DNA from: Symbiodinium sp. CCMP2592
Lineage: Eukaryota > Sar > Dinophyceae > Suessiales > Symbiodiniaceae
Length of the DNA stretch: 64,000 nucleotides
Direction: 5' to 3'
Assembly: GCA_905221615.1 (NCBI GenBank)
Contig: CAJNDT010001280.1
Location: 292,910 to 356,909, forward strand
The position numbers and the translations under genes are program-made. The stretch's first letter is position 1, and each line of letters opens with the position of its first letter. Below are positions 1 through 64,000 of the stretch, piece by piece. Below the pieces are notes generated by a model. The model did no database searches, was not told the origin of the DNA, and was given only the letters and a program-made list of their open reading frames with translations.

Positions 1-444
1 TATATATATATATATATATATATATATGGAAAAGCTGGTGCTGTTCCAGCCAGTGTCCGCAGCTACCACAGTCTGGACAGATGCCACCATCACTCAAGCC
101 AACAACTTAATGACGTATGGAACCCTCAAAGGAGCGCGGATACAGTCACATTCAAACCGATTAGGAGTGATTCAAACACTAGACGGAGTGGGGCTTACGG
201 TTCCGTATGAAAAGACCCGCACACTCTTCAAGTGCCCACATGTTGCGATCTGATCAATTGGAAGTTCGAAGATCTTAATGGACATAACCCCATCTTATGT
301 ACGGTATTATATACGGGAAACGGTGCATCGCACCAAGTCTAGAAGTCTAGCAACAGTGCCGTGATCTTGTACTGTCCTGAAGACCTTGGCCAAGCCGCAA
401 TACGGACCTTCAGTTGTAGGATCCCTAGAACTCCTTTGCATTGT

Positions 445-542
445 CTATACTGAACTTAGAACCCTAGCAACACTTGTAATTTTAGCTGTTTCTTAGGGCT
501 TATAATAACCAAAAATTAAAAATATTTCAAAGTACCCCTCAG
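445..542 (-). mobile_element. Introner-like element, dispersed copy 1
   Basis: Nearly colinear with the intron at 10663-10761, sharing the CTATACTGAACTTAGAACCC end, the TTAGCTGTTTCTTAGGG core and the AAGTACCCCT end. It is flanked by TTGT at 441-444 and 543-546, a probable target-site duplication. No coding exon is recognisable on either side, so this looks like a non-genic insertion of the same element. Confidence 0.7.
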
Positions 543-1143
543 TTGTATCATACTGGAAACTAGACGAGCTCGGGGTCTCAATCACCTTGACGCAGGCCCG
601 GATTGTCTTGTAGGGCGAGCGATCAAGCGCAGGAGGTTAGGAATTGGTCATGTCATTGCCGAACAGGCTGTGGCGAGGCATGGCGTGCGAAGACAGGCGC
701 CTGCCACAGAAATGCACAAGCTTTTACAGCTTGGTTGGGAGAAGGGGGCTACTGAGTAGCCTTGCAGCTGCTCCGTCGGGGATTGCAAGACCACGACTAT
801 ACATAAGGTTGCTTCGCGGATTTATGGAAGTTGGGGCTACAACCGGCGGGAAACAGGGAAGGATTTGCGGTTTCAGGAACTCGACGATATGTCACAGATG
901 ATGGAGATAGATTCTTCGAAACTCCAAAGGCCCAGATTCTTCGAAACTCCAAAGGCCCGAGGACCAAGTCGTCAACCATAGAACGCTTCCAGGGCTCGAA
1001 CCCCTAAACCGGGGTCTCTAAACGGATTGTTTGACAGCCGGATTTAAAGCTCAGCGAATCGAAGAGCTCAAGTGAAAGTGGAATGACCAAGAAAATTCAA
1101 AGCACTTTTGGATGAAGGGACGCAGTGAGCAGGATTCAGGAAC

Positions 1144-1320
1144 ATGCCTCCTCCAGTGCGGAATGTGTTGTTCGAAGACCAGTCCGAGATTTCCCAGGTC
1201 CTTTTCCTTTCGCGCAGAAGCGGTCTTGGTCTCGGTTCTTTCGCTCAAGCACGCCTTATCCTGCGTGAAAAGCAACCTCAAAGGGCAAGCTCAGACGACC
1301 TCCTACTCCTGCGGGTTTAG
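1144..1320 (+). CDS. Small ORF of 58 residues, unknown
   Basis: It starts at ATG 1144 (MPPPVRNVLFEDQSEISQVL) and ends at the TAG within GTTTAGG, at the edge of telomere-like sequence. The composition is protein-like, with an Arg/Leu-rich centre and an acidic SSDDLLLL end. The upstream frame is open only to 1129. It may be an exon whose end is the GT of GTTTAGG rather than a complete gene. No family recognised. Confidence 0.3.
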   Translation: MPPPVRNVLFEDQSEISQVLFLSRRSGLGLGSFAQARLILREKQPQRASSDDLLLLRV

Positions 1321-1686
1321 GATTTAGGGTTCAGGGGTGTCCATACACTCCAAGTTTCGCTGTGTTCATCGGCTGCCCACTCTCAAGCTTGCCGAATAGT
1401 CGACGACTGTTGAAGGAAGGTTGCACTTGGCGCTCGCATCTGTACAGGAGCGGCTCATGAGCGTGCTTGCTGCGAGCATATATCGCCAAGGGGGTGCCAG
1501 CTGCTTCTACAACGTATCCCTGAAGCCTCATATAGGGGCCTCAATAAGTAGAATAGGGTTTGGGGACATGACATAGTCTAACCGTAGAAAGGAACCCGAA
1601 GGAAGATCATTACAAATTCATTAAGACACTGCATTGACGTCTTATTCAGATGATTTGTGGTACTCTCCTTACTTCTGGTATGAATG

Positions 1687-1823
1687 TATATATATATATA
1701 TATATACACACATACATATACATATCATATAATACAATATAGTATATTCAATAATATAACTATAAAGTGTTTATAATATATTGCAATATATATATATATA
1801 TATATACATACACGTGTATATAC

Positions 1824-1866
<43 letters not shown>

Positions 1867-1883
1867 TTGCAATATAATATCTA

Positions 1884-1925
<42 letters not shown>
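1687..1925. repeat. TA microsatellite with GA run
   Basis: Several TA runs broken by TACATA variants and an AGAG tract. The window also begins inside a TA run (1-28). Confidence 0.9.
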
Positions 1926-1929
<4 letters not shown>

Positions 1930-2125
1930 TGGTTACTGTACATGATTCTTAGCTCCTTTGCTTTCTTTTTCGATTACGATCAAAGGCCATCGATCGGACC
2001 CAAACATTGAAGAACAGGGTTGGTCTAGAGTCGAGGCAGGCGCTGGCGGCACCCCCTGTGGCTTGAAAACATCCGGCAGATCAGGGCTCGGGGTAGTAGG
2101 GTTCCTTAAAAGGCTCCTTTAAGGG

Positions 2126-2265
2126 ATCCTTTAGGGTTTAGGGTTTAGGGATCTATAAGGGAAAGTAGATCCCCCAATTTGGCCAGGGATATCTTACGCC
2201 TTGGTGGGCTTCGGGTTTAGGCTTTAGCGTTTTGGGGTCTGGTGTTTGGGGATTTAGGGTTTAGG
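2126..2265 (+). repeat. Telomere-like repeat block (TTTAGGG)
   Basis: Degenerate TTTAGGG units mixed with TTTGGGG, plus-strand G-rich. Confidence 0.65.
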
Positions 2266-2967
2266 GTCTCTGAGAAGCAAGATGCGGAAATGTGGACAGT
2301 GTAGCAGCTGAAGCAGTTTCAGGATCGATGAGAACTAGCCACAGATGCAGCAACAGCGGCAGCAGCCGCAGGAGGAGTAGGAGCAGGGTAGCAACCACAG
2401 AAGTACCTCCTGCTAGCATACAGCGCATGTTGCAGCTGAGGCAGCTTATGTCGGCAACAGAGTTTCCGGCTTCAGGGCGCTGGATTTAGATTTACATTAC
2501 AGCACATGCTTTTGACCTGACTATAGTTTCGAAGGTTAAGGATTGAAGGGGCTTCTGGGAGGATTGGGGGACTTGCAAAGTCAGGGTACCTGTACCTTGA
2601 TTGGGGGCTTGTAAGTAAGTATGTGTATATTTACTCAACGAAACTCTAGCTACTAAGTCGCATGATGCTTTAAATACTTAGACCTTGACACCTGAACCCT
2701 AAACCAACCGCAAGCGCTGCCGACAAGCAGAAACAACGCACGCACACTGGGAGCAAGAGTGAACACCACGACACGAAACAGGCTTCTTCGGGCGCCGCAA
2801 CCCGAAACCCTAGACTCAGCCCTAAGCCCGAAGTTTAGACAAGAAGTAACCCAAGTCCAAGATCTGTACGAGCTCATTCTTTGTGGCCCCCCGAGACCTT
2901 GATCTTAAAAGCCCAGGAGTCACTGGGTTTCACTGTCTTTCGGTAGTTCGGAGAGTGACTGTCCCCC

Positions 2968-3105
2968 AAAACCTAAATCCTAACCCTTACACCCTAAACC
3001 TTGAGCCCTAGACCCTAAACCTTCAACCCTAAACCCTAAACCCTGAACCCTAACCTTAAACCCTAATCCCTAAACTTAATTTCTGAACTCTAAACCCTAA
3101 ACCAG
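2968..3105 (-). repeat. Telomere-like repeat block (CCCTAAA)
   Basis: CCCTAAACC units with Ala-like substitutions (CCCTAGA, CCCTGAA), C-rich on the plus strand, opposite to the block at 2126. Confidence 0.75.
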
Positions 3106-3110
3106 CAACT

Positions 3111-3214
3111 ATGGTTGATGATATAGATCCTGCCTTACCCAAAAATAGGAATTTACCATAAATCCCATTGTTTAGGGTCCTTCAGGTAATGCAGGATTCA
3201 TATCATCAACAGTA
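3111..3214. mobile_element. MITE family 2 (GTTGATGATATAGATCCTGC arms)
   Basis: About 100 bp with arms of about 25 bp reading GGTTGATGATATAGATCCTG and its near complement. Copies at 23933 and 62069. Confidence 0.85.
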
Positions 3215-3235
3215 TGGCAACACACAATACTGAAA

Positions 3236-3333
3236 GGATCATGGGACTTAGTAACTAGGCTTATTTTTAGGGTAACTATACTTATAACCCCAATTAGGGT
3301 ACTTATGACCTTACTTACTAAGCCCCATGATCC
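3236..3333. mobile_element. MITE family 3 (GGATCATGGGACTTAGTAA arms)
   Basis: Arms GGATCATGGGACTTAGTAAC and its near complement, inner CCCCAATTAGGG and TATACTTATAACC. It begins only 22 bp after the family 2 copy at 3111-3214. Confidence 0.85.
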
Positions 3334-3419
3334 TCCAAGTAGCGACTGATGGAATTCTCTACACCTTCCAGGATCCTCAGTGCTGAAACTGAAATGGGGA
3401 GCTCAGAAACTGAGGGGCT

Positions 3420-3560
3420 TGGGTTTCAGGGCTGAGGGATTTAGGGTTTAGGAGTTTAGGGTTTAGGGGTTTAGTAGTTCAGGGTTTGGGGGTTTGGGGT
3501 TTAGGGGTTTAGTAGTGTTTAGTAGTTTAGGGCTTAGGGGTTTTGGCTTTAGGGGAGGTG
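3420..3560 (+). repeat. Telomere-like repeat block (TTTAGGG)
   Basis: TTTAGGGTTTAGG and GGGGTTTAG units, G-rich on the plus strand, 90 bp after a family 3 MITE. Confidence 0.75.
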
Positions 3561-4369
3561 TTTAGGGCATAACCCAAAACAGTCGATCCTTACTCTAGAG
3601 CTCAGGGTCTTGTTGGGCTAGAAGGCCTCGCCTCTATCTGAAAGGATTCAGTGCGTTGGGCGGGGACGCCCACCTCTCTTAAACCCCGCGATCTGTGCTT
3701 AAATCGATGGGCCACCGACAGGGCAGTGCCTGGGTGCCGTAACGGTGGGAACATCGGGGGAAGCAGGGTATGGCCACTGTTTGGGACTTTAGTGCGTAGG
3801 ATTTCAAACTTGTATAGAGCTGGGAACTGAAACGGCTTTGTGGGATATACAAGGCTCTGCAGTTTACAGGGCGTTGGGTTGCGCTAGACGTTCCAATAAT
3901 TTTAACTTGCCTGATTTCGCGCTGGGCAATAGGAAAGCATCACATCGGCCAGACACAGCAGGAATCTCTCTGCAAAGGACAGGTGGGGTTGTTTGCTTAC
4001 GGGTTCAAGGCGTTCGCTCCTGCCCCACTTCACATTCACAAGAACAAGACGCATGGTTGTGTAATAGCAGTGGACTGCACCCGTGACAGAGATGAACACC
4101 AACGAACACAGGAAGAAACAACACACCTTGAAACCCTCGGCCCTACACCCAAATGCAGCAGCAGACCTTAATCCTATAGACATCCCCGGGTGTAAGCTTG
4201 AAACTTGCAACACCGAGGCAAGACACTCAGAGCCTAACATAACATTAGAGTTCAGCAGCTCCAGTTCGGGGATTTTGTAGTAAGCAGAAACCCCCCAAAA
4301 CCCCCCCATGATGAACCCCAGAGGCTCAGAGGCTAAGAGTGGTCAGGATCCCAGGTCTCGAGTACCCTA

Positions 4370-4449
4370 AGGCCCTAAAGTAGTTCCTTTTTGGGGTTCA
4401 TATTTAGAATCCTATTAGGTAATCCCAAAAAGGAACTACTTTGGGGCCT
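4370..4449. mobile_element. MITE related to family 1
   Basis: Arms GGCCCTAAAGTAGTTCCTTT and its near complement, with the shared GTAGTTCCTTTTTGG core of family 1 but a different outer end. Confidence 0.7.
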
Positions 4450-4532
4450 ATGAGTAGCATTTTGCAAAGCAGAAGAGCCTCTGTTCTACGTCAAAGATGC
4501 GGAAAACCATACATCGAACTGAAGCCCTGAAA

Positions 4533-4647
4533 CCCAAAGGGTCCTATGTACCGATATAGTAGAATGTAGGGCTTCCATATAAGGAGTTACTATTACTATT
4601 ATGACTTAGGGAAGTATCCCCCGTAACAGCACATAGGACCCTTTGGG
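4533..4647. mobile_element. Palindromic element, single copy in this window
   Basis: Arms CCCAAAGGGTCCTATGT and its exact complement around about 80 bp unlike the other families. Confidence 0.75.
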
Positions 4648-4925
4648 AAAGTATAATTCCAGAAGCCATAAAGCTGAGGTTCCGCGGGTTGAAGAGCTGA
4701 GATCCGAGGCTACCCCTCTGACGTCCCCTCAATGCAGAATGCTTCTGGGCTCTACCCTCAGGGCCCAAGTACCCAACACACATGTTCTCCCCAACTCTCT
4801 AACCTACACTACTACTATCCTAAACCTAAGTACCTCACCGCTGGGTACTTCGGACCCCTGGGGTTGTAGCATGCGTCTTGCATACTTCCCGTGGCCAAAA
4901 TCCTACGATCGATGTGCAGCTCCGG

Positions 4926-5010
4926 AACCCTCAACCCCAAACCCTCAACCCCGGTAGACCCCTAATACCCTAAACTCCTAAACCCTAAAACTCCAAAATC
5001 CTAAACCCTA
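4926..5010 (-). repeat. Telomere-like repeat block (CCCTAAA)
   Basis: CCCTCAACCCC grading to CCCTAAACTCCTAAACCC. Confidence 0.65.
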
Positions 5011-5093
5011 ACACCGAGCTTGCCACATCTCTGTTTCAGGTCAAGGCTCAGGCAAGCCTCCTCACTTAAAAAGAGTACTTGGGGGATCATGGG

Positions 5094-5388
5094 ACTTAGT
5101 AAGTAGGGTTACAAGTACCCTAATTGGGGTTATAAGTATAGTCACCCTATAGCTACTAGTCACCCGAACTGGGGTTATAAGTATAGTCACCCTATAGCTA
5201 ATTTGGGTGAAAAGTATAGTCACCCGAACTGGGGTTATAAGTATAGTCATAATAACAATAATAATAACATTAATAATCATATCAAGAATAATAATAATAA
5301 TAATAATTAGTAATATTAATAATTAATAATAAGGATAATACTAATAATAATAATAGTAACCCCAGTTACTCAGTACCATCATCCTTTA
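5094..5388. mobile_element. MITE family 3 copy expanded by internal tandem repeats
   Basis: Left end GGGGATCATGGGACTTAGTA, degenerate right end near CAGTACCATCATCC. Inside, the segment GTCACCCGAACTGGGGTTAT recurs (5160 and 5219) and an AAT/ATT trinucleotide array follows (5250-5355). About three times the usual length. Confidence 0.65.
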
Positions 5389-5400
5389 AATACTAGAAGG

Positions 5401-5690
5401 CAGCGGGTTTGGGGGTTTCGGGGGCTTAGGGGCTCTAGGGTTCCTGGGCTTTGGGTTTCGGGGTTTTGGGTTTTTGGCTTTTAGGTTTGGGGGTTTAGGG
5501 GTGGGGTTTAAGATTAGGGTTCTTGGCTTTTAGGTTTAGGGGTTTAGGGGTTTAGGGATCAAGATTTTTTTTTGGCTTTTAGGTTTAGGGGTTTAGGGGT
5601 TTAGGCGTTTAAGACTAGGGTTCTTGGCTTTTAGGTTTAGGCGTTTAGGGCTCTAGGGAATAAAGGTTAAGGTTTTTGGCTTAGGGGTGT
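5401..5690 (+). repeat. Telomere-like repeat block with larger period
   Basis: Degenerate units with a higher-order repeat TTCTTGGCTTTTAGGTTTAG recurring at about 5520, 5560-5590 and 5620, each with TTTAGGGG around it. Confidence 0.7.
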
Positions 5691-6725
5691 CGGGTTCAGG
5701 GTTTCGGGTTTCGAGTCTCTTGCAGCACTTCTACGGCTCACGGTTTCCGGGCCTTGGATGCTCTCCTGATGTCGCATATGTCAAACGACTGGGATGTGGC
5801 GGCTGCCGGCTTGCACCTTGCTCTGCTCTATCGCCACTCTATGCTTCGCCAGGTGCTTCCACCTTCCTCTTCCTCTTGTGCAAGTCTGGGGGTCCACCTG
5901 ACTATCAAACCGGCTACTAACTTCCCCCTTTAGCCTTAGAGAACCCTCTAGCGCAACCCAAACCCTAATAATCAGGTGGCTTTCCCTCCAAGCAAGCCCG
6001 ATGACTTGGCCATCGCAGCCGGGACCTCGCTGTTGGAGGTCCTCACCTCCCAAAAGCCCCGGCCTTCAAATTGTTTATGGCTTGGTGCTTAAGATGCCTT
6101 CAGAGTGTAGGGTTGCGGCTGAATAAGGGTCTTATAGGGAGTTTGGAACGGTTTCACAGGGAACGTCTTGTTTTGTAATTTTCTGCATGGGCTTTGGTAA
6201 AGCAGATAGCAACCAAAACCCGGGATTGGAAAGTGCCGGGTGAAATGCATGTCAGAAATACACCAGCCTTGCGTTTTGAGAGCGGGGTCTCCTCACAAGG
6301 CTCTTCAAAGGATCTACAGGCGATCCATCTTGGTAATTCTAATTGCTTGTCTTGGTGAGGGGGGGAGTACATGCTGTTACATGCCCATATGCAAAGTCCG
6401 TCACAACTGATGCATGTGTAAATGTATATCCGTGTGCGGAAGTGACTATGCCAAACCCCACGAACAAACAATGCAACAGGACCTTACACCCAAGTTACAG
6501 AACATCACATTCCAGTCCATTACACAGTGTTGTAATATGTTCCCTGGCGATACACGATGGATTACACTGCAATGCATTAGAATGCATTGCATTGTGCTGC
6601 ATTACTACACTGCCCTGCAAAACTGTGCAGATGTGCAACCACCCTTTCAATCATGCATACCTATACCCATGAATACATGCATGCATACCGATATCCATGC
6701 TCGAACTCGCATATACATATGGAAA

Positions 6726-7270
6726 TACATACATACATACATACATACATACATACATACATACATACATACATACATGCATGCATACATACATACATAC
6801 ATACATCATACATACAGTACATACACCCGTACATACGTACACAAGTACATGTACAACATAAACATGCCTACATACATGCATGCATACATGTACATACATA
6901 CATACATGCAGTACATACACACATACATACATACATACATACATACATGCGTACGGCCACACACGTAAACACATACATGCACGCAGGCATGCATGCATAC
7001 ATACAGGCAGACACAGTACGCATGCACACACATGAGTACATACATGGACGTCTTTATGTATGCATGTATGCATGCACCTATGCATGTATGTATGTATGCA
7101 TGTATGTGAGCATGTGTATCTATATAAACAATACGCACATGTACATGTATGTATACACCTGTACACATACATGTCTGTGTGTGTGTATGCCTATCCATCT
7201 ATATATCTGTCTGTCTATCTACCTATCTATGTATCTACGTCCGTCGGTCTGTCGGTCAGTCGGTCTGCCT
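6726..7270. repeat. TACA/TATG tetranucleotide microsatellite
   Basis: ATAC units for 340 bp, switching to the complementary TATG after 7050 and then to CTAT and CGGT units. Open in several frames on both strands (His/Tyr/Ile or Cys/Met/Val repeats), which explains the 130-250-codon ORFs here. Confidence 0.9.
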
Positions 7271-7319
7271 GCATGTCGGCTTGCCTGCTTGCATTTTGAA
7301 TACATAGGCATACACATAC

Positions 7320-8020
7320 GACCCCTCTGAATGCTCAAGCCCGAAATGCCTGACACTGCCAAGCACCGACGGAAAGCAGGGCAGCTTTAGATTTAGGGTT
7401 TTGTCGTTTAGAGCCCTGAACTCAAGTCGAGGCTCTGCCCTGTGAAGCCTGGAAAAGGCTGACGTGTCAGTGCGCTTCCGTCCCCTCTCGACCATATATC
7501 GCCCACACACCCAAATCCTGAACCCTAAAGACAGAAGAATGCCTGCCTTATTTGGCCCAGGGCCACCACGCTCCTGCGTGAGGCCCCCTGCCAGGTGCAA
7601 CACAACTCCGGTCAAAGCTTAGGTCCTTTGGGCTTATGGGATTCGTGCTTCAGGGTTTGGGAATCTCGATGTAAAAAGGAATTTGCGATCTGAGTTTAAA
7701 GCTTTTTTTTGGTTTTGGGACTTAGGGCTTAGTGTCGAGAGAATCTCTCCCTCCTCACACCTCCAAAGCTGCACAGTCTTCAACAATGTACACCGACGTC
7801 AACTCTCCAGCTCCCTTCTTATCATTTACACTTTTACCCCATGGGCATCTATCATTTGGGGCGCATACCGGGGTCATGTAGTCTATAACACTCCAGACCA
7901 TTACATGCAAGCTGAATCCTGACACCATCCTGCACTGACACGAGTTCCTTGTCATACGGATCCTACTACCCTAAATCCTTATACCACAACCACAACAACA
8001 ACTACTTACTGCTGCTGCTG

Positions 8021-8052
<32 letters not shown>

Positions 8053-10067
8053 GCTGCTGCTGCTACTACTACTACTACTACTACTCCTACTAGTCTAGGT
8101 TTCACCAGTTAAACCCTGGAGCGAGCGTTTTGGTACTGTTTGGATGTATGGCAGACATCATGCAAAGAAGCAAAATGCACTGTCGTCTGCCTAGAAACAG
8201 AGAGTGTCCCATTTCTCTACTACGGCACCCTGCTCCTCAACCTTAAAACCCCTGCAGTCAGGGCTTTCCTCAACTCCAGGTTTAGGGTGCCGCGAAGTTT
8301 CTTTTGTATGCTTGAGCGCACACCCGGCATTTCTTCAGGATTGGGAGTCGGCTTCTTGTTGTTTACTGAAGCGCTCTTTTCGGACTGGGTTTAGGGTTGA
8401 GGGCATCTCTGCGAGGACTTCTTAGCAAGTATGAGGTGCCAATGCGTCAAAATCCATGCACCGGGAGGCAAGCCCTTTACTGTAGCCCCCAAGTACCTCC
8501 GAACGAGAAATATCAGAGCCCTTTGAAGGGTACCTGGCGGATCCTGGAAATCCCAAACCCTTCAAAGCCTTCAAAAGCCCAGTTCTGGAGCCTGAGAGGA
8601 TGGGCTTCCGACTTGTCCAGCAAGTGAAGGGACTTCTGAAGGAGGCTGGCGCCCTCAGAGTTTAGGGCTTTTTGAGGGTTTCATACGAGTACATCGAAAT
8701 CCCATGCTGGTACGGGAAGTTCGCTATAAAACCCTAAACCCAAACCGGTTCGGGCTTTGGGGTTTTGGGCGCTAGGCGATGAGGCTTCCGGGCTCCGGGC
8801 TCCAGCAGCAGAGGGCTTAGAAGCTACAGGGTTTAAGGTGCAAAGTGCAAAGAATGGGCATGTCTTATAGTTAGGTTAGACGTACCATGGGTGTAGTCAT
8901 GACTGGTATGGCTGTCGCTACCTTTTTCATTGTAAAACCTACCTGCAAGCGCCAACGGACCTCTGAACTCAAGTGCTGAGTCCAGCTTTGGAAACCTAAA
9001 CCCTTATTGAAGCCGTTTCAGAGGTCACTTTTTTTTTCTCTGATGCTCACTCCCTAAAACCCTGAAAAGTAGACAAGGGAGTCCGGGACCTACGGCACTC
9101 CCCCAGCCCTAAACGCTGAACCGGTGCTTCGGAGTAAGGTCGACCCCCAAAATCTTGCAGCCTAAGCCCCTTTTGGAACCCTCACGGAACCCTCGAAGAA
9201 GCCTTAAGAGCTCTTACAGAAACATTGAACTGTGAAGGCTGAGAAGACCTCCTTTAATCCTCGACCCCACGAGCCCTCCACCCCAAACCCAAAGCGCCCT
9301 GCGGCTTGCGTTCATCTTGAGCTACTAAAACGTACGCATGTTTGCAGGGTCCCTGTAAAGTCCTGTTTTGGAACATCATTTCTGTGGCCTTCCCCTTCCA
9401 GCTCACGACGTGGCTCTGTTTAGCCTTGAGGGTTCTTTTAAGCAGGCTTCTAAATGTTCCTTTTGAATTTCAGGCCCTGAGCCCCAAACTCCTCGGTTTA
9501 GGGCTCTTAAGTCTTAATACGGTTCAAAGGCCCCGGGCTAATTGGCCATTAGCTCTGCTGAATGAGCACAGAGTTTCGCAAAGTTGAGGAAATGCCTATC
9601 AAGCAGGACAAGTAAGTACAGGAGTGCCTCGGGTATCGGGCATTTGCTTTGACATGCGAGGCCGGCCATCAGATATGTTGACATGCTTGTATATGTGTTC
9701 ATCCGCTCAAGTTACACTTTTTCAACAGGACAAAATTTGTATCATACCACGACTCCATTTTGTTAAACCAATCCTATTTGACCTCCGCCCGGGGCTTTTC
9801 CACGTAGCAAGGACGGTGCGATGGTCTTGGGGGGGGCGCTGTTGAGTGATCCAACCCTTCCAGTTCTTGCGACAGACCCCCCTATATAAGCCCTCTAAAC
9901 TCCTAAACTCCTAAACCATCTACGAGGTAAGAATGCTTGGTCTCGAATTTCCACGTCATGGGAGCCGGGGGCCAATAAAGCAGGGGGTCTAGGAGTGCCG
10001 GGCTCAGAGATCTCAAGGCAGAGTAGCCGCTTCAGGACTTGGGCTCTGGGATTTGGGCTAGGCACGC
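7320..10067. other. Gene-poor unique DNA
   Basis: Short CCCTAAA/TTTAGGG fragments, the trinucleotide repeat at 7997 and unique sequence. ORFs of 60-120 codons occur, but none has recognisable motifs or a protein-like stretch that I would call. Confidence 0.4.
7997..8092. repeat. CTG/CTA trinucleotide repeat
   Basis: CTACTG units changing phase between CTG and CTA. Confidence 0.85.
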
Positions 10068-10171
10068 TAAGGGTCCATGTGCCCAAATAGGATATACTTT
10101 GGCCTTAAAGTACTCCCTATGTAGGTACATTGGCCCCGAAGCATATACTTTTTGGGTGCATGGACCCTTAG
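10068..10171. mobile_element. MITE family 4 (AAGGGTCCATGT arms)
   Basis: Arms TAAGGGTCCATGTGCCCAAA and its near complement, inner TATACTTTGGCC. Lies 115 bp beyond the 3' end of the F-box gene. Copies at 28507 and 34634. Confidence 0.8.
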
Positions 10172-10285
10172 GGGCAGTTGGAATTTAGGCTTCAGGGCTT
10201 GCAGGGCTAGGCACCGTAGGCCATGTAGGCTTTTGTAGCAGTTTCGAGGAGGGGCTTTGGATCATTCAAAAGGCTTGTAGCTCAT

Positions 10286-11829
10286 TCAGAGCCGCCGAAA
10301 GGAAAGATCATTATCATCATCGGAGTCGAGATCCCGATCCGCAAAACGGGGTGTCAGAGAAAGCTCCCCAGTTTCGTTGCCTTCGAAATAGTTGTTCTGA
10401 ATGCTTTGAAGAGAGGTTGGCATCAGAGGTGCATTGTTCGGGAGCATGCTGCTGCCACAATACACGCGGATGCCATACCCAGCGTTGCCGCAAATCGAGG
10501 TGTCAGCAATTTTGGGCTGCGAGTTCCTCTCAATCAGAACCCCATGGCCTCCATGATGTTCTACAGAGCTTCCCCTCATCGACGCGTGAGCGTGGTCAGT
10601 GAAGCGCATGCCATTGCCGCGTGACTTGCGAATCCGGCACTCGCTGAAGCGAGGTGCAGTACCTATACTGAACTTAGAACCCTAGCAACAATTATAGTTT
10701 TAGCTGTTTCTTAGGGATTATAATAACGAAAACATAAAAATATTTCCAAGTACCCCTGAGGAGTACGGGCACCACTGACGAAAACCCCACCATCCACATT
10801 GCAGCGCACTAGGTGTAGCTGGCCCATGACGATGTACACGCACTGACCACGCATCTGTTCATTGCGGCAGCGAAAAGTGATGTTCTCGATGCAAGCAGCC
10901 TCGCCTGAGCTGCTGAGCTCATAAGCCCCCGCAAAAAAATGCAAACCTCCAGCTCTGTAAAAGAGGAATCATATTATAACCTCAAAAAGTGTAAACCTCC
11001 AGCTCTATAAAAGAGGAATCATATTATAACCTCAAAATATAAGTACAAAGTATACTCATGTGGTGACTATAAGTCGCCGGAAGTGAAGCCTCCCCAGCCC
11101 AACATCTTCGGCATGTGGTAGCCACCAAGGCCCGCAGAGACAAGGGCGCTCTCCCAGCCGGGAGCTTCCACAATCACATCCTAGGCGTTATAGGGTTTAG
11201 GGTTTAGGAGTTTAGGGGTTTAGGGTTTAGGGGTTAGAGGTTTAGGGGTTTAGGGCGTTACGGGTTCAGGGGTTTAGGGGTTAGGGGTTGTTTAGGGGTT
11301 TAGGGTTTATAGGGGTTCAGGGGTTAGGGGTTTTTTAGGGGTTTAGGGGTTAGGGGTTTTTTAGGGGTTTAGGGGTTTAGGGTTTAGGGGTTTAGGGGTT
11401 TAGGGCAGCCCCTGAATAATGCCTGCGCGCTTTTGTGTATACGATTCGCATTGTGGTAAGGAGACTCCAAAAAATGAGAAGGTCAAAAAGACTACTTCTG
11501 GGAGACCTGGCCACATGACTTGGCCCGAAGCCCAGCACGTAGCAGTTCTGCGTCACGCGCACCGTTTCCGAGTAGAGGCCTGGACGGACCAAAACGAGGC
11601 CCTGACCTACATCGCCTTCCTTGGCAAGACGGTTCATCGCCGCATTGATGCTCTTCTCCTCATCCGGTACCACGACGACTTTCTGGAAACTCCGCTCCAG
11701 ATACCACTTTAAGGAAAACTTGCGACAGGTCGCAACCGCTCCACGAAGAAAGCTTAGAATTGGCAGCCTCTCAAAGATGCGAACGACCACTTCGCGTGGT
11801 AGATGGGGCAAGGAGATGGCGTCTTGCAT
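10286..11829 (-). CDS. F-box / parallel beta-helix protein, four exons (FBXO10/11-like)
   Basis: Exons on the minus strand: 11829-11515, 11180-11078, 10952-10767 and 10662-10286. They join without a stop into 981 nt, 326 residues. Introns are GT-AG (11181-11514), GC-AG (10953-11077) and GT-AG (10663-10766). The ATG at 11827-11829 opens the first exon. Residues about 7-45 form an F-box (LPREVVVRIFERLP, then a Cys-Arg-Lys-Phe end), the Skp1-binding module of SCF ubiquitin ligases. From about residue 58 the protein shows the PbH1/CASH pattern of FBXO11: an Ala-rich helix, LVLVRPGLYSE, VLGFG, DVIVEAPG, AACIENITFRC, HGGHGVLIERN, and an acidic tail. The known family role is substrate recognition for ubiquitination through the beta-helix. 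At 326 residues it is much shorter than animal FBXO11, so it may be a minimal version. Exon limits were chosen by frame and homology pattern, and the GC-AG junction is the least certain. Upstream about 130 bp is AT-rich with no recognisable promoter. Confidence 0.8.
10663..10766 (-). mobile_element. Introner-like element forming intron 3 of the F-box gene
   Basis: The element body is 10663-10761 (99 bp) and is flanked by the 5-bp direct repeat AGTAC at 10658-10662 and 10762-10766. On the minus strand the intron starts with GTACT, the target duplication, and ends TATAG before the second GTACT. Splicing therefore removes the element plus one duplication copy and restores the reading frame exactly. 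Related copies lie at 445-542 and 38797-38881. Ends are CTATACTGAACTT and AAGTACCCCTGAG, weakly inverted. This matches the introner mechanism known from Micromonas, Polarella and Amoebophrya, in which a duplicated target supplies a splice site. Confidence 0.8.
10941..11036. repeat. 50-bp tandem duplication at the intron 2 / exon 3 junction
   Basis: Two copies with a 50-bp period (10941-10990 and 10991-11036) each contain, on the minus strand, TTCCTCTTTTA[C/T]AG followed by AGCTGGAGGTTT. The polypyrimidine tract, 3' splice site and first exon bases are therefore duplicated. The exon-proximal copy keeps the frame into exon 3, and the distal one would be a decoy acceptor. Confidence 0.65.
11181..11514 (-). 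other. Intron 1 of the F-box gene, filled with telomere-like repeats
   Basis: On the minus strand it begins GTGGCC after the codon CAT and ends CCTAG before GATGTG. It interrupts at phase 0 between the VLGFGPSH and DVIVEAPG segments of the beta-helix. About two thirds of it (11186-11405) is degenerate TTTAGGG repeat, oriented CCCTAAA relative to the gene. Confidence 0.6.
11186..11405 (+). repeat. Telomere-like TTTAGGG array
   Basis: About 30 degenerate units (TTTAGGG, TTTAGGGG, GGGGTTAGGGG) in the G-rich orientation on the plus strand. It lies inside intron 1 of the F-box gene, so it is an internal array and not a chromosome end. Confidence 0.8.
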
Positions 11830-11967
11830 GATCTCCGAAGCTCAAGATCTCAAGATTTTTTGGATCCTTTCAAAGTGTAATGTAGTAGGATCGAGTGTAA
11901 TGCTCTAGCTTTATAGTATAGCATATTAAATTAAGTTGTAGTATGATCTTCGGGCAGTTTGCAACTC

Positions 11968-12327
11968 TCAAGGAATCGCGGAGCAACCAACTGATAAGGC
12001 CTTTTGAAGCGCAGGGTATTGGATGAGTGTCTTATCAAAGAGCTGCGGTGTCGGGCTCCTGGCCGTCGTCGTTTGACTCGCACAGTCTGCATGCATCATG
12101 TAACGTGTATTCCGAATCCCGAGCTCATGCGGCCCAACATAAGCAGCCGTCAGTGCGAGAACAGCCACAACTTCCTCGCAACACCGCAACATCAACTCCG
12201 AAATAGCCAGCTGACCCACAAAGCAGACACAAGAACCGTTGGAATGACCTGCGATTTGTTTGGATGAAAATCCCCAGGTAGAGATGATCAAGCTTACCCG
12301 GAGAAGGCCTGGGTTTAGGAGTTTCAC
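11968..12327 (-). CDS. Possible small coding exon, unknown function
   Basis: A 119-codon minus-strand ORF just upstream of the F-box gene on the same strand. The middle stretch, around GQLAISELMLRCCEEVV, is helix-like and Cys-containing, with balanced composition and no repeat character. An overlapping frame at 12125-12415 is also open. No family is recognised. It could be an exon of an upstream gene or chance. Confidence 0.22.
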   Translation of the reverse strand: MKLLNPGLLRVSLIISTWGFSSKQIAGHSNGSCVCFVGQLAISELMLRCCEEVVAVLALTAAYVGPHELGIRNTRYMMHADCASQTTTARSPTPQLFDKTLIQYPALQKALSVGCSAIP

Positions 12328-12329
12328 CT

Positions 12330-14360
12330 ATAGCGGCCCTATCAGGGTTTTGTAGGGCATGAACATACCATGAAGGATGATAGGGGTATCTTACTAGCAG
12401 GTTCAGACCTTTCATCCGGGTTTCGGGCTTGGGGCTCAGGGTTTAGATGAGACTGGCAAGCTAGAAAGCCCTGTAGCCTAGAAAGCTCGTACCTTGACAG
12501 TGATGGGAAAGTCCAAGCACTCAAGGATCCACTCCACAGCATGCTTCTTCCGCTTGGAGTAGGGCTTGGCAGTAGGGCTTAAGGCTTAAGGATTAGCAAT
12601 GAACCACGGTTCTGCAAACAACAGAAGGAACTGCAAATGAGGGCCAATGACAATCTACAGCAGCTAAACCTCAACCCCTAGCCACCCCAAATAAACCCTG
12701 AACCCTAAACCCCAAGTTCTATGCTAGCCAAGGGACTTGGTGACTATCATGGCTCCCTCGCAGCGACAGACAGATTTGTGGGTTGCAAGACAGGGGCCTT
12801 CATCAGTGGACTGACACGGCTTAGGGTTTATGGTTTAGGGTTTGGGGTTTTGATGGCTTGGGGTTGGCAGTACACTAATTGCCTACTAAAACTACTGCCA
12901 GTCAGGGGCGAATAGTGACAGGGGTTGAGCTAAGAGTAATGCCGATTCGATGGTTGAAGTTGGCTTAGGACCCATCGGTGAATGGGATTTCAGAAGCCAG
13001 GGGTTCCGGTTGCGCTGCTCTTGGGCTGGCGAAAGTGGGAGGTCTTCACATTTTTGGTATCCTAATATAAGCGCCGTAATAATTAGAATGTGGTTTTGGG
13101 GACCATTATAACATATTTGTAATCAAGAACCCCAAAATAGTAAAGGTAATAATTAGGCCCCTATAGTAGAGTCATAGACTTGAGGAGCTTTGATTTGAGG
13201 AACGTGCCTTGGACATGGGATTCTCCCCTATGTGAACGATCTCAGCCTCCACAAGTACATGCCTAAACTCAAGGCTGGATTTAGGGTTTAGAGTTTAAGG
13301 GTTAAGGGTTTAGGGTTTAGGATGCCCAAACCCATCGTGCAAAGCCCCGCAAATACGTCAGACAAGCATCTACAAAAACATTGCAAGCAACACTGCCGAA
13401 AGCCTCAGAGTGTACAACCCAGCCAGCGACCGGCATTCAACGCAAAGCCCCGAACCCTAAACCCTGACCCTGGGTGGGAGTTTCTTAATGCGATGATTTG
13501 CGAGGAGTTGCCTTTTACGGTCTTGCCCCTAGGAGTTCCAGTATCTGGATTCCGTTTGCAGGACTACTTCTTGTCTGGATCCCATCTACGCCGCAAGCTT
13601 CTGCATGACTTTTCGGCACTGAACCCCATGTCCTTAGAATCATGCAGGGACAAAAGCATCTAGCATCAATTGAAGGGATCAGGAACGTGGGAACAGGATG
13701 ATCTCGACCCAGTTCAGGGAACAAGCCCAACCCCAAGCCACAGAGCCAGGTACTGCACCCAGTCTGCCCCACTGGGTTTTGCCCCCATTTTGGCCCGCAC
13801 CACTACGCTTCGATCATCTTAGACCCCCCCCCCCCCCCCGAAAACCCAGACCAAAGTTGAACCATTTTAGGGTTGAGGATGTAGGACTACCCATACTCTC
13901 GGATGCCCGTCTTTGTTCCCGGGGTACTTGTGGGGTGCCTCTGTGCGAGAGGTGCCATGCCAGCAGCAAAGCCAGGGGGATCAGCCTCGGACCAGCAGCA
14001 CAAGCCCAGGGAGTACGGAGGAATACTTCTACGAGCAATGCTGCTATTTAGGGTTTAGGGTGCTACACGCGTACCGCCTCAACAAGAACCACGGAATGAT
14101 TGAGAGACGATGTCGTCATGGCGCTCAACGCTTTGACCACTCACCCAGAACACCAAACTCTGAACCTACACTCCTCGAACTGGCAACATCCTAAGGTCGA
14201 TCCCGCGGACCCAAAGAATCTGTCCTCAACCTAGATCCTGAACCCTAGCCCACAGAACTCTGCAGAGCTCAAACCCCGAAGCCCCAAACCCCAGAACATA
14301 GTTATACACATACACTTAATTTAAAATGAACAGTTAATACACCTGTCTATACATACGCAA
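12330..14360. other. Gene-poor unique DNA with one MITE
   Basis: Apart from the family 7 copy (13067) and short telomere-like pieces (12825, 13270), both strands are open in places (13322-14194) without a recognisable domain. Confidence 0.4.
13067..13166. mobile_element. MITE family 7 (TAATAATTAGAATAAGG)
   Basis: Left end TATAAGCGCCGTAATAATTA, right end GTAATAATTAGGCCCCTATA, inner TTTTGGGGACCATTATA and complement. Other copies: 15467, 20867, 26455, 30365, 40928, 41370 and fragments at 1530, 32622 and 62940. Confidence 0.8.
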
Positions 14361-14365
14361 ATACA

Positions 14366-14445
14366 GACATGCATGCATGCATCCATCCATCCCTCCCTCC
14401 CTCCCTCCATCCATCAATCCATCCATCCATCCATTCCTCCATCCC

Positions 14446-14478
<33 letters not shown>

Positions 14479-14600
14479 CCATCAATCCATCCATCCATCC
14501 ATCCATCCGTTCATCCATCCCAGCATGCGGACATGCATGCACACATACGTGCTTACATACACATACATACATACACATACATACATACATACGTTCATAA
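14366..14600. repeat. CATC and CATA tetranucleotide microsatellite
   Basis: CATC/CTCC units to 14520, then CATGCACATA and ACAT units. All three forward frames read Ile/His/Pro/Ser repeats. Confidence 0.9.
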
Positions 14601-15466
14601 ACACATGTGCACTTAAACACATAGGGAAACTCACGGCTTCCAGCAGCTGAGCTTTTGGGCACTGCGCACACAGCAGCAACGAGGTAGGTCCAAGAAAAAA
14701 GCTCCTATCGTCACAGAAATGGCGTCTCGGAGTGGGATGGTAGGGTTTAGTGATTTGTTTAAGGGCTTAGCAGTTGAAGGTGTAGCGACGCAGGTTTAGA
14801 ATGTTCTTTGGGTTGATGCCGACATCGAGTTCCTAGAGATTGATCGGTGTTTGTTTCGGGTTGAAGGACTAGCCATCGTGTAGGCAGTAGAGTTTGGATT
14901 CAGGCTGTCGGGCTTCTACGCTACGTAGTTTACTAGCTGCTCCACGATGCAGGGCTTGCAGGTTGTTGGTCGGAGGGCCGATGTCGTGTGCTTTAGAATC
15001 GTTTCCTAGGCACTCTGAGGGTACCACTTCAGGCAATCCGTGCATCGATCATGCAAATATGTGGCACAAGTCCTACATCCGAAGCAAGTATCAACGGCTG
15101 CAAACGCCCCACTAGCGAAGACTAAAGGGCATGCTGAAGAACTTCAACTTGTGCCCCAAAGCCCAAGCAAGTCCTTCGTGCTCGGTCCCCGACCTAGACA
15201 GTTCTACACCTACCGAAGAGCCATATCTCTGAACCCGACAGATCACGATTCGGGTTGTACCATTTAAGGTTTCAAGTCATTGTATGGTCTAGGCTTCCAA
15301 AACCAGTCAGTCCTGCATACTTACGCTATGAACATTTCAGCCTAATCTGACAATCCAGGTTTCTGCAGATGCTAACTTGCTTCACAAGCAGTAAACCTTA
15401 AAACGCTAGTAGTTCTTCGTGCCCGACATCTCAAGCTCGACTTTACTTTTTCCCAAAACCCTACTG

Positions 15467-15573
15467 TAGGGGCCTTAACAATTAGAATAAGGTTTTGGGG
15501 GTTCCTTATTATAATTCTGGTAGAATGTCCCCCCCCCCCTCCCAACCCTAGTCTAATCATCAAGCCCCCTATG
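15467..15573. mobile_element. MITE family 7 copy
   Basis: Left end GTAGGGGCCTTAACAATTAG, inner AAGGTTTTGGGGGTTCC, a polyC run, right end AATCATCAAGCCCCCTA. Confidence 0.75.
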
Positions 15574-15805
15574 CTCACAGTTGAGCCCGGGGAGCACTCC
15601 TGGGAGTGCTCCAGGTCTCCTCCAGAGCAAATCTTCACGCCGAAGCAATAGCAGCGAAGGGTTTAGGTTCTAGGGTTTAGGCTTTAGGGCACAAGGAGCA
15701 AGATCCCTATAAGTGAGAGTGGAGATACCACCCTAAGAATTAAATAAACCACTTTTCGAGCTTCTACCGGGAGGGGTGCCCCGTTCCACACTGAGATTAA
15801 GGGAT

Positions 15806-16115
15806 GACACGTGTATGTATGCATGTATGTAGATAAGCATGTATGTATGTATGCATGCATGTATGTATGCTTCTATGCATGTATCTGCACATCCACCTGC
15901 ATACCACTCTATGTAGCGACAGCTGCCTGCCTACCTACCTACCTGGCTAAGCTCTTGGCTAACCACCTGCCTACCGACCGACCTATGTATCTGTCTATCC
16001 GACTGTCCATCTATCTACCTATGTGCCTATGTGCCTACCTACCTCTACCTATCTAACTATACACGTATCTACCTGGCTACATATCTGCTTACCTACCGGT
16101 CTATATCCATCCTAA
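15806..16115. repeat. TATG/CTAC tetranucleotide microsatellite
   Basis: GTATGTATGCATG followed by CTAC/CTGT units. Confidence 0.85.
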
Positions 16116-16957
16116 TTTTAATTACGGATGTATGCAAGTCGGACATCACGCTCTGAAGTGTCACCTACGGGTTGATGCTCGGTACGATCCTACTTATTTC
16201 TACACTCGCAAAGTCTCTAGGTCCTCAACTCAACCCTCCTGGCCGCGCTTGCGCATGCAATCCCGCAATCCCAATCCGAAAGTTGTAGAACGCACCACAA
16301 AAAGCTCCAAACAACTACAAAACCTGCCGGTATGACAAACTTCTGCATCGGGTTGCCTTAAACCTCGAGTGAACCGGCCGGAGGCGTCGGTGCTGCATGT
16401 AGGATCTGAAAACGAAAACCTGAACTACGAGCGGCTTGCAGTCGAAACCTCAGAAGGAGACAGAGCGAAGGCCAAGCAACTTCCAGCGGACTGCAGGTTT
16501 TCCCAATTCACAAAACCTAGCACCCGAGGGTCCTCAGCCCCTATGATGGCAAGATCCTATAATTCCCCAAATCAGAGCTAAGCAGACATCCCGAAAGCTC
16601 ATGACATCAAACAGGGTTCCCCTAAGATGGTCCCTCGGGATCATTCCGTACAGGCCCATGTACTGCAACGTTTGCGGCTTGAAGGTGTGCTTGTGGACCC
16701 TTCTACTGTAAACCTGTAAACTAGGATCCCTAAATCCCCCAACCCTAAACCTGAACCCCCAGAACAGCACCCTTAAACCCTAAATCCAACAACCACCAAA
16801 CCCCAAACTCCCCTAAACCCTAAACCCCCCCAATCCCTCAAACCTGAAACGCAGAAGATCGCTCTCCAGCCTTGCTGTGCTTTGGGTTCTGCAGGCTTCG
16901 TCGGCCTGGGGAAGCCGAAGCCCGTGGTTCTTAAAGTCTATAGAATCTATACCCAGA

Positions 16958-17036
16958 GGCCCCAAAGTAGTTCCTTTTTGGGATGAACCTATAGGATTCT
17001 AAGAATGAACCCACAAAAGGAACTACTATGGAGCCT
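16958..17036. mobile_element. MITE related to family 1
   Basis: Arms GGCCCCAAAGTAGTTCCTTT and AAAGGAACTACTATGGAGCC around AGGATTCT. Same subfamily as 4370-4449. Confidence 0.7.
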
Positions 17037-17147
17037 TAGGGTAGGGTCTATACCAGGAGCCCCCAAGGTCCCTTTAATAGAGTCCTTACAACCCTTAATA
17101 GTGGGTATTTGGGGGTATATTAGAGGGTTCTTGGGGTCTATAGGGTC

Positions 17148-17420
17148 TGTAGGGCCTAACTATGGGGTTTAGGGTTTAGTGTCTATAAACGTCTATAGGG
17201 TCTCTATAGGGCCTAATTATGGGGATTCGGGTTTAGGGTTTATGGGGTTTAGGGTTTAGTGTCTCTGGAGGCTATGGGGTTTAGAGTTTAGGGCTCAGTG
17301 TCTATAGGGTTTAAGGTTGAGGGGTTTAGTCTTACAGTTTCATTTGAAGTGTAAATAGGGGTGTTGGAGCAAGTTGAAGGACCAGGGCTTCTTCCAGGGG
17401 GTGGGTCTTAGGGTTCAGGG
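17148..17420 (+). repeat. Telomere-like block with GTCTATAGGG units
   Basis: GGGTTTAGGGTTTAGTGTCTATA recurs at about 17165, 17245 and 17280, mixing TTTAGGG with a GTCTATAGGG unit. Confidence 0.7.
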
Positions 17421-18056
17421 TTTGGGTGGTTTGGGGTTAGATAGGGTTTATAACTCTAGGAGTTTGCGGGTGGAGCAGCTCCCATGGGGCAAGGGCCTTG
17501 CATTGCTAGGGCTGTAGGACTGTCGGGTTTTGAGGCTCACGGCTTAGAAGTCTTTAGCGCTTTGGGTTTCGTCGTTCATTTTGTATGGAGCGTCTAGCGC
17601 TTGGGAGCCGTTTCTGAGAAGACAAATATGGAGCTTCGCCACGCTTTTAGACCTCAAAGCCCCAGAAGAACGCCGAGAGCCCTACGCCGCTTAATGCAGT
17701 AACATACCCGTAACTATATAGAAGATTTGGATTATTGAAAGGCATTGGGATGTCGGTGCGAAGCAGAAGCCTAAAATCTGATACTCGCTTGGTCACTACT
17801 TTACGAATACTTTGCCGGCATTGTTGTCAACATAGAACCACATCAACCCTGGAACACTTGAAGTCCATGATGCCTGAGATGTTGAGGATGCGACGAGGCC
17901 GGCCCTACTCCGTCATGCGGTGACCTGCATTCGCTACACGGCCATTGGTTTTGGCTCAGGGTTCAATTCAAGGCGGAGGGCTTGCAGCTTCGGGTCTAGA
18001 GTTCTGCCTTTTTCAGGCCGTAATTAGGGTGTGATTAGCGATAACATAAGTGTGTG

Positions 18057-18155
18057 TGTATGTAGAGATATATATATATATGTATATATGTAGTATGATG
18101 TATGTATGTATGTCTGTATGCATGTAGGTAGGTATGTATATATGTATGAATGTCT
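18057..18155. repeat. TA/GTAT microsatellite
   Basis: TATATA then TATG units. Confidence 0.85.
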
Positions 18156-18231
18156 GTTCATATATGCGAGGCACCACATAGTAGGAGGGTCACATGTTGC
18201 TCCGAGTGTTGAGGAAGAGTAGATACCACTA

Positions 18232-18372
18232 AACCCATAAACCCTAAACCCTAAACCCCAAACCCCTGAACCCCTAAACCCCTAAACCGTAAAGCCCCCT
18301 AAACCCTAAACCCCTGAGCCCCCAAACCGTAAAACCCCCTAAACCTCCAAACCCTTAAACCCCTAAACCCAA
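18232..18372 (-). repeat. Telomere-like repeat block (CCCTAAA)
   Basis: CCCTAAACCCC units with an interleaved CCGTAAAACCCC variant, directly preceding the 34-bp direct repeats at 18381. Confidence 0.8.
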
Positions 18373-18380
18373 CCCCCCTA

Positions 18381-18491
18381 GACCGAACCTTCTTCTGGTA
18401 TATTAGCCCCTGTATTTTAACGTTAAGAAACCATGTTTTTTAACGTTAAAAAACATGGACCGAACCTTCTTCTGGTATATTAGCCCCTGTA
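18381..18491. repeat. 28-bp perfect palindrome between 34-bp direct repeats
   Basis: The direct repeats 18381-18414 and 18458-18491 (starting GACCGAACCTTCTTCTGG) are identical. Between them, 18431-18458 is a perfect palindrome whose half is CCATGTTTTTTAAC, preceded by a second TTTTAACGTTAA. It could be a very short hairpin element with a long target duplication, or a solo recombination product. Confidence 0.8.
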
Positions 18492-18587
18492 AAGGCTCCT
18501 CTGAAGCCTTGAAGAGCCCCTGACTTGGGATCGGAGAACTTCAAGTGGGGTTGTGCTCCACAAAGCATTTTAGATACAACAACAGAT

Positions 18588-18595
18588 ATGAGAGT

Positions 18596-18655
<60 letters not shown>

Positions 18656-18745
18656 GACAGAGACAAAGCCAGAGCAAGAGGGAGAGAGAGAGAGAGAGCG
18701 CGCGAAAGAGAGAGAGAGAGAGAGAGACAAAATAGATAGATAGAT
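18588..18745. repeat. GA microsatellite
   Basis: GAGAGA runs with CAGAGAC interruptions and a GATA end. ORFs there are Arg/Glu or Ser/Leu artefacts. Confidence 0.9.
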
Positions 18746-19766
18746 AGAAAGAGCGAGAGTAGACAATAGACTAAACAGGGACAGAACGAGAGGGGCAGAA
18801 AGAAGGTATCCCAGAGTATACCTTACGTCCTAGCTATGTCCATCCTGTACTCCCCAAGTTGGTCCATTGGTCCACCGTCCCAGCGCAACAGAGCTTCGAT
18901 GCGCTCACCTTAGCCTTAGCTGCTGCATATCAGATAGTAACTTAACTTAACTTAATCAGTTATCAGAATAAAGAGCCATACTATGTACTATAGATCCCCA
19001 TTCTGGAAACGTTAATGACAAGCCCCGAACCCCCCAGTCCCCAAACCCGAAAACCTGAACCTTACTTGCAAACCTCCGATCTTAGTTGCTGAGTTCATAG
19101 GCCCCAAAAGTGTACACTTTCAGTTTACAGTGGGTAATAGTATCCCCAAAAGTGTAAAGTGTATCCACTCAGCTACCAAGGAATGGCTGCTAAACTCTAG
19201 TGCTTACATCGAAAGGAACCTGGTGGACCCCCTAAAGAAAATATGCCTGAAGCCACATAGCCGACAACAACACCCTATCCTGCTACCACATCCTGAAAGC
19301 TTTGCATCCCCTGAAGCCTTGAAGTTACTCTAAGCCCTAAACCCGAAATACCCCCCTAAACAAATCCCAAACAACACAAGAGAGGCAACCACGCCTGGGG
19401 CAAAGCTCCTCAGCTGTGCGGTTCAACGGGTCCCTTGGCAGCCTCAGCTGTGAGGCTTAGGGATTCCATGCATGTAGGGCTCAAGGGTTTGGCAATGCCG
19501 GGGTGCACTCCTTAGGCGGGACTATTGAAAAGTGAAATTACACGATCATGTTCCCACGGTCTGGCTGCCCCAAGTTACTTACTTACTGTAGAGGCACCCT
19601 CAATTGCAGAGGTCTTCGTCTAGTCCTCAAAGACTGAGACTTGAAATGCCCAAGCCCTAAACTGCACGGGCCATTGACGCAGATAGCGAAAACCCCCATG
19701 TAAACAGATAGCCTGAAGCTATTAGTCTAAAGACGGAAGGCTGAACCCGTGCAAAATGCACCCTAT

Positions 19767-19854
19767 ATGAGAGTTTCCGAAAATAGGGTACCCTAAATAG
19801 TATGATCCTTGCTATAAAAGCGCCCAAAATCAGCCCTCATGTTCGGAAACTCCA
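19767..19854. mobile_element. MITE family 6 (GGGAGTTTCCGAAAATAGGG arms)
   Basis: Arms TGAGAGTTTCCGAAAATAGG and degenerate complement ending GTTCGGAAACTCC. Copies at 32513, 40010 and 62513. Confidence 0.75.
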
Positions 19855-20104
19855 TCTCTCTACCAGAACACTGAGCCCTGTGCAATGGAGTCCTTTCGGA
19901 AGCTGCCATTCTCTCTACCAGCTCGCGCTTTCCAGGAAACCGTGCAATTCTCCGCGATGCTTTGCTTCTCGCGATCTCTCGGGCTCTACACGACAGAGTA
20001 AAGGAGATGTAGAGAGACAACAGACACAGGGATTTACTTCTTGGGTGTGAGAGTTTGGGGCTGAGGGTCTGGGGAAAACACCCGTCTGATTCTCTGCCGA
20101 AGCC

Positions 20105-20452
20105 ATGGAGCAACTACTGGTCTATGTCAAGCCGCGTCTGGGCCAAGGCATGTCATGCGACCAAGCCGTCATGAAACAAGCGCAAAGGACCGAGGCACAG
20201 CTCTGCAAAGAGACCGAGAGGGCGGCAGCCGAGCGAAGAAAAGTGCAAAAAGACAGCGCATGGCATACAGTTACAGGGAGGGAGAGAGATATAGAGAGAG
20301 TAGAGAGAGATGCAGGAACCCTCGAACGGGACAAGCGGCATAGAGGAGAGGAGCCTCACATCTCGTTTTGCTACAGTAGGGGTTCGGAGCCCACAAAGTC
20401 GAAACCCTACGGCCTGGACTCTACCTTAACCCCGAATAACACACCTTTTTAA
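20105..20452 (+). CDS. Possible short charged protein, unknown
   Basis: A 115-codon ORF with an ATG in good context (GAAGCCATGG). Residues 1-70 are hydrophilic and helix-prone with many Glu, Arg and Lys, suggestive of a short coiled coil. The C-terminal end runs into a MITE copy at 20420-20524, so the true 3' end may lie earlier or beyond an intron. GA-rich sequence biases the composition towards Glu/Arg, which weakens the case. Confidence 0.25.
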   Translation: MEQLLVYVKPRLGQGMSCDQAVMKQAQRTEAQLCKETERAAAERRKVQKDSAWHTVTGRERDIERVERDAGTLERDKRHRGEEPHISFCYSRGSEPTKSKPYGLDSTLTPNNTPF

Positions 20453-20524
20453 GGACTCATATAAGGAAATCATAATAAGGAACCCTAAAAGAACTAAAAA
20501 GGTAGGTTCTTTAGGGTCCAGGTA
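20420..20524. mobile_element. MITE family 8 (CTACCTTAACCC to GGGTCCAGGTAG)
   Basis: Shares CACCTTTTTAAGGACT, ATATAAGGAAA, CATAATAAGGAACCC and AGGTAGGTTCTTTAGGGTCC with the copy at 25935. A degenerate third copy lies at 20630-20705. Confidence 0.7.
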
Positions 20525-20866
20525 GACCCTCCTCGACTCCCTACACTAAGCCGTGTGACACCCTACCCACATGGACAACTCCTACAATTCTTCAGCTCCA
20601 AACCCCATAAGCCCGAAATCCGTTAAGCCCTACCCGGACCATGAAGAACCTGCCTTTTTTAAGAACTTTAAATTACCGGAGGAAACCATAATAAGGAGCC
20701 CTGAAGAATCTGAAGTTTGTCTAGAAGCCCTAAACCCCGGCGCCTGTCCAGAAGCAAACCGCAGCGGCGTCGCTGTCCGACGGGGAGACGAAGGCAACTC
20801 GGAGTGGAGTGTCCCTCTAGCAAAGAGGAAGAGTATCAGCATTCTGCTAAGTGCTTTCAGCAGCAA

Positions 20867-20965
20867 TATAGGCACCTTAACAAATTAGAATCGGGTTGTG
20901 GGCTGTGCTAGTTAAAGCATAACTATACTCAGGATAAGGAATAGTATGGGTAATTATCCAGACTT
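20867..20965. mobile_element. MITE family 7 copy
   Basis: Left end ATAGGCACCTTAACAAATTAG, inner TCGGGTTGTGGGC, right end ATAGTATGGGTAATTATC. Degenerate. Confidence 0.6.
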
Positions 20966-21420
20966 CTACAATATCTCCACGGCGACCACCGCTACATGCT
21001 ACCACCATGGCCACCGCCACGACCGGTACCCCTTCACCCGCTTCTGTTTCCACTATTCCACTGCTGCCGCCCTGCTACTACGAGGACCACATACCACTAT
21101 CAGCTGTCACCACTCCTCTACATAAGAACGACTCCGAAACAACACAACTTACTAGTATAGATATAACAACATAACAATACAACAACATAAATGCAACAAC
21201 ATAGCAATGTGCATTGTATGTATATATCTATATGTGTGTGTGTGACAACACACATGTATGCATATATATATATATATATAAAAAAATAAATTTATTTACA
21301 TCGGCTGTAACGCATCGAAAAACAACTAAACAAATATTCGTCACATGCAAGCCCCCGGACCTATGCAAACTCAGAAAGCTCAGGTCTCTGCTGCCCGGGC
21401 TTGCATCAGCCTCAGGCTGA

Positions 21421-21471
21421 CAGTCTTAGGGTTCAAGGTTCAGGGTTTAGGGTTTAGGGTGTAGGGTTTCG
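21421..21471 (+). repeat. Short telomere-like block
   Basis: TTTAGGGTTTAGGGTGTAGGG, G-rich on the plus strand. Confidence 0.6.
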
Positions 21472-21933
21472 TCTCAAAACTGATGTCAAGGTTCTGGCTT
21501 TGGGCTTTTTGGGGGCTTTTGTTTTCAGGTTTATGTCTAGGGGCTTTGGGCTGAGGGTGCAGGCCACAGGCTTTAAAGTTCGGGCCTGAAGGCATTGACC
21601 GCCCTCTACCTTGTGTCTTCTCGGCTGAGCATCATCGAATCACTTGAGTGGTAACCCCCTGGGCCCCGATCTGCCCGAACACATACAGAGCACCAGAGAA
21701 GATGTCATCATGCTGTAATAAACATATCTCCGGGAGCTTGTGAGTAAACCCTAAACCCTAAGCACTTAGTCTCAAGCCTCTGCTTAAGGGTGACGGATCT
21801 ATGATCCACGCGCTTGAACCAGTTGATTCGGTCTAAGGATCTCGGCGGCCGTAGAACCTTACAGATTCTTCATGTAACTACTCTATAGTATACCAAAAGC
21901 CTGTTCTAGTCAGTAAGGCCGCTATATAAATAA

Positions 21934-21934
21934 A

Positions 21935-21973
<39 letters not shown>

Positions 21974-22085
21974 AATGTTAATATTAATATTAAGATTAAA
22001 ATTAAGATTAAGATTAAGATTAATATTCATATTAATATTCATGTTAATATTAATATTAATGTTCATATTAATACTAATATTAATA
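21934..22085. repeat. TA run and TTAATA/TTAAGA hexanucleotide array
   Basis: A TA run followed by ATTAATATTAAGATT-type units giving the Asn/Ile ORF on the minus strand. Confidence 0.85.
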
Positions 22086-22194
22086 TAATTGGGGAAGCTA
22101 CGTAACCTTCAAACACGAGGTCCTAGAGTGTAGGGAGATCTGCCGGAGACAACCCCTCAGGTCAGGCGGCCATCTTCGCTTTGCTCTGAACCCT

Positions 22195-22300
22195 ACCTAT
22201 AGTCTCCATTGTAGTTCCTTTTCTTGGTTGATTAACCAATTTTATATTAAGGATCCTAAAAGGTAACTCCCAAAAAGGAACTACAATGGAGACTATAGGT
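22195..22300. mobile_element. MITE family 1 (ACCTATAGTCTCC arms)
   Basis: Inverted arms of about 30 bp (ACCTATAGTCTCCATTGTAG and its complement) around an AT-rich centre with GGATCC. Other copies: 24575, 34431, 34861 and 35754. Confidence 0.85.
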
Positions 22301-23025
22301 AAATTTGGCACCCAGAAAAGGACCTAAGCACACCTAAAAGGCTGGGGTATCCCATGATTAATCTTTTTTTCAATTAAGATACAAGATCGGGGCGTACCAT
22401 CCCAAAGTTTATGTTGGGGTGCTTCTTTGGCTCCTGATAAACCCTTGAATCACTAGACCCAACACGCTTAAACTCCTCAACGCTAGAACCCCAGAACCTC
22501 GAAAACCTTAAACCGTAAAACCCTGCAACCATCAAACCTCCGAACTCTAAACTCCTGTCAACATGAACCCTGAAAGCCCTAAATCCTGAACACTGAAACC
22601 CTGACCTGTGAACCCCCCAAACTCTGCAGCCATGACACCAAGCCGGCAGTTGCGCAGGTAAGGTCTGCCTGCTTTTTTGGTGACTCTGCATACGAAAACC
22701 CTGGAATTCTTAAACCGCAGGGGTGTAAGGAAAGTTTAGGGCTTGGGGTGTCGGGGCTTGGGCTTAATTCAACTTGACCCTCACATGATTAACTTCTGGT
22801 TCTACAGGGTGCGGTGGTGTCGCACCTTCAGCTCAGCCCCCCCACCCAAAGCAAAATGGACAGCAGCAATGCAGCGGGCGATGACCGATTATACCGGAGA
22901 CATGGTGTGCCAGAGACCGAAAGCTGGCAAGCTGTCGGCTCCCACCGCGGGCCGCAAAATTGGTGTAGGGTCTAGAACCAAACTGCCAGCTTCTGTGAGT
23001 CGACGCTGGCAGGTGAGCTGAACAA

Positions 23026-23193
23026 ATGTTCTTTTATGTTCTTGATCGCGCCCTTGACCAAAGACATTTGCAGAACGGGCAGTACCCTGGAATCAGCCAT
23101 GCCAGATTGACAGCAGACAGGTACTTGCCGTCACGCAAGGCAGCTGTTCTCGAAGGGCTGCACAAAGCATTGGGCAAGCGGAGTCAGGCCTAA
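23026..23193 (+). CDS. Small ORF of 55 residues, unknown
   Basis: ATG at 23026, reading MFFYVLDRALDQRHLQNGQY, with a basic helix-like C-terminus (SRKAAVLEGLHKALGKR) and a TAA at 23191. A second protein-like ORF starts at ATG 22850 (MDSSNAAGDDRLYRRHG) in another frame. Between them CTGCCAGC and GCTGGCAG form an inverted repeat ending in CAG before GTGAGC. A short two-exon gene is conceivable, but I could not join the frames cleanly. Confidence 0.28.
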   Translation: MFFYVLDRALDQRHLQNGQYPGISHARLTADRYLPSRKAAVLEGLHKALGKRSQA

Positions 23194-23411
23194 ACCATAC
23201 CCTACTTGACCCACCTAACCCCTTCAAAAGGCCTAACCCCCACAGGAATATGGACCTCTTATACACTACTTAACCCACCTAACCCCTTGAAAAGGCCTAA
23301 ACCCCACAGGAATATGGACCTCTTGCAAGGCACTTTCAGAACCTTCCTAGAACTCAAAGCTTCTGGAGTTGTGAGGTTGGGGGGAAAAGCTACGGTGCCA
23401 TGCTACTTGGA

Positions 23412-23514
23412 GGATCATGGGACTTAGTAAGTAAGGTTATAAGTACCCTAAGTGGGGTTATAAGTATAGTTATAGTACCCTAATAATAACTCTACTTACT
23501 AAGTCCCGTGATCC
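23412..23514. mobile_element. MITE family 3 copy
   Basis: Arms GGATCATGGGACTTAGTAAG and CTTACTAAGTCCCGTGATCC. A second right end alone (TTACTAAGTCCCGTGATCC) lies at 23593-23611. Confidence 0.85.
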
Positions 23515-23664
23515 TTCAAGTAGATCCTCAAACCCCTCTTAAAACAAAGCCCCCATAGATCCCCCTTAAAAGGAGCCCTTTAAGGAACCCTAGTTACTAA
23601 GTCCCGTGATCCTTTAAGTAGACATTAGAAACCCATCGGGCTCCGCTCCACTGCTGCCGGCTGC

Positions 23665-23709
23665 AGCTGAGGGCTTAGGGTTTAGGGTTTAGGGGTTTAG
23701 GGTTTAGGG
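23665..23709 (+). repeat. Short telomere-like block
   Basis: Five nearly perfect TTTAGGG units between unique sequences. Confidence 0.75.
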
Positions 23710-23932
23710 AGCAGTGCGCTGCTAGACGGGTTTTGCAAGCTGTAGCGGCGGGCTTCGGTTCCTGCATTTAGGGTGGTTGGGATGGCTTTTTGGGAGCTAG
23801 GTTGAGGGTTTCGGCGTTTGTGGTCAAGGTTTCAGATTTAATATGTTTCCGAGTACGGCTGTTAGTACCAGTAAGGGATCCCATAATGAAAACACAGAGC
23901 CCTAAGGAACACTATTGGTACTTGCCGTCCTT

Positions 23933-24033
23933 CGGTTAATGATACAAATCCTGCATTACCCTAAGGACCCTAAACTATGAGAATTATGGTATATTCCTTT
24001 TCATGGGTAATGCCGGATTTGTATCATCAACCG
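23933..24033. mobile_element. MITE family 2 copy
   Basis: Arms CGGTTAATGATACAAATCCTG and GGATTTGTATCATCAACCG; the centre includes GGTATATTCCTTTT. Confidence 0.85.
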
Positions 24034-24574
24034 TGCTGTGCCTTGTGACCAGAAGCCTGCCAGGAGGCGGGCTGGCATGACGAGCGAAGAGTGTCTGCCT
24101 GCACAAGGCATGGTTTAGACCCAGCCATGAAGACCCCAAAAACCTCAAACCCTGAACGCTCTATCTTAAACCCAAACCCTAATTAGCACTTAAGAAGCCT
24201 CAAATTCGAAACAACCTAGGTTAAACACCAAACCTTAACCATAAAGCACTCAAAAACAAAAGACAAGTGTGCGCGGGACTCTGGATGCTGACAAAGTGCC
24301 CCAAGCGCTTGAGTCTTTCATATACTCCATGATGTAGGTAGGGACAGTAACAGTTGGAAAAGGGTTTTGGGGTCTGTTGTACTGTAATGAATTTAATGAA
24401 TTATTTCAAGGAGCCCCAAGGAATAATATTGCCCCTATATTGAAGGCTTTCGCACAGCCCACGACTGACGGAATTACCTCTTCCTGCGTTCATGGGCTGA
24501 TGCTTCTGGCAGGCAGGCTTTGGCAACACTCCTGTACCGCATGGTGAACGTCTTGGAGTGTGCATCGGAAAACT

Positions 24575-24676
24575 ACCTGTAGTCTCCATTGTAGTCCTTT
24601 TTTTGGTTTAACCAAATATATAATTAGGATCCTATAAGGTAACCCCAAAAAGGGAACTACAATGGAGACTATAGGT
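24575..24676. mobile_element. MITE family 1 copy
   Basis: Same arms as 22195-22300 with minor changes (CTGTAG at the left end, one T lost in the arm) and the same GGATCC centre. Confidence 0.85.
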
Positions 24677-24827
24677 ACCCTCTCAAACCGTCACACCCAA
24701 ACTCCTATCACGTGACCTTCGACCCCAAGTCTTTGCTCCTACATCCGAAACCCTAGCTGCAAACCTCTAAGCCCAGATCCTAAGCCATGAAGAGTATGGA
24801 CCCCCAACCCTACAGGCCTTCCTACGC

Positions 24828-25024
24828 CCTAAACCCTAAACCCTAAAGCCCTAAAACCCTAAGCCGCTAAGCCCTAAATCCCTAAACCCTAAAACCCTAA
24901 ACCCTAAACCCTAAGTCCCTAAACCCTAAAACCCTGTAAATCCCTAAACCCTAAACCCTAAATCCCTAAACCCTAAAACCTAAACCCTATAAATCCCCAA
25001 ACCCTAAACCCGAAACCCTAAAAA
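24828..25024 (-). repeat. Telomere-like repeat block (CCCTAAA)
   Basis: About 25 CCCTAAA-type units, many CCCTAAATCCCTAAA; one of the longest and least degenerate blocks. Confidence 0.85.
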
Positions 25025-25934
25025 CTCCCAAAGGCCCTGAGAAATGTGCCTTGGAAGAATCGGGGCCGACTTCGGCGCGAATGCCAAGGACTGCACGGAC
25101 ATGTGGGTTCCCTCCTAGAGCCTACGAAAACACCATGTTGGGTTCGGGATGTATGAGCCGGGTGTGTTGTAAAGGGACTATAGGGTGAAATACTTAAGCT
25201 AAGTGAGGTCTGTTTATAGCTCGACTTCTATGGGGGTCTGTAGGGCTTGAACCCTTCAGCTCTCAACAAAGGTGCATAGGCTTTATAATTAAATGCCTTC
25301 GAAAAGAGGTTTCTCGGATTTGCAAACTAGGCTAAAGGTCTTAATCCCGTGATTTCATGAGTTGTTCTGTTGAGGTTACTCTGTCGCACACAACTTATTG
25401 GCTGCTTCTATAATAAAGACCAACTTACGATCTCTGCCAGATATATGGCTGCAGGTAGGTTCCAGTATCGAAACTTGACTTCCGACTTCTGCTACGTCCA
25501 ACGAACTACACTAAAGCTTCGAAACATTATGGCATCGTTATGGCCTATCAGCAGCACTATGCAAGCAACAAGAGCTTGCAACACGTCAACAGTAACAAAC
25601 AGTCGAACCATAGGAGCCGGGAACATATGAGCCCCACCCATGGTAGGAGTTCGTGATCAAAAGATGCAGAGCCTGCTGTGTAACAGGGTTGGCAACAAAA
25701 ACGGCGTCGGATCTTGACATTCCTTCTAGCTTAATTAATAGTAATAAGAATAATAAGAAAAAATCATACTATACTACTACGATACTATGTAACAATATAC
25801 TAAGACTATAACGATACTATAGCAATCATACCATGTTCGCCAGCCTTGCCGGGAACTTGCGGGAATGACCTCGGCTCAACCATGTTGAAGCTTCGTCGTT
25901 TCAGGTTCAGGAACTAGGGCTTGGGGTTTAGGGT

Positions 25935-26029
25935 TTACCTTAACCCTGATAACTTACCTTTTAAAGGACTTATATAAGGAAACCATAACAAGGAACCCTA
26001 AAAAGGTAGGCTCTTTAGGGTCCAGGTAG
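25935..26029. mobile_element. MITE family 8 copy
   Basis: Left TTTACCTTAACCCTGATAAC, right TTTAGGGTCCAGGTAGG; inner parts as in 20420-20524. Confidence 0.7.
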
Positions 26030-26454
26030 GGTTTAGGGCCTAGGGGCGAAGATCGAATACATGATAAGCAAAGACCACTGCTGTTGCAAACGCAAGGACA
26101 AACCTACTTTAGCGTATTTTACCAGGATCCCGAGCATTCTGCAGAACAGAGAAGGGAGCTTGTTACGGCTTTGGCCGAGCAGCACTTCGGCAAAGAAAAG
26201 TCACCAGTCTCGATTCAGTGTAGGATGAAGAACCTAAAACCACAAGTCCCAGCCTAAACCCCCAAAAATAAAATCCTAAACCATGTAGCAACTCTGGGTT
26301 TGGAATCAGCTGCCTCGAAAGCCGCTAATCCTTTTCTCGTAGAGCGAAGCCCGCAGTGAGCTGGAGTTCGTAACCACGAGCCACCTCATCACATTGCCAG
26401 AAGAACCAACAAAACGTGCCTGTCGAGCCCCGACACTCCTGAAAGCTGCAGCCT

Positions 26455-26562
26455 AATATTGGGGCCTTCATAAATTCAATAGGGTTGTGGGGCCCATTCT
26501 ACAGTAAGTGTAACGACGAAGCCTCAAAATAACAGTATGGCAATTGTCTAAGCCCCCTATAC
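26455..26562. mobile_element. MITE family 7 copy
   Basis: Left end ATATTGGGGCCTTCATAAAT, inner GTTGTGGGGCCCATTCTAC and CAAAATAACAGTATGG, right end TAAGCCCCCTATAC. Abuts a family 3 copy. Confidence 0.75.
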
Positions 26563-26566
26563 TTGG

Positions 26567-26666
26567 CGGATCTTGGGACTTAGTATGTAAGCATGTAAGT
26601 ACCATAATTGGGGTTATAAGTATAGTTACCCAAATAACAGCCCTAGTTACTAAATCTCATGATCCG
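26567..26666. mobile_element. MITE family 3 copy
   Basis: Arms CGGATCTTGGGACTTAGTA and TACTAAATCTCATGATCCG with the typical TTGGGGTTATAAGTATAG inner part. Immediately follows a family 7 copy. Confidence 0.8.
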
Positions 26667-27465
26667 TTACGTATCAGGCTGTCTTCCTGAGGTACGGACG
26701 GGGGAGGAGGCGCCGCGAGGACAGGCTGCACGAAGTGGGGCATGGGGCGCTGCTGACAAGGGCAAGCAGCAGGGATCACCTGGAGTCATAGGGACCATCG
26801 CACCGTCAGCACACTCAGCATCCTGTTTCATCTTACGTGTGCTCATGAATACTTGTTGTCGTCGTTATCGTGAGTATCTCCCCTCGCTAGTACGCACGGT
26901 AGAACGACAAGCAAACTGGCAACAACCACCTTAACTACCCTATACTAGTAGTTACTGGTAACAATACTGTGAAGATTCCAAAAGCAACACTATAATATAA
27001 CCATGCTAACTCGGATAACTGCCCAATCCTGTTGTACCACTACAGTATGCATACTGTACCAATACCATAATAATACTGTACTAGTACTAGACTATGTAAG
27101 AAGATACCAATACTATAACAACACTATAGTAATGAAACTATGTAGCGAGAGCGTGCCGCGAGCCTGGGCTGGCATTCCTGGCGGCCTGACCATTGGCTTC
27201 GGCTGCAGCTGTCGAACCGCCTGGAGGTTTCGGGCTTTAGGGTTAAGGGGGTTAGGGTTTAAGGTTCAAGGTTTCGGGGTTTAGGGTTAAGGCTTTGGGT
27301 TTTGGGCCTTTAGGGTTGAGGGCTTAGGGAAGGCTGGTTTGAGCAAGGTGCCGTGCATTGTGCGAACAAGGTGATTGGTTGTACATTTTGCATTGGCAAT
27401 CAATGCACACTTTTGGACACTGTATGTGAGCAGACAGATTAGCGTATTGCTAGTTATTGGGGCTC

Positions 27466-27807
27466 CTATCCTTGCACGCAAACTCTATTGCCTGGGGGTG
27501 GGGCGCGAGCTTTTAGCAGGGTGTAGGTGTAAGGGTTATGATTCGTTAAGCAGGATTGCATCTGTATTCCCCGAGCTCTCTCACAAACGCCTATAAGCGC
27601 TGCATCTTCATCCTCGCCCCTTTCAGAGAAGCAGATCCGGCTGCCCACGTGGGCTTGCAAGGCCTTGGAGTCTCCGTCATGATGTAGTCTGCCTGTTGGT
27701 TTTTGAGGAGCCGCACAAGCAGTCTTGTCGAACTTGAACATAAGCAAATCTGCTGCATCGCAGATGCCGATGCCTTGAGACAGTCCAGGGTCTTTATTAA
27801 GGTCCAC
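27466..27807 (-). CDS. Possible coding segment, unknown
   Basis: A 113-codon minus-strand ORF with non-repetitive, protein-like composition (LSQGIGICDAADLLMFKF, then SKALQAHVGSRICFSERG). Upstream, 27810-27975 also has protein-like stretches on the minus strand in other frames, so this may be a fragment of a decayed or intron-containing gene. No family recognised. Confidence 0.25.
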   Translation of the reverse strand: MDLNKDPGLSQGIGICDAADLLMFKFDKTACAAPQKPTGRLHHDGDSKALQAHVGSRICFSERGEDEDAALIGVCERARGIQMQSCLTNHNPYTYTLLKARAPPPGNRVCVQG

Positions 27808-28348
27808 TCGCTCGGGTTGCTGCAGCTAATGCCCCAATCTCTCGGCCACCATGTGCAGCTTGCTCATCCGGCTTCCGCCTCCTTGCATCATCTGGAGATG
27901 CCCCTGATGCCCTTACTGATGCTGGCAGCAGCATCAGCAACCGCCTGGGCCAAGCCTTGCAGCAGAGACTGGTAGTTAGTTAGGACCTTGAGGTTGCAGG
28001 GGTTGCAGTTCTATGTGTGGTATGCGAGGGCTCTACTTGGGTGGACCCTTAAATACCCAAGAAGGCCCGAAACGCCCTTGACCTGGTCTTGGAGGAACAA
28101 CAGTATTACGGTTTAGGGTGGAGCGTTTAGTGTTTTTCGGGTTGTAGGATTTTTTAGTGCAATAACCCTTTCTCCATATGGTTTCAAGGTTTAGGCTGTA
28201 GGGCTTAGCACTATCATTCGGATTTTGCGCTTCCGGGACTCCTGTGACTATTTTTCAGCCCCCTGCAGTATTCTTCAACCCACGCACCCTGGAGGTGCAG
28301 AAAGGTCGATGATTTGAATTATCGGCTAAAGCCTTGCATGCAGTAAGC

Positions 28349-28448
28349 CCCAGAGCCTCCAAAACCCCTTAATTAAGGAATATACCTTAAAGTATAACAG
28401 GATCCCCAATATAATTTAAGGTAATTAGGGGGTTTTGGAGGCTCTGGG
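28349..28448. mobile_element. MITE family 5 (CCAGAGCCTCCAAAACCCC arms)
   Basis: Arms CCAGAGCCTCCAAAACCCCT and complement, inner AATTAAGGAATATACCTTAA and GGATCC. Flanked by GTAAGCC on both sides, a probable 7-bp target duplication. Confidence 0.85.
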
Positions 28449-28506
28449 TAAGCCTAAGCCCAAACCCCGGGTTTAGAGGACAGTCGTCACTGCGCTGGTT
28501 GCCCTG

Positions 28507-28607
28507 AGTGTCCATGTGCCCAAACAGTATATGCTTTGGCCTTGAAGTAGTCCCTATATAGGTACTTGGGGGCCGAAGTGTATACTATTTGGTACATGGA
28601 ACCTTTG
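28507..28607. mobile_element. MITE family 4 copy
   Basis: Left end GTGTCCATGTGCCCAAACAG, inner TATGCTTTGGCCTTGAAG, right end TTTGGTACATGGAACC. Degenerate at both outer ends. Confidence 0.75.
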
Positions 28608-28811
28608 GATTACTGCTGTTCGGATTCAGCCATGAAGGCTAAAGTAGCTTAGACTCAAGACAGACTATTTGGAAACCGTCCATTCTGCACATCCCCAGCA
28701 ATGCCTGCGGTGCAAAGATTGTTGGTGGCTCCTCGGAGATTCATTTTCCGTACGAGGTGCGGCTCATGACACAATGCCCTCAGGCCCTCAGTGCTAAGCC
28801 TCAGACCCTCA

Positions 28812-28880
28812 AACCTTAATTGGGGTTATAAGTAGTTATAAGTATAGTTACCCTAATAATCACCCGAGTTACTAAGACCC
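28812..28880. mobile_element. MITE family 3, partial
   Basis: Inner sequence TTGGGGTTATAAGTAG and TATAGTTACCCTAATAA and a remnant GAGTTACTAAG end; outer arms lost. Confidence 0.5.
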
Positions 28881-29431
28881 TAAAAGCTGAGGTCCAAAAG
28901 ATCCAAAGCCATGCCTTTTCTGGCTCTGCTTGCCCCTCCTAAACTCAACACAAGACGGCGTGTTGAAGCGTAGGTTGAGGGCTAGTGGCCTAGAAATCTC
29001 TTGGACACTCCAGCTCCTATATCTTTGATCTTTGAGCAATTATTACCCTAAACCTATCTACCCTAAACCGTACTCTGAACACTACAAACCTAAATCATAG
29101 ACAGCCCTATCAAGAAGGCCTTCAGTCTCACAGGAGGCAGACCAGCAAGTGGCCATAATATCACCATTAGGAGGGTTCCTGTAAGTTCTTTTTAAGCGGT
29201 TCTCTCAAGGGATCGAAAAGGTTTCTGTAGCATAGGGGTCATAGCTGTGAGAGTGGGGTTTCGAAGCAACTCTAATTCAAGTAAACACGGACTACAAAGG
29301 GATAAGGGATATTTGTATACATACCTTAACCCACCAGAACCTACCGTTGTTGCAGGGTCCCGATAAATTCCTTATTCGGTTTTATAATAATAAAAACCTA
29401 CAGAAATGTAGGGTTTGGTAGGCTAAGGTAA

Positions 29432-29563
29432 TCAAAGGGTAAAAGGAGGGACCCCTAATAAGGACCCCTAGGTATATACCCATAATATAGCCATTATATA
29501 CCCAATATATAGCCCATTATAGGGTAGGGGTCCCATTAAGGGTCCCTCCTTTTCCCTTTTGAG
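29432..29563. mobile_element. Palindromic element, single copy
   Basis: Long arms TCAAAGGGTAAAAGGAGGG and CCCTCCTTTTCCCTTTTGA continue inward as ACCCCTAATAAGGACCCC and its near complement, with repeated TATATACCC units in the loop. Confidence 0.8.
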
Positions 29564-29673
29564 GTAACCCCCCGGAGGAGCCCTAAGCATCTCGCCATCT
29601 CGCGCGAAGTCTGTCCGGAGCCCTAAGAGCACCAAGCCCGAGCCCGTCAAACCTGAACCCCCTTGCGTCTGGC

Positions 29674-29852
29674 AGTTTAGGGTTGAGGGTCTTAGGGTTT
29701 AGGGTTTAGGGTTGAGGGTCTTGGGGTCTTAGGGTTTAGGGTTTCGGGTCTTAGGGTTTAGGGTTGAGGGTCTTAGGGTTGAGGGTCTTAGGGTTTAGGG
29801 TTTAGGGTCTTAATTAGGGTTTAGGGTCTTAGGGTTTAGGGGCTAGGGTTTC
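29674..29852 (+). repeat. Telomere-like block with GGTCTTAGGG units
   Basis: TTTAGGG alternates with GTCTTAGGGTTGAGG, a higher-order unit of about 20 bp. Ends exactly at a family 5 MITE. Confidence 0.85.
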
Positions 29853-29966
29853 CCAGAGACTCCACTATCCCTTAATTCAGGAACATATTCTTGACATATA
29901 GTAGGGGTCCCTAATATGATCTAGCTAAGTTAGATCCCTTCATTAAGGGATAATGGAGTCTGTGGG
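29852..29966. mobile_element. MITE family 5-related copy
   Basis: Arms CCCAGAGACTCCACTATCCC and GGGATAATGGAGTCTGTGGG. Begins where a TTTAGGG array ends. Confidence 0.75.
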
Positions 29967-30157
29967 TTTAGAGTAGTTCAGGTTGGGTTTAGGGTCGATG
30001 CATTTGAACTACAACTTATGCATGGAGGGTTCAGGATCTAGCATTATCCGAGGCTTAAATGCCGGTGCAAGGCCGTCCGAAGAGTTTCAGGAGAGTTTAG
30101 AACAAGGGGGTACCGTTTTTAGGGTACATATTTACGTAAGAAGGGCCCCGAACTATC

Positions 30158-30418
30158 ATGGTCCCTTTCAAGACGGTCTGGCATGATCCTTCTTGCTTTG
30201 AGCGAAAAGACCGACCTGACTTGGACACTCCTGCATTATGGGTGCTCTTCGGCGGACATCCGGGGACCGCAGATTTTGAAGCAGTGTGGAAGCACATCCT
30301 ACACAATGGAACCCTGAACACCAAATCTATATGCACCCTGAGATATCGCAGCCTAAACCCTAATATAGGAGGCTTAATACTCAGAACAGTAATAAGGAGC
30401 TCCCCCCAAATAGTATAG
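30158..30418 (+). CDS. Possible coding segment, unknown
   Basis: ATG at 30158 opens a frame with protein-like sequence (VWHDPSCFERKDRPDLDTPA, LWVLFGGHPGTADFEAVWKH). The last 20 or so codons lie in a MITE at 30365-30455. The likely coding part therefore ends near 30360, either at an intron or by truncation. No family recognised. Confidence 0.28.
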   Translation: MVPFKTVWHDPSCFERKDRPDLDTPALWVLFGGHPGTADFEAVWKHILHNGTLNTKSICTLRYRSLNPNIGGLILRTVIRSSPQIV

Positions 30419-30455
30419 GTAATTATCTAGGCCCCCATAGTAAGTATAGCAACCG
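30365..30455. mobile_element. MITE family 7 copy
   Basis: Left end AGGAGGCTTAATACTCAGAA, right end GGTAATTATCTAGGCCCCCATA. Interrupts or ends the possible coding segment at 30158. Confidence 0.65.
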
Positions 30456-33400
30456 CTAAACCCCGAAGGTGCCTTCACCTCCTGCGTGCGAGCTAGGAGT
30501 GTCAGCTGCCGACGCCAGCCAAATCTGGGTTGCAGCAGACGGAGGGTCTCGTGCTTAAGGTCCTGTCTTCAGCTACCCCAAAAGCTCAAGATCTCTAAAC
30601 TCCTAAACCCTAAAGCCCGAAATGCTTTACAACCAATCCCAAAGACCTCTTATAGCCCTCACGGAAGCTCGTGCTTAAGAACTTAGTTGGGGGCCTCAAA
30701 AGGTGGGACGAAGGTAGGTAGGATTAAGGATCCCTTTAAAAAGGACTCTTATTATTTTGGGATTAACCCACCCGCCATCATCCCACCTCGTGAGGCCGCT
30801 GACTTAAGAGCTTGCGAAACCCTGAGCCGCAAACAAGACATCGGGGTGCCAGTCGCTGAATCTCTCTCTTCTACACAGCAGTATAAGTATAAGAGTGAGA
30901 AACAAGCAACTGTAACACAGCAGCAAGAGGAAATGACTGGCATAGAAAAACGATGACGGTAGTCCTGCAGTTGTGAGAGTAAGTCGGGCATTACCAGACA
31001 TGTTCGTGATACTAGAATGTAGTAGCAACCAGTATTTGTGGACATGTCCGTCGTAATGACAAACAGGGCTTAGTGTCGTCAATACTCGGGCATATAGCAA
31101 CGGCAGACCCTGGCCGTGGGAACTACACCAAGCAAAACGTCATTCGACAAGACAACCCCAAACCCCACACTATAATCATACTGAAACAACGAGCATGTCA
31201 CAGCGTATGGAAAAGAAACGACTAGGACGAGTGACACTCTAACTTAATAACTCCCTTAATCCTCAACCCTGATTCTTTCGCCCCTTGAGCCGTAAACAGC
31301 GCACCCTCAACCCAAGAAGCTCTGTTGCAGAACCTTTCAACACCATGTCCTGACTTCTCAAACCCCGTGAAAACCTAAACCCTAGACCCTACATCCGGAA
31401 ACGCTGCGTTAGCCGAGCTTCTTCGAAATGCCGAGGACTTCTAAGTCCTGCACGCCGTTCATTTCTTGGTTCTTGATAAGGAATTATAAAATGTAAGTTA
31501 CCACAATAAGGGTTCTGTAGTAAATAATCAATTAAAAATTAGGGATCTACAGTACATAATGTGCTCTTTCGGTAGTATGGCAACTTAAACTAAAACCTTT
31601 AGCCAGAACCCAGGCGTATCAGCCTTGAAGATACTTCCACCACGAGTATCGCTGCTGGTAGTGGTCGTGATAGTGACCCAAGCCCCGAGCCTCGCAATGA
31701 GGTGCTAGTGCAGATGACCACGATGTTTCTGAACCTGAAAAAGATGGTGATGTTGACAATGATGGTACTGACTCACTGACCATGGCGATACAAACAGACG
31801 ACCCGATTACGTTGTTGTTGATGATGACGACGATAACGATGATGATGACGATGTTGTTTGAGGAAGGTAGGCGTGCCATGCCCTTTTCATCGTCTTACCT
31901 CAGGCACTTGGGGCTCCGAAGCCAAGCCCCAGAGTCCAAAATGGCGGAAGCGCGATTGGCATCCCAGAAAACGCACACACGAATCGCGGACCAAACCATG
32001 CGCGGGACTGCTCTGAAGCGACACGCAAGGAATCCAAAGAGGCGTGCGAGTTTGCAAGAACAGCTGATGGAAATTCAAGTCATACCAAACCGCTTTACAC
32101 TGAAAGCCACACCACCTTAGTGCTGCGACACTCCTTGCACAACGAGGAGTTATCGCGTATAAGTACGGCATAGAACGGCTACAGCAGATCCCTTGGACAA
32201 AGCAAACTGGCTGTCCACCCTAGCGTACTCTTACGTTGCCTTATCCTACCCTAGCTTCCTTTACCCTAATTATGCTACTATGCTACACTACAGGACAAAA
32301 CAGGGCAGTACACTACAGAACGATGCATCGTATCACGTTGTGCACTAATAGAATACTTTGGATGACCCCAAACCCGAACCCTAAGCCGCACACTCCCGGA
32401 ACCCGCACTCTAAAACGATACGTCTCCCCAGAATTTGGCGAGTCCTGCTCAGTGAGGGAACTGAGCACAAGGCCGTTGACTGCCTCTTGGAAGGAATTGA
32501 TGAGGGTGTTATATGGGAGTTTCCGAAAATAGGGGACCCTAAAATAGCACCCTAAATAGTAGGATCCTTATTATAAGGGACCCCAAAATAAGGTACCCCT
32601 GTTTTCGAAACCCCCATTTTGGGGCCTTCGAATTTAGTACAGGGTGTTGAAGTATATTAAACTATGATTAGTATAAGGAGTCCCCAAGATAGTACTGGTT
32701 CTGGTTCTGGTGCGGACAGTAGAGCTCATGCGTACGAGCGCGTCCCAAAACTGCACATTGCTTGCACCTAATTAAAGTTCGGGAGTCCGGCGCAGAAATC
32801 CACGATCCTTACACGTGGTGTGCACTCGGACATGTGCTGATGCAAGAAAAGCTGGGGCTGTTCAGCGCTTGCACCTAAAGCCAACTCCATGTCCTACCTC
32901 AGATCCCCAGCGCAGTGCTTCACAAGCGCTTTCAGGGGAACAACACCATTTACATGGCCATGAAACCCATCAAACGGAAAAGATCTTCCTGCGATGCGGG
33001 TCCCTAGCAGGCCATCCTTCTCCGTGGGACCCTCACACTAGGCCACCTTGAAAGTGCAGTGACAGCGTATGCACAAAAGGGGCCTAGCGCAAACGAAAAA
33101 GCTGTCCACGTCAGTAGCACTATACAAAAATGGACTTCGAAACCATGTACACGCACACACCGGCGATCCTTTTCAGGTATTCCGGATTTGATAACGAAAG
33201 CGCTGTAGCAATTCTCATTTGACAGCATTGCATACATTACGGGAAAATGCAGTACACAATCCCGCTCAACAAAGACCACCCGCTGCAACCAGCCGCATTT
33301 GAGCGCTGATGCTAGCGCGAGCAATCAAGACATGAGTTGTCTTGAGATGGGAAAGCTGCGTTCCGCAGCATGCCCCGTTCTCTGCACACAGCCCACAACC

Positions 33401-33595
33401 CTAGGAACTAAACAGCAGCCAAGAGATAGAACCGGCGCCCAAAGGCAAAAAACCGTCTCTTGCCTGGACAATCCAAAGCGCACTGCAGCAACTTCAGTTC
33501 TGGAGTGCACAAACATCACAAATTACAGTGCCGCAGCAGTACAACTACTCAGGGGGCAATCAGCTCAACAGTTTTCCCACTGGTACTCTTTGGTT
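30456..33595. other. Gene-poor unique DNA
   Basis: Contains the GAT/GAC-rich low-complexity segment 31735-31860 (Asp-rich frames), a family 6 MITE at 32513 and a family 7 fragment. ORFs at 31782-32120 and 33004-33324 are not assignable. Confidence 0.4.
32513..32618. mobile_element. MITE family 6 copy
   Basis: Arms TGGGAGTTTCCGAAAATAGG and GTTTTCGAAACCCCCA, centre TAGGATCCTTATTA. A family 7 fragment starts directly after it (32622). Confidence 0.85.
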
Positions 33596-34088
33596 CTACT
33601 CGGCAACAGCTTTGTCAGCCTCCTTCACGGTCTCGTAGACACAAGGGAGGTACCTGTCGTCGAAGGAGTCGATGGCCTCGGATTTGTAGAGCTTCTTTGT
33701 GGTACCGGCAGCGCTTAAACTCACCATCGGCCTTGGCGGGGATCTTGTCCAAGTCGGCCGGCATCTCCCTGCCGAAAGGCGAAGCTGGGGTGTTGTAGTA
33801 CTTCGACGAAATCTGAAGATCTCCTGGACGACGTCCACCTTCGCCTTGCCGGCCACATCCCGCCAGGGGCGGAAGAAGACCTTCAGGTCCTGCTGGTCGT
33901 CGTCGCGAGTGGTTTGGTCGGCATCGTTGTTGTAGCCATCCTTCGCGTTGTCGAAGAACTTCTGAAGCGCCTTGGCAAGGACTAGATAATCTCCTCTGGA
34001 ATGTCCTGGCTGAACTCGTCGCTCTCGCGGAACTTCCTGTCGACGTGGCGTGCCCGCACTTCCCATCTGGGCCATGGCATTTGGGCAC
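33596..34088 (-). pseudogene. GC-rich coding relic with frameshifts, unknown protein
   Basis: Protein-like sequence runs along the minus strand but changes frame at least three times: one frame for KFRESDEFSQDIPEE, a second for LAKALQKFFDNAKDG to AKVDVVQEIFR, a third for SSKYYNTPASPFGREMPADL, then back to the second for KKLYKSEAIDSFDDRYL to a stop at 33596. An in-frame stop also breaks the first segment. It is intron-free and conspicuously GC-rich against its surroundings, as expected of a retrocopied or decaying gene from an expressed locus. The family was not recognised. Confidence 0.6.
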
Positions 34089-34430
34089 TGGGGCCTCGAG
34101 ATTCCTGACTACTGGCGACTCGGGCCCTCAAGATAGTACTGGCAATTATCTAGCCCCCTATGATACAGGGTTTAGGGCAAGGTTTAAAGTTTAGGAATTG
34201 CTTTCGGCATATCGGGTTTATAGGGCTTAGGGCAGGGTTTGGAGTTTAGTTCCGTTTGGACATCGGTTTCGAAACGTCACACGAAGGCGCAGATAGACCA
34301 GGAGGGCATATGCAAGCAGGAGGAAAATCGCGGGGAGTTCTGAGATTTCGGTATTCGGGTTTTGAGGACCTGGGCGCTTGAGTCGCGGGATTTGGGCTTC
34401 AAGTGCTGGATACTTGAGAGTACAAACCCT

Positions 34431-34533
34431 ACCTATAGTCTCCATTGTAGTTCCTACTTTTGGTCTAACCAATTACATATTAAGGATCCTACAAGGTAAC
34501 CCCAAAAACGGAACTACAATGGAGACTATAGGT
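34431..34533. mobile_element. MITE family 1 copy
   Basis: Full-length copy, arms ACCTATAGTCTCCATTGTAG and complement, centre AAGGATCCTA. Only 330 bp from the next copy. Confidence 0.85.
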
Positions 34534-34633
34534 CAACCCCAAACCCCTCAACCCCAAACCCTATACCGCCTTCAGGGTGTTTTTGGCTGAAGGCTGAAGA
34601 CTGGCAGCAGTCTGCCTCCCTCAGCCTAATCCG

Positions 34634-34736
34634 TAAGGGTCCATGTACCCATATAGAGATACATGGGCCCTAATGTACCTATATAGGGACTACATTAACG
34701 CCAATGTATATACTATATAAGTACATGGACCCTTAG
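34634..34736. mobile_element. MITE family 4 copy
   Basis: Arms TAAGGGTCCATGTACC and GTACATGGACCCTTA around repeated ACATGGGCCCTAATGTACC-type sequence. Sits between two family 1 copies. Confidence 0.75.
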
Positions 34737-34860
34737 GGAATCCTAAACAAAAACTCGTCTTCACAATCCTAAACCTTCCTGAAAACGGGTGTGGGGCTTA
34801 TGGGACAGGCAGTTCTGGAAACCTACACCCCGCACCTAAACCACCAGCCCCTACATAATT

Positions 34861-34962
34861 AACTATAGTCCCCATTGTAGTTCCTTTTTTGGTTTAACCA
34901 ATTTTTATATTAAGGATCCTACAAGGTAACCCCAACAAGGAACTACAATGGAGATTATAGGT
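34861..34962. mobile_element. MITE family 1 copy
   Basis: Full-length copy with CTATAGTCCCCATTGTAG left arm and GGAGATTATAGGT right arm. Confidence 0.85.
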
Positions 34963-35029
34963 AGTATCCGTCAGGGTGACCTGTATAGAGTCTTTGAAGA
35001 AGGCCTTCCCAAACACCAAACCCTCCAAC

Positions 35030-35130
35030 CCACACCCTCAACCCTGAGCCCTCAGTTCGAAAACTCTGAAACACTGAAACCCTAAACCCCTAAACCCTGA
35101 AACCCGAAACCCTAAGCCCTCAATTCAAAA
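35030..35130 (-). repeat. Telomere-like block (CCCTAAA)
   Basis: CCCTCAACCCTGAGCCC repeated with CCCTAAACCCC. Confidence 0.6.
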
Positions 35131-35227
35131 ACCCTTTACGCAGGAGAGACCGAGATCTAGCCTGGGCTCGCAGAAGCTCCGCAATTTCGGAAGGAAAGCC
35201 GGCTACCTCGGGGCCAGAAGCACTCAC

Positions 35228-35470
35228 TTTAGGGTTTAGGGTTTTAGGGCTTGTAGGGATTAGGGTTTAAGCTTTTAGGGCTTGTAGGGATTGGGGTTTA
35301 GGGTTTTGGGACTTGTGGAATTTAGGGTTTGCAGGGCTTCAGGTGGAAGTCCAGGGTCGTTCTGGGTGCTCTGGATCTCGGGTGCTGGAGTTCAGGGTTT
35401 AGGGCTTAGGGGATAGAAGATCGAACGTGAATAGAAGGTTTAGGGGTGTAGGGTTTAGGAAGAAGATCGA
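35228..35470 (+). repeat. Telomere-like block (TTTAGGG)
   Basis: TTTAGGGTTTTAGGGCTTG recurs with a period of about 45 bp, then degenerates. Confidence 0.65.
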
Positions 35471-35753
35471 GGCTGATACTGCTCCTTCCGCACTGGGGTT
35501 TGGGCTTTTTTTTGGTTTTAAGCTCCTTGTCCCTCCGCAACATCCGGGGTTTAGGGTTTAGGATCTTGGCTGCGGAGTTTTAGAAGGATCGCTCAGGACA
35601 GCTTGAATGCCTGCACATCAGCCACCTGTACAAACCCCGAAGTATGTCTGCAACCCTGAACCCCTAAATAAACCGCAAACCTTGTAAACCCAACCTTGCA
35701 TTGAACCCTAAATCCCTGACCTGAAATACCGCCCCTCTCGAACCTTATTGTAT

Positions 35754-35838
35754 ACCTATAGTCTCCAAAGTAGTTCCTTTAGGATCCTTAAAAAAAATTG
35801 GTTAAACCAAAAAAGGAACTGCAATGGATACCTTAGGT
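35754..35838. mobile_element. MITE family 1 copy, shortened, opposite orientation
   Basis: The centre runs AGGATCCTTAA then TTGGTTAAACC, the reverse of the other copies. About 15-20 bp shorter, and the right arm is degenerate. Confidence 0.75.
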
Positions 35839-36132
35839 AAACCTATAAAAAAAACCCTCCCAAAAGATCTGGGGCCTCCTGTGCCCACTGCGCCACATCC
35901 TCCACGCTCCACGCGCTGAGTGGACGTACGGCGCGCTGGGGACTCGGGTCCTCGAGGTGGTTTAGGGGTTAGGGTCAGAGTCTCAATTCGGGTTTAGGGT
36001 TTTAAGGGTCAGAGTCTAACTTAGGGTTTAGGGTTTAGGGTCAGAGTCTAAAGGCTTCAGGTATGGGGCTCTTTTGGGGAACGATGCATTTGGACTCACG
36101 TGTTCGAAATCCACTGGATCATTCCATCTTCA

Positions 36133-36181
36133 TATATATATATATACACACACATACATTTGTACATACATACACACCTAC

Positions 36182-36214
<33 letters not shown>

Positions 36215-36262
36215 TGTGTATATACATATATACACACATACATACATATACATACACATGCA
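36133..36262. repeat. TA/TACA microsatellite
   Basis: TATATA and ACATAC units. A similar tract lies at 37200-37330. Confidence 0.85.
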
Positions 36263-38040
36263 AGTAAACCCCAAGCCTGAGTGCTTGGAGCCGAAGCCCT
36301 CAGGTACAAGCCAAAGCTTAAAGTTGGGATAGACTAACCAGATCCCCTAAGCCCTAAGCTGCAACAAAAACACTCCTAAGCCCTAAACCACATAAGAAAC
36401 CACTGAACTTCCTAGGTCCTAGACCCCAAGCCCTAAGCCGCCACCTGGCCCGAACTGAACCCCGGAAGCGTGCACTCAAGACCCAGAACTCCAGGGTCCA
36501 AAACAGCTCTCACAGGCAAAGGTCAAGCAAAGCATACATCGACCCGCGAAGCCCATGCTCCTTAACTGAGGAATGTGCCCTAAATAAGCAGGGAGCCTGA
36601 CTCTTCGAGTTTGAAGTGTGTCTCTTGAACAGTGATCGAGTATTGGACCCTGCAAAAAGGGTGTTTGGTCAGATTTAGTAAGGTGTCGGCAAGCATATTC
36701 CAATACAAGTACTATCCTTCTGTCGACATGCTTGGGTGAAGAAACCCCGAAGCCACACGGTGGACAAGTGAACCGATGAGCTTCCTTCCCAGACCTGAAC
36801 GTGCAATTTCGGAGGCCTATATTTCCCCTCTCCAAATGAGTTGGCTCCCTAAATATGAACCCCAAGCCCTGATGCCCGAGTTCCTAAAGTTCCTAAGACC
36901 CTTGCTTGGAGGTTCATGGGTAGTTAGAAGAACGGTAAGAAGTCCACCAATATGGGTTAACTATACTTACCGTACTTATAACCCCACTTATGACTACCCT
37001 AAAACCCTATAAACCCTATGACCTTAAACCCGATTCCCTTAAAGGAACCCTAAACCCTAAACCCTAATCCCTTAAAGGAACCATACTTGTGAACCGCCAA
37101 GGGTACGGCAAGAGACCCGGCGAGTCCTCTCTCCGCGGTGGGCGGCTGAGACTCCGGCCTGGACCCATCCAGGCCGATATACAAAGAGATCTCAACCAAT
37201 GTGTGAGTATATACACCCATGTATGTATGTGTATGTATGTATATGTATATATGTATATTCTATTATACATGTATATATATATATACAGATATGTACATCA
37301 TACAGATAGAGACATAGGTATACACAAAGACTTTTATATACATACCTCATATTCGGTGCATATGTTAAGATTCGAGAGGGCTGAATGTTGTGCTTTCAGG
37401 TGTATTCCTTAATGTAGGGCAATGTAGGGGTATTGGGCTCTCTCAAGCAGGCAAGGTTTTGGTAGAGCTTTTACCAATGTTCATAGGATTTTGGATCCCC
37501 TGTGGTTAGGGGAATTTGCCTTACGCCTTGAGTTATAGAAAGGGTGTTGCTAACATTTACGGGCTGCTCTTTCGATCCGAGGTGCTTGGCTTCGCTCGTT
37601 CGGACACTATAAACACTTATAGACAACCGGATAGCTCAAGTTGTCGTTTGCATACCGTATGAAGCTGAACCCTGACAGGCAACAAGCTCCAAAGTAGGTT
37701 CAACACTTGCGTCAGGCGGGTTTCATGCCTGTTGAGTATAATGTCCTTGGATTTTGAGGTAGCTGCATGGGTTTAGGTTCTAAAGCACAGTCACTTGTGT
37801 GACTGTTGTTCTGGAACATGAGCTTGCCGCGGCAGACCGAGTGCGTTGTCTCAGGTCTGGATATGGTTTAACGCCCGAGACTCAAATCTGCCTTCAGCTA
37901 CTAATGAACGACCGAACTACACAAGCATTTCGGTCAATGGTCTAATTCAGAACACTCAGACCCTAAATCCCTGCATCGCAACTCCTCGGCCGACACCTCA
38001 GTAGCCCAGTGCTGGCTCAACCCAAAAGCCCAAAGCCCTG
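36263..38040. other. Gene-poor unique DNA
   Basis: A partial family 3-like motif near 36907, a microsatellite at 37200-37330 and unique sequence. No convincing coding frame. Confidence 0.4.
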
Positions 38041-38149
38041 CCCAGAGCCTCCAAAACCCCTTAATTAAGGAATATACCTTAAATTATATTGGGGATCCTG
38101 TTATACTTTAAGGTATATTCCTTAATTAAGGGGTGTTGGGGTCTCTGGG
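38041..38149. mobile_element. MITE family 5 copy
   Basis: Arms CCCAGAGCCTCCAAAACCCC and GGGGTGTTGGGGTCTCTGGG with the AATTAAGGAATATACC inner repeat on both sides of GGGGATCC. AAGCCCTGC occurs on both flanks. Confidence 0.85.
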
Positions 38150-38573
38150 TGAAGCCCTGCACACGAAACACTAAAGACTTGAGGCCCCCCAGTGTCAGCA
38201 CCTTGATAGTGCAGTGTTGAAAGCTTTAGGCAAAAACCCTGAACTGCAGAAAGCCTAAAGTAAGCCTGGAACCCTATCAGGACACCACAAAAGTACCCTT
38301 AATCGCTGCTCAAACTACTTTGATAACGGAGGGAGGATCACGACGTCTGAGCTGCCGGTCGTCTAATTGCCCAAAACCCTTAATCTCAAAACCCGAAACC
38401 CCAAAGAGCAGTACTAAATGCCGAAACCTTGGCCCTACACCCCTAAACGCCTGGCCCTAACCCTAAACCTCTAAGCCGCAAAACCCCAAACCCCTACGCC
38501 ACAAAAAGCCTGAATCTTGAAACCCTGAACCATTCTAAAACCCAGAAGTCCTCTAAACCCCCGACAGTAGAAG

Positions 38574-38669
38574 CCAGAAAGTTGGAACATCAATACCCTC
38601 ATGGCCTTAAAGGTAAAGTATAGGGGATCCCAGCACCAATCATCCTAAATCCATGTTCCAACTTTCTGG
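38574..38669. mobile_element. Palindromic element, single copy
   Basis: Arms CCAGAAAGTTGGAACAT and CCATGTTCCAACTTTCTGG, centre AGGGGATCCC. Confidence 0.8.
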
Positions 38670-38681
38670 GGTTCAATATAC

Positions 38682-38790
38682 CCAGAGGGTCCATATACAT
38701 TACCATTGTGGAATTAGGTCCCAAAAGACCATCCCCATTATGGCTTCGGGGACCTAGTTCCATAATAGCAGTGTATATGGACCCTCTTGG
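38682..38790. mobile_element. Palindromic element, single copy
   Basis: Arms CCAGAGGGTCCATATACA and TGTATATGGACCCTCTTGG with inner AATTAGGTCCC and complement GGACCTAGTTCC. Lies between the element at 38574 and the introner copy at 38797. Confidence 0.8.
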
Positions 38791-38796
38791 ATAATT

Positions 38797-38881
38797 TACT
38801 GAACTTAGAACCCTAGCAAAAATTATAATTTTAGCTGCTTCTTAGGCATTAGAATAAATCATTTCTAAGTACCCCTAGGAG
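38797..38881 (-). mobile_element. Introner-like element, dispersed copy 3
   Basis: A shortened copy (85 bp) of the element at 10663-10761, with the same TACTGAACTTAGAACCC end and AAGTACCCCT end. It is flanked by AATT at 38793-38796 and 38882-38885. It sits 6 bp after another palindromic element (38682-38790), in a cluster of three mobile elements. Confidence 0.65.
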
Positions 38882-39077
38882 AATTGAACCCTGAACCCTA
38901 TTAACTCACGTGGCCTTCCCGTCCTCGGGGCGAGGGTGCGTCCTTGTCCCCGGCCTCGCGACCTCCGCCCACAGTCGGGGCGTGGGGTTTAGGGTTTAGG
39001 AGGGGCAGGGGACTTAGTAAGGGCTCCTTTAAGGGATCTATGGGGTTCCTTAAAGGGATCTATGGAGTTTAGGGTTT

Positions 39078-39169
39078 ACTTACCGTTGGCTAGTAGGGAA
39101 TGGAAGAATGGTAGTAATAGTAGTTCTAATTATACCCCATTCTCCATTCCCTACTAACCAAAGGTAAGT
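39078..39169. mobile_element. Palindromic element, single copy
   Basis: Arms ACTTACCGTTGGCTAGTAGG and CCTACTAACCAAAGGTAAGT with inner GAATGG repeats, embedded in TTTAGGG sequence. Confidence 0.75.
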
Positions 39170-39462
39170 TTAGGGTTTAGGAGTGTAGGGGTTTAGGGTT
39201 TAAGGATTTTCGGTTTTAGAAACCCACCTCTTCACATGAATGTAGGGGTGCATGCATGTACACACACTGAGATTTTGCATGTATTGTTGATTTATTCATG
39301 TTGAGGTATACTGCATATGTATAGAGGACGATAGTGGGACACATACATACATAGACATCTGGTTTTATAGGCTAGAGAGTTTATAGGAGTCTATAGGGTG
39401 TTGCAGGCTGCTCGGGGCTTCATCAGGGTTGTCAAAGGGATCACTTGGGGTTTGTAGGGTTC

Positions 39463-39528
39463 TACAATTAGGGTTTAGGGTTTAGGGTTTGGGGTTTAGG
39501 GTTTAGGGTTTAGGGTCCTCTAAACCCT
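39463..39528 (+). repeat. Telomere-like block with strand switch
   Basis: TTTAGGG units run into GTCCTCTAAACCCTAAG, so the repeat changes strand within a few bases. Confidence 0.75.
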
Positions 39529-39759
39529 AAGATTGGAAGGGTTGGCGGTTTGGGGCTCCTGCTTCCCTAAACCCGAAGGGCGTGAATATCTTCTTAGCTA
39601 AAGAGTACACCTTGCATCATAATGGCACGCCCCCTATAGTTCGTTCTGGATTGCCTAAGTAACCTGTTTTTTTTGGGGGGGGTCTCGGGTGAACCGTAGC
39701 TACCTGACCACCAAACCTCACCTGAACCCCAAGCCCCTCAATCTCAGAAGCCCCAAAAC

Positions 39760-39912
39760 CCTAAACCCTAAATCCCTAAACCCTTAATCCCTAAAACCTA
39801 AATTAACTAAACCCTAAATCCCTAACCCTTAATCCCTAAAGCCTAAATTAGCTAAACCCTGAATCCCTAAACCCTTAATCCCTAACCCGAAATCAAAAAA
39901 ACCCAAATCCCT
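39760..39912 (-). repeat. Telomere-like block (CCCTAAA)
   Basis: CCCTAAATCCCTAAACCCTTA units with a higher-order repeat of about 60 bp. Confidence 0.8.
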
Positions 39913-40009
39913 AAACCCTCAGACGCCGGCCTCTGGTGGCGACTGCCCGTGGAGGCAATGACTGCGACCTCTGCGCCAGACCTCTCCGGAGGGCCTGGCT
40001 GGATCTATC

Positions 40010-40164
40010 TGGGAGTTTCCGAAAATTAGGGGTACCTTAAACGGGATCTCTAAGGGTTCCTTAGCGGGATGTACAAGGGTTCTGTAAAGGGTCTAAGGTC
40101 TAGAGTTTCCGAAACCTAGGGGTATCTTATTCGGGGGTCCTTATACGAGGGGCGGAAACCCTCA
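40010..40164. mobile_element. MITE family 6 copy, expanded
   Basis: 155 bp. It contains the GAGTTTCCGAAA end twice (40013 and 40105) and ends GGCGGAAACCCTCATA, so it is probably a nested or partly duplicated copy. Confidence 0.65.
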
Positions 40165-40345
40165 TATACCTAGACCCCCCAACAACCCTAAAATATGCCC
40201 CAAATACCCGCTACTAAGGGCCATAGGGCCTCTGTTAAAGGGCTCTTGGAGGTCCTGGTAGTGGAGGAGCCTGAATGCGGTTTCGAACAGCTTTGAATAG
40301 GGTCGAACAGGGCTTTGTGGGCTTTCACGCAGCCGCGCTGGAACT

Positions 40346-40418
40346 GGCTTGTAATGTTTTATAAAACAGTGTTCTATAAAACACTACAAGCCTGTTTTAT
40401 AAAACACTACATGTAAGG
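40346..40418. repeat. TTTTATAAAACA palindromic repeats
   Basis: Four copies of a TTTTATAAAACA/TCTATAAAACAC motif arranged so that GGCTTGTAATG and CACTACAAGCC pair. A hairpin-forming short repeat. Confidence 0.65.
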
Positions 40419-40927
40419 CTTTAGTATCGGGGCGTTAGCAAGAGGAAACGGTGTTACATAGTAGTATCACCATATAGGGACTATAACGGAACACTACCCC
40501 TGGTTGTTCAGACCCCTAGACTATGACATCGAAGTCTGTTTGGCGGGTCCAGGGAAGAACTGAGGGTTCTTATTCAGGAAAGCTTTTCAAAGTCAGCCTC
40601 TCTATACAGGTCGCGAAGGATTCTGGGCCTGGGGAGGGGGCATTGGACTCTGAATCAACATGCTTTGACATTCCTTGTAACAGAGACGTGTATCAGCCGG
40701 ACAGCTGTTCAGGCATCGGGTGAACCGACCACAGCCTAGTGAGTCGTACATATGCCAAACTTCCTCTCAGGGTGAGATGAAGAGCTCGAATGTCAAAGAC
40801 TTCCAGCTGAGGTTTAGGATTTCTGGATGGAATCCATCACCCTGAAACAGAACCCTCCAAACCCCCAAGACCTTGACTGTCAGGGTATCGTCCTCAACGA
40901 TTCGTGCCTCCTGAGCACTGCAAGGAT

Positions 40928-41035
40928 ACTACGGCCTTGATAATTAGAACAAGGTTTCGGGGCCCATTATACTGTAATTCTCATGAGTAACCCCCACAAC
41001 AGTATAAGTAATTATTAATAATTAAGGCCCCTATA
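40928..41035. mobile_element. MITE family 7 copy
   Basis: Left end CTACGGCCTTGATAATTAGA, inner GTTTCGGGGCCCATTATAC, right end AATAATTAAGGCCCCTATA. Confidence 0.8.
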
Positions 41036-41369
41036 ATAACTTGAAGTAGCTGGATGGTTGAGCCCTTCCTGCTACTTGTACTTACGACTAAGCCCACACG
41101 CTCGCAGACATCGGCATGCAAGAAGCATCCCGTGATTAGTCCGCGCGTGGAATCCCTCCTGTACTAGGCTCTTCGACCTCGCTCTTTGACCTGACACCTT
41201 TTGATACAAAACATTAGGGCGACCCTCCAGGGATCCTTGTGACGCCCGTACAGCACCATAAACTCCATGTACCTCTCAAGCCCCGTAGGAAACCTTCAAA
41301 ACAATCTAGTAAAATGCTTCTGTGGCCATCGGAAACCCTTATCACAAAGAAAAGGCCGTTAATAGAGGG

Positions 41370-41552
41370 GCTCTAATAATCAGAATAGGGGTTTGGGTGT
41401 ATCTTACACTACAATCATGATGAACCACTACAATAGTAATGCTTAGCTAATCCCAACAAGTCATTCCACATAAGGCTAACGGTACCAAAAACAATTATCC
41501 CCAATCGATACCTGGAACCGTATTGGAAATTATTTAGGCCCATAAACCCCTA
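41370..41552. mobile_element. MITE family 7 copy with internal insertion
   Basis: Left end GGGGCTCTAATAATCAGAAT and right end GAAATTATTTAGGCCC are separated by about 180 bp, 80 more than usual. The extra part (41450-41520) shows no repeat that I recognise. Confidence 0.55.
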
Positions 41553-41653
41553 AACCTACAGTATTTAGTCTCCTCTAGTACATCCTCCACAACTGTGCTC
41601 CTCATAGTCCAACTGCCCAGCCGGGCTCGGAGACCTGTCGCAGGCTTTAGGGT

Positions 41654-41908
41654 CTAGGCACCTTTGAGGCTTTGGACTTTGAGCTCTAGGGTTTCGGACT
41701 TACTGGCATCTACCGAGTGGGTTGTGCAGGGTCCCGTAAGCGTGTTGTCAGGCTGCTCCGGGTTCCTCAAGACGTCGTTTGTGCGGCTTCTTAAACGTTC
41801 TTCTAAGAGTTTTCTGAGGGGTGCTATACAGGTACCTGCCCGGGGTGCACATAGTCGAAGCTTCCAACTCCAGGCAGGAAGCCGGGTTTGCTGTTGCTCT
41901 ACACTCAT
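41654..41908 (-). CDS. Possible coding segment, unknown
   Basis: An 84-codon ORF with an ATG start (MSVEQQQTRLPAWSWKL) and a charged helix-like middle (IAPLRKLLEERLRSRTNDVL). The opposite strand is open too (41664-42068), so strand assignment is uncertain. A MITE with an 8-bp target duplication follows at 41959-42068. No family recognised. Confidence 0.22.
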   Translation of the reverse strand: MSVEQQQTRLPAWSWKLRLCAPRAGTCIAPLRKLLEERLRSRTNDVLRNPEQPDNTLTGPCTTHSVDASKSETLELKVQSLKGA

Positions 41909-41958
41909 GCCTGTTGATCCCGTGCTCTTGCTGCGGTGGCCGGATTTAGGCCTGTACC

Positions 41959-42068
41959 TCGAGTACGGCCCCCATACAGTAAGAGTCCATAATAGGGCTA
42001 CTATTAAGGTCCTATATATCTATATTATGAATATTATTCAACTATTACTGAGTGGGGGCCGTACCTAA
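41959..42068. mobile_element. Palindromic element with 8-bp target duplication
   Basis: Arms GTACGGCCCCCATACAGTAA and TTACTGAGTGGGGGCCGTAC. The octamer CCTGTACC flanks it at 41951-41958 and 42069-42076. Confidence 0.8.
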
Positions 42069-42167
42069 CCTGTACCGGATTTCCGAAAACCTTCAACAAT
42101 CGGAGTCTGCTGGCCTGGGTGAGACCGGCGACACTGGAGGAGTTTTGGGCTCGCCCTGCAAGGCACA

Positions 42168-42271
42168 AGTTTAGGGTTTAGGGTTTTGGGGTTTTGGGTT
42201 TAGGGTTTTGGGGTTTAGGGTTTTGGGGTTTAGGGTTTAGGGTTTTGGGGTTTAGGGTTTAGGGTTTAGGA
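42168..42271 (+). repeat. Telomere-like block (TTTAGGG/TTTTGGGG)
   Basis: Alternating GTTTAGGG and GTTTTGGG units. This is the last block before the retrotransposon; none follows until after 61.6 kb. Confidence 0.85.
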
Positions 42272-42362
42272 GCCGTGGTAATTCAGACTAAGGGTTTGGT
42301 GATCAGACTAGGGATTTGGTGTATGTTGTAGTATGAGTATAAGCATGACTATACCGAGATAC

Positions 42363-42461
42363 GAATACCCCTTCATTAAGCAATGCACCCTAAATTATAA
42401 GGGGCTTCATATTATGGTTTGAACTATATTCATTAATTAAGGGGGTGTTGGTCTCTCTGGG
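42363..42461. mobile_element. MITE family 5 copy with 13-bp flanking repeats
   Basis: Degenerate left arm (CCCCTTCATTAAG), better right arm (CATTAATTAAGGGGGTG then CTCTCTGGG). TATACCGAGATAC is repeated at 42350-42362 and 42462-42474. It stands 124 bp outside the retrotransposon end. Confidence 0.75.
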
Positions 42462-42584
42462 TATACCGAGATACCATTGCAACATAATCTATTCCGAAGT
42501 CTCGGCTGAAGGGCTTTGCATTTGGTTGGGTTAACCTGGTTGTGTGCAGTATGCGATTCTAGCATAAAGTATATCGTGAATTTG

Positions 42585-42689
42585 TATGACTCCCTACGCT
42601 CCCTAGTGCAAGCGATGCTTCGGCACTCACTTTTTGTGTGTTCACGCCGAACATCTGTTTGTAGTAGGAGCTTTGACACACACTCCCCA
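42585..42689 (-). repeat. Terminal repeat B2 of the YR retrotransposon
   Basis: 105 bp that ends the element on its 3' side. It is colinear with B1 but lacks the 68-bp insert, the break falling after GGAGCT on the plus strand. The outer edge shares only TA with the A repeat edge, consistent with a recombinase crossover and no target-site duplication. Confidence 0.82.
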
Positions 42690-42707
42690 CAGGGTGGAGC
42701 GGGCGGG

Positions 42708-42780
42708 CCCCTGGAATTCTCGAGAGGGAATGCCCCAGAAATTCGCTACATGCGTCAAAACTGCACAAATAGTGCTCATA
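42708..42780 (-). repeat. Terminal repeat A2 of the YR retrotransposon
   Basis: The second copy of the 73-bp A repeat, same orientation as A1. It abuts B1 (sharing the bases TA at 42779-42780) and is separated from B2 by 18 bp. In PAT/Ngaro elements this internal A2 is part of the template that regenerates the full ends. Confidence 0.85.
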
Positions 42781-42951
42781 TGACTCCCTACGCTCCCTAG
42801 TGCAAGCGATGCTTCGGCACTCACTTTTTGTGTGTTCACGCCGAACATCTGTTTGTAGTAGGAGCTCTGCCACGCGAGCTGAGCGACTGCTGAAAGAAAT
42901 GCCAGCGCAACGATGCGCCAACACTTCAAAGTCTTTGACACACACTCCCCA
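42779..42951 (-). repeat. Terminal repeat B1 of the YR retrotransposon (with 68-bp insert)
   Basis: Matches B2 (42585-42689) except for an extra 68 bp at about 42867-42934. Both copies begin, on the plus strand, TATGACTCCCTACGCTCCC, and end TTGACACACACTCCCCA. It lies about 100 bp after the stop codon of the methyltransferase-like ORF. Confidence 0.82.
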
Positions 42952-43050
42952 AACCCATGTCCAAAATGGCTCTAAGGGTGGCGTGGGAGGGCTTTGTGAC
43001 AGAGACAGCAAGTGAACATGCCGTAGCGCTCGAGCGGATGTAGAACAGAG

Positions 43051-43760
43051 TCATCGGCACAGCTGCTGCAGAATGGCCCTCGCAAGTTCTGGAGTGTACA
43101 CTTGAGCTTGCTCTGTAACGAAACGCTTGCCTATTATTCCACTGAGCTGGATGTGCGGCCTTCTCGTTCGTGAACAGCATCTTGCTCCTGAACAGCGCAG
43201 CATACAGAACGAGGGACACAGCCACACTAGCAATCGAGTGGGCTTTTTCCATGGGGTTCCATACTGACATTGGTCCAGCGATACCAATTGCACCCTACCG
43301 TCACGTAGCAGACGCTTCATGCCTTTGGTACGCCAGACTCTGGAGCTGAGGGGATTCTCAAGATACCCTGGGATCTGAAGGCGTAAGCATCTGCGAATGA
43401 CCTTGAGAGCTCCAAAGAGCATGCTGTTTGCATCCGCAACCTTCTTTTGATCATGAACAGACAAATCCGGCAACCCCATGATCGAGTCACCGTTGTTGCC
43501 CCGAAGGGCACTGGGCATCTTGGATGACCTCGCTGCTCTTCTAGCCCTGCTCCATGTATTGCATGGCAAATCTATCCCAACAGCATGGAAATTATGCAAC
43601 TGAGAGAGGATAATATTCCAACGGCTTGGCTTTGCGAGATCATTTTGAGGAGAATGAGCGAGGTCAACAACAGCAGCCTGTCCGCCACTCTCAGCTACCC
43701 ATCGAGCACCTGCCGCCTGGCCACCGAACAGACTTAGGAAGGCCTTGTTTCGAAGAGGCT
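43051..43760 (-). CDS. Methyltransferase-like domain, -1 frame after the recombinase
   Basis: About 235 codons, read in the frame one base upstream of the recombinase frame. It starts around FLSLFGGQAAGARWVAESGG, a class I SAM-binding motif I, followed by VVDL, then GIDLPCNTWSRARRA (a PC-containing catalytic-type loop), GYLENPLSSRVWR, and SLDQCQYGTPWKKPTRLLVW. DIRS and PAT elements carry a methyltransferase-like domain after RNase H. Here it follows the recombinase, so the order differs. No own ATG lies at a sensible place, and -1 frameshifting from the recombinase ORF is the simplest expression model. The same frame stays open across the whole recombinase gene (to 44895), but that part reads as a shadow. 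Confidence 0.65.
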
Positions 43761-44882
43761 GGCCATCTGCTTCTTCACTTCTCGAGGAAGTTGGCACGTG
43801 CCACTCTGGTAGTAGCGGAGAAAGTTCCGGCGTACATCTTCGCCAAACTTTCGGAGGCGATCCCCATGCTTGTTGATGCTCTGCTGTAGCCGTCCAGGCT
43901 TGTCGTAGATCCTTGCACTCGAGTCCGAGGCCCATCTGCCCCGACGCTGGATCGACTGAATCGACCTCAGCTTCATAAGATGATCGCGGCTGGCTCCCCC
44001 ATGACGGTTCTGATACGGGGATTTTGCGATATCCCCCACTGTCAAGGCCTCCACTGCAGACCTCCACACCTTCAGGTAGTCCGCCGCTTTGAAAGCCCAC
44101 ATGTCGGCATCCTCGCCATGAGCCCGCATGCGGTCCGAAGCATGCTGCCTGATCAACTGGTCGAGCCACGGAGCCCTCGTGTCGTCCAAGATCAAAATCT
44201 CGTCGTAGATCCCGGCCTTGGTGGACTCCCCCCTCTCTACCGGCGCCAGCACTATGACGGAGTGCCCAAAATCGGCATTCTTCTCCACGTAGTCGACGGC
44301 CTTGAGCTTCAAAAGCTCTCCTGGCCTCGCGTAAGTCGAGTAACTCAGCTCGTTGAAGAGCGCCTTGTCTCGATGCTTTGCTGCTAACAGCACCGCCGAG
44401 ATGGAGCTTTTGACAAATTCGATCATCGGCAATCTCGATTGTGTCGGGGCCAGTCGCCTCCACCCTTTCAGAGCTCTCTTGAACCTGGGAAGGTGCAACG
44501 CGGCCTCGGGCCGGTGGTGCTCCAACGCGGCCTGAAGCTTGGCCCCACTGCTGCAGTTTTCGCCACTGAGGTACAGGTCGTCGGCGTAGTCGCACAGCAC
44601 CGCGTCTAACTCGCCTAGCGTCTTTATGCTCAACTGGTAGAAAAGGACAAACTCGTAGAACTTTTCCAGCTTCTGCAAGTAGCTCTTGTGCGTCTCTTCT
44701 CGCACGCTGTGGGACTCTAGAATCGTCCTCTCCCCCAGACTGGCACGCAGACGCTGTCCGTACTTCTTTTGTCTCCTCCTGGCCCTCTCCCGCTTGAGCT
44801 TGACTGACTTGAGCAGCTTCTTCAACCCCGTCGCCCGCGGTGCTGGAGTTGCTCTCACTCCCTCCCGATCCGGCGCCTTCAA
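43734..44882 (-). CDS. Tyrosine recombinase of the retrotransposon
   Basis: 382 codons of open frame, beginning at a TTG. An in-frame TGA lies 12 nt upstream and there is no ATG before the conserved part, so the true start is probably joined by splicing or frameshift. The N-terminus is basic (residues 21-50). The DNA-binding core domain starts about residue 60 (SHSVREETHKSYLQKLEKFY). Catalytic landmarks: R186 in STYARPGELLKL, H294 and R299 in NRHGGASRDHL, W317 in RRGRWAS, and Y326 in ARIYDKPG. This is the R-H-R-W-Y set of the YR superfamily, which integrates a circular cDNA by strand exchange through a 3'-phosphotyrosine. The C-terminal end overlaps the methyltransferase-like frame by a few codons. 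Confidence 0.82.
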   Translation of the reverse strand: MKAPDREGVRATPAPRATGLKKLLKSVKLKRERARRRQKKYGQRLRASLGERTILESHSVREETHKSYLQKLEKFYEFVLFYQLSIKTLGELDAVLCDYADDLYLSGENCSSGAKLQAALEHHRPEAALHLPRFKRALKGWRRLAPTQSRLPMIEFVKSSISAVLLAAKHRDKALFNELSYSTYARPGELLKLKAVDYVEKNADFGHSVIVLAPVERGESTKAGIYDEILILDDTRAPWLDQLIRQHASDRMRAHGEDADMWAFKAADYLKVWRSAVEALTVGDIAKSPYQNRHGGASRDHLMKLRSIQSIQRRGRWASDSSARIYDKPGRLQQSINKHGDRLRKFGEDVRRNFLRYYQSGTCQLPREVKKQMASLFETRPS

Positions 44883-44926
44883 AATATGAGGTCATTAGCG
44901 TGTGCCTTCAAAATCCTGGGTCATGA
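44875..44926. repeat. Imperfect tandem repeat at the recombinase start
   Basis: GCCTTCAAAATATGAGGTCAT (44875-44895, first 20 shared in type) recurs as GCCTTCAAAATCCTGGGTCA at 44906-44925, period 31. On the minus strand both contain TTTTGAAG directly before GGC. The inner AG falls exactly at phase 0 before the recombinase codons GCG CCG GAT, so it could be a 3' splice site. Confidence 0.5.
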
Positions 44927-47287
44927 TACTACTTTGCGTCGATGACCTTGGATTTCGCCTACATTTGCGTAGCCTGGTTTTGCGGCATTTATGGTTCCAT
45001 AATTGGGGTCATTATACTATTAATATACTATGTTTATACTATATGTATACTATATTTATGCTACGTTTATACTAGTTACTATATATTTTACTATATCTAC
45101 ACAACATATACATATATATATATATGTATATATGTATATATGTATATATGTATATATGTATATATGTACATGTAACCTCGTTCTATGTATATGTATATGT
45201 ATATATACTACTTATATTATATATTATATATTATACATACATATATACATATCGTATATGTGCACGATGTATGTGTGTGTGTATATATATATATATATAC
45301 ACATAATGCTGTATATCCAAACTTTTCATCTTTATTTATATATATACACATACTATATCTACGTATACCATGTACTTATACTTCAAGCACTGTGTATATA
45401 TTCTTTCTTTACACTACCTATGTGCAAATTTCACAATACATACATATAGATATAGATGTATATATATATACATATATATATATGTATATACATGTTTACA
45501 CCATAAACTATTTGCGATATACTTTATACTTATACATAAACTGTTTGTTATTCACGATATACTACATACTATATGCTCTTTATATACACGGTTCAAAAAC
45601 TATATATACACTAAGTATACATGTATATATATATATATACTCTCTCTCTCTCTATAGATTTATGTATATTGTATATACTTATACTATCTATTATAGACTT
45701 TATACTTTATACTAAGAACTTTGTTCTAACACTATATAGTGTATACTGTTTACTACATACTGTATACGATATACTATATGCTAAGTACTTTATACATGCA
45801 TATAATATAACATACTAGTTTGGATATCTGCTGGTACTACAAGACACATCTATATGTTTGTTGTTTATAACTGGATATTCATAACAATGCAATCATACAC
45901 TGTATATCTGCCAACACACTTGTATCTTATATGTGCATATATGCGTGTATGTTATACACGGTTTCAAAATCAATGTGAAATATATATGTATATATATATA
46001 TGTACACACATATGTGTTTTTTGCATAATGTTTGTCACGATATGTATATCTCTATATGTTTATATGATCACTACGACGACAAGCACGACATGGAGTACAC
46101 ACACATTTACGTCGTTCGGCACATTTACGCCACATTTATCTACCGCGGTATATCCAAAGATTGCAGATAGTGCATCTTTTGCATTAAGATGAGACAAGTA
46201 CAGATATACATGCCTACCGAGCGTATGCTCGCGATTCCTGTAGCTATCTCATAATCATTCATAATCCATAAGCGGCGGCTGCTGACATAAAATGGAAGCT
46301 GCTTCCATAAACTAGCGCATGATTCCATCAAATGGCGGATGCTTCCCTAAATAGCTCATGCTTCCACGGTAGGAAAGCAATAATAGGTGGCGTGGACGAT
46401 TTAGTAGCATTGTAAATGCCTCTAGTAAGCACTATCTCCTACGTTTAATTGTCCCACGACATCCTAGAGCAATTTCTCTCGCCTCGTAGGGCCGCGATAT
46501 CGCCATTCGTATGGCTTCAAAGCACGAGTTTAAGGTTTTAGGTTTTCACCTTTCAGGTTGTCAGAAAAGGAAAACCAAAAACATTGATGACTAAAGATTG
46601 AATGCCTATGAAGAAAATGATAGCGTTCAACTAGGAGAAGTACCAGGCTTGGGCTCTGTTCTCGTTTGTACAAGGCTTTATCTTGTTGTGCCTGGGCAGG
46701 GTTTAGACGTTGTTGAGCCTGCAGGGTCTAGCTTTTCAAGGTGTTTGTACAAACTCAAAATTCAATTTCTGTTCTTATAAACCCTTGCCAAGAAGCCTTT
46801 TTTCCCACCATCGGATGAGATAGCCGCGCTTGCCAGCATCAGAATCCCCGAAGCAATCGAATGGCTGATTAGATTGAACCCCACCGGGGCGAAGCCAACT
46901 CTGAGCACCTGCCTTTCTAGGGTTGAATGCAAGTGCCTTGCGGGAATATGTTGCACTGACTAGTTGACTTGCCTAACTATAGTATATATGTGGAGGATGA
47001 ACTACGGGAGTGTCCCTGAACCTGGCTTGCCCGAGTTCAAAATAGTTCACCAAATAGAATTGCACCGGCGAGACTAATGGTTGTTGTCGTCGCCATTGAT
47101 CAGGACCAATGTTATCACGCTAAACCCCATCCACATGTCAGTTCTAGTATCTTCGTACAGTCTGATTCTTATATTGTCATCCACTGGTCCTAAGTCTGTG
47201 CGTATATATGTATATGTTTATACACACTTTTACATAAATACACATACATTGAAACATGAGTATGCATCTTATGTATGAGCTCGCCTT
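44927..47287. other. AT-rich microsatellite field and unique sequence, no gene seen
   Basis: 45010-45830 is a mosaic of TA, TATG, TAC and related short tandem repeats; all ORFs there (Tyr/Ile/His/Cys-rich) are repeat artefacts. 45830-47190 is less repetitive and AT-rich, with no protein-like frame of note. It lies inside the retrotransposon bounds, between recombinase and RT. Confidence 0.6.
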
Positions 47288-49375
47288 CCCACCCCAAAGA
47301 TCTACCACGTTCGGGTTGGCAAAGCCCCGTTTGCACCCTTTAGCCGCCAGAGCTACCAACCCGCAAGAAACAAGTCAGGTCAGGTCCCTAAACCGCGAAG
47401 CCGTTCATCCCCTGATCTATTTTTCATTCTGCCGCTATGACTGATAAGGTACCCGGGCCCTCGCCATGTATCCACTAGTCACTAGCGCAGTCCCATGACG
47501 CACCAGAGACGCGAAACGTGTATCCCTTTTGCCAATGATTGGTCTATACGGCTTCAAAGCCTTCACAGAGTCAGCTCTATTTGTTCAATCAGGCCATTAC
47601 CTCCCGATCGTTGCATTCTTGATTTACGACTGGCTAGGAACTCCACCCATGTAACCAGCACTCTCTTAATTTACTCGTGTGCCTGTATCATATGCTCAGA
47701 CAGAGCGTAGTTCGAGGCTTAGATCTTTCGAGAAATTTCATTCGGCTCCTACTAGTCCTATTATCGGTTCGGGAACGCAGCCATTGAACCCTGAAGCCGT
47801 CAATCCACCAAATGTGCCATTATGATTGGCAAGGCAAGGCCGTAAAACCGGTATATATGGCCAAACGAACTTGTTGATGGGATTATGAACGTACTGGTGG
47901 TTTCCTGTGCCCCAAATTCGCGTAACGGAGGTTTTCATCGCAGGCATACACACGTAATCCTAGTCCGGAGCCCTGGTTCTCACCAAGACAACTTTCTATC
48001 ACTCAGCTCATTCATCTGTATGTGAAGGGCGCGGAGTTTCCAAAAACTTCCCTACTTTCCTGCTCAAAGGTACAATGCACAGGTTCTGTTTGACCCTCCC
48101 CTTCTTGTGTTTTTGGACATCGGCGACATCCTGGTTAATTATCTAGCATCATCCTTATTGCATGGAGTAGATTCCAGTGCATGTCTGTTTGTCACAATAC
48201 AACGAAAAATCGTGCTTGACACAGCGGCATGTCAACACAGAGTTGTTCTTCTATGTTCCGGGTGATGAGCCTGTTAAGCAGCTTTCGTGGAGTCCAAAGC
48301 AATGGCTATCCGCACAACCAGACTTTGCACCCAGATACTGGAATCATAGCTAACTCATGAATCTAAGTCGTTGTACTTGTGATATTGACATCCACTGTGC
48401 GATCAAATCCATGTTGTATGAGGTGCTATGAGTCCGTGCCCTTGAAGAATATCTCCTGCTCCCGCCAATGCAAACCCCATCATTCATCCCTTCAGTCTGC
48501 TATCGTCCTCACGGCACATGTTATAGCCAGTGGCAAAATTCCCCGACATTGTCCGCATAGTGCGCGAAGCAACATAGAACAACACACTTTGACTCTTATC
48601 ATAGGTTTCTACCCACGCAATCTAGGAGTGAGCATTTCTTATATTGCCTGCCTTAACCTTCATTAAGCCCCTTCTGTTCTTCCCCAAACGCCGGACATCT
48701 CCAAAGTCCTGGTTCGGGTTGGCTTTAATTATTGCCCATAAATCCTTGTTTAAATCATTTCTGGGCATTAATTACGACATCCGTGAACTCAGTGAAGCCA
48801 CAGCTCTGTTTTGTAGGCCCTTGAGTTTCCACTCCACGTCGCCTGTGCTTCCGGTATAATGCCTCGAAGTAAACAGAACCTGGGGTAGAGGGTCCGCGCA
48901 TGCGGGGTGCGAGCCAATAAAGTCACTAAAGCATAAAACCAGCAAGCCTTCAAGCTATTCATCCACCAAAACAAACGAGTTATAGACCACCCGGGAAAAT
49001 TCAATAGCAACAGAAACACCTCCGCAATTTGACATGGATGTTCCCGCTGCTTCAGCGTCGAAGACGGGTGGTTCTCCAAACAAATACGCGAGATCTTCCA
49101 CTCTCAATGCTTCATTCAAGGGACAGACCCAATGTTGAACCTAATTATCGTGTCGTGTTCATGCTTTGTTTCTCGGTTGCAATGCTCACGGAAGGTTGTT
49201 CTTGTGAATGTGCGGTGTAGTGTCGTCTGAGTGACCATGCGGGACGAGGCTCTATGAAGCGAACGGATCATTTGGATAGGGGGGGTGAGTGGGGCGTGCC
49301 ATATCCGTATACATGCACATATACATATATAGATGATTATATATATATATATATATATATGTATATCTGTATGTA
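47288..49375. repeat. Unit D1 of a diverged 2-kb tandem duplication
   Basis: Colinear with 51165-53240 at an offset of about 3.86-3.89 kb. Shared landmarks include CCATGACGCACCAGAG (47494 and 51370), GCTCAGACAGAG followed by GT (47694 and 51462), TCGTGGAGTCCA (48285 and 52139), CTGCTATCGTCCTCAC (48498 and 52378) and GCGAACGG (49259 and 53161). The copies are clearly diverged with indels. No ORF is conserved between them. Both end in a TA microsatellite. Confidence 0.7.
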
Positions 49376-50843
49376 CACGCGAACACAATACATGCGTGCA
49401 TAGATACGGGGCTCGAAAAAAGTAAAACGACTGACCACAACCGGAGGACTGCTGCCTGCATGGTAGGGTATGTAATGTAGTGTTGGTACACAGGCCTGCT
49501 ACAGGATGCACAGGGAATGCGACGGAGCGAGCGAGAGAGAGAGAGAGAGAGAGAGCGACAAAAACAGCGAGTCAGAGAGTGATAAACAGAGAGAGGGGGC
49601 GAGAGAGATGCCAAGAGACCACAAATATGAGTTTCTTCGAAACAAGGTTCAGACACGTGTCTTGAATGTGTTGCAAGCTTTCCACACATACGGGTATATT
49701 GCTGTCGGACATTGCGCTACTCGGAGTTTTAGTCTGCGCGGCTACCGGGGTTCGCTGGATGTGGGTTCGATTCTGCACTGCCGGGGCAAGGAAGCATTGG
49801 TTGGCCTGCAGCTGGATTCGTGTTGACGTTCTTCATAGCTAGTTCTGCGCAAATTCTTACAGTTGCCTGTTTCGAGCAACGTTTACCGAGCCACCTACTC
49901 GGTGCAAAGAGGTAAACACATTTAAATACCCTCCAACCGCAACTTATGCTTTGCCAGAGATCCTCACAACCTTCCTATGCTGCTTCCTGCTCTAGCACAA
50001 TTACACCCTCGCCTTTCCTGATCCATGATGGCTTACACGAAATCACAACTCAGCCGCGCGTTCGGTCAAAGAATTTCCCTAAACGGTGGCTTTGCCACCC
50101 CTACCCTTTGCCCGGGCTGAGCACGGCAAACGAAAATCACGCAAAAATCACGCAAAATCACGCGAAATCACGTGAAATCACGCGGCCGGTTTTGCGGAAG
50201 AGCTTTGGCCCTTTTAAAGGCATTCGCGGAAATCACGCAAAATCACGCTAAATCACGCGCAGTCTCGTCCTTTCAAGTGCCCCCAGGGCCTCCCGAATCC
50301 TTGGATCTCCACCTCACAAACTGGGCGGGTCTGGGGGTCTTGGGAGGATGGGCTGCGTATCCAGGTGCAAAACCATGTGCGGGGGGATGGAGTTGCCGGC
50401 GAATGCCAAAAAGAGGCACTTGTGTCACACTTTACCAACATTCCACCATGATTTTGGCAAAGTCTGATGCTCATGATTTTTTGTAGGGGGGCTTCATGAT
50501 GCTCGGCCAGGATCTCCCCAGACCCGAACCGCGTCGCCAAGCCTCCTCAAAAGTTGGCAAGTCGCGGGTGGGCTATTACCCAGCCCCTCAGCATGCGCCC
50601 AGAGCCAAATTCAGCAAGTTCGAAAGGTACCTGGCCCGATCCAAAGAGACAGATACGGAGAGAACGATTGCTGCTCGGGAGTGGCATCACTCGTCAGACC
50701 TAGTACGTATTCGGTTTCATGTAGCTGATGGTCAGCAACCCTATCGCTGTAGGCTTCTTATTGGGTTTGGGTGGTGATTTCGACGAACCAGGACCTGGAA
50801 AGATCCGTACATGTACATATCGTGTCTATACATGTATGTATAC

Positions 50844-50874
<31 letters not shown>

Positions 50875-51164
50875 CATATATATATAGTTATCTCCTTCAG
50901 GGTCCTTTTTTCATTTAATAGCCTAAATCGCCTGGCCCGGATATGTCCACGGCTATCTTTCAAGGCTCGCTGGGCTTGCTGGTCCAGTACTCACACCGGC
51001 ATGCATACACTAGGGTTTCGATCAGTACGTATTAGTGTGTACATGAAAACATACAGAACATATAGGGCTATAGGCTCCTGAAATACATATACACAAGGAC
51101 TACAAGTAAATATACATACAAATACACACAGAAATGCAAACGTAGGTATTTTGCCGTCTGCTTT
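49376..51164. other. Spacer between duplicated units
   Basis: Contains a GA-rich run (49530-49610), two runs of an AAATCACGC motif (50125-50184 and 50230-50262), unique sequence with a polyG/polyC-biased stretch near 50380, and a TA/TACA microsatellite (50820-50890). No recognised gene. The ORF at 49946-50251 is created by the AAATCACGC repeat. Confidence 0.5.
50125..50262. repeat. AAATCACGC short tandem repeats in two runs
   Basis: About five units at 50125-50184 with variants (AAAATCACGC, GAAATCACGT) and three at 50230-50262, separated by 45 bp of GC-rich sequence. A CG-containing 9-10-mer repeat is unlike the AT-rich microsatellites around it. Confidence 0.7.
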
Positions 51165-53240
51165 TCACACAGATCCTCCATTTCGGCTTGATAGCACCCT
51201 TCTTGCAACCTTTATCATGCGCCAGAGCTACCCAACCGAAACCGGTACGGTTCCCTATAGAAAGCGGTTCATCCATTCATGAAAACCTTCAGTTTGCCGC
51301 TGTGACTGATTAAGTACCCAGGACCTCTCCATCAAACCACTAGTGCACTACTGCAGTCAGCTGGCCCCCATGACGCACCAGAGGCACGAAGCGTGCAACA
51401 TTTGTTTATCCATTTACTTTGCCGCCGTCTTGATTTAAGTACTCGTTTGCCCATGTCAAATGCTCAGACAGAGTGTACTTCGCGGATTAATGAAATGTTT
51501 AGGGCATTAAGGTTATAATGAAACCTATCCAGCAGCCCAATTGGTTTTCAGCTGGGCGGGTGGGAAAAATTGGTCAGCCGTGCTGCCGTCAAATCATTCT
51601 GTCTGCTCCTATATATGGTCGGTTCGGGACAGCAACCAGTAAACCCTCCAGCCATCAATCCATCGATTTTGCCATGACGTTAAGATGCTCATACGTCCAA
51701 ATTAACTTATCTGCGGGATTGTTGATGTAATGGCTAAAGCCTAGTAATTTCGGTCTCCGACGCCCAAACTTTATCCCTGTTATGAAATTGTCCTAACGTG
51801 TAGTACTCATCTCAGGCACACTTAATCCCTTCAAGCCAATACCATCTTTGAGCAGTTATCTCGCGCATCTGCATGTGACTGCTTTGTGTCAGCATGGCGA
51901 ATATAAAGGTGCTCTTATCAGTTTCTTTTCGTTTCTCGCCCCAAATTGTGTAGTACTGTAAGAATCGGTAACATCCTTGTTTTCTAGAACCATCTCTGCC
52001 CCAGTCCTGATTGCAGCGCATGGCATTTATCGCGGATCTGTTTTCACGATACAACGGTATCTTGCGTCAGTAAACCGGCATTTCAATCTAGAATAGCTGT
52101 ATGGTTTCCTATGTGCTATGAGGCCCGGTGAGCACTTTTCGTGGAGTCCACACCATTGGCTACACCGACTATCCTCACAATCCGAGCCGGTGCTCAGGTC
52201 GGGGATCATAATATATGTAGTTGCGTCAAGGCCCTGAAACTTTTGATGGATTCTAGTGCAACTAAACTCCGCGCTGTGCGACGTGCTATGATTCCGAGCA
52301 CCTCACATAACATCATCTGTGCACGCCGCTGCCAACCCCACAATCCCTTCATGATTCGGTTCCTGCCATATGGCTGTCTGCTATCGTCCTCACAGTACCT
52401 GTTCCAAGCAGCAGCAAAATACCATCGTGCATAATGGCTGATATCTGTTGTAAAGAACGAATCAACACACTCCGACCCGCACAAACTAGTTTAGGGCATT
52501 CCGTACAATTATAGTCCGTGCACCAAGCTTGTATTAAAGCCCTATCCTGCCTCCAAAATCAACAAATATCTTCTAATGCTGGACTAGCTTCGGTGTTGAT
52601 GTACCCGTGCTTACACACAGTACCTTCAAGGGATGCTTGTGCACGGCAGCAATGAAATCTCCGAATTGTTTACCCCACAGCCTTTGCTTATAAACCGATA
52701 AGTCGCAATCCACACCACCTTTACTTACATTACTGAAACCAGCGTTCTGTGTAACCCACAGCCTTGGTGCAATCCCCCGTTGTGAACAATTCGCTACACG
52801 TCGAACTGAAGAGAACCTGGGCATAGGGCATAGGGCCCACGCGTGTAGGGCGCGAGCCAATGCCACTCGTCCACGAAACAATCAAGATTTCAGACCAACC
52901 AGGCAAACTTAATAACCACTATATGAACATAGCTACGTCTCACTTTTGAGTTTGCCGCGCTTAGCCATAGAACATAGAAGATTCCGAAAAGTTTCCCATG
53001 GGATCTGGGACGCTCGGTGTTCCATCACGGGACAGGTTGCATGTTGAGCTCATCTTCGTGTGTTTTGTTCCTGCCTGTTCCCGGGTTGCAAGGCTCTTGG
53101 GACATCTGATGGGAATGCGACGTATGTGCGTAGGTGTCAACGAGGCAATTGTTCTATGACGCGAACGGCAGCTGGATCAATGGGCCTACAAGCGTCTAGC
53201 ATATTCATGTGTGTACATATATATATATATATAATACCGG
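51165..53240. repeat. Unit D2 of a diverged 2-kb tandem duplication
   Basis: The second copy of the unit at 47288-49375, same orientation, ending in a TA microsatellite at 53215-53236. It lacks coding character. It may be a non-autonomous element inserted twice or an old segmental duplication, and its identity is unknown. Confidence 0.7.
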
Positions 53241-54509
53241 TTCACACATATATGTTCATACTTTGCATACATATACATGCACGTATCTTATGTATGTTGT
53301 CTGTAGGGGGATACAGAAACTTCATCTATTCCACGATTTGTCACTAAAAACCGATACCGACGTAGGGTATGATTTCCAGTGCGGCTGTTTATGTTTGTGT
53401 CGAAAATGGGAGTCCAGGATATGTTGTTTTTTCTGGGTATCGGTTTTTTTTGAGTGAAATTTAGGAGGTACGGTTAACCCCGGCCACCCCGCCCCCCCCC
53501 CCCACCCTCGTCCTCCCCAAATTTTCACGCACCCCGTATGTGCATGACATGCGCTCGGCTAAAACCCCAGACTACGCGAGCAAGTGCATTGATATCGATA
53601 TCAAGTTGACTACAGGTTGAGAATGTATTCTGTGCACTGTGCACTTGCGGTCCCAGCAATAGATCCCCATGTATGTATCGATGAACTTTTGTATGTAAAC
53701 TTCGACTGCCTGCCGAGAGCGAGTGCCAAAAGGTAGATGTTATACTACTTTATGTTCACTTGCGCATCGAACAGCCCAGCTCTAGTCCATGCAATCTCAA
53801 GTTTCCCGGCTGCTAACTGCACTGCATTGTGCTACCATAGCACAGGAAACCTCACAACACATTACTCTGTTTGATAGACCTAGTCAATCTAGTCAATTTA
53901 GTATTTTAGTGGCGAGCCATGCGGTGCCGTGACGCTGAAGGATGCCTTTGATTCCGTTAACGAGCTGTCCTGCATTTCCCGAATTCTGAACTCTCAAATT
54001 TTAGCCCCCGCGTTTTGGCGAGCGGCTTAAGGATCGGGAGCTTCTGCGGCTTGTGCTGTGAATTAATGAATGTCAAGGGAAAGAAAAACTCCTAACTGCG
54101 AACATGCCCACAATCCCATGAACCTGCGGCTCCGTGGCTTTCAGCAATCCTGGTTTAAAGCTATCGGGCCCCGGGGACAGGATCAAGTTGTAGTTTCAAG
54201 GGTCTCGCTTCAGAGAGCTTTTGGGTATAGTATCATACGTTCATGCGACTGCCCAGTCTCAAAAGTACTTTGCCAGCATAGATCGGCCGCTTAATTTCAC
54301 AGACTGTTACATTCTGTGTGCATACCATTTAGCGGACTGTGTTCATTTTTTATACTTTCGAGAACTCCATGTTGCGGAAACAGTTGTTTCCAGAATGACA
54401 ACCATTTCTGCGATCATAAGCTGGGCTACGCCCCAAGAGCAAGCAGATGTATCTTAGCAATGCGTGCATACATGGATTTCGAGCACAACCATTACGATTG
54501 CTGTCGCTG
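53241..54509. other. Unique sequence, no gene seen
   Basis: Contains a polyC run near 53485-53505 and AT-balanced unique DNA. ORFs are short and without protein-like pattern. Confidence 0.5.
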
Positions 54510-55021
54510 TCATGCTATTGCTACTACTACTGCTACTACTATTGTTGCCACTACTGCTACTATTGCTAATATTACGACAGTTACTATTCCTGTTACCATC
54601 GCTACTAGTATACATGCTATTACTAATACGATCACGATTACTGTTACTTGTACTATTATTATTGCTACATTACGATAAAGTCTAATATTGCCATTACGGT
54701 TACCATAACTAACATTACTACTAGTACTATTGTGATTACAATTACTATTACTCGTACTATTACTGCTACTATTACCATTACTCATACTATTACTAGTACT
54801 ATTACTGTCCATTACTATTACAACTAGTATCCTATTACTGTTAATACTACCATTGCTATTTCTATTTCTATTACTACTACTCTTGCGATTACTATCACTA
54901 TTACTATTGTCCTTACTATTACTATTACTAGTGCCATTACTATTACCATCACTATTACTATTACTACTATTCCTACTAATACTACTGTTACCAGTACTAG
55001 TACTAGTACTAGTACTGCTAT

Positions 55022-55075
<54 letters not shown>

Positions 55076-55135
55076 TACTACTACTACAACTACTACTGCT
55101 GCTACTTTTGCTTGTATTGTTACTAATACCTGGGT
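54510..55135. repeat. CTA/TTA/CTG trinucleotide array
   Basis: Over 600 bp of degenerate trinucleotides (TACTATTAC, CTACTACTA, TACTAGTAC). It yields long Leu-rich or Ser/Asn-rich ORFs in several frames and both strands, which are artefacts of the repeat. Confidence 0.85.
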
Positions 55136-55239
55136 AGTATAATTATACCTTATACTGTGTTTCTACTTCATTTACACTTTACGTAAATAATGTTGGTATT
55201 ATACTTCGACTATACTATAATACACACTATACACTATAC

Positions 55240-55442
55240 ACTATATACTAATACTAATACTAATACTAATACACTAATACTAATACACTAATACTAATAC
55301 ACTAATACTAATACACTAATACTAATACTAATACACATACTAAGACTAATACTAATACTAATACTAATACTAATACTAGTACTAGTACTAGTACTAATAC
55401 TAATACTAGTATTAGTACTAGTACTAGTATTATAGTACTAGT
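55240..55442. repeat. TACTAA/TACTAG hexanucleotide array
   Basis: About 200 bp of TACTAATAC-type units grading into alternating TACTAG. Compositionally continuous with the trinucleotide array before it. Confidence 0.8.
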
Positions 55443-55620
55443 AACTAAGACTAAGACGAATATACTATTACTACTAGTAATATTGTAGCATTCTGAAATA
55501 TATCTACCTATATATTTAATATATATATATATATATTTATAGGTTCATGTTGGTATATGGTATGTATATACACATATACAAGTACGTACATACATTATGT
55601 TAAACAGCCTCCTGACGCAA

Positions 55621-55643
55621 ATGACAGCGAAAATCGCTGTCAT
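55621..55643 (-). terminator. Perfect hairpin downstream of the RT stop
   Basis: ATGACAGCGA and TCGCTGTCAT are exact inverted repeats separated by AAA. It lies about 130 bp after the RT stop codon and next to the start of microsatellite sequence. It could be an RNA 3'-end stem-loop or a relic of the internal region. The function is inferred only from position. Confidence 0.35.
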
Positions 55644-55773
55644 GCCCCGCGCACCCCTGAGACAATGACATGGCCACGTATGCAATATTTACAGGCATGG
55701 ATCTGGAGGGACTCGCGACAAAGAACGGCTTCTCGACCTCCTCGCCACTGGTGAATGATCTCTCCGCCTCGGG

Positions 55774-58206
55774 CTACTCAATCTGGCATTGGCTCTCGTG
55801 GCCTCCTCCTTCGTGAAAATTTCGACAACCCTCTTTACGCCGCGCCTCACATTTGCGGTACTGCTCATGTGGGGATTCCCATGTGCGGCTCGGGCCGTCA
55901 GCGATGTTCAGCTCAGAGGGCACCCATCGCACTATGAAACGGATGCCTGTGGCCAGACTGTGAGCTGCAATCCTGCGGAGGATGCGTAATAGGCCATAGT
56001 CCGCACATCTACCTTTGCTGATGGATAACACGACACCGAGGTTGTCGTTCAAAATGAGAACCCTGGTACCATGCTTCATCTGATCTCGGCTTCTGTGCTT
56101 GACTGCTCCCAACACTCCCCTCGCTTCCAGAACATGTATGGTGTCCTTGTAGTCGAAGGGAGCACACCACAATGTGTGCCATTTCTCGGGCGAGAGCAAC
56201 GACTTCGGAACCTCCGGAAACATTGGGTTCTCAACTAGCTGGAACGGTAGCTCACCCTCAAAATCCGGAAGGACACTGCACGGGTCATCAAAAACATCAG
56301 TGGTGTTCAAGGCCGCGGCTCTGGGATTTTCCCGATCTGGAGGCCCACGGTGATACCTCCAGCGTTCATCTTCTCTTCCAACAGCTTCAACTTCGGTGAC
56401 ATTCCATTGCCCCTCACAGACTCCATACCCCGATGTGCAAGCGTCAGTGATTAAGGGCGAAGCGTCCCATCTGGAAAAGATGTCTGCCTGTCCAAGGACC
56501 ATAAGATTGCGGAACAACTCCAGTTCGTGTATGACGCTGTCCCAAAGCCTCGTCCTTCGGTGGTAATTCGAGCGGATGAACACATAGGAGTGCCTGAGGA
56601 TGCTCATTAGCCCTCTGTGCAACAAAGCCCTGACCGTCATGTGACCCACCAGAACTTCCAGCTCGGCACCAGAAAGACACGGGGCAGCACAGCAAGCCAG
56701 CAGCGCTCTATCCAGCCTCCAGTCCCTCTTTGGAGTAGTCTCGACCTTTCCGTTCAAGCCGTCCACTCGCACCCCCAAGCTTTCACACAGACTGCAACCA
56801 TGCACAATATCATGAGTGGCCAGACCATGCCTGTGAAGTTCTTCCATGACACGCTCTTGATCCCGATCTACCTGGCCCAGGTCAACGCCGAGATGGTTGT
56901 TATTGTCAGCATATATGAGCATAGCTGTTTGGCACTCCCCATCGGCACGTCCCATGCGCACTGCTGGCCTCCGGTCCTTGACCAGCAGGCTGTCCGGCAA
57001 TACGCGACGCGCCACCTCCATGTGCGCCTGATGTGCGAGATGGAAGGCCCAACTGAATCCCATCGGCAACACTGTCAGGAACGGGTAGTAGGGCCCTTCG
57101 TGCCTGTCGGCGAGTGCTTGGAGCTCCTCCGGCATGTATCCAAGGCACTCCTGCAGCAAGAGGGGATCGACCATCGGGAGCGCAAAATACTCCCCCAGCT
57201 TCTGATCTATACGAAGTCTGTAGAAGAAATCCTTTACGTCCTCCTGCGCCATGAAAAGTGTCTCCCCTTGACTGCACTCCAACCTCGCCCAACTCTCTAT
57301 GGATCCCAGGTTTGTGCTAGGCGGAGTCCTAAAAAGCCTATTTGTGCGGCGAGCATCCACGATCAGCCGCTGGCGATCACCCTTCTTCGTGACCACGAAT
57401 GCTCCCACCTGCACCCTTGGCGTCACCGTGAACCCCACAAGCTTGCAATCGTACAGGTCCGCAACAAATTCATGATACCGTCGTGGATTATGTGCCAAAA
57501 CCGGATCTATGTGCCGTAGACCATCTAACCCCCTTTCCAGCACCCCAGCAATCTCCTCATCGCCCAACATCATCTCATCGGCAAAGTTCTCGAGCTGGTG
57601 CCTTTCACGCGGGGGGAGGATATCAGTGAGCCGAACTGGTTCACCCTGTCCCCGTGGTAGGGATAGCCGCTCTCGCGCATAGGAGGCAAGTTGCCCCGGC
57701 TGGTCAGATGAGTATGTCCCAGCCTTCTTACGCAGCAGCTGCCGAAGCGCTGCCTGCGGAGATTCTTGCACCGCGGGGGGGGCTCTATCCTTGTGTGCCC
57801 GCCTGATCCGCGAATTGATGTGCCGCTGCGCCGCATTCAAATGCGACAACGGCCATGTGCTTGCATCTGAAAAACCTGCCAAATTGTTAAGGGCCCAAAC
57901 CGTGCCCCGCTCACGATCCATCAAAGTCCTCCTTCGATGCACCCTCTGTCTTGAGCGACGCGAAGCCAGACCACTTTCACACCCGGCAAAACCATCGTCA
58001 ACAGGTAAGGGTAAGGGGAAAACATCGCCAAACCTGCTCAACGGCTCTTTGGAAAATTCACTGGTGCTAAAACCATTGCGGACAGAAGCAGCGGCACCCT
58101 CGCCACCTCCGCCCTCCGCCTCCTCAGGGGGCGGCTCCACCTTGACCACCCTTGCCTTCGCCTTTTCCCTTCTTGTCCGGCTTGTTCGGAGGATTTGGTG
58201 GACCAT
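55774..58206 (-). CDS. Reverse transcriptase-RNase H (DIRS-order retrotransposon)
   Basis: 810 residues from the ATG at 58204-58206. RT core: RLIVDARRTNRLFR (280-293), motif A QEDVKDFFYRL (D323), motif B LPMGFSWAFHLAHQ (380-393), and motif C IYADNNNHLG (431-440). The second catalytic Asp of the usual YxDD is therefore Asn435. RNase H: ITDACTSGYGV (D588), IHVLEARGV (E694), LILNDNLGV (D721), NIADGPSR (D770), a complete D-E-D-D set. An N-terminal extension of about 230 residues is basic and Pro-rich. The frame is free of stops, but in the usual arrangement the recombinase would follow closely, and here it lies 10.9 kb away. After the TAG the same frame stays open for some 55 codons, so the end may have been created by a mutation. 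Substrate: the element RNA, with cDNA made for recombinase-mediated integration. Confidence 0.85.
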   Translation of the reverse strand: MVHQILRTSRTRREKAKARVVKVEPPPEEAEGGGGEGAAASVRNGFSTSEFSKEPLSRFGDVFPLPLPVDDGFAGCESGLASRRSRQRVHRRRTLMDRERGTVWALNNLAGFSDASTWPLSHLNAAQRHINSRIRRAHKDRAPPAVQESPQAALRQLLRKKAGTYSSDQPGQLASYARERLSLPRGQGEPVRLTDILPPRERHQLENFADEMMLGDEEIAGVLERGLDGLRHIDPVLAHNPRRYHEFVADLYDCKLVGFTVTPRVQVGAFVVTKKGDRQRLIVDARRTNRLFRTPPSTNLGSIESWARLECSQGETLFMAQEDVKDFFYRLRIDQKLGEYFALPMVDPLLLQECLGYMPEELQALADRHEGPYYPFLTVLPMGFSWAFHLAHQAHMEVARRVLPDSLLVKDRRPAVRMGRADGECQTAMLIYADNNNHLGVDLGQVDRDQERVMEELHRHGLATHDIVHGCSLCESLGVRVDGLNGKVETTPKRDWRLDRALLACCAAPCLSGAELEVLVGHMTVRALLHRGLMSILRHSYVFIRSNYHRRTRLWDSVIHELELFRNLMVLGQADIFSRWDASPLITDACTSGYGVCEGQWNVTEVEAVGREDERWRYHRGPPDRENPRAAALNTTDVFDDPCSVLPDFEGELPFQLVENPMFPEVPKSLLSPEKWHTLWCAPFDYKDTIHVLEARGVLGAVKHRSRDQMKHGTRVLILNDNLGVVLSISKGRCADYGLLRILRRIAAHSLATGIRFIVRWVPSELNIADGPSRTWESPHEQYRKCEARRKEGCRNFHEGGGHESQCQIE

Positions 58207-59386
58207 CAGGTCGCTGCCGAAGATGCTTTCGTTCCTCTGCAGCCAACCTGTTCTGCTTTAGGATCTCGGCTCGTGCTGCTTGTCGCTTTGCCGCGTGCTG
58301 CGTCAAGGCCGGGTCGATAACTGAACCGTCCGTGGCTTCACGGACACCAAGTATCTCGTCCGATCCCTCGTAGGAGGGGGCATCCGGACGACCTTGATGA
58401 GCTACCTCGATCAGTGCCCTTCTGCGGTTCAAAGCCTCGGCAGAAGCTAATGATGGTAGGTTCAGCTGGTCGTACGATGCCATGAAGTTCAATGCTCTGC
58501 AAATGGACGAATGCTCATGCACACTGCGATCCGTACCACGAACTCCTGATTTTCGGACCCAGCTTTCGTGGTGTTGCACAAAGTCAAAACCCAGCCTCCT
58601 GAGCTGTCTGATGTCCCTGTAAACCGTCCGGGGTCCAGTGAGCGGGAAATCGTCATACTCAATTTCCTCGTACTCAGGGAACGCCTCCGTCAAAGTACGC
58701 CATCTCTCATCAGATGCGTCAAACATGACAGGAAGTACCCTCACATCCCTTTCAGCTGCCTGGACATCTCCAGCCCTTGGCCTGAGAGCGCTGCTGACCT
58801 CTGGAGCAACTTCAGCGGCCACCTTCCGCGCTAGCAGGGTGCGGCCTCCTGATACAAAAAGCTTGTAATCAAGACCACCCACTTGTAGCAAAGGCGAGGA
58901 GGCCGGACAAGTCACCTGATCACCGACATTCTCCCCATCAGAGCTGTACACCACGATCCACACGAAGTCCGAGACCTCTCTCTCATGGACCGCCGCCTCC
59001 ATTCCAGTAGCCCTGACCGGATGCCTTTGACCATCCGAGTCCAGCTTGCCAGTAATGCGATGACGGGGCCGACGTGTGTCATCTGCCTCTGCCTTCTTTA
59101 TCAGCTCCAGCAACTCTTGCCTAGTAAAGGCACCTTGATCCGAATGCTTGGCCATGTAGGTCTCATTCTCGTCAACACCCTGGGGCAGCCGACCATTATG
59201 AACACGCCTTATGTCTTGATACACCTGACCTACCTCCAGGATCGTGTCCTGAATCTCCCGGTCAGGGGTGGCTACTTTCACATGATTGCCCTCAGAGCAA
59301 TGCAGAACTATTCTCTGATGATACAGGGCTGGGTCTTCCTCGAAGACCACGAGCACGGAGTCTAGCGGCAGCCAGTTCCTTGCCAT
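58124..59386 (-). CDS. Retrotransposon ORF2: gag-like protein
   Basis: The first ATG of this open frame is at 59384-59386 (MARNWLPLDSVLVVFEEDPA). The frame itself opens at a GTG at 59413. About 420 residues: a mixed N-terminal domain, a central part with SDFVWIVVYSSDG and RTLLARKVAAEVAPEV, then GFDFVQHHESWVRKSGVRG, and a C-terminal Pro/Gly/Lys-rich tail (PNKPDKKGKGEGKGGQGG) likely to bind nucleic acid. No zinc knuckle is visible. Its place before RT and the basic tail fit a gag or gag-pre-RT protein of dinoflagellate elements. It overlaps RT by 83 nt in a +1 frame and is intact. Confidence 0.6.
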   Translation of the reverse strand: MARNWLPLDSVLVVFEEDPALYHQRIVLHCSEGNHVKVATPDREIQDTILEVGQVYQDIRRVHNGRLPQGVDENETYMAKHSDQGAFTRQELLELIKKAEADDTRRPRHRITGKLDSDGQRHPVRATGMEAAVHEREVSDFVWIVVYSSDGENVGDQVTCPASSPLLQVGGLDYKLFVSGGRTLLARKVAAEVAPEVSSALRPRAGDVQAAERDVRVLPVMFDASDERWRTLTEAFPEYEEIEYDDFPLTGPRTVYRDIRQLRRLGFDFVQHHESWVRKSGVRGTDRSVHEHSSICRALNFMASYDQLNLPSLASAEALNRRRALIEVAHQGRPDAPSYEGSDEILGVREATDGSVIDPALTQHAAKRQAARAEILKQNRLAAEERKHLRQRPDGPPNPPNKPDKKGKGEGKGGQGGAAP

Positions 59387-59804
59387 CCTTTGGCACAGAA
59401 GCCAAGGTCTCACTCTCGGCGACCCACTGCGGTGCCTCCAATGCCAGTCCTTGACCCGAGTGCCCGGGTGTCACACCGCGGTGCCACGAAGAAATTGTAG
59501 CGGAAAGAAAACCGCCCAGCAGGAAACTCAGCAGAATGCTCAGGAACCAAAGCACAAGTTCAATCCAGAATCGCTGCCTTCGATAAGCCTCTAATTCCAG
59601 AATGGAAAGCTCTGCCTCAGCAAGCCTGTCTCGACACTTCCTAGCCTGAGCCTCCCAGTAGTCCCTCTGATCAGAACAGATCCAGGTGGCCTCTTGACCG
59701 TTCTCTTTGCAGCTGACAGGATGCTTCGACTCGCCCCAAGCAGCAACCACAAAACGCAAGGCCTCCACTAGAACTCCCTTGCAAAGCTCGCGCCAGGCGA
59801 CCAT
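59292..59804 (-). CDS. Retrotransposon ORF1: coiled-coil and transmembrane protein
   Basis: 170 residues from the ATG at 59802-59804, 13 bp inside the A1 repeat. Residues about 50-75 are a charged helix (KCRDRLAEAELSILELEAYR), probably a short coiled coil. Residues about 79-103 (WIELVLWFLSILLSFLLGGF) form a clear transmembrane segment. It takes the position of gag, yet a membrane anchor is not typical of gag in YR retrotransposons. It overlaps the next ORF by about 95 nt from that ORF's ATG, in a frame shifted by +1. It could be a fused host exon, or the N-terminal part of a frameshifted polyprotein. No known family is recognised. Confidence 0.6.
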   Translation of the reverse strand: MVAWRELCKGVLVEALRFVVAAWGESKHPVSCKENGQEATWICSDQRDYWEAQARKCRDRLAEAELSILELEAYRRQRFWIELVLWFLSILLSFLLGGFLSATISSWHRGVTPGHSGQGLALEAPQWVAESETLASVPKDGKELAAARLRARGLRGRPSPVSSENSSALL

Positions 59805-59816
59805 GTCCTACTCCTT

Positions 59817-59889
59817 CCCCTGGAATTCTCGAGAAGGAATGCCCCAGAAATTCGCTACATGCGTCAAAACTGCACAAATAGTGCTCATA
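59817..59889 (-). repeat. Terminal repeat A1 of the YR retrotransposon
   Basis: 73 bp, read on the minus strand from TATGAGCACTATTTG to the CCAGGGG end, identical to 42708-42780 except at one position. It stands 13 bp upstream of the first ORF start at 59804, so it is the 5' terminal repeat and probably carries the promoter. Confidence 0.85.
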
Positions 59890-60389
59890 AGCATGTCATG
59901 CGCTTATACTACAACACTGTTGTATTGTCATTTGTCGGCTCCTGTAACTTCTTTATCGCACAACTCGTACCTATAGCCTCGTCGGGCGCAATATTCAGCC
60001 TGAATGGGTTCAGGCTGATTTTCAGCCTGAGTTGATAAATTACGCCTGGGCCTCAAAATTACGCCTGAGCCTGTTTGCTCTAAGGGCATAGAACTTGACA
60101 AGACCCATTGTGTTGAATGAATCGAAAGTTATCGGATGTAAGAATCATCTAGAACGTTGGGATCTTGATTAAAACATGACTTCAAGACGGCATTTGCGGT
60201 AACATGCCAGGATTCGCAACCATATACCAAGGACGTTTGGGCGACAGGATATCGGGAAGGGTCTCTATAGGATGTGTTGCTGGTAAGTTAATAGCTTCAA
60301 CTCGAGATGTTTCAGAACAACTAAAAGAAACAATCCGAAATTCCTTGGTTTGTTGTCCCTCACAGCCCTCCCGCCACCCCTACTTGGCT

Positions 60390-60596
60390 CTATGTCTCGT
60401 TCTCTGTTTCTCTGTCATTAAAAGTGTTGTCCCACCGTAGCAAAGGCCAGGCAGGGTGCATCATTGCAAACCAAAGAACGATAAGCTCTTCTTTCATGGC
60501 CATGAGTTCTGGATCGGCTTCCAGCGATAGGGTTGCTGCAAGGCAGGCCCCACGCTCTAGAGTAGCCGACGACCACATGTTGCTCCGAAGCGACAT
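60390..60596 (-). CDS. Small ORF, unknown
   Basis: From the ATG at 60594-60596 the frame reads MSLRSNMWSSATLERGACLA and a hydrophobic segment (EELIVLWFAMMHPAWPLL) before a stop at 60390. A short membrane-associated peptide is possible. The opposite strand is also open, and no family is recognised. Confidence 0.2.
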   Translation of the reverse strand: MSLRSNMWSSATLERGACLAATLSLEADPELMAMKEELIVLWFAMMHPAWPLLRWDNTFNDRETENET

Positions 60597-60876
60597 GCTT
60601 CCTACTAAATTCCCCAAGCTAGCCTAAACGCGTCCCTGACAGCCGCAGCAATGATCACTTTTAAGTCATGCAGCACAAAGACAGGTGTACAAAAAAATAG
60701 GCGTACGGGGTAAAACGCCTGAAGTACGCGAGATTACGCCTGAAGTACGCCTAATTACGCCTGAATTTTTTGCTAAAATCACAAGTAACATAGCTAAAAC
60801 AACAAAGACCATGCAAATCGGCTGAAACTCGCTACAGAACCCAGGTTGTGCGCTTAAACTACACAACTGAGCAACT

Positions 60877-61059
60877 GTGGCGGTGTTCTTCCTCGATCCA
60901 TATGGCATGGTTCACGTGCAGGAAACACGACTTGACTTCTGGGCAGCACACTATCCGTATGCCTTCACGCGAGTATTCTTGTACCAGGACGACGTTCATG
61001 AGCGCAAACATGGCCATATCTTCACAAGGCCTCCTACAAGTCTAACTTTGGCTTTCTAG
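60877..61059 (+). CDS. Small ORF, unknown
   Basis: An open frame of 60 codons starting at GTG, with protein-like sequence (VFFLDPYGMVHVQETRLDFW, AHYPYAFTRVFLYQDDVHER) and a TAG at 61057. No ATG lies near the start, and CTGAG occurs just upstream, so it may be an internal exon. No family recognised. Confidence 0.3.
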   Translation: MAVFFLDPYGMVHVQETRLDFWAAHYPYAFTRVFLYQDDVHERKHGHIFTRPPTSLTLAF

Positions 61060-61810
61060 TCAAACAGCTGCACCAGACATGTTCGTGAAGATCACATCTG
61101 ATGGCCATCGTTCAAGCAGCAGATGCACAGAAACCGTCCACCAATTACTTTCAGCAAATTAAAGCAAAACTCGCGCACAGGGATAGGGCGCACCTGTGCT
61201 GCCGGTGCAACATCACCCCTACATGAGGGCATCGGCATCGAGCTTTGAGCCCACTGCCGTCGGTTCCTTCCCTGTCCCCACAGCAGGAATCTTGCAGGAT
61301 GTTGACAAGAAGGGTTGTGAGGTTTGGACTAGTATATCGACAATACTTAGGGTATCCGGATCGCGAGATATGAGGTTTCTAAATTAGCAGAACCCCACAG
61401 CACCCCGAAACCGATACAACGCCCGCAGGCATAAAAAACGCCCGCGACCCTATTCAGGCGCCTGAACACGAACAGGCGTAATATTCAGCCTGAGAAGAGG
61501 GCATAGGTATGTACACACACCATGCACGCATAATACCTAATCGCCATCGCGCATGTTGATATGTTTGAGTTCTCGCATGTTGCAGGCAATAGCATAGACT
61601 TGGGCGCTCCAGCGCTGTTGCCACGAAGAACCGCGGTGCCCAACACTCCTAAACCCCAACCCCTAACCCCCAGCGCAGAGCACCTAAAACCGCTTTGTTT
61701 GAAGGGCTTCGGGCCAGGGAAGTCCCAAGGCGTTCTTGGATGTGAAGGTCTTCCTATCCAAGGCCGCAGATGCTGTTCTACGAGGAATGGGGTTGGGTAG
61801 TCATCATACT

Positions 61811-61877
61811 GGGAGGTTCATGGATAATCATTAGGGGACTTGTAACCTAGCTTACTTATAACTACCCATGAACTTCC
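61811..61877. mobile_element. MITE related to family 3, short
   Basis: Arms GGGAGGTTCATGGATAATCA and ACTACCCATGAACTTCC with TTACTTATAAC in the middle. First MITE after the retrotransposon region. Confidence 0.6.
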
Positions 61878-62068
61878 AAGCAATGGCGCAAACTCCAGTG
61901 CTAGTAATGATCTGACTGCCCTACACCGTCAGAGAAAGAGCCAACGTGCAAAAAGCCCAAGGCTGTCGACCGACTAAACCCTAAACCCGGAACGAAAGCT
62001 TAACCGCCAGCCATGTGCCTGGCTCGCCAAACGCTCTGCCCGGACTTGTGCCTGACACACAGGAAATG

Positions 62069-62170
62069 CGGTTGATGATATACATCCTGCATGACCCATA
62101 ATAAGGAATATACCATAATTCACATAGCTTAGTGCCCTGAAGGTAATGCAGGATCTATATCATCAACCGT
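62069..62170. mobile_element. MITE family 2 copy
   Basis: Arms CGGTTGATGATATACATCCTG and CAGGATCTATATCATCAACCG. The inner segment is inverted relative to the 23933 copy, so the two lie in opposite orientation. Confidence 0.85.
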
Positions 62171-62512
62171 ATCACACTACATCGAAGTCGGGCATATAAA
62201 AGTGCGTTGAGCATGTGCAGACATACCCACATGCGCTGCAGCAGGGTCACTGTGCTTTCGCAAGCTCTACTGTGCTATGAACTGTTGTATTCACCAGACA
62301 TGAACCCAATAAGCCGACAAAGGGCGAGGATATAGTCAACAGTTGTCAGGCTCCATGCCGCGTGTGTCCAGTAACAGCATATCTCCAGTCTATCCGCAGG
62401 AACCCCCAACACGAAGCCGTTAGCAACATCTTGCAGGGTTACGTGAGGACATCATCACGGTGGATAAGCTTGGATCCACGACTTACAACATACCGCTGAA
62501 CCCCAGGGCCAT

Positions 62513-62619
62513 GTGGGAATTTCCGCAATAGGGTCCCTAATATAGTACCCTAAATAGTAGGATCCATACTATAAAGACCCCAAAGATAAGGGGCCCCTTG
62601 TTTTCGGAAACTCCCATAT
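62513..62619. mobile_element. MITE family 6 copy
   Basis: Arms TGGGAATTTCCGCAATAGGG and GTTTTCGGAAACTCCCATA with TAGGATCCATA in the centre. Confidence 0.85.
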
Positions 62620-64000
62620 AACCCTCAACATCCTCGGCCTCGTCATCATTCCATGCCAGCTCACGATCGCCATCGAGGTCTGGTTGGGAATTCCGCGGCG
62701 GTTTCTGCAGGGCCAGGCAAGTGCTCAGCGAGCTCATGCCAAGAGGTCCCAAAGCCTACACCTGACCCCCGAAACCCTAAGCACGAAACCAAAACCTCTT
62801 ACATTACCCTTCAAGCCCCGATATACACTGATACCGTGCCCAAGCCGGAATTAGGTTTTTTGGGTTTAGGGCTACATGCATGTGAACCAGTTGGAACTTC
62901 GGAAAGATGCATCTGTAAACTGTGAAGGGCGGAAAAAAGCCATGATAATTAGAACAAGATCTTGGGCGTTTCTATGATTGCAATACGAAGCCTCAAAGAC
63001 TTTTATCATTTCCTTCAGGCCTCTATGTCTCTTGTGCTTATTCGGGATGGGCAAGCCCAAATAGCTGAATCAAGACCCTGTGCGGCGGTCAGCGCTTGAG
63101 GACCAGGGTTGCAGCTTTATGCTATCATTCAAGCTCTTTAGGGTTTGGGGTCGAACTAAAGTGATTTGCCTAGGGCATCAGGGGTGTGTATGTGCGCGTG
63201 TGTGTGTGTGTTCATGATTTGTGGTTTCTTTGTGGCAGTGCAACTCGCTTGCATCCGGCAGGCCCTACACTGCCACTAAACCGGTGGTGACCCGGTAGTG
63301 TATAACGTAGAAATAGTGTGCTTGCACAAAGCCCATGAAAGACAGTCTTGGCAGCAACTCCGCGCCTACCCGCCAACTTATGTAAACCTTCTCTTCATCC
63401 AAACATGCGGGAGCTTTGAACAACAGGGTTCTGGGATGAATTTTTGCAATCCTTTAATATAACTAGTGGAGGATTCAGCTCCTAAGTAGATCATAAGGCA
63501 AGAACCCTACCCCTGAACCCTGAACCCTTTACACATCCGTAAACCCCACATAAAGAATCCTGAACTCCAAACCCTCAAGTTGAAGACAAGGGAAACCACT
63601 GGGAGACTCAATCACAGCAGCCACTCCAAACCCAAAGCTGTAACTCCTTGACATCGGGACCTGAAACACTAGAAGCAGAACATACATGCAGCTATGCAGG
63701 TACCCTATCATTGATGCCGACACCCCATAATGAGCGTCTCCCCCATGCCATAAGCCCTAAACTCAAAAAAGGATAGCCTTAGTTGGTAGTGTTTCAGGAT
63801 CCGGGGGGTGCATAAACTGTACGCGACCCCATTATATAAAATCCTGGCGAACACGACCCTTACTCCAATACGGACCCCCAGATAAGGTGAGCCTATCACT
63901 GAAAAAAACACTTCATGACACAAAAAGCTTCTAAACCCTAAAACATCTCATGACACCGCGAACTGCCTATACCTAGACAGCCCCAGACCCTATAGCAGAA
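62620..64000. other. Gene-poor unique DNA at the window end
   Basis: A family 7 fragment near 62940, a GT run (63190-63210) and scattered CCCTAAA pieces. No coding frame of note. Confidence 0.4.

Follow-up and report, generated by a model that had tools for sequence, protein, structure and literature searches.

A 104-nt segment on the minus strand of a gene in Symbiodinium sp. CCMP2592 is very probably an introner, i.e., a MITE-like, non-autonomous transposon turned spliceosomal intron in a coding exon. We infer the splicing of the RNA as drawn below, and the reading stands on homology and on the anatomy of the insertion. An earlier note on this DNA had proposed a mobile element caught as a spliceosomal intron, and this is borne out by a large genomic family, by exact duplications and by protein domains that are restored by one and the same excision rule. 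The element would be a clear example of transposon-driven intron birth in one exon, with its family at hand for comparison.

The interrupted gene and its element copy

The window (the whole stretch of DNA that was analyzed, 64,000 nucleotides) is part of contig C1280, and the genome searched comprises 1.098 Gb in 5,383 contigs. The gene runs on the minus strand from an ATG at 11829 to a stop codon at 10288-10286. Its first exon (11515-11829, with 11515 as one of several possible 3' ends) contains the F-box-like region, the exon upstream of the element (10767-10954, with a provisional 5' boundary) encodes the first part of a putative beta-helix, and the last exon (10286-10662), which runs to the stop codon, encodes the second part. 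The description of the gene as an F-box gene with a beta-helix held for the latter domain (Beta_helix PF13229, E = 2.7e-9 for the open frame 10286-10681) and fell short for the former, as the F-box-like match (PF12937) in the first exon scores 21.1 bits, under the Pfam cut-off of 24.3.

Two AGTAC repeats at 10658-10662 and 10762-10766 bracket the element at 10663-10761 (98-99 bp), whose intron sense is the minus strand, like that of the gene, and which carries a candidate 3' splice site ...TTCAGTATAG. On the minus strand the repeats read GTACT; the first copy of this target-site duplication (10762-10766) would be the source of the GT of the 5' splice site, and the second copy (10658-10662), contained in the last exon, would remain exonic after the join. 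GTACT and the element ending in TATAG together form a 104-nt GT...AG segment from 10766 to 10663, precisely the boundaries that the earlier note had obtained by removing the element and one repeat. In the window copy the match is 5 bp long and one extra C precedes the family terminus, so that a duplication of 4 bp with minor alterations at the junctions would explain it just as well as one of 5 bp.

Because the segment is 104 nt long (104 mod 3 = 2), its retention would shift the frame, and the upstream frame without excision hits a stop 16 codons further on. When the putative intron (10663-10766) is excised, the Beta_helix match extends over residues 33-138 of the 188-aa joined piece and crosses the junction, and its score rises from 37.3 bits with only the frame of the last exon to 40.5 bits with the join. 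Reading the upstream exon through into the element yielded no Beta_helix match in Pfam. Taken alone, the junction-crossing match is modest evidence for an intron. The join across 10662/10767 is predicted to read ...GCCC up to the junction and GTACTGCACC... after it.

Within the gene model, homology supports the join of the last two exons only. For the two other introns there are 3,692 stop-free donor/acceptor combinations, so that the 326-residue total of the previously proposed reading frame proves nothing, even if its join of the last two exons stands; we abandoned the choice of one model for introns 1 and 2, given so many open splice-site combinations. A 50-bp tandem duplication (start-to-start distance of 50 bases) at about 10938-11048, at the end of the second intron, copies both the acceptor end and the exon start, and the true acceptor of that intron is therefore ambiguous. 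Degenerate TTTAGGG-like arrays occur within the contig, for example at 11190-11410, 24820-25020, and 42170-42270, and one such array sits in the first intron of the F-box-like gene. A genome search with the gene returned its own two exons as the sole matches, with no paralogue to serve as an empty site, and the beta-helix piece obtained by the join had no PDB match at 0.1.

The two additional copies that had been described in the window, each with a 4-bp duplication, were recovered by self-BLAST (E = 4.7e-35 and 2.1e-20). One, at 445-542, is flanked by TTGT at 441-444 and 543-546; the other, at 38797-38881, is internally deleted with worn ends and is flanked by AATT at 38793-38796 and 38882-38885. 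All three copies and the F-box-like gene share the minus strand. The window also contains other element families, whose members are about 100 bp long and have inverted ends (3105-3222, 23923-24040, 62062-62180, and other sets), and long minus-strand open reading frames at 55777-59807 and 43054-44907 that by eye appear retroelement-like, with polymerase-like and recombinase-like stretches. No Pfam family matched at 0.01 in these two regions or in the set of eight long minus-strand open reading frames scanned in the window, and an Rfam scan of the window at gathering thresholds matched nothing.

The family and its excision rule in the genome

The genome-wide search that the earlier note had called for uncovered a large family. 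A BLAST search with the region produced 1,690 first-look candidates and scored 40 of them, which are 88-95% identical, the region itself excepted. The family 19-mer CTTAGGGGTACTTAGAAAT, taken from the 5' end in intron sense, occurs exactly 2,255 times in the genome (1,100 and 1,155 times on the two strands), and CTAAGTTCAGTATAGGT occurs exactly 385 times; the reversed-pattern controls for both had 0 genome hits. The consensus derived from 68 copies is 99 bp long, with a median copy identity of 93% and 92% for the window copy, and the family ends read CTTAGGGG...CAGTATAG. The putative terminal inverted repeats are poor, with agreement at 9 of 15 terminal positions.

We read 72 copies, including the window copy, in a sample taken mostly for GT ahead of the element. 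A 4-bp duplication is exact in 42 of these 72, 38 of them with GT, and the duplicated sequence varies by copy (GTTT, AAAC, GTTC, GAGA, GTGA, GTAT, GTTG, and others). One locus (L004) has a duplication of 5 bp. A fixed-length, 4-bp target duplication of the kind made by MITEs and cut-and-paste DNA transposons is therefore the family norm; the 99-bp element initially recognized in the beta-helix region stands, and the 5-bp duplication assigned to it does not represent the family.

The same excision rule was applied at other loci. In L030, the joined frame matches FAD_binding_7 over residues 94-280, across the junction at 157 (E = 1.4e-37; CRY-DASH/photolyase), and aligns without gaps through the junction to the cryptochrome DASH structure 2j4d. 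In the ankyrin protein of L028, Ank_4 covers residues 38-84 across the junction at 49, with a repeat that is split by the element and restored on excision. In the RCC1-like protein of L067, WD40_RLD spans residues 47-105 across the junction at 73 with 21.4 bits against a cut-off of 150, and RCC1_2 reaches 21.8 against a cut-off of 22 on one side of the junction only. Two more loci have long joined frames: L048, for which a Pfam scan gave no match, and L026, with downstream sequence judged by eye to be ankyrin-like. Retention of the element introduces in-frame stops in L030, L028, L048, L067, and L026. Beyond the window gene, these comparisons back the excision rule strongly in two genes and weakly in one, so that domain support for an intron exists at four of the 72 copies read, the window copy counted and one of the four being weak. 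When open frames on both sides of the element were counted over the 72 copies, sense exceeded antisense with 24 vs. 20 at a minimum of at least 30 aa, 16 vs. 7 at 40 aa, 4 vs. 2 at 60 aa, and 3 vs. 0 at 80 aa, which is only suggestive of introns.

Taken together, the family consists of many similar sequences, several of which lie as putative introns in different genes, and the limits of these introns are set by the element and its duplication, as expected if the insertion itself creates the intron. We envisage that a transposase from another element would cut with a 4-bp stagger and mobilize the element, and that integration into a coding exon would leave a short target duplication. If the target started with GT, the first copy of the duplication could serve as the 5' splice site, while the element would contribute TATAG as the 3' splice site and the second duplication copy would complete the exon; removal of duplication and element by the spliceosome would then give the coding sequence back. 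The origin of the 5' splice site from the target duplication, as claimed before, is the best supported reading, given the anatomy of the duplications and the restored domains. In Symbiodinium, GC and GA donors are common, as is AG followed by G (PMC4083563), so that a duplication that opens with another G dinucleotide might function as a 5' splice site too.

Across the whole family, there is no clear mark of selection for splicing. Among the 2,255 19-mers, 241 have GTNN before them, which is above 1/16. However, a transposon that is blind to the strand of its target must show duplications ending in AC equally often, and the mirror control NNAC amounts to 217; the excess of GT is therefore attributable to target preference, and we rejected it as a sign of selection. 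G is the first base of the duplication in 535 of 2,255, about the level of the base composition.

The near equality of GT and its mirror control also suits the view that the transposon simply broke the gene and that the GT-AG fit arose by chance, without splicing. The same view gains from the lack of a second gene copy in the search above and from the many possible models for the gene's other two introns. It is nevertheless improbable, as it leaves unexplained the Beta_helix match across the junction once the segment is removed, and the recovery of a photolyase and an ankyrin repeat by the same rule at other loci.

Orientation of the copies relative to genes

The listed copies of the introner family follow the direction of the genes around them. 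Pattern searches gave complete totals, and the places used here are the first 100 in contig order among the matches listed; the orientation set consists of 100 + 100 + 100 listed places and 39 of the 40 BLAST places, the window copy excluded. A merged set combined six listings into 418 places on 226 contigs, with same-strand places within 250 bases counted as one, and with those rows of the NNAC control and of the first-base-G search that repeat earlier places only partly entered. Genes were located through markers, i.e., short coding patterns for ankyrin, RCC1-like, and kinase sequences that were placed independently of the element. RCC1-like repeats are abundant in Symbiodiniaceae, and their large number here (2,451 pattern hits) suits a dinoflagellate host. 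The ankyrin pattern provided 100 listed of 432 hits, condensed by hand to 46 clusters, and the RCC1-like pattern 100 listed of 2,451 hits, condensed by hand to 39 clusters; reversed-pattern controls gave 2 (ankyrin), 4 (RCC1-like), and 0 (kinase) hits.

Long blocks of genes on one strand are known from trypanosomes. They are also described for dinoflagellates in two reports (PMC8110479, PMC4083563), and the host genome has this dinoflagellate trait: neighboring marker clusters 4-150 kb apart lie on the same strand in 38 of 38 cases with a smaller marker set (13 of 29 kinase hits, as also used with the merged pairs), and marker neighbors more than 5 kb apart, at any distance, do so in 25 of 29 cases with fewer markers (20 of 29 kinase hits).

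In the unselected listing (first 100 places), neighboring element copies are alike in orientation in 56 of 58 pairs. Over the merged listed places the figure is 174 of 192, with 101 of 104 for pairs less than 100 kb apart and 16 of 26 for pairs more than 500 kb apart. With all 29 of 29 kinase hits used, each of the 39 listed copies that has a marker gene within 200 kb is in sense to the nearest one, on 17 contigs. Within 500 kb of a marker, 60 of 68 listed copies are sense (this supersedes 61 of 68 from a smaller data set, which drew on parts of the merged and control lists and lacked one of the ankyrin clusters as well as 16 kinase hits), and the eight opposite cases all lie more than 245 kb away, where gene blocks may have switched strand in between. 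On contig C169, genes and element copies both change strand. A rare exception to the orientation rule is found at G000:C1302:836278 and 836310, where two element ends are opposed, 32 bases apart; perhaps one copy was inserted into another.

The orientation holds equally for copies without a preceding GT, defined by the absence of GT four bases before the 19-mer and of a listed CTAAGTTCAGTATAGGT nearby. Among the matches listed, 47 of 48 neighboring pairs of such copies are alike, and all 24 with a marker within 200 kb are sense, on 10 contigs, in a class into which a copy with a 5-bp duplication could have been misplaced. As copies within a contig are not independent, contigs are the fairer count, at 17 of 17 overall and 10 of 10 where GT is lacking.

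As a control, we used a single second MITE family of the window, whose pattern AGGAATATACCATAATTC has 5,422 exact genome hits. Among the matches listed, 43 of 70 neighboring pairs of this family are alike (Fisher p = 1e-6 vs. the element), and 31 of 59 copies are alike with the nearest element copy (100 listed rows). When all 100 listed rows were compared with 30 marker clusters, 7 of 29 were alike with the nearest marker gene within 200 kb, or 5 of 16 without contig C23, the orientation label of this family being arbitrary. The orientation of the control is not perfectly random, as neighbors less than 100 kb apart lean slightly one way (32 of 49, p = 0.044) and the marker counts just given also show a lean, against the genes.

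Two explanations of the sense orientation deserve weight. In the first, orientation is random at insertion and antisense copies in transcribed blocks are purged, for example because they give rise to cryptic exons; we place this at close to an even chance. By eye, the antisense strand of the consensus has pyrimidine-rich stretches ending in AG then G, together with possible donors, and AG then G is common at Symbiodinium acceptors (PMC4083563), so that cryptic exons in antisense copies are a possible cause of the purging. However, the 24 of 24 listed copies without GT would demand near-complete removal at sites for which the splicing of the element does not matter, and the one control MITE family has no such lock. 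With copies without GT locked and the control family unlocked, purging over the element's own splicing is insufficient as an explanation. The second explanation, which we offer tentatively, is that the direction of transcription (or that of a replication fork running with it) dictates the orientation already at insertion, whether or not the product can be spliced. The lock even in copies without a GT duplication hints at a step that precedes splicing, and if insertion were direction-locked, each insertion would be a candidate intron, explaining the ready turn of this family into introns. The genome lends itself to a direct test of whether selection keeps rare harmless copies or insertion is biased in orientation. 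Spread through RNA, by reverse splicing of the excised intron, would likewise account for the sense orientation of the 39 copies near markers, but it is very improbable and we discarded it as a route, since reverse splicing would bring the 5' splice site along and leave no site-specific 4-bp duplications, whereas the duplications differ between sites and 2,014 of the 2,255 19-mers have no preceding GTNN.

Listings of the introner literature on antisense copies, orientation, and strand bias name no report of such a sense-lock, with PMC9860276 as the one paper examined for orientation, and we make no claim of novelty.

Comparison with known introner systems

Returning to the reading of the segment as an introner, the element is a new family member of an already described class. 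The introners of Micromonas and Aureococcus studied by Huff and colleagues in 2016 are reportedly MITE-like elements whose insertion gives rise to introns, with one splice site recruited from the duplication. They resemble the window family by description and belong to other organisms.

Several other systems are comparable. In Amoebophrya, Farhat et al. (2021, PMC7789003) describe introner elements with direct repeats of 3-5 nt at exon-intron borders and inverted repeats; these form a subset of non-canonical introns with many sequences, whereas the window family is one sequence family with GT-AG boundaries. According to a review (PMC11453091), introners were recently active in four of five dinoflagellates (Roy et al., 2023), and 12,253 introns of Polarella glacialis stem from recent insertion (Roy et al.). 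In the Symbiodiniaceae groups compared in PMC11114475, 3-5% of genes carry introner elements; this census counts introner elements as a class, in contrast to the one sequence family considered here.

The closest counterpart is introner family 1 of Symbiodinium microadriaticum, which Gozashti et al. (2022, PMC9860276) describe with a 4-bp duplication, a 3' splice site borne by the element and a 5' splice site derived from the duplication. As the same splice-site recruitment was thus already in print for a dinoflagellate and introners are an established class, the novelty implied by the earlier note was set too high. In that paper, the terminal inverted repeats are reported to be clear, whereas the ends of the window family match at 9 of 15 positions only. 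The printed S. microadriaticum example, at positions 86725-86839 (PMC9860276), is close in length to the window intron, and the two elements, likened by description rather than by sequence, have the same architecture.
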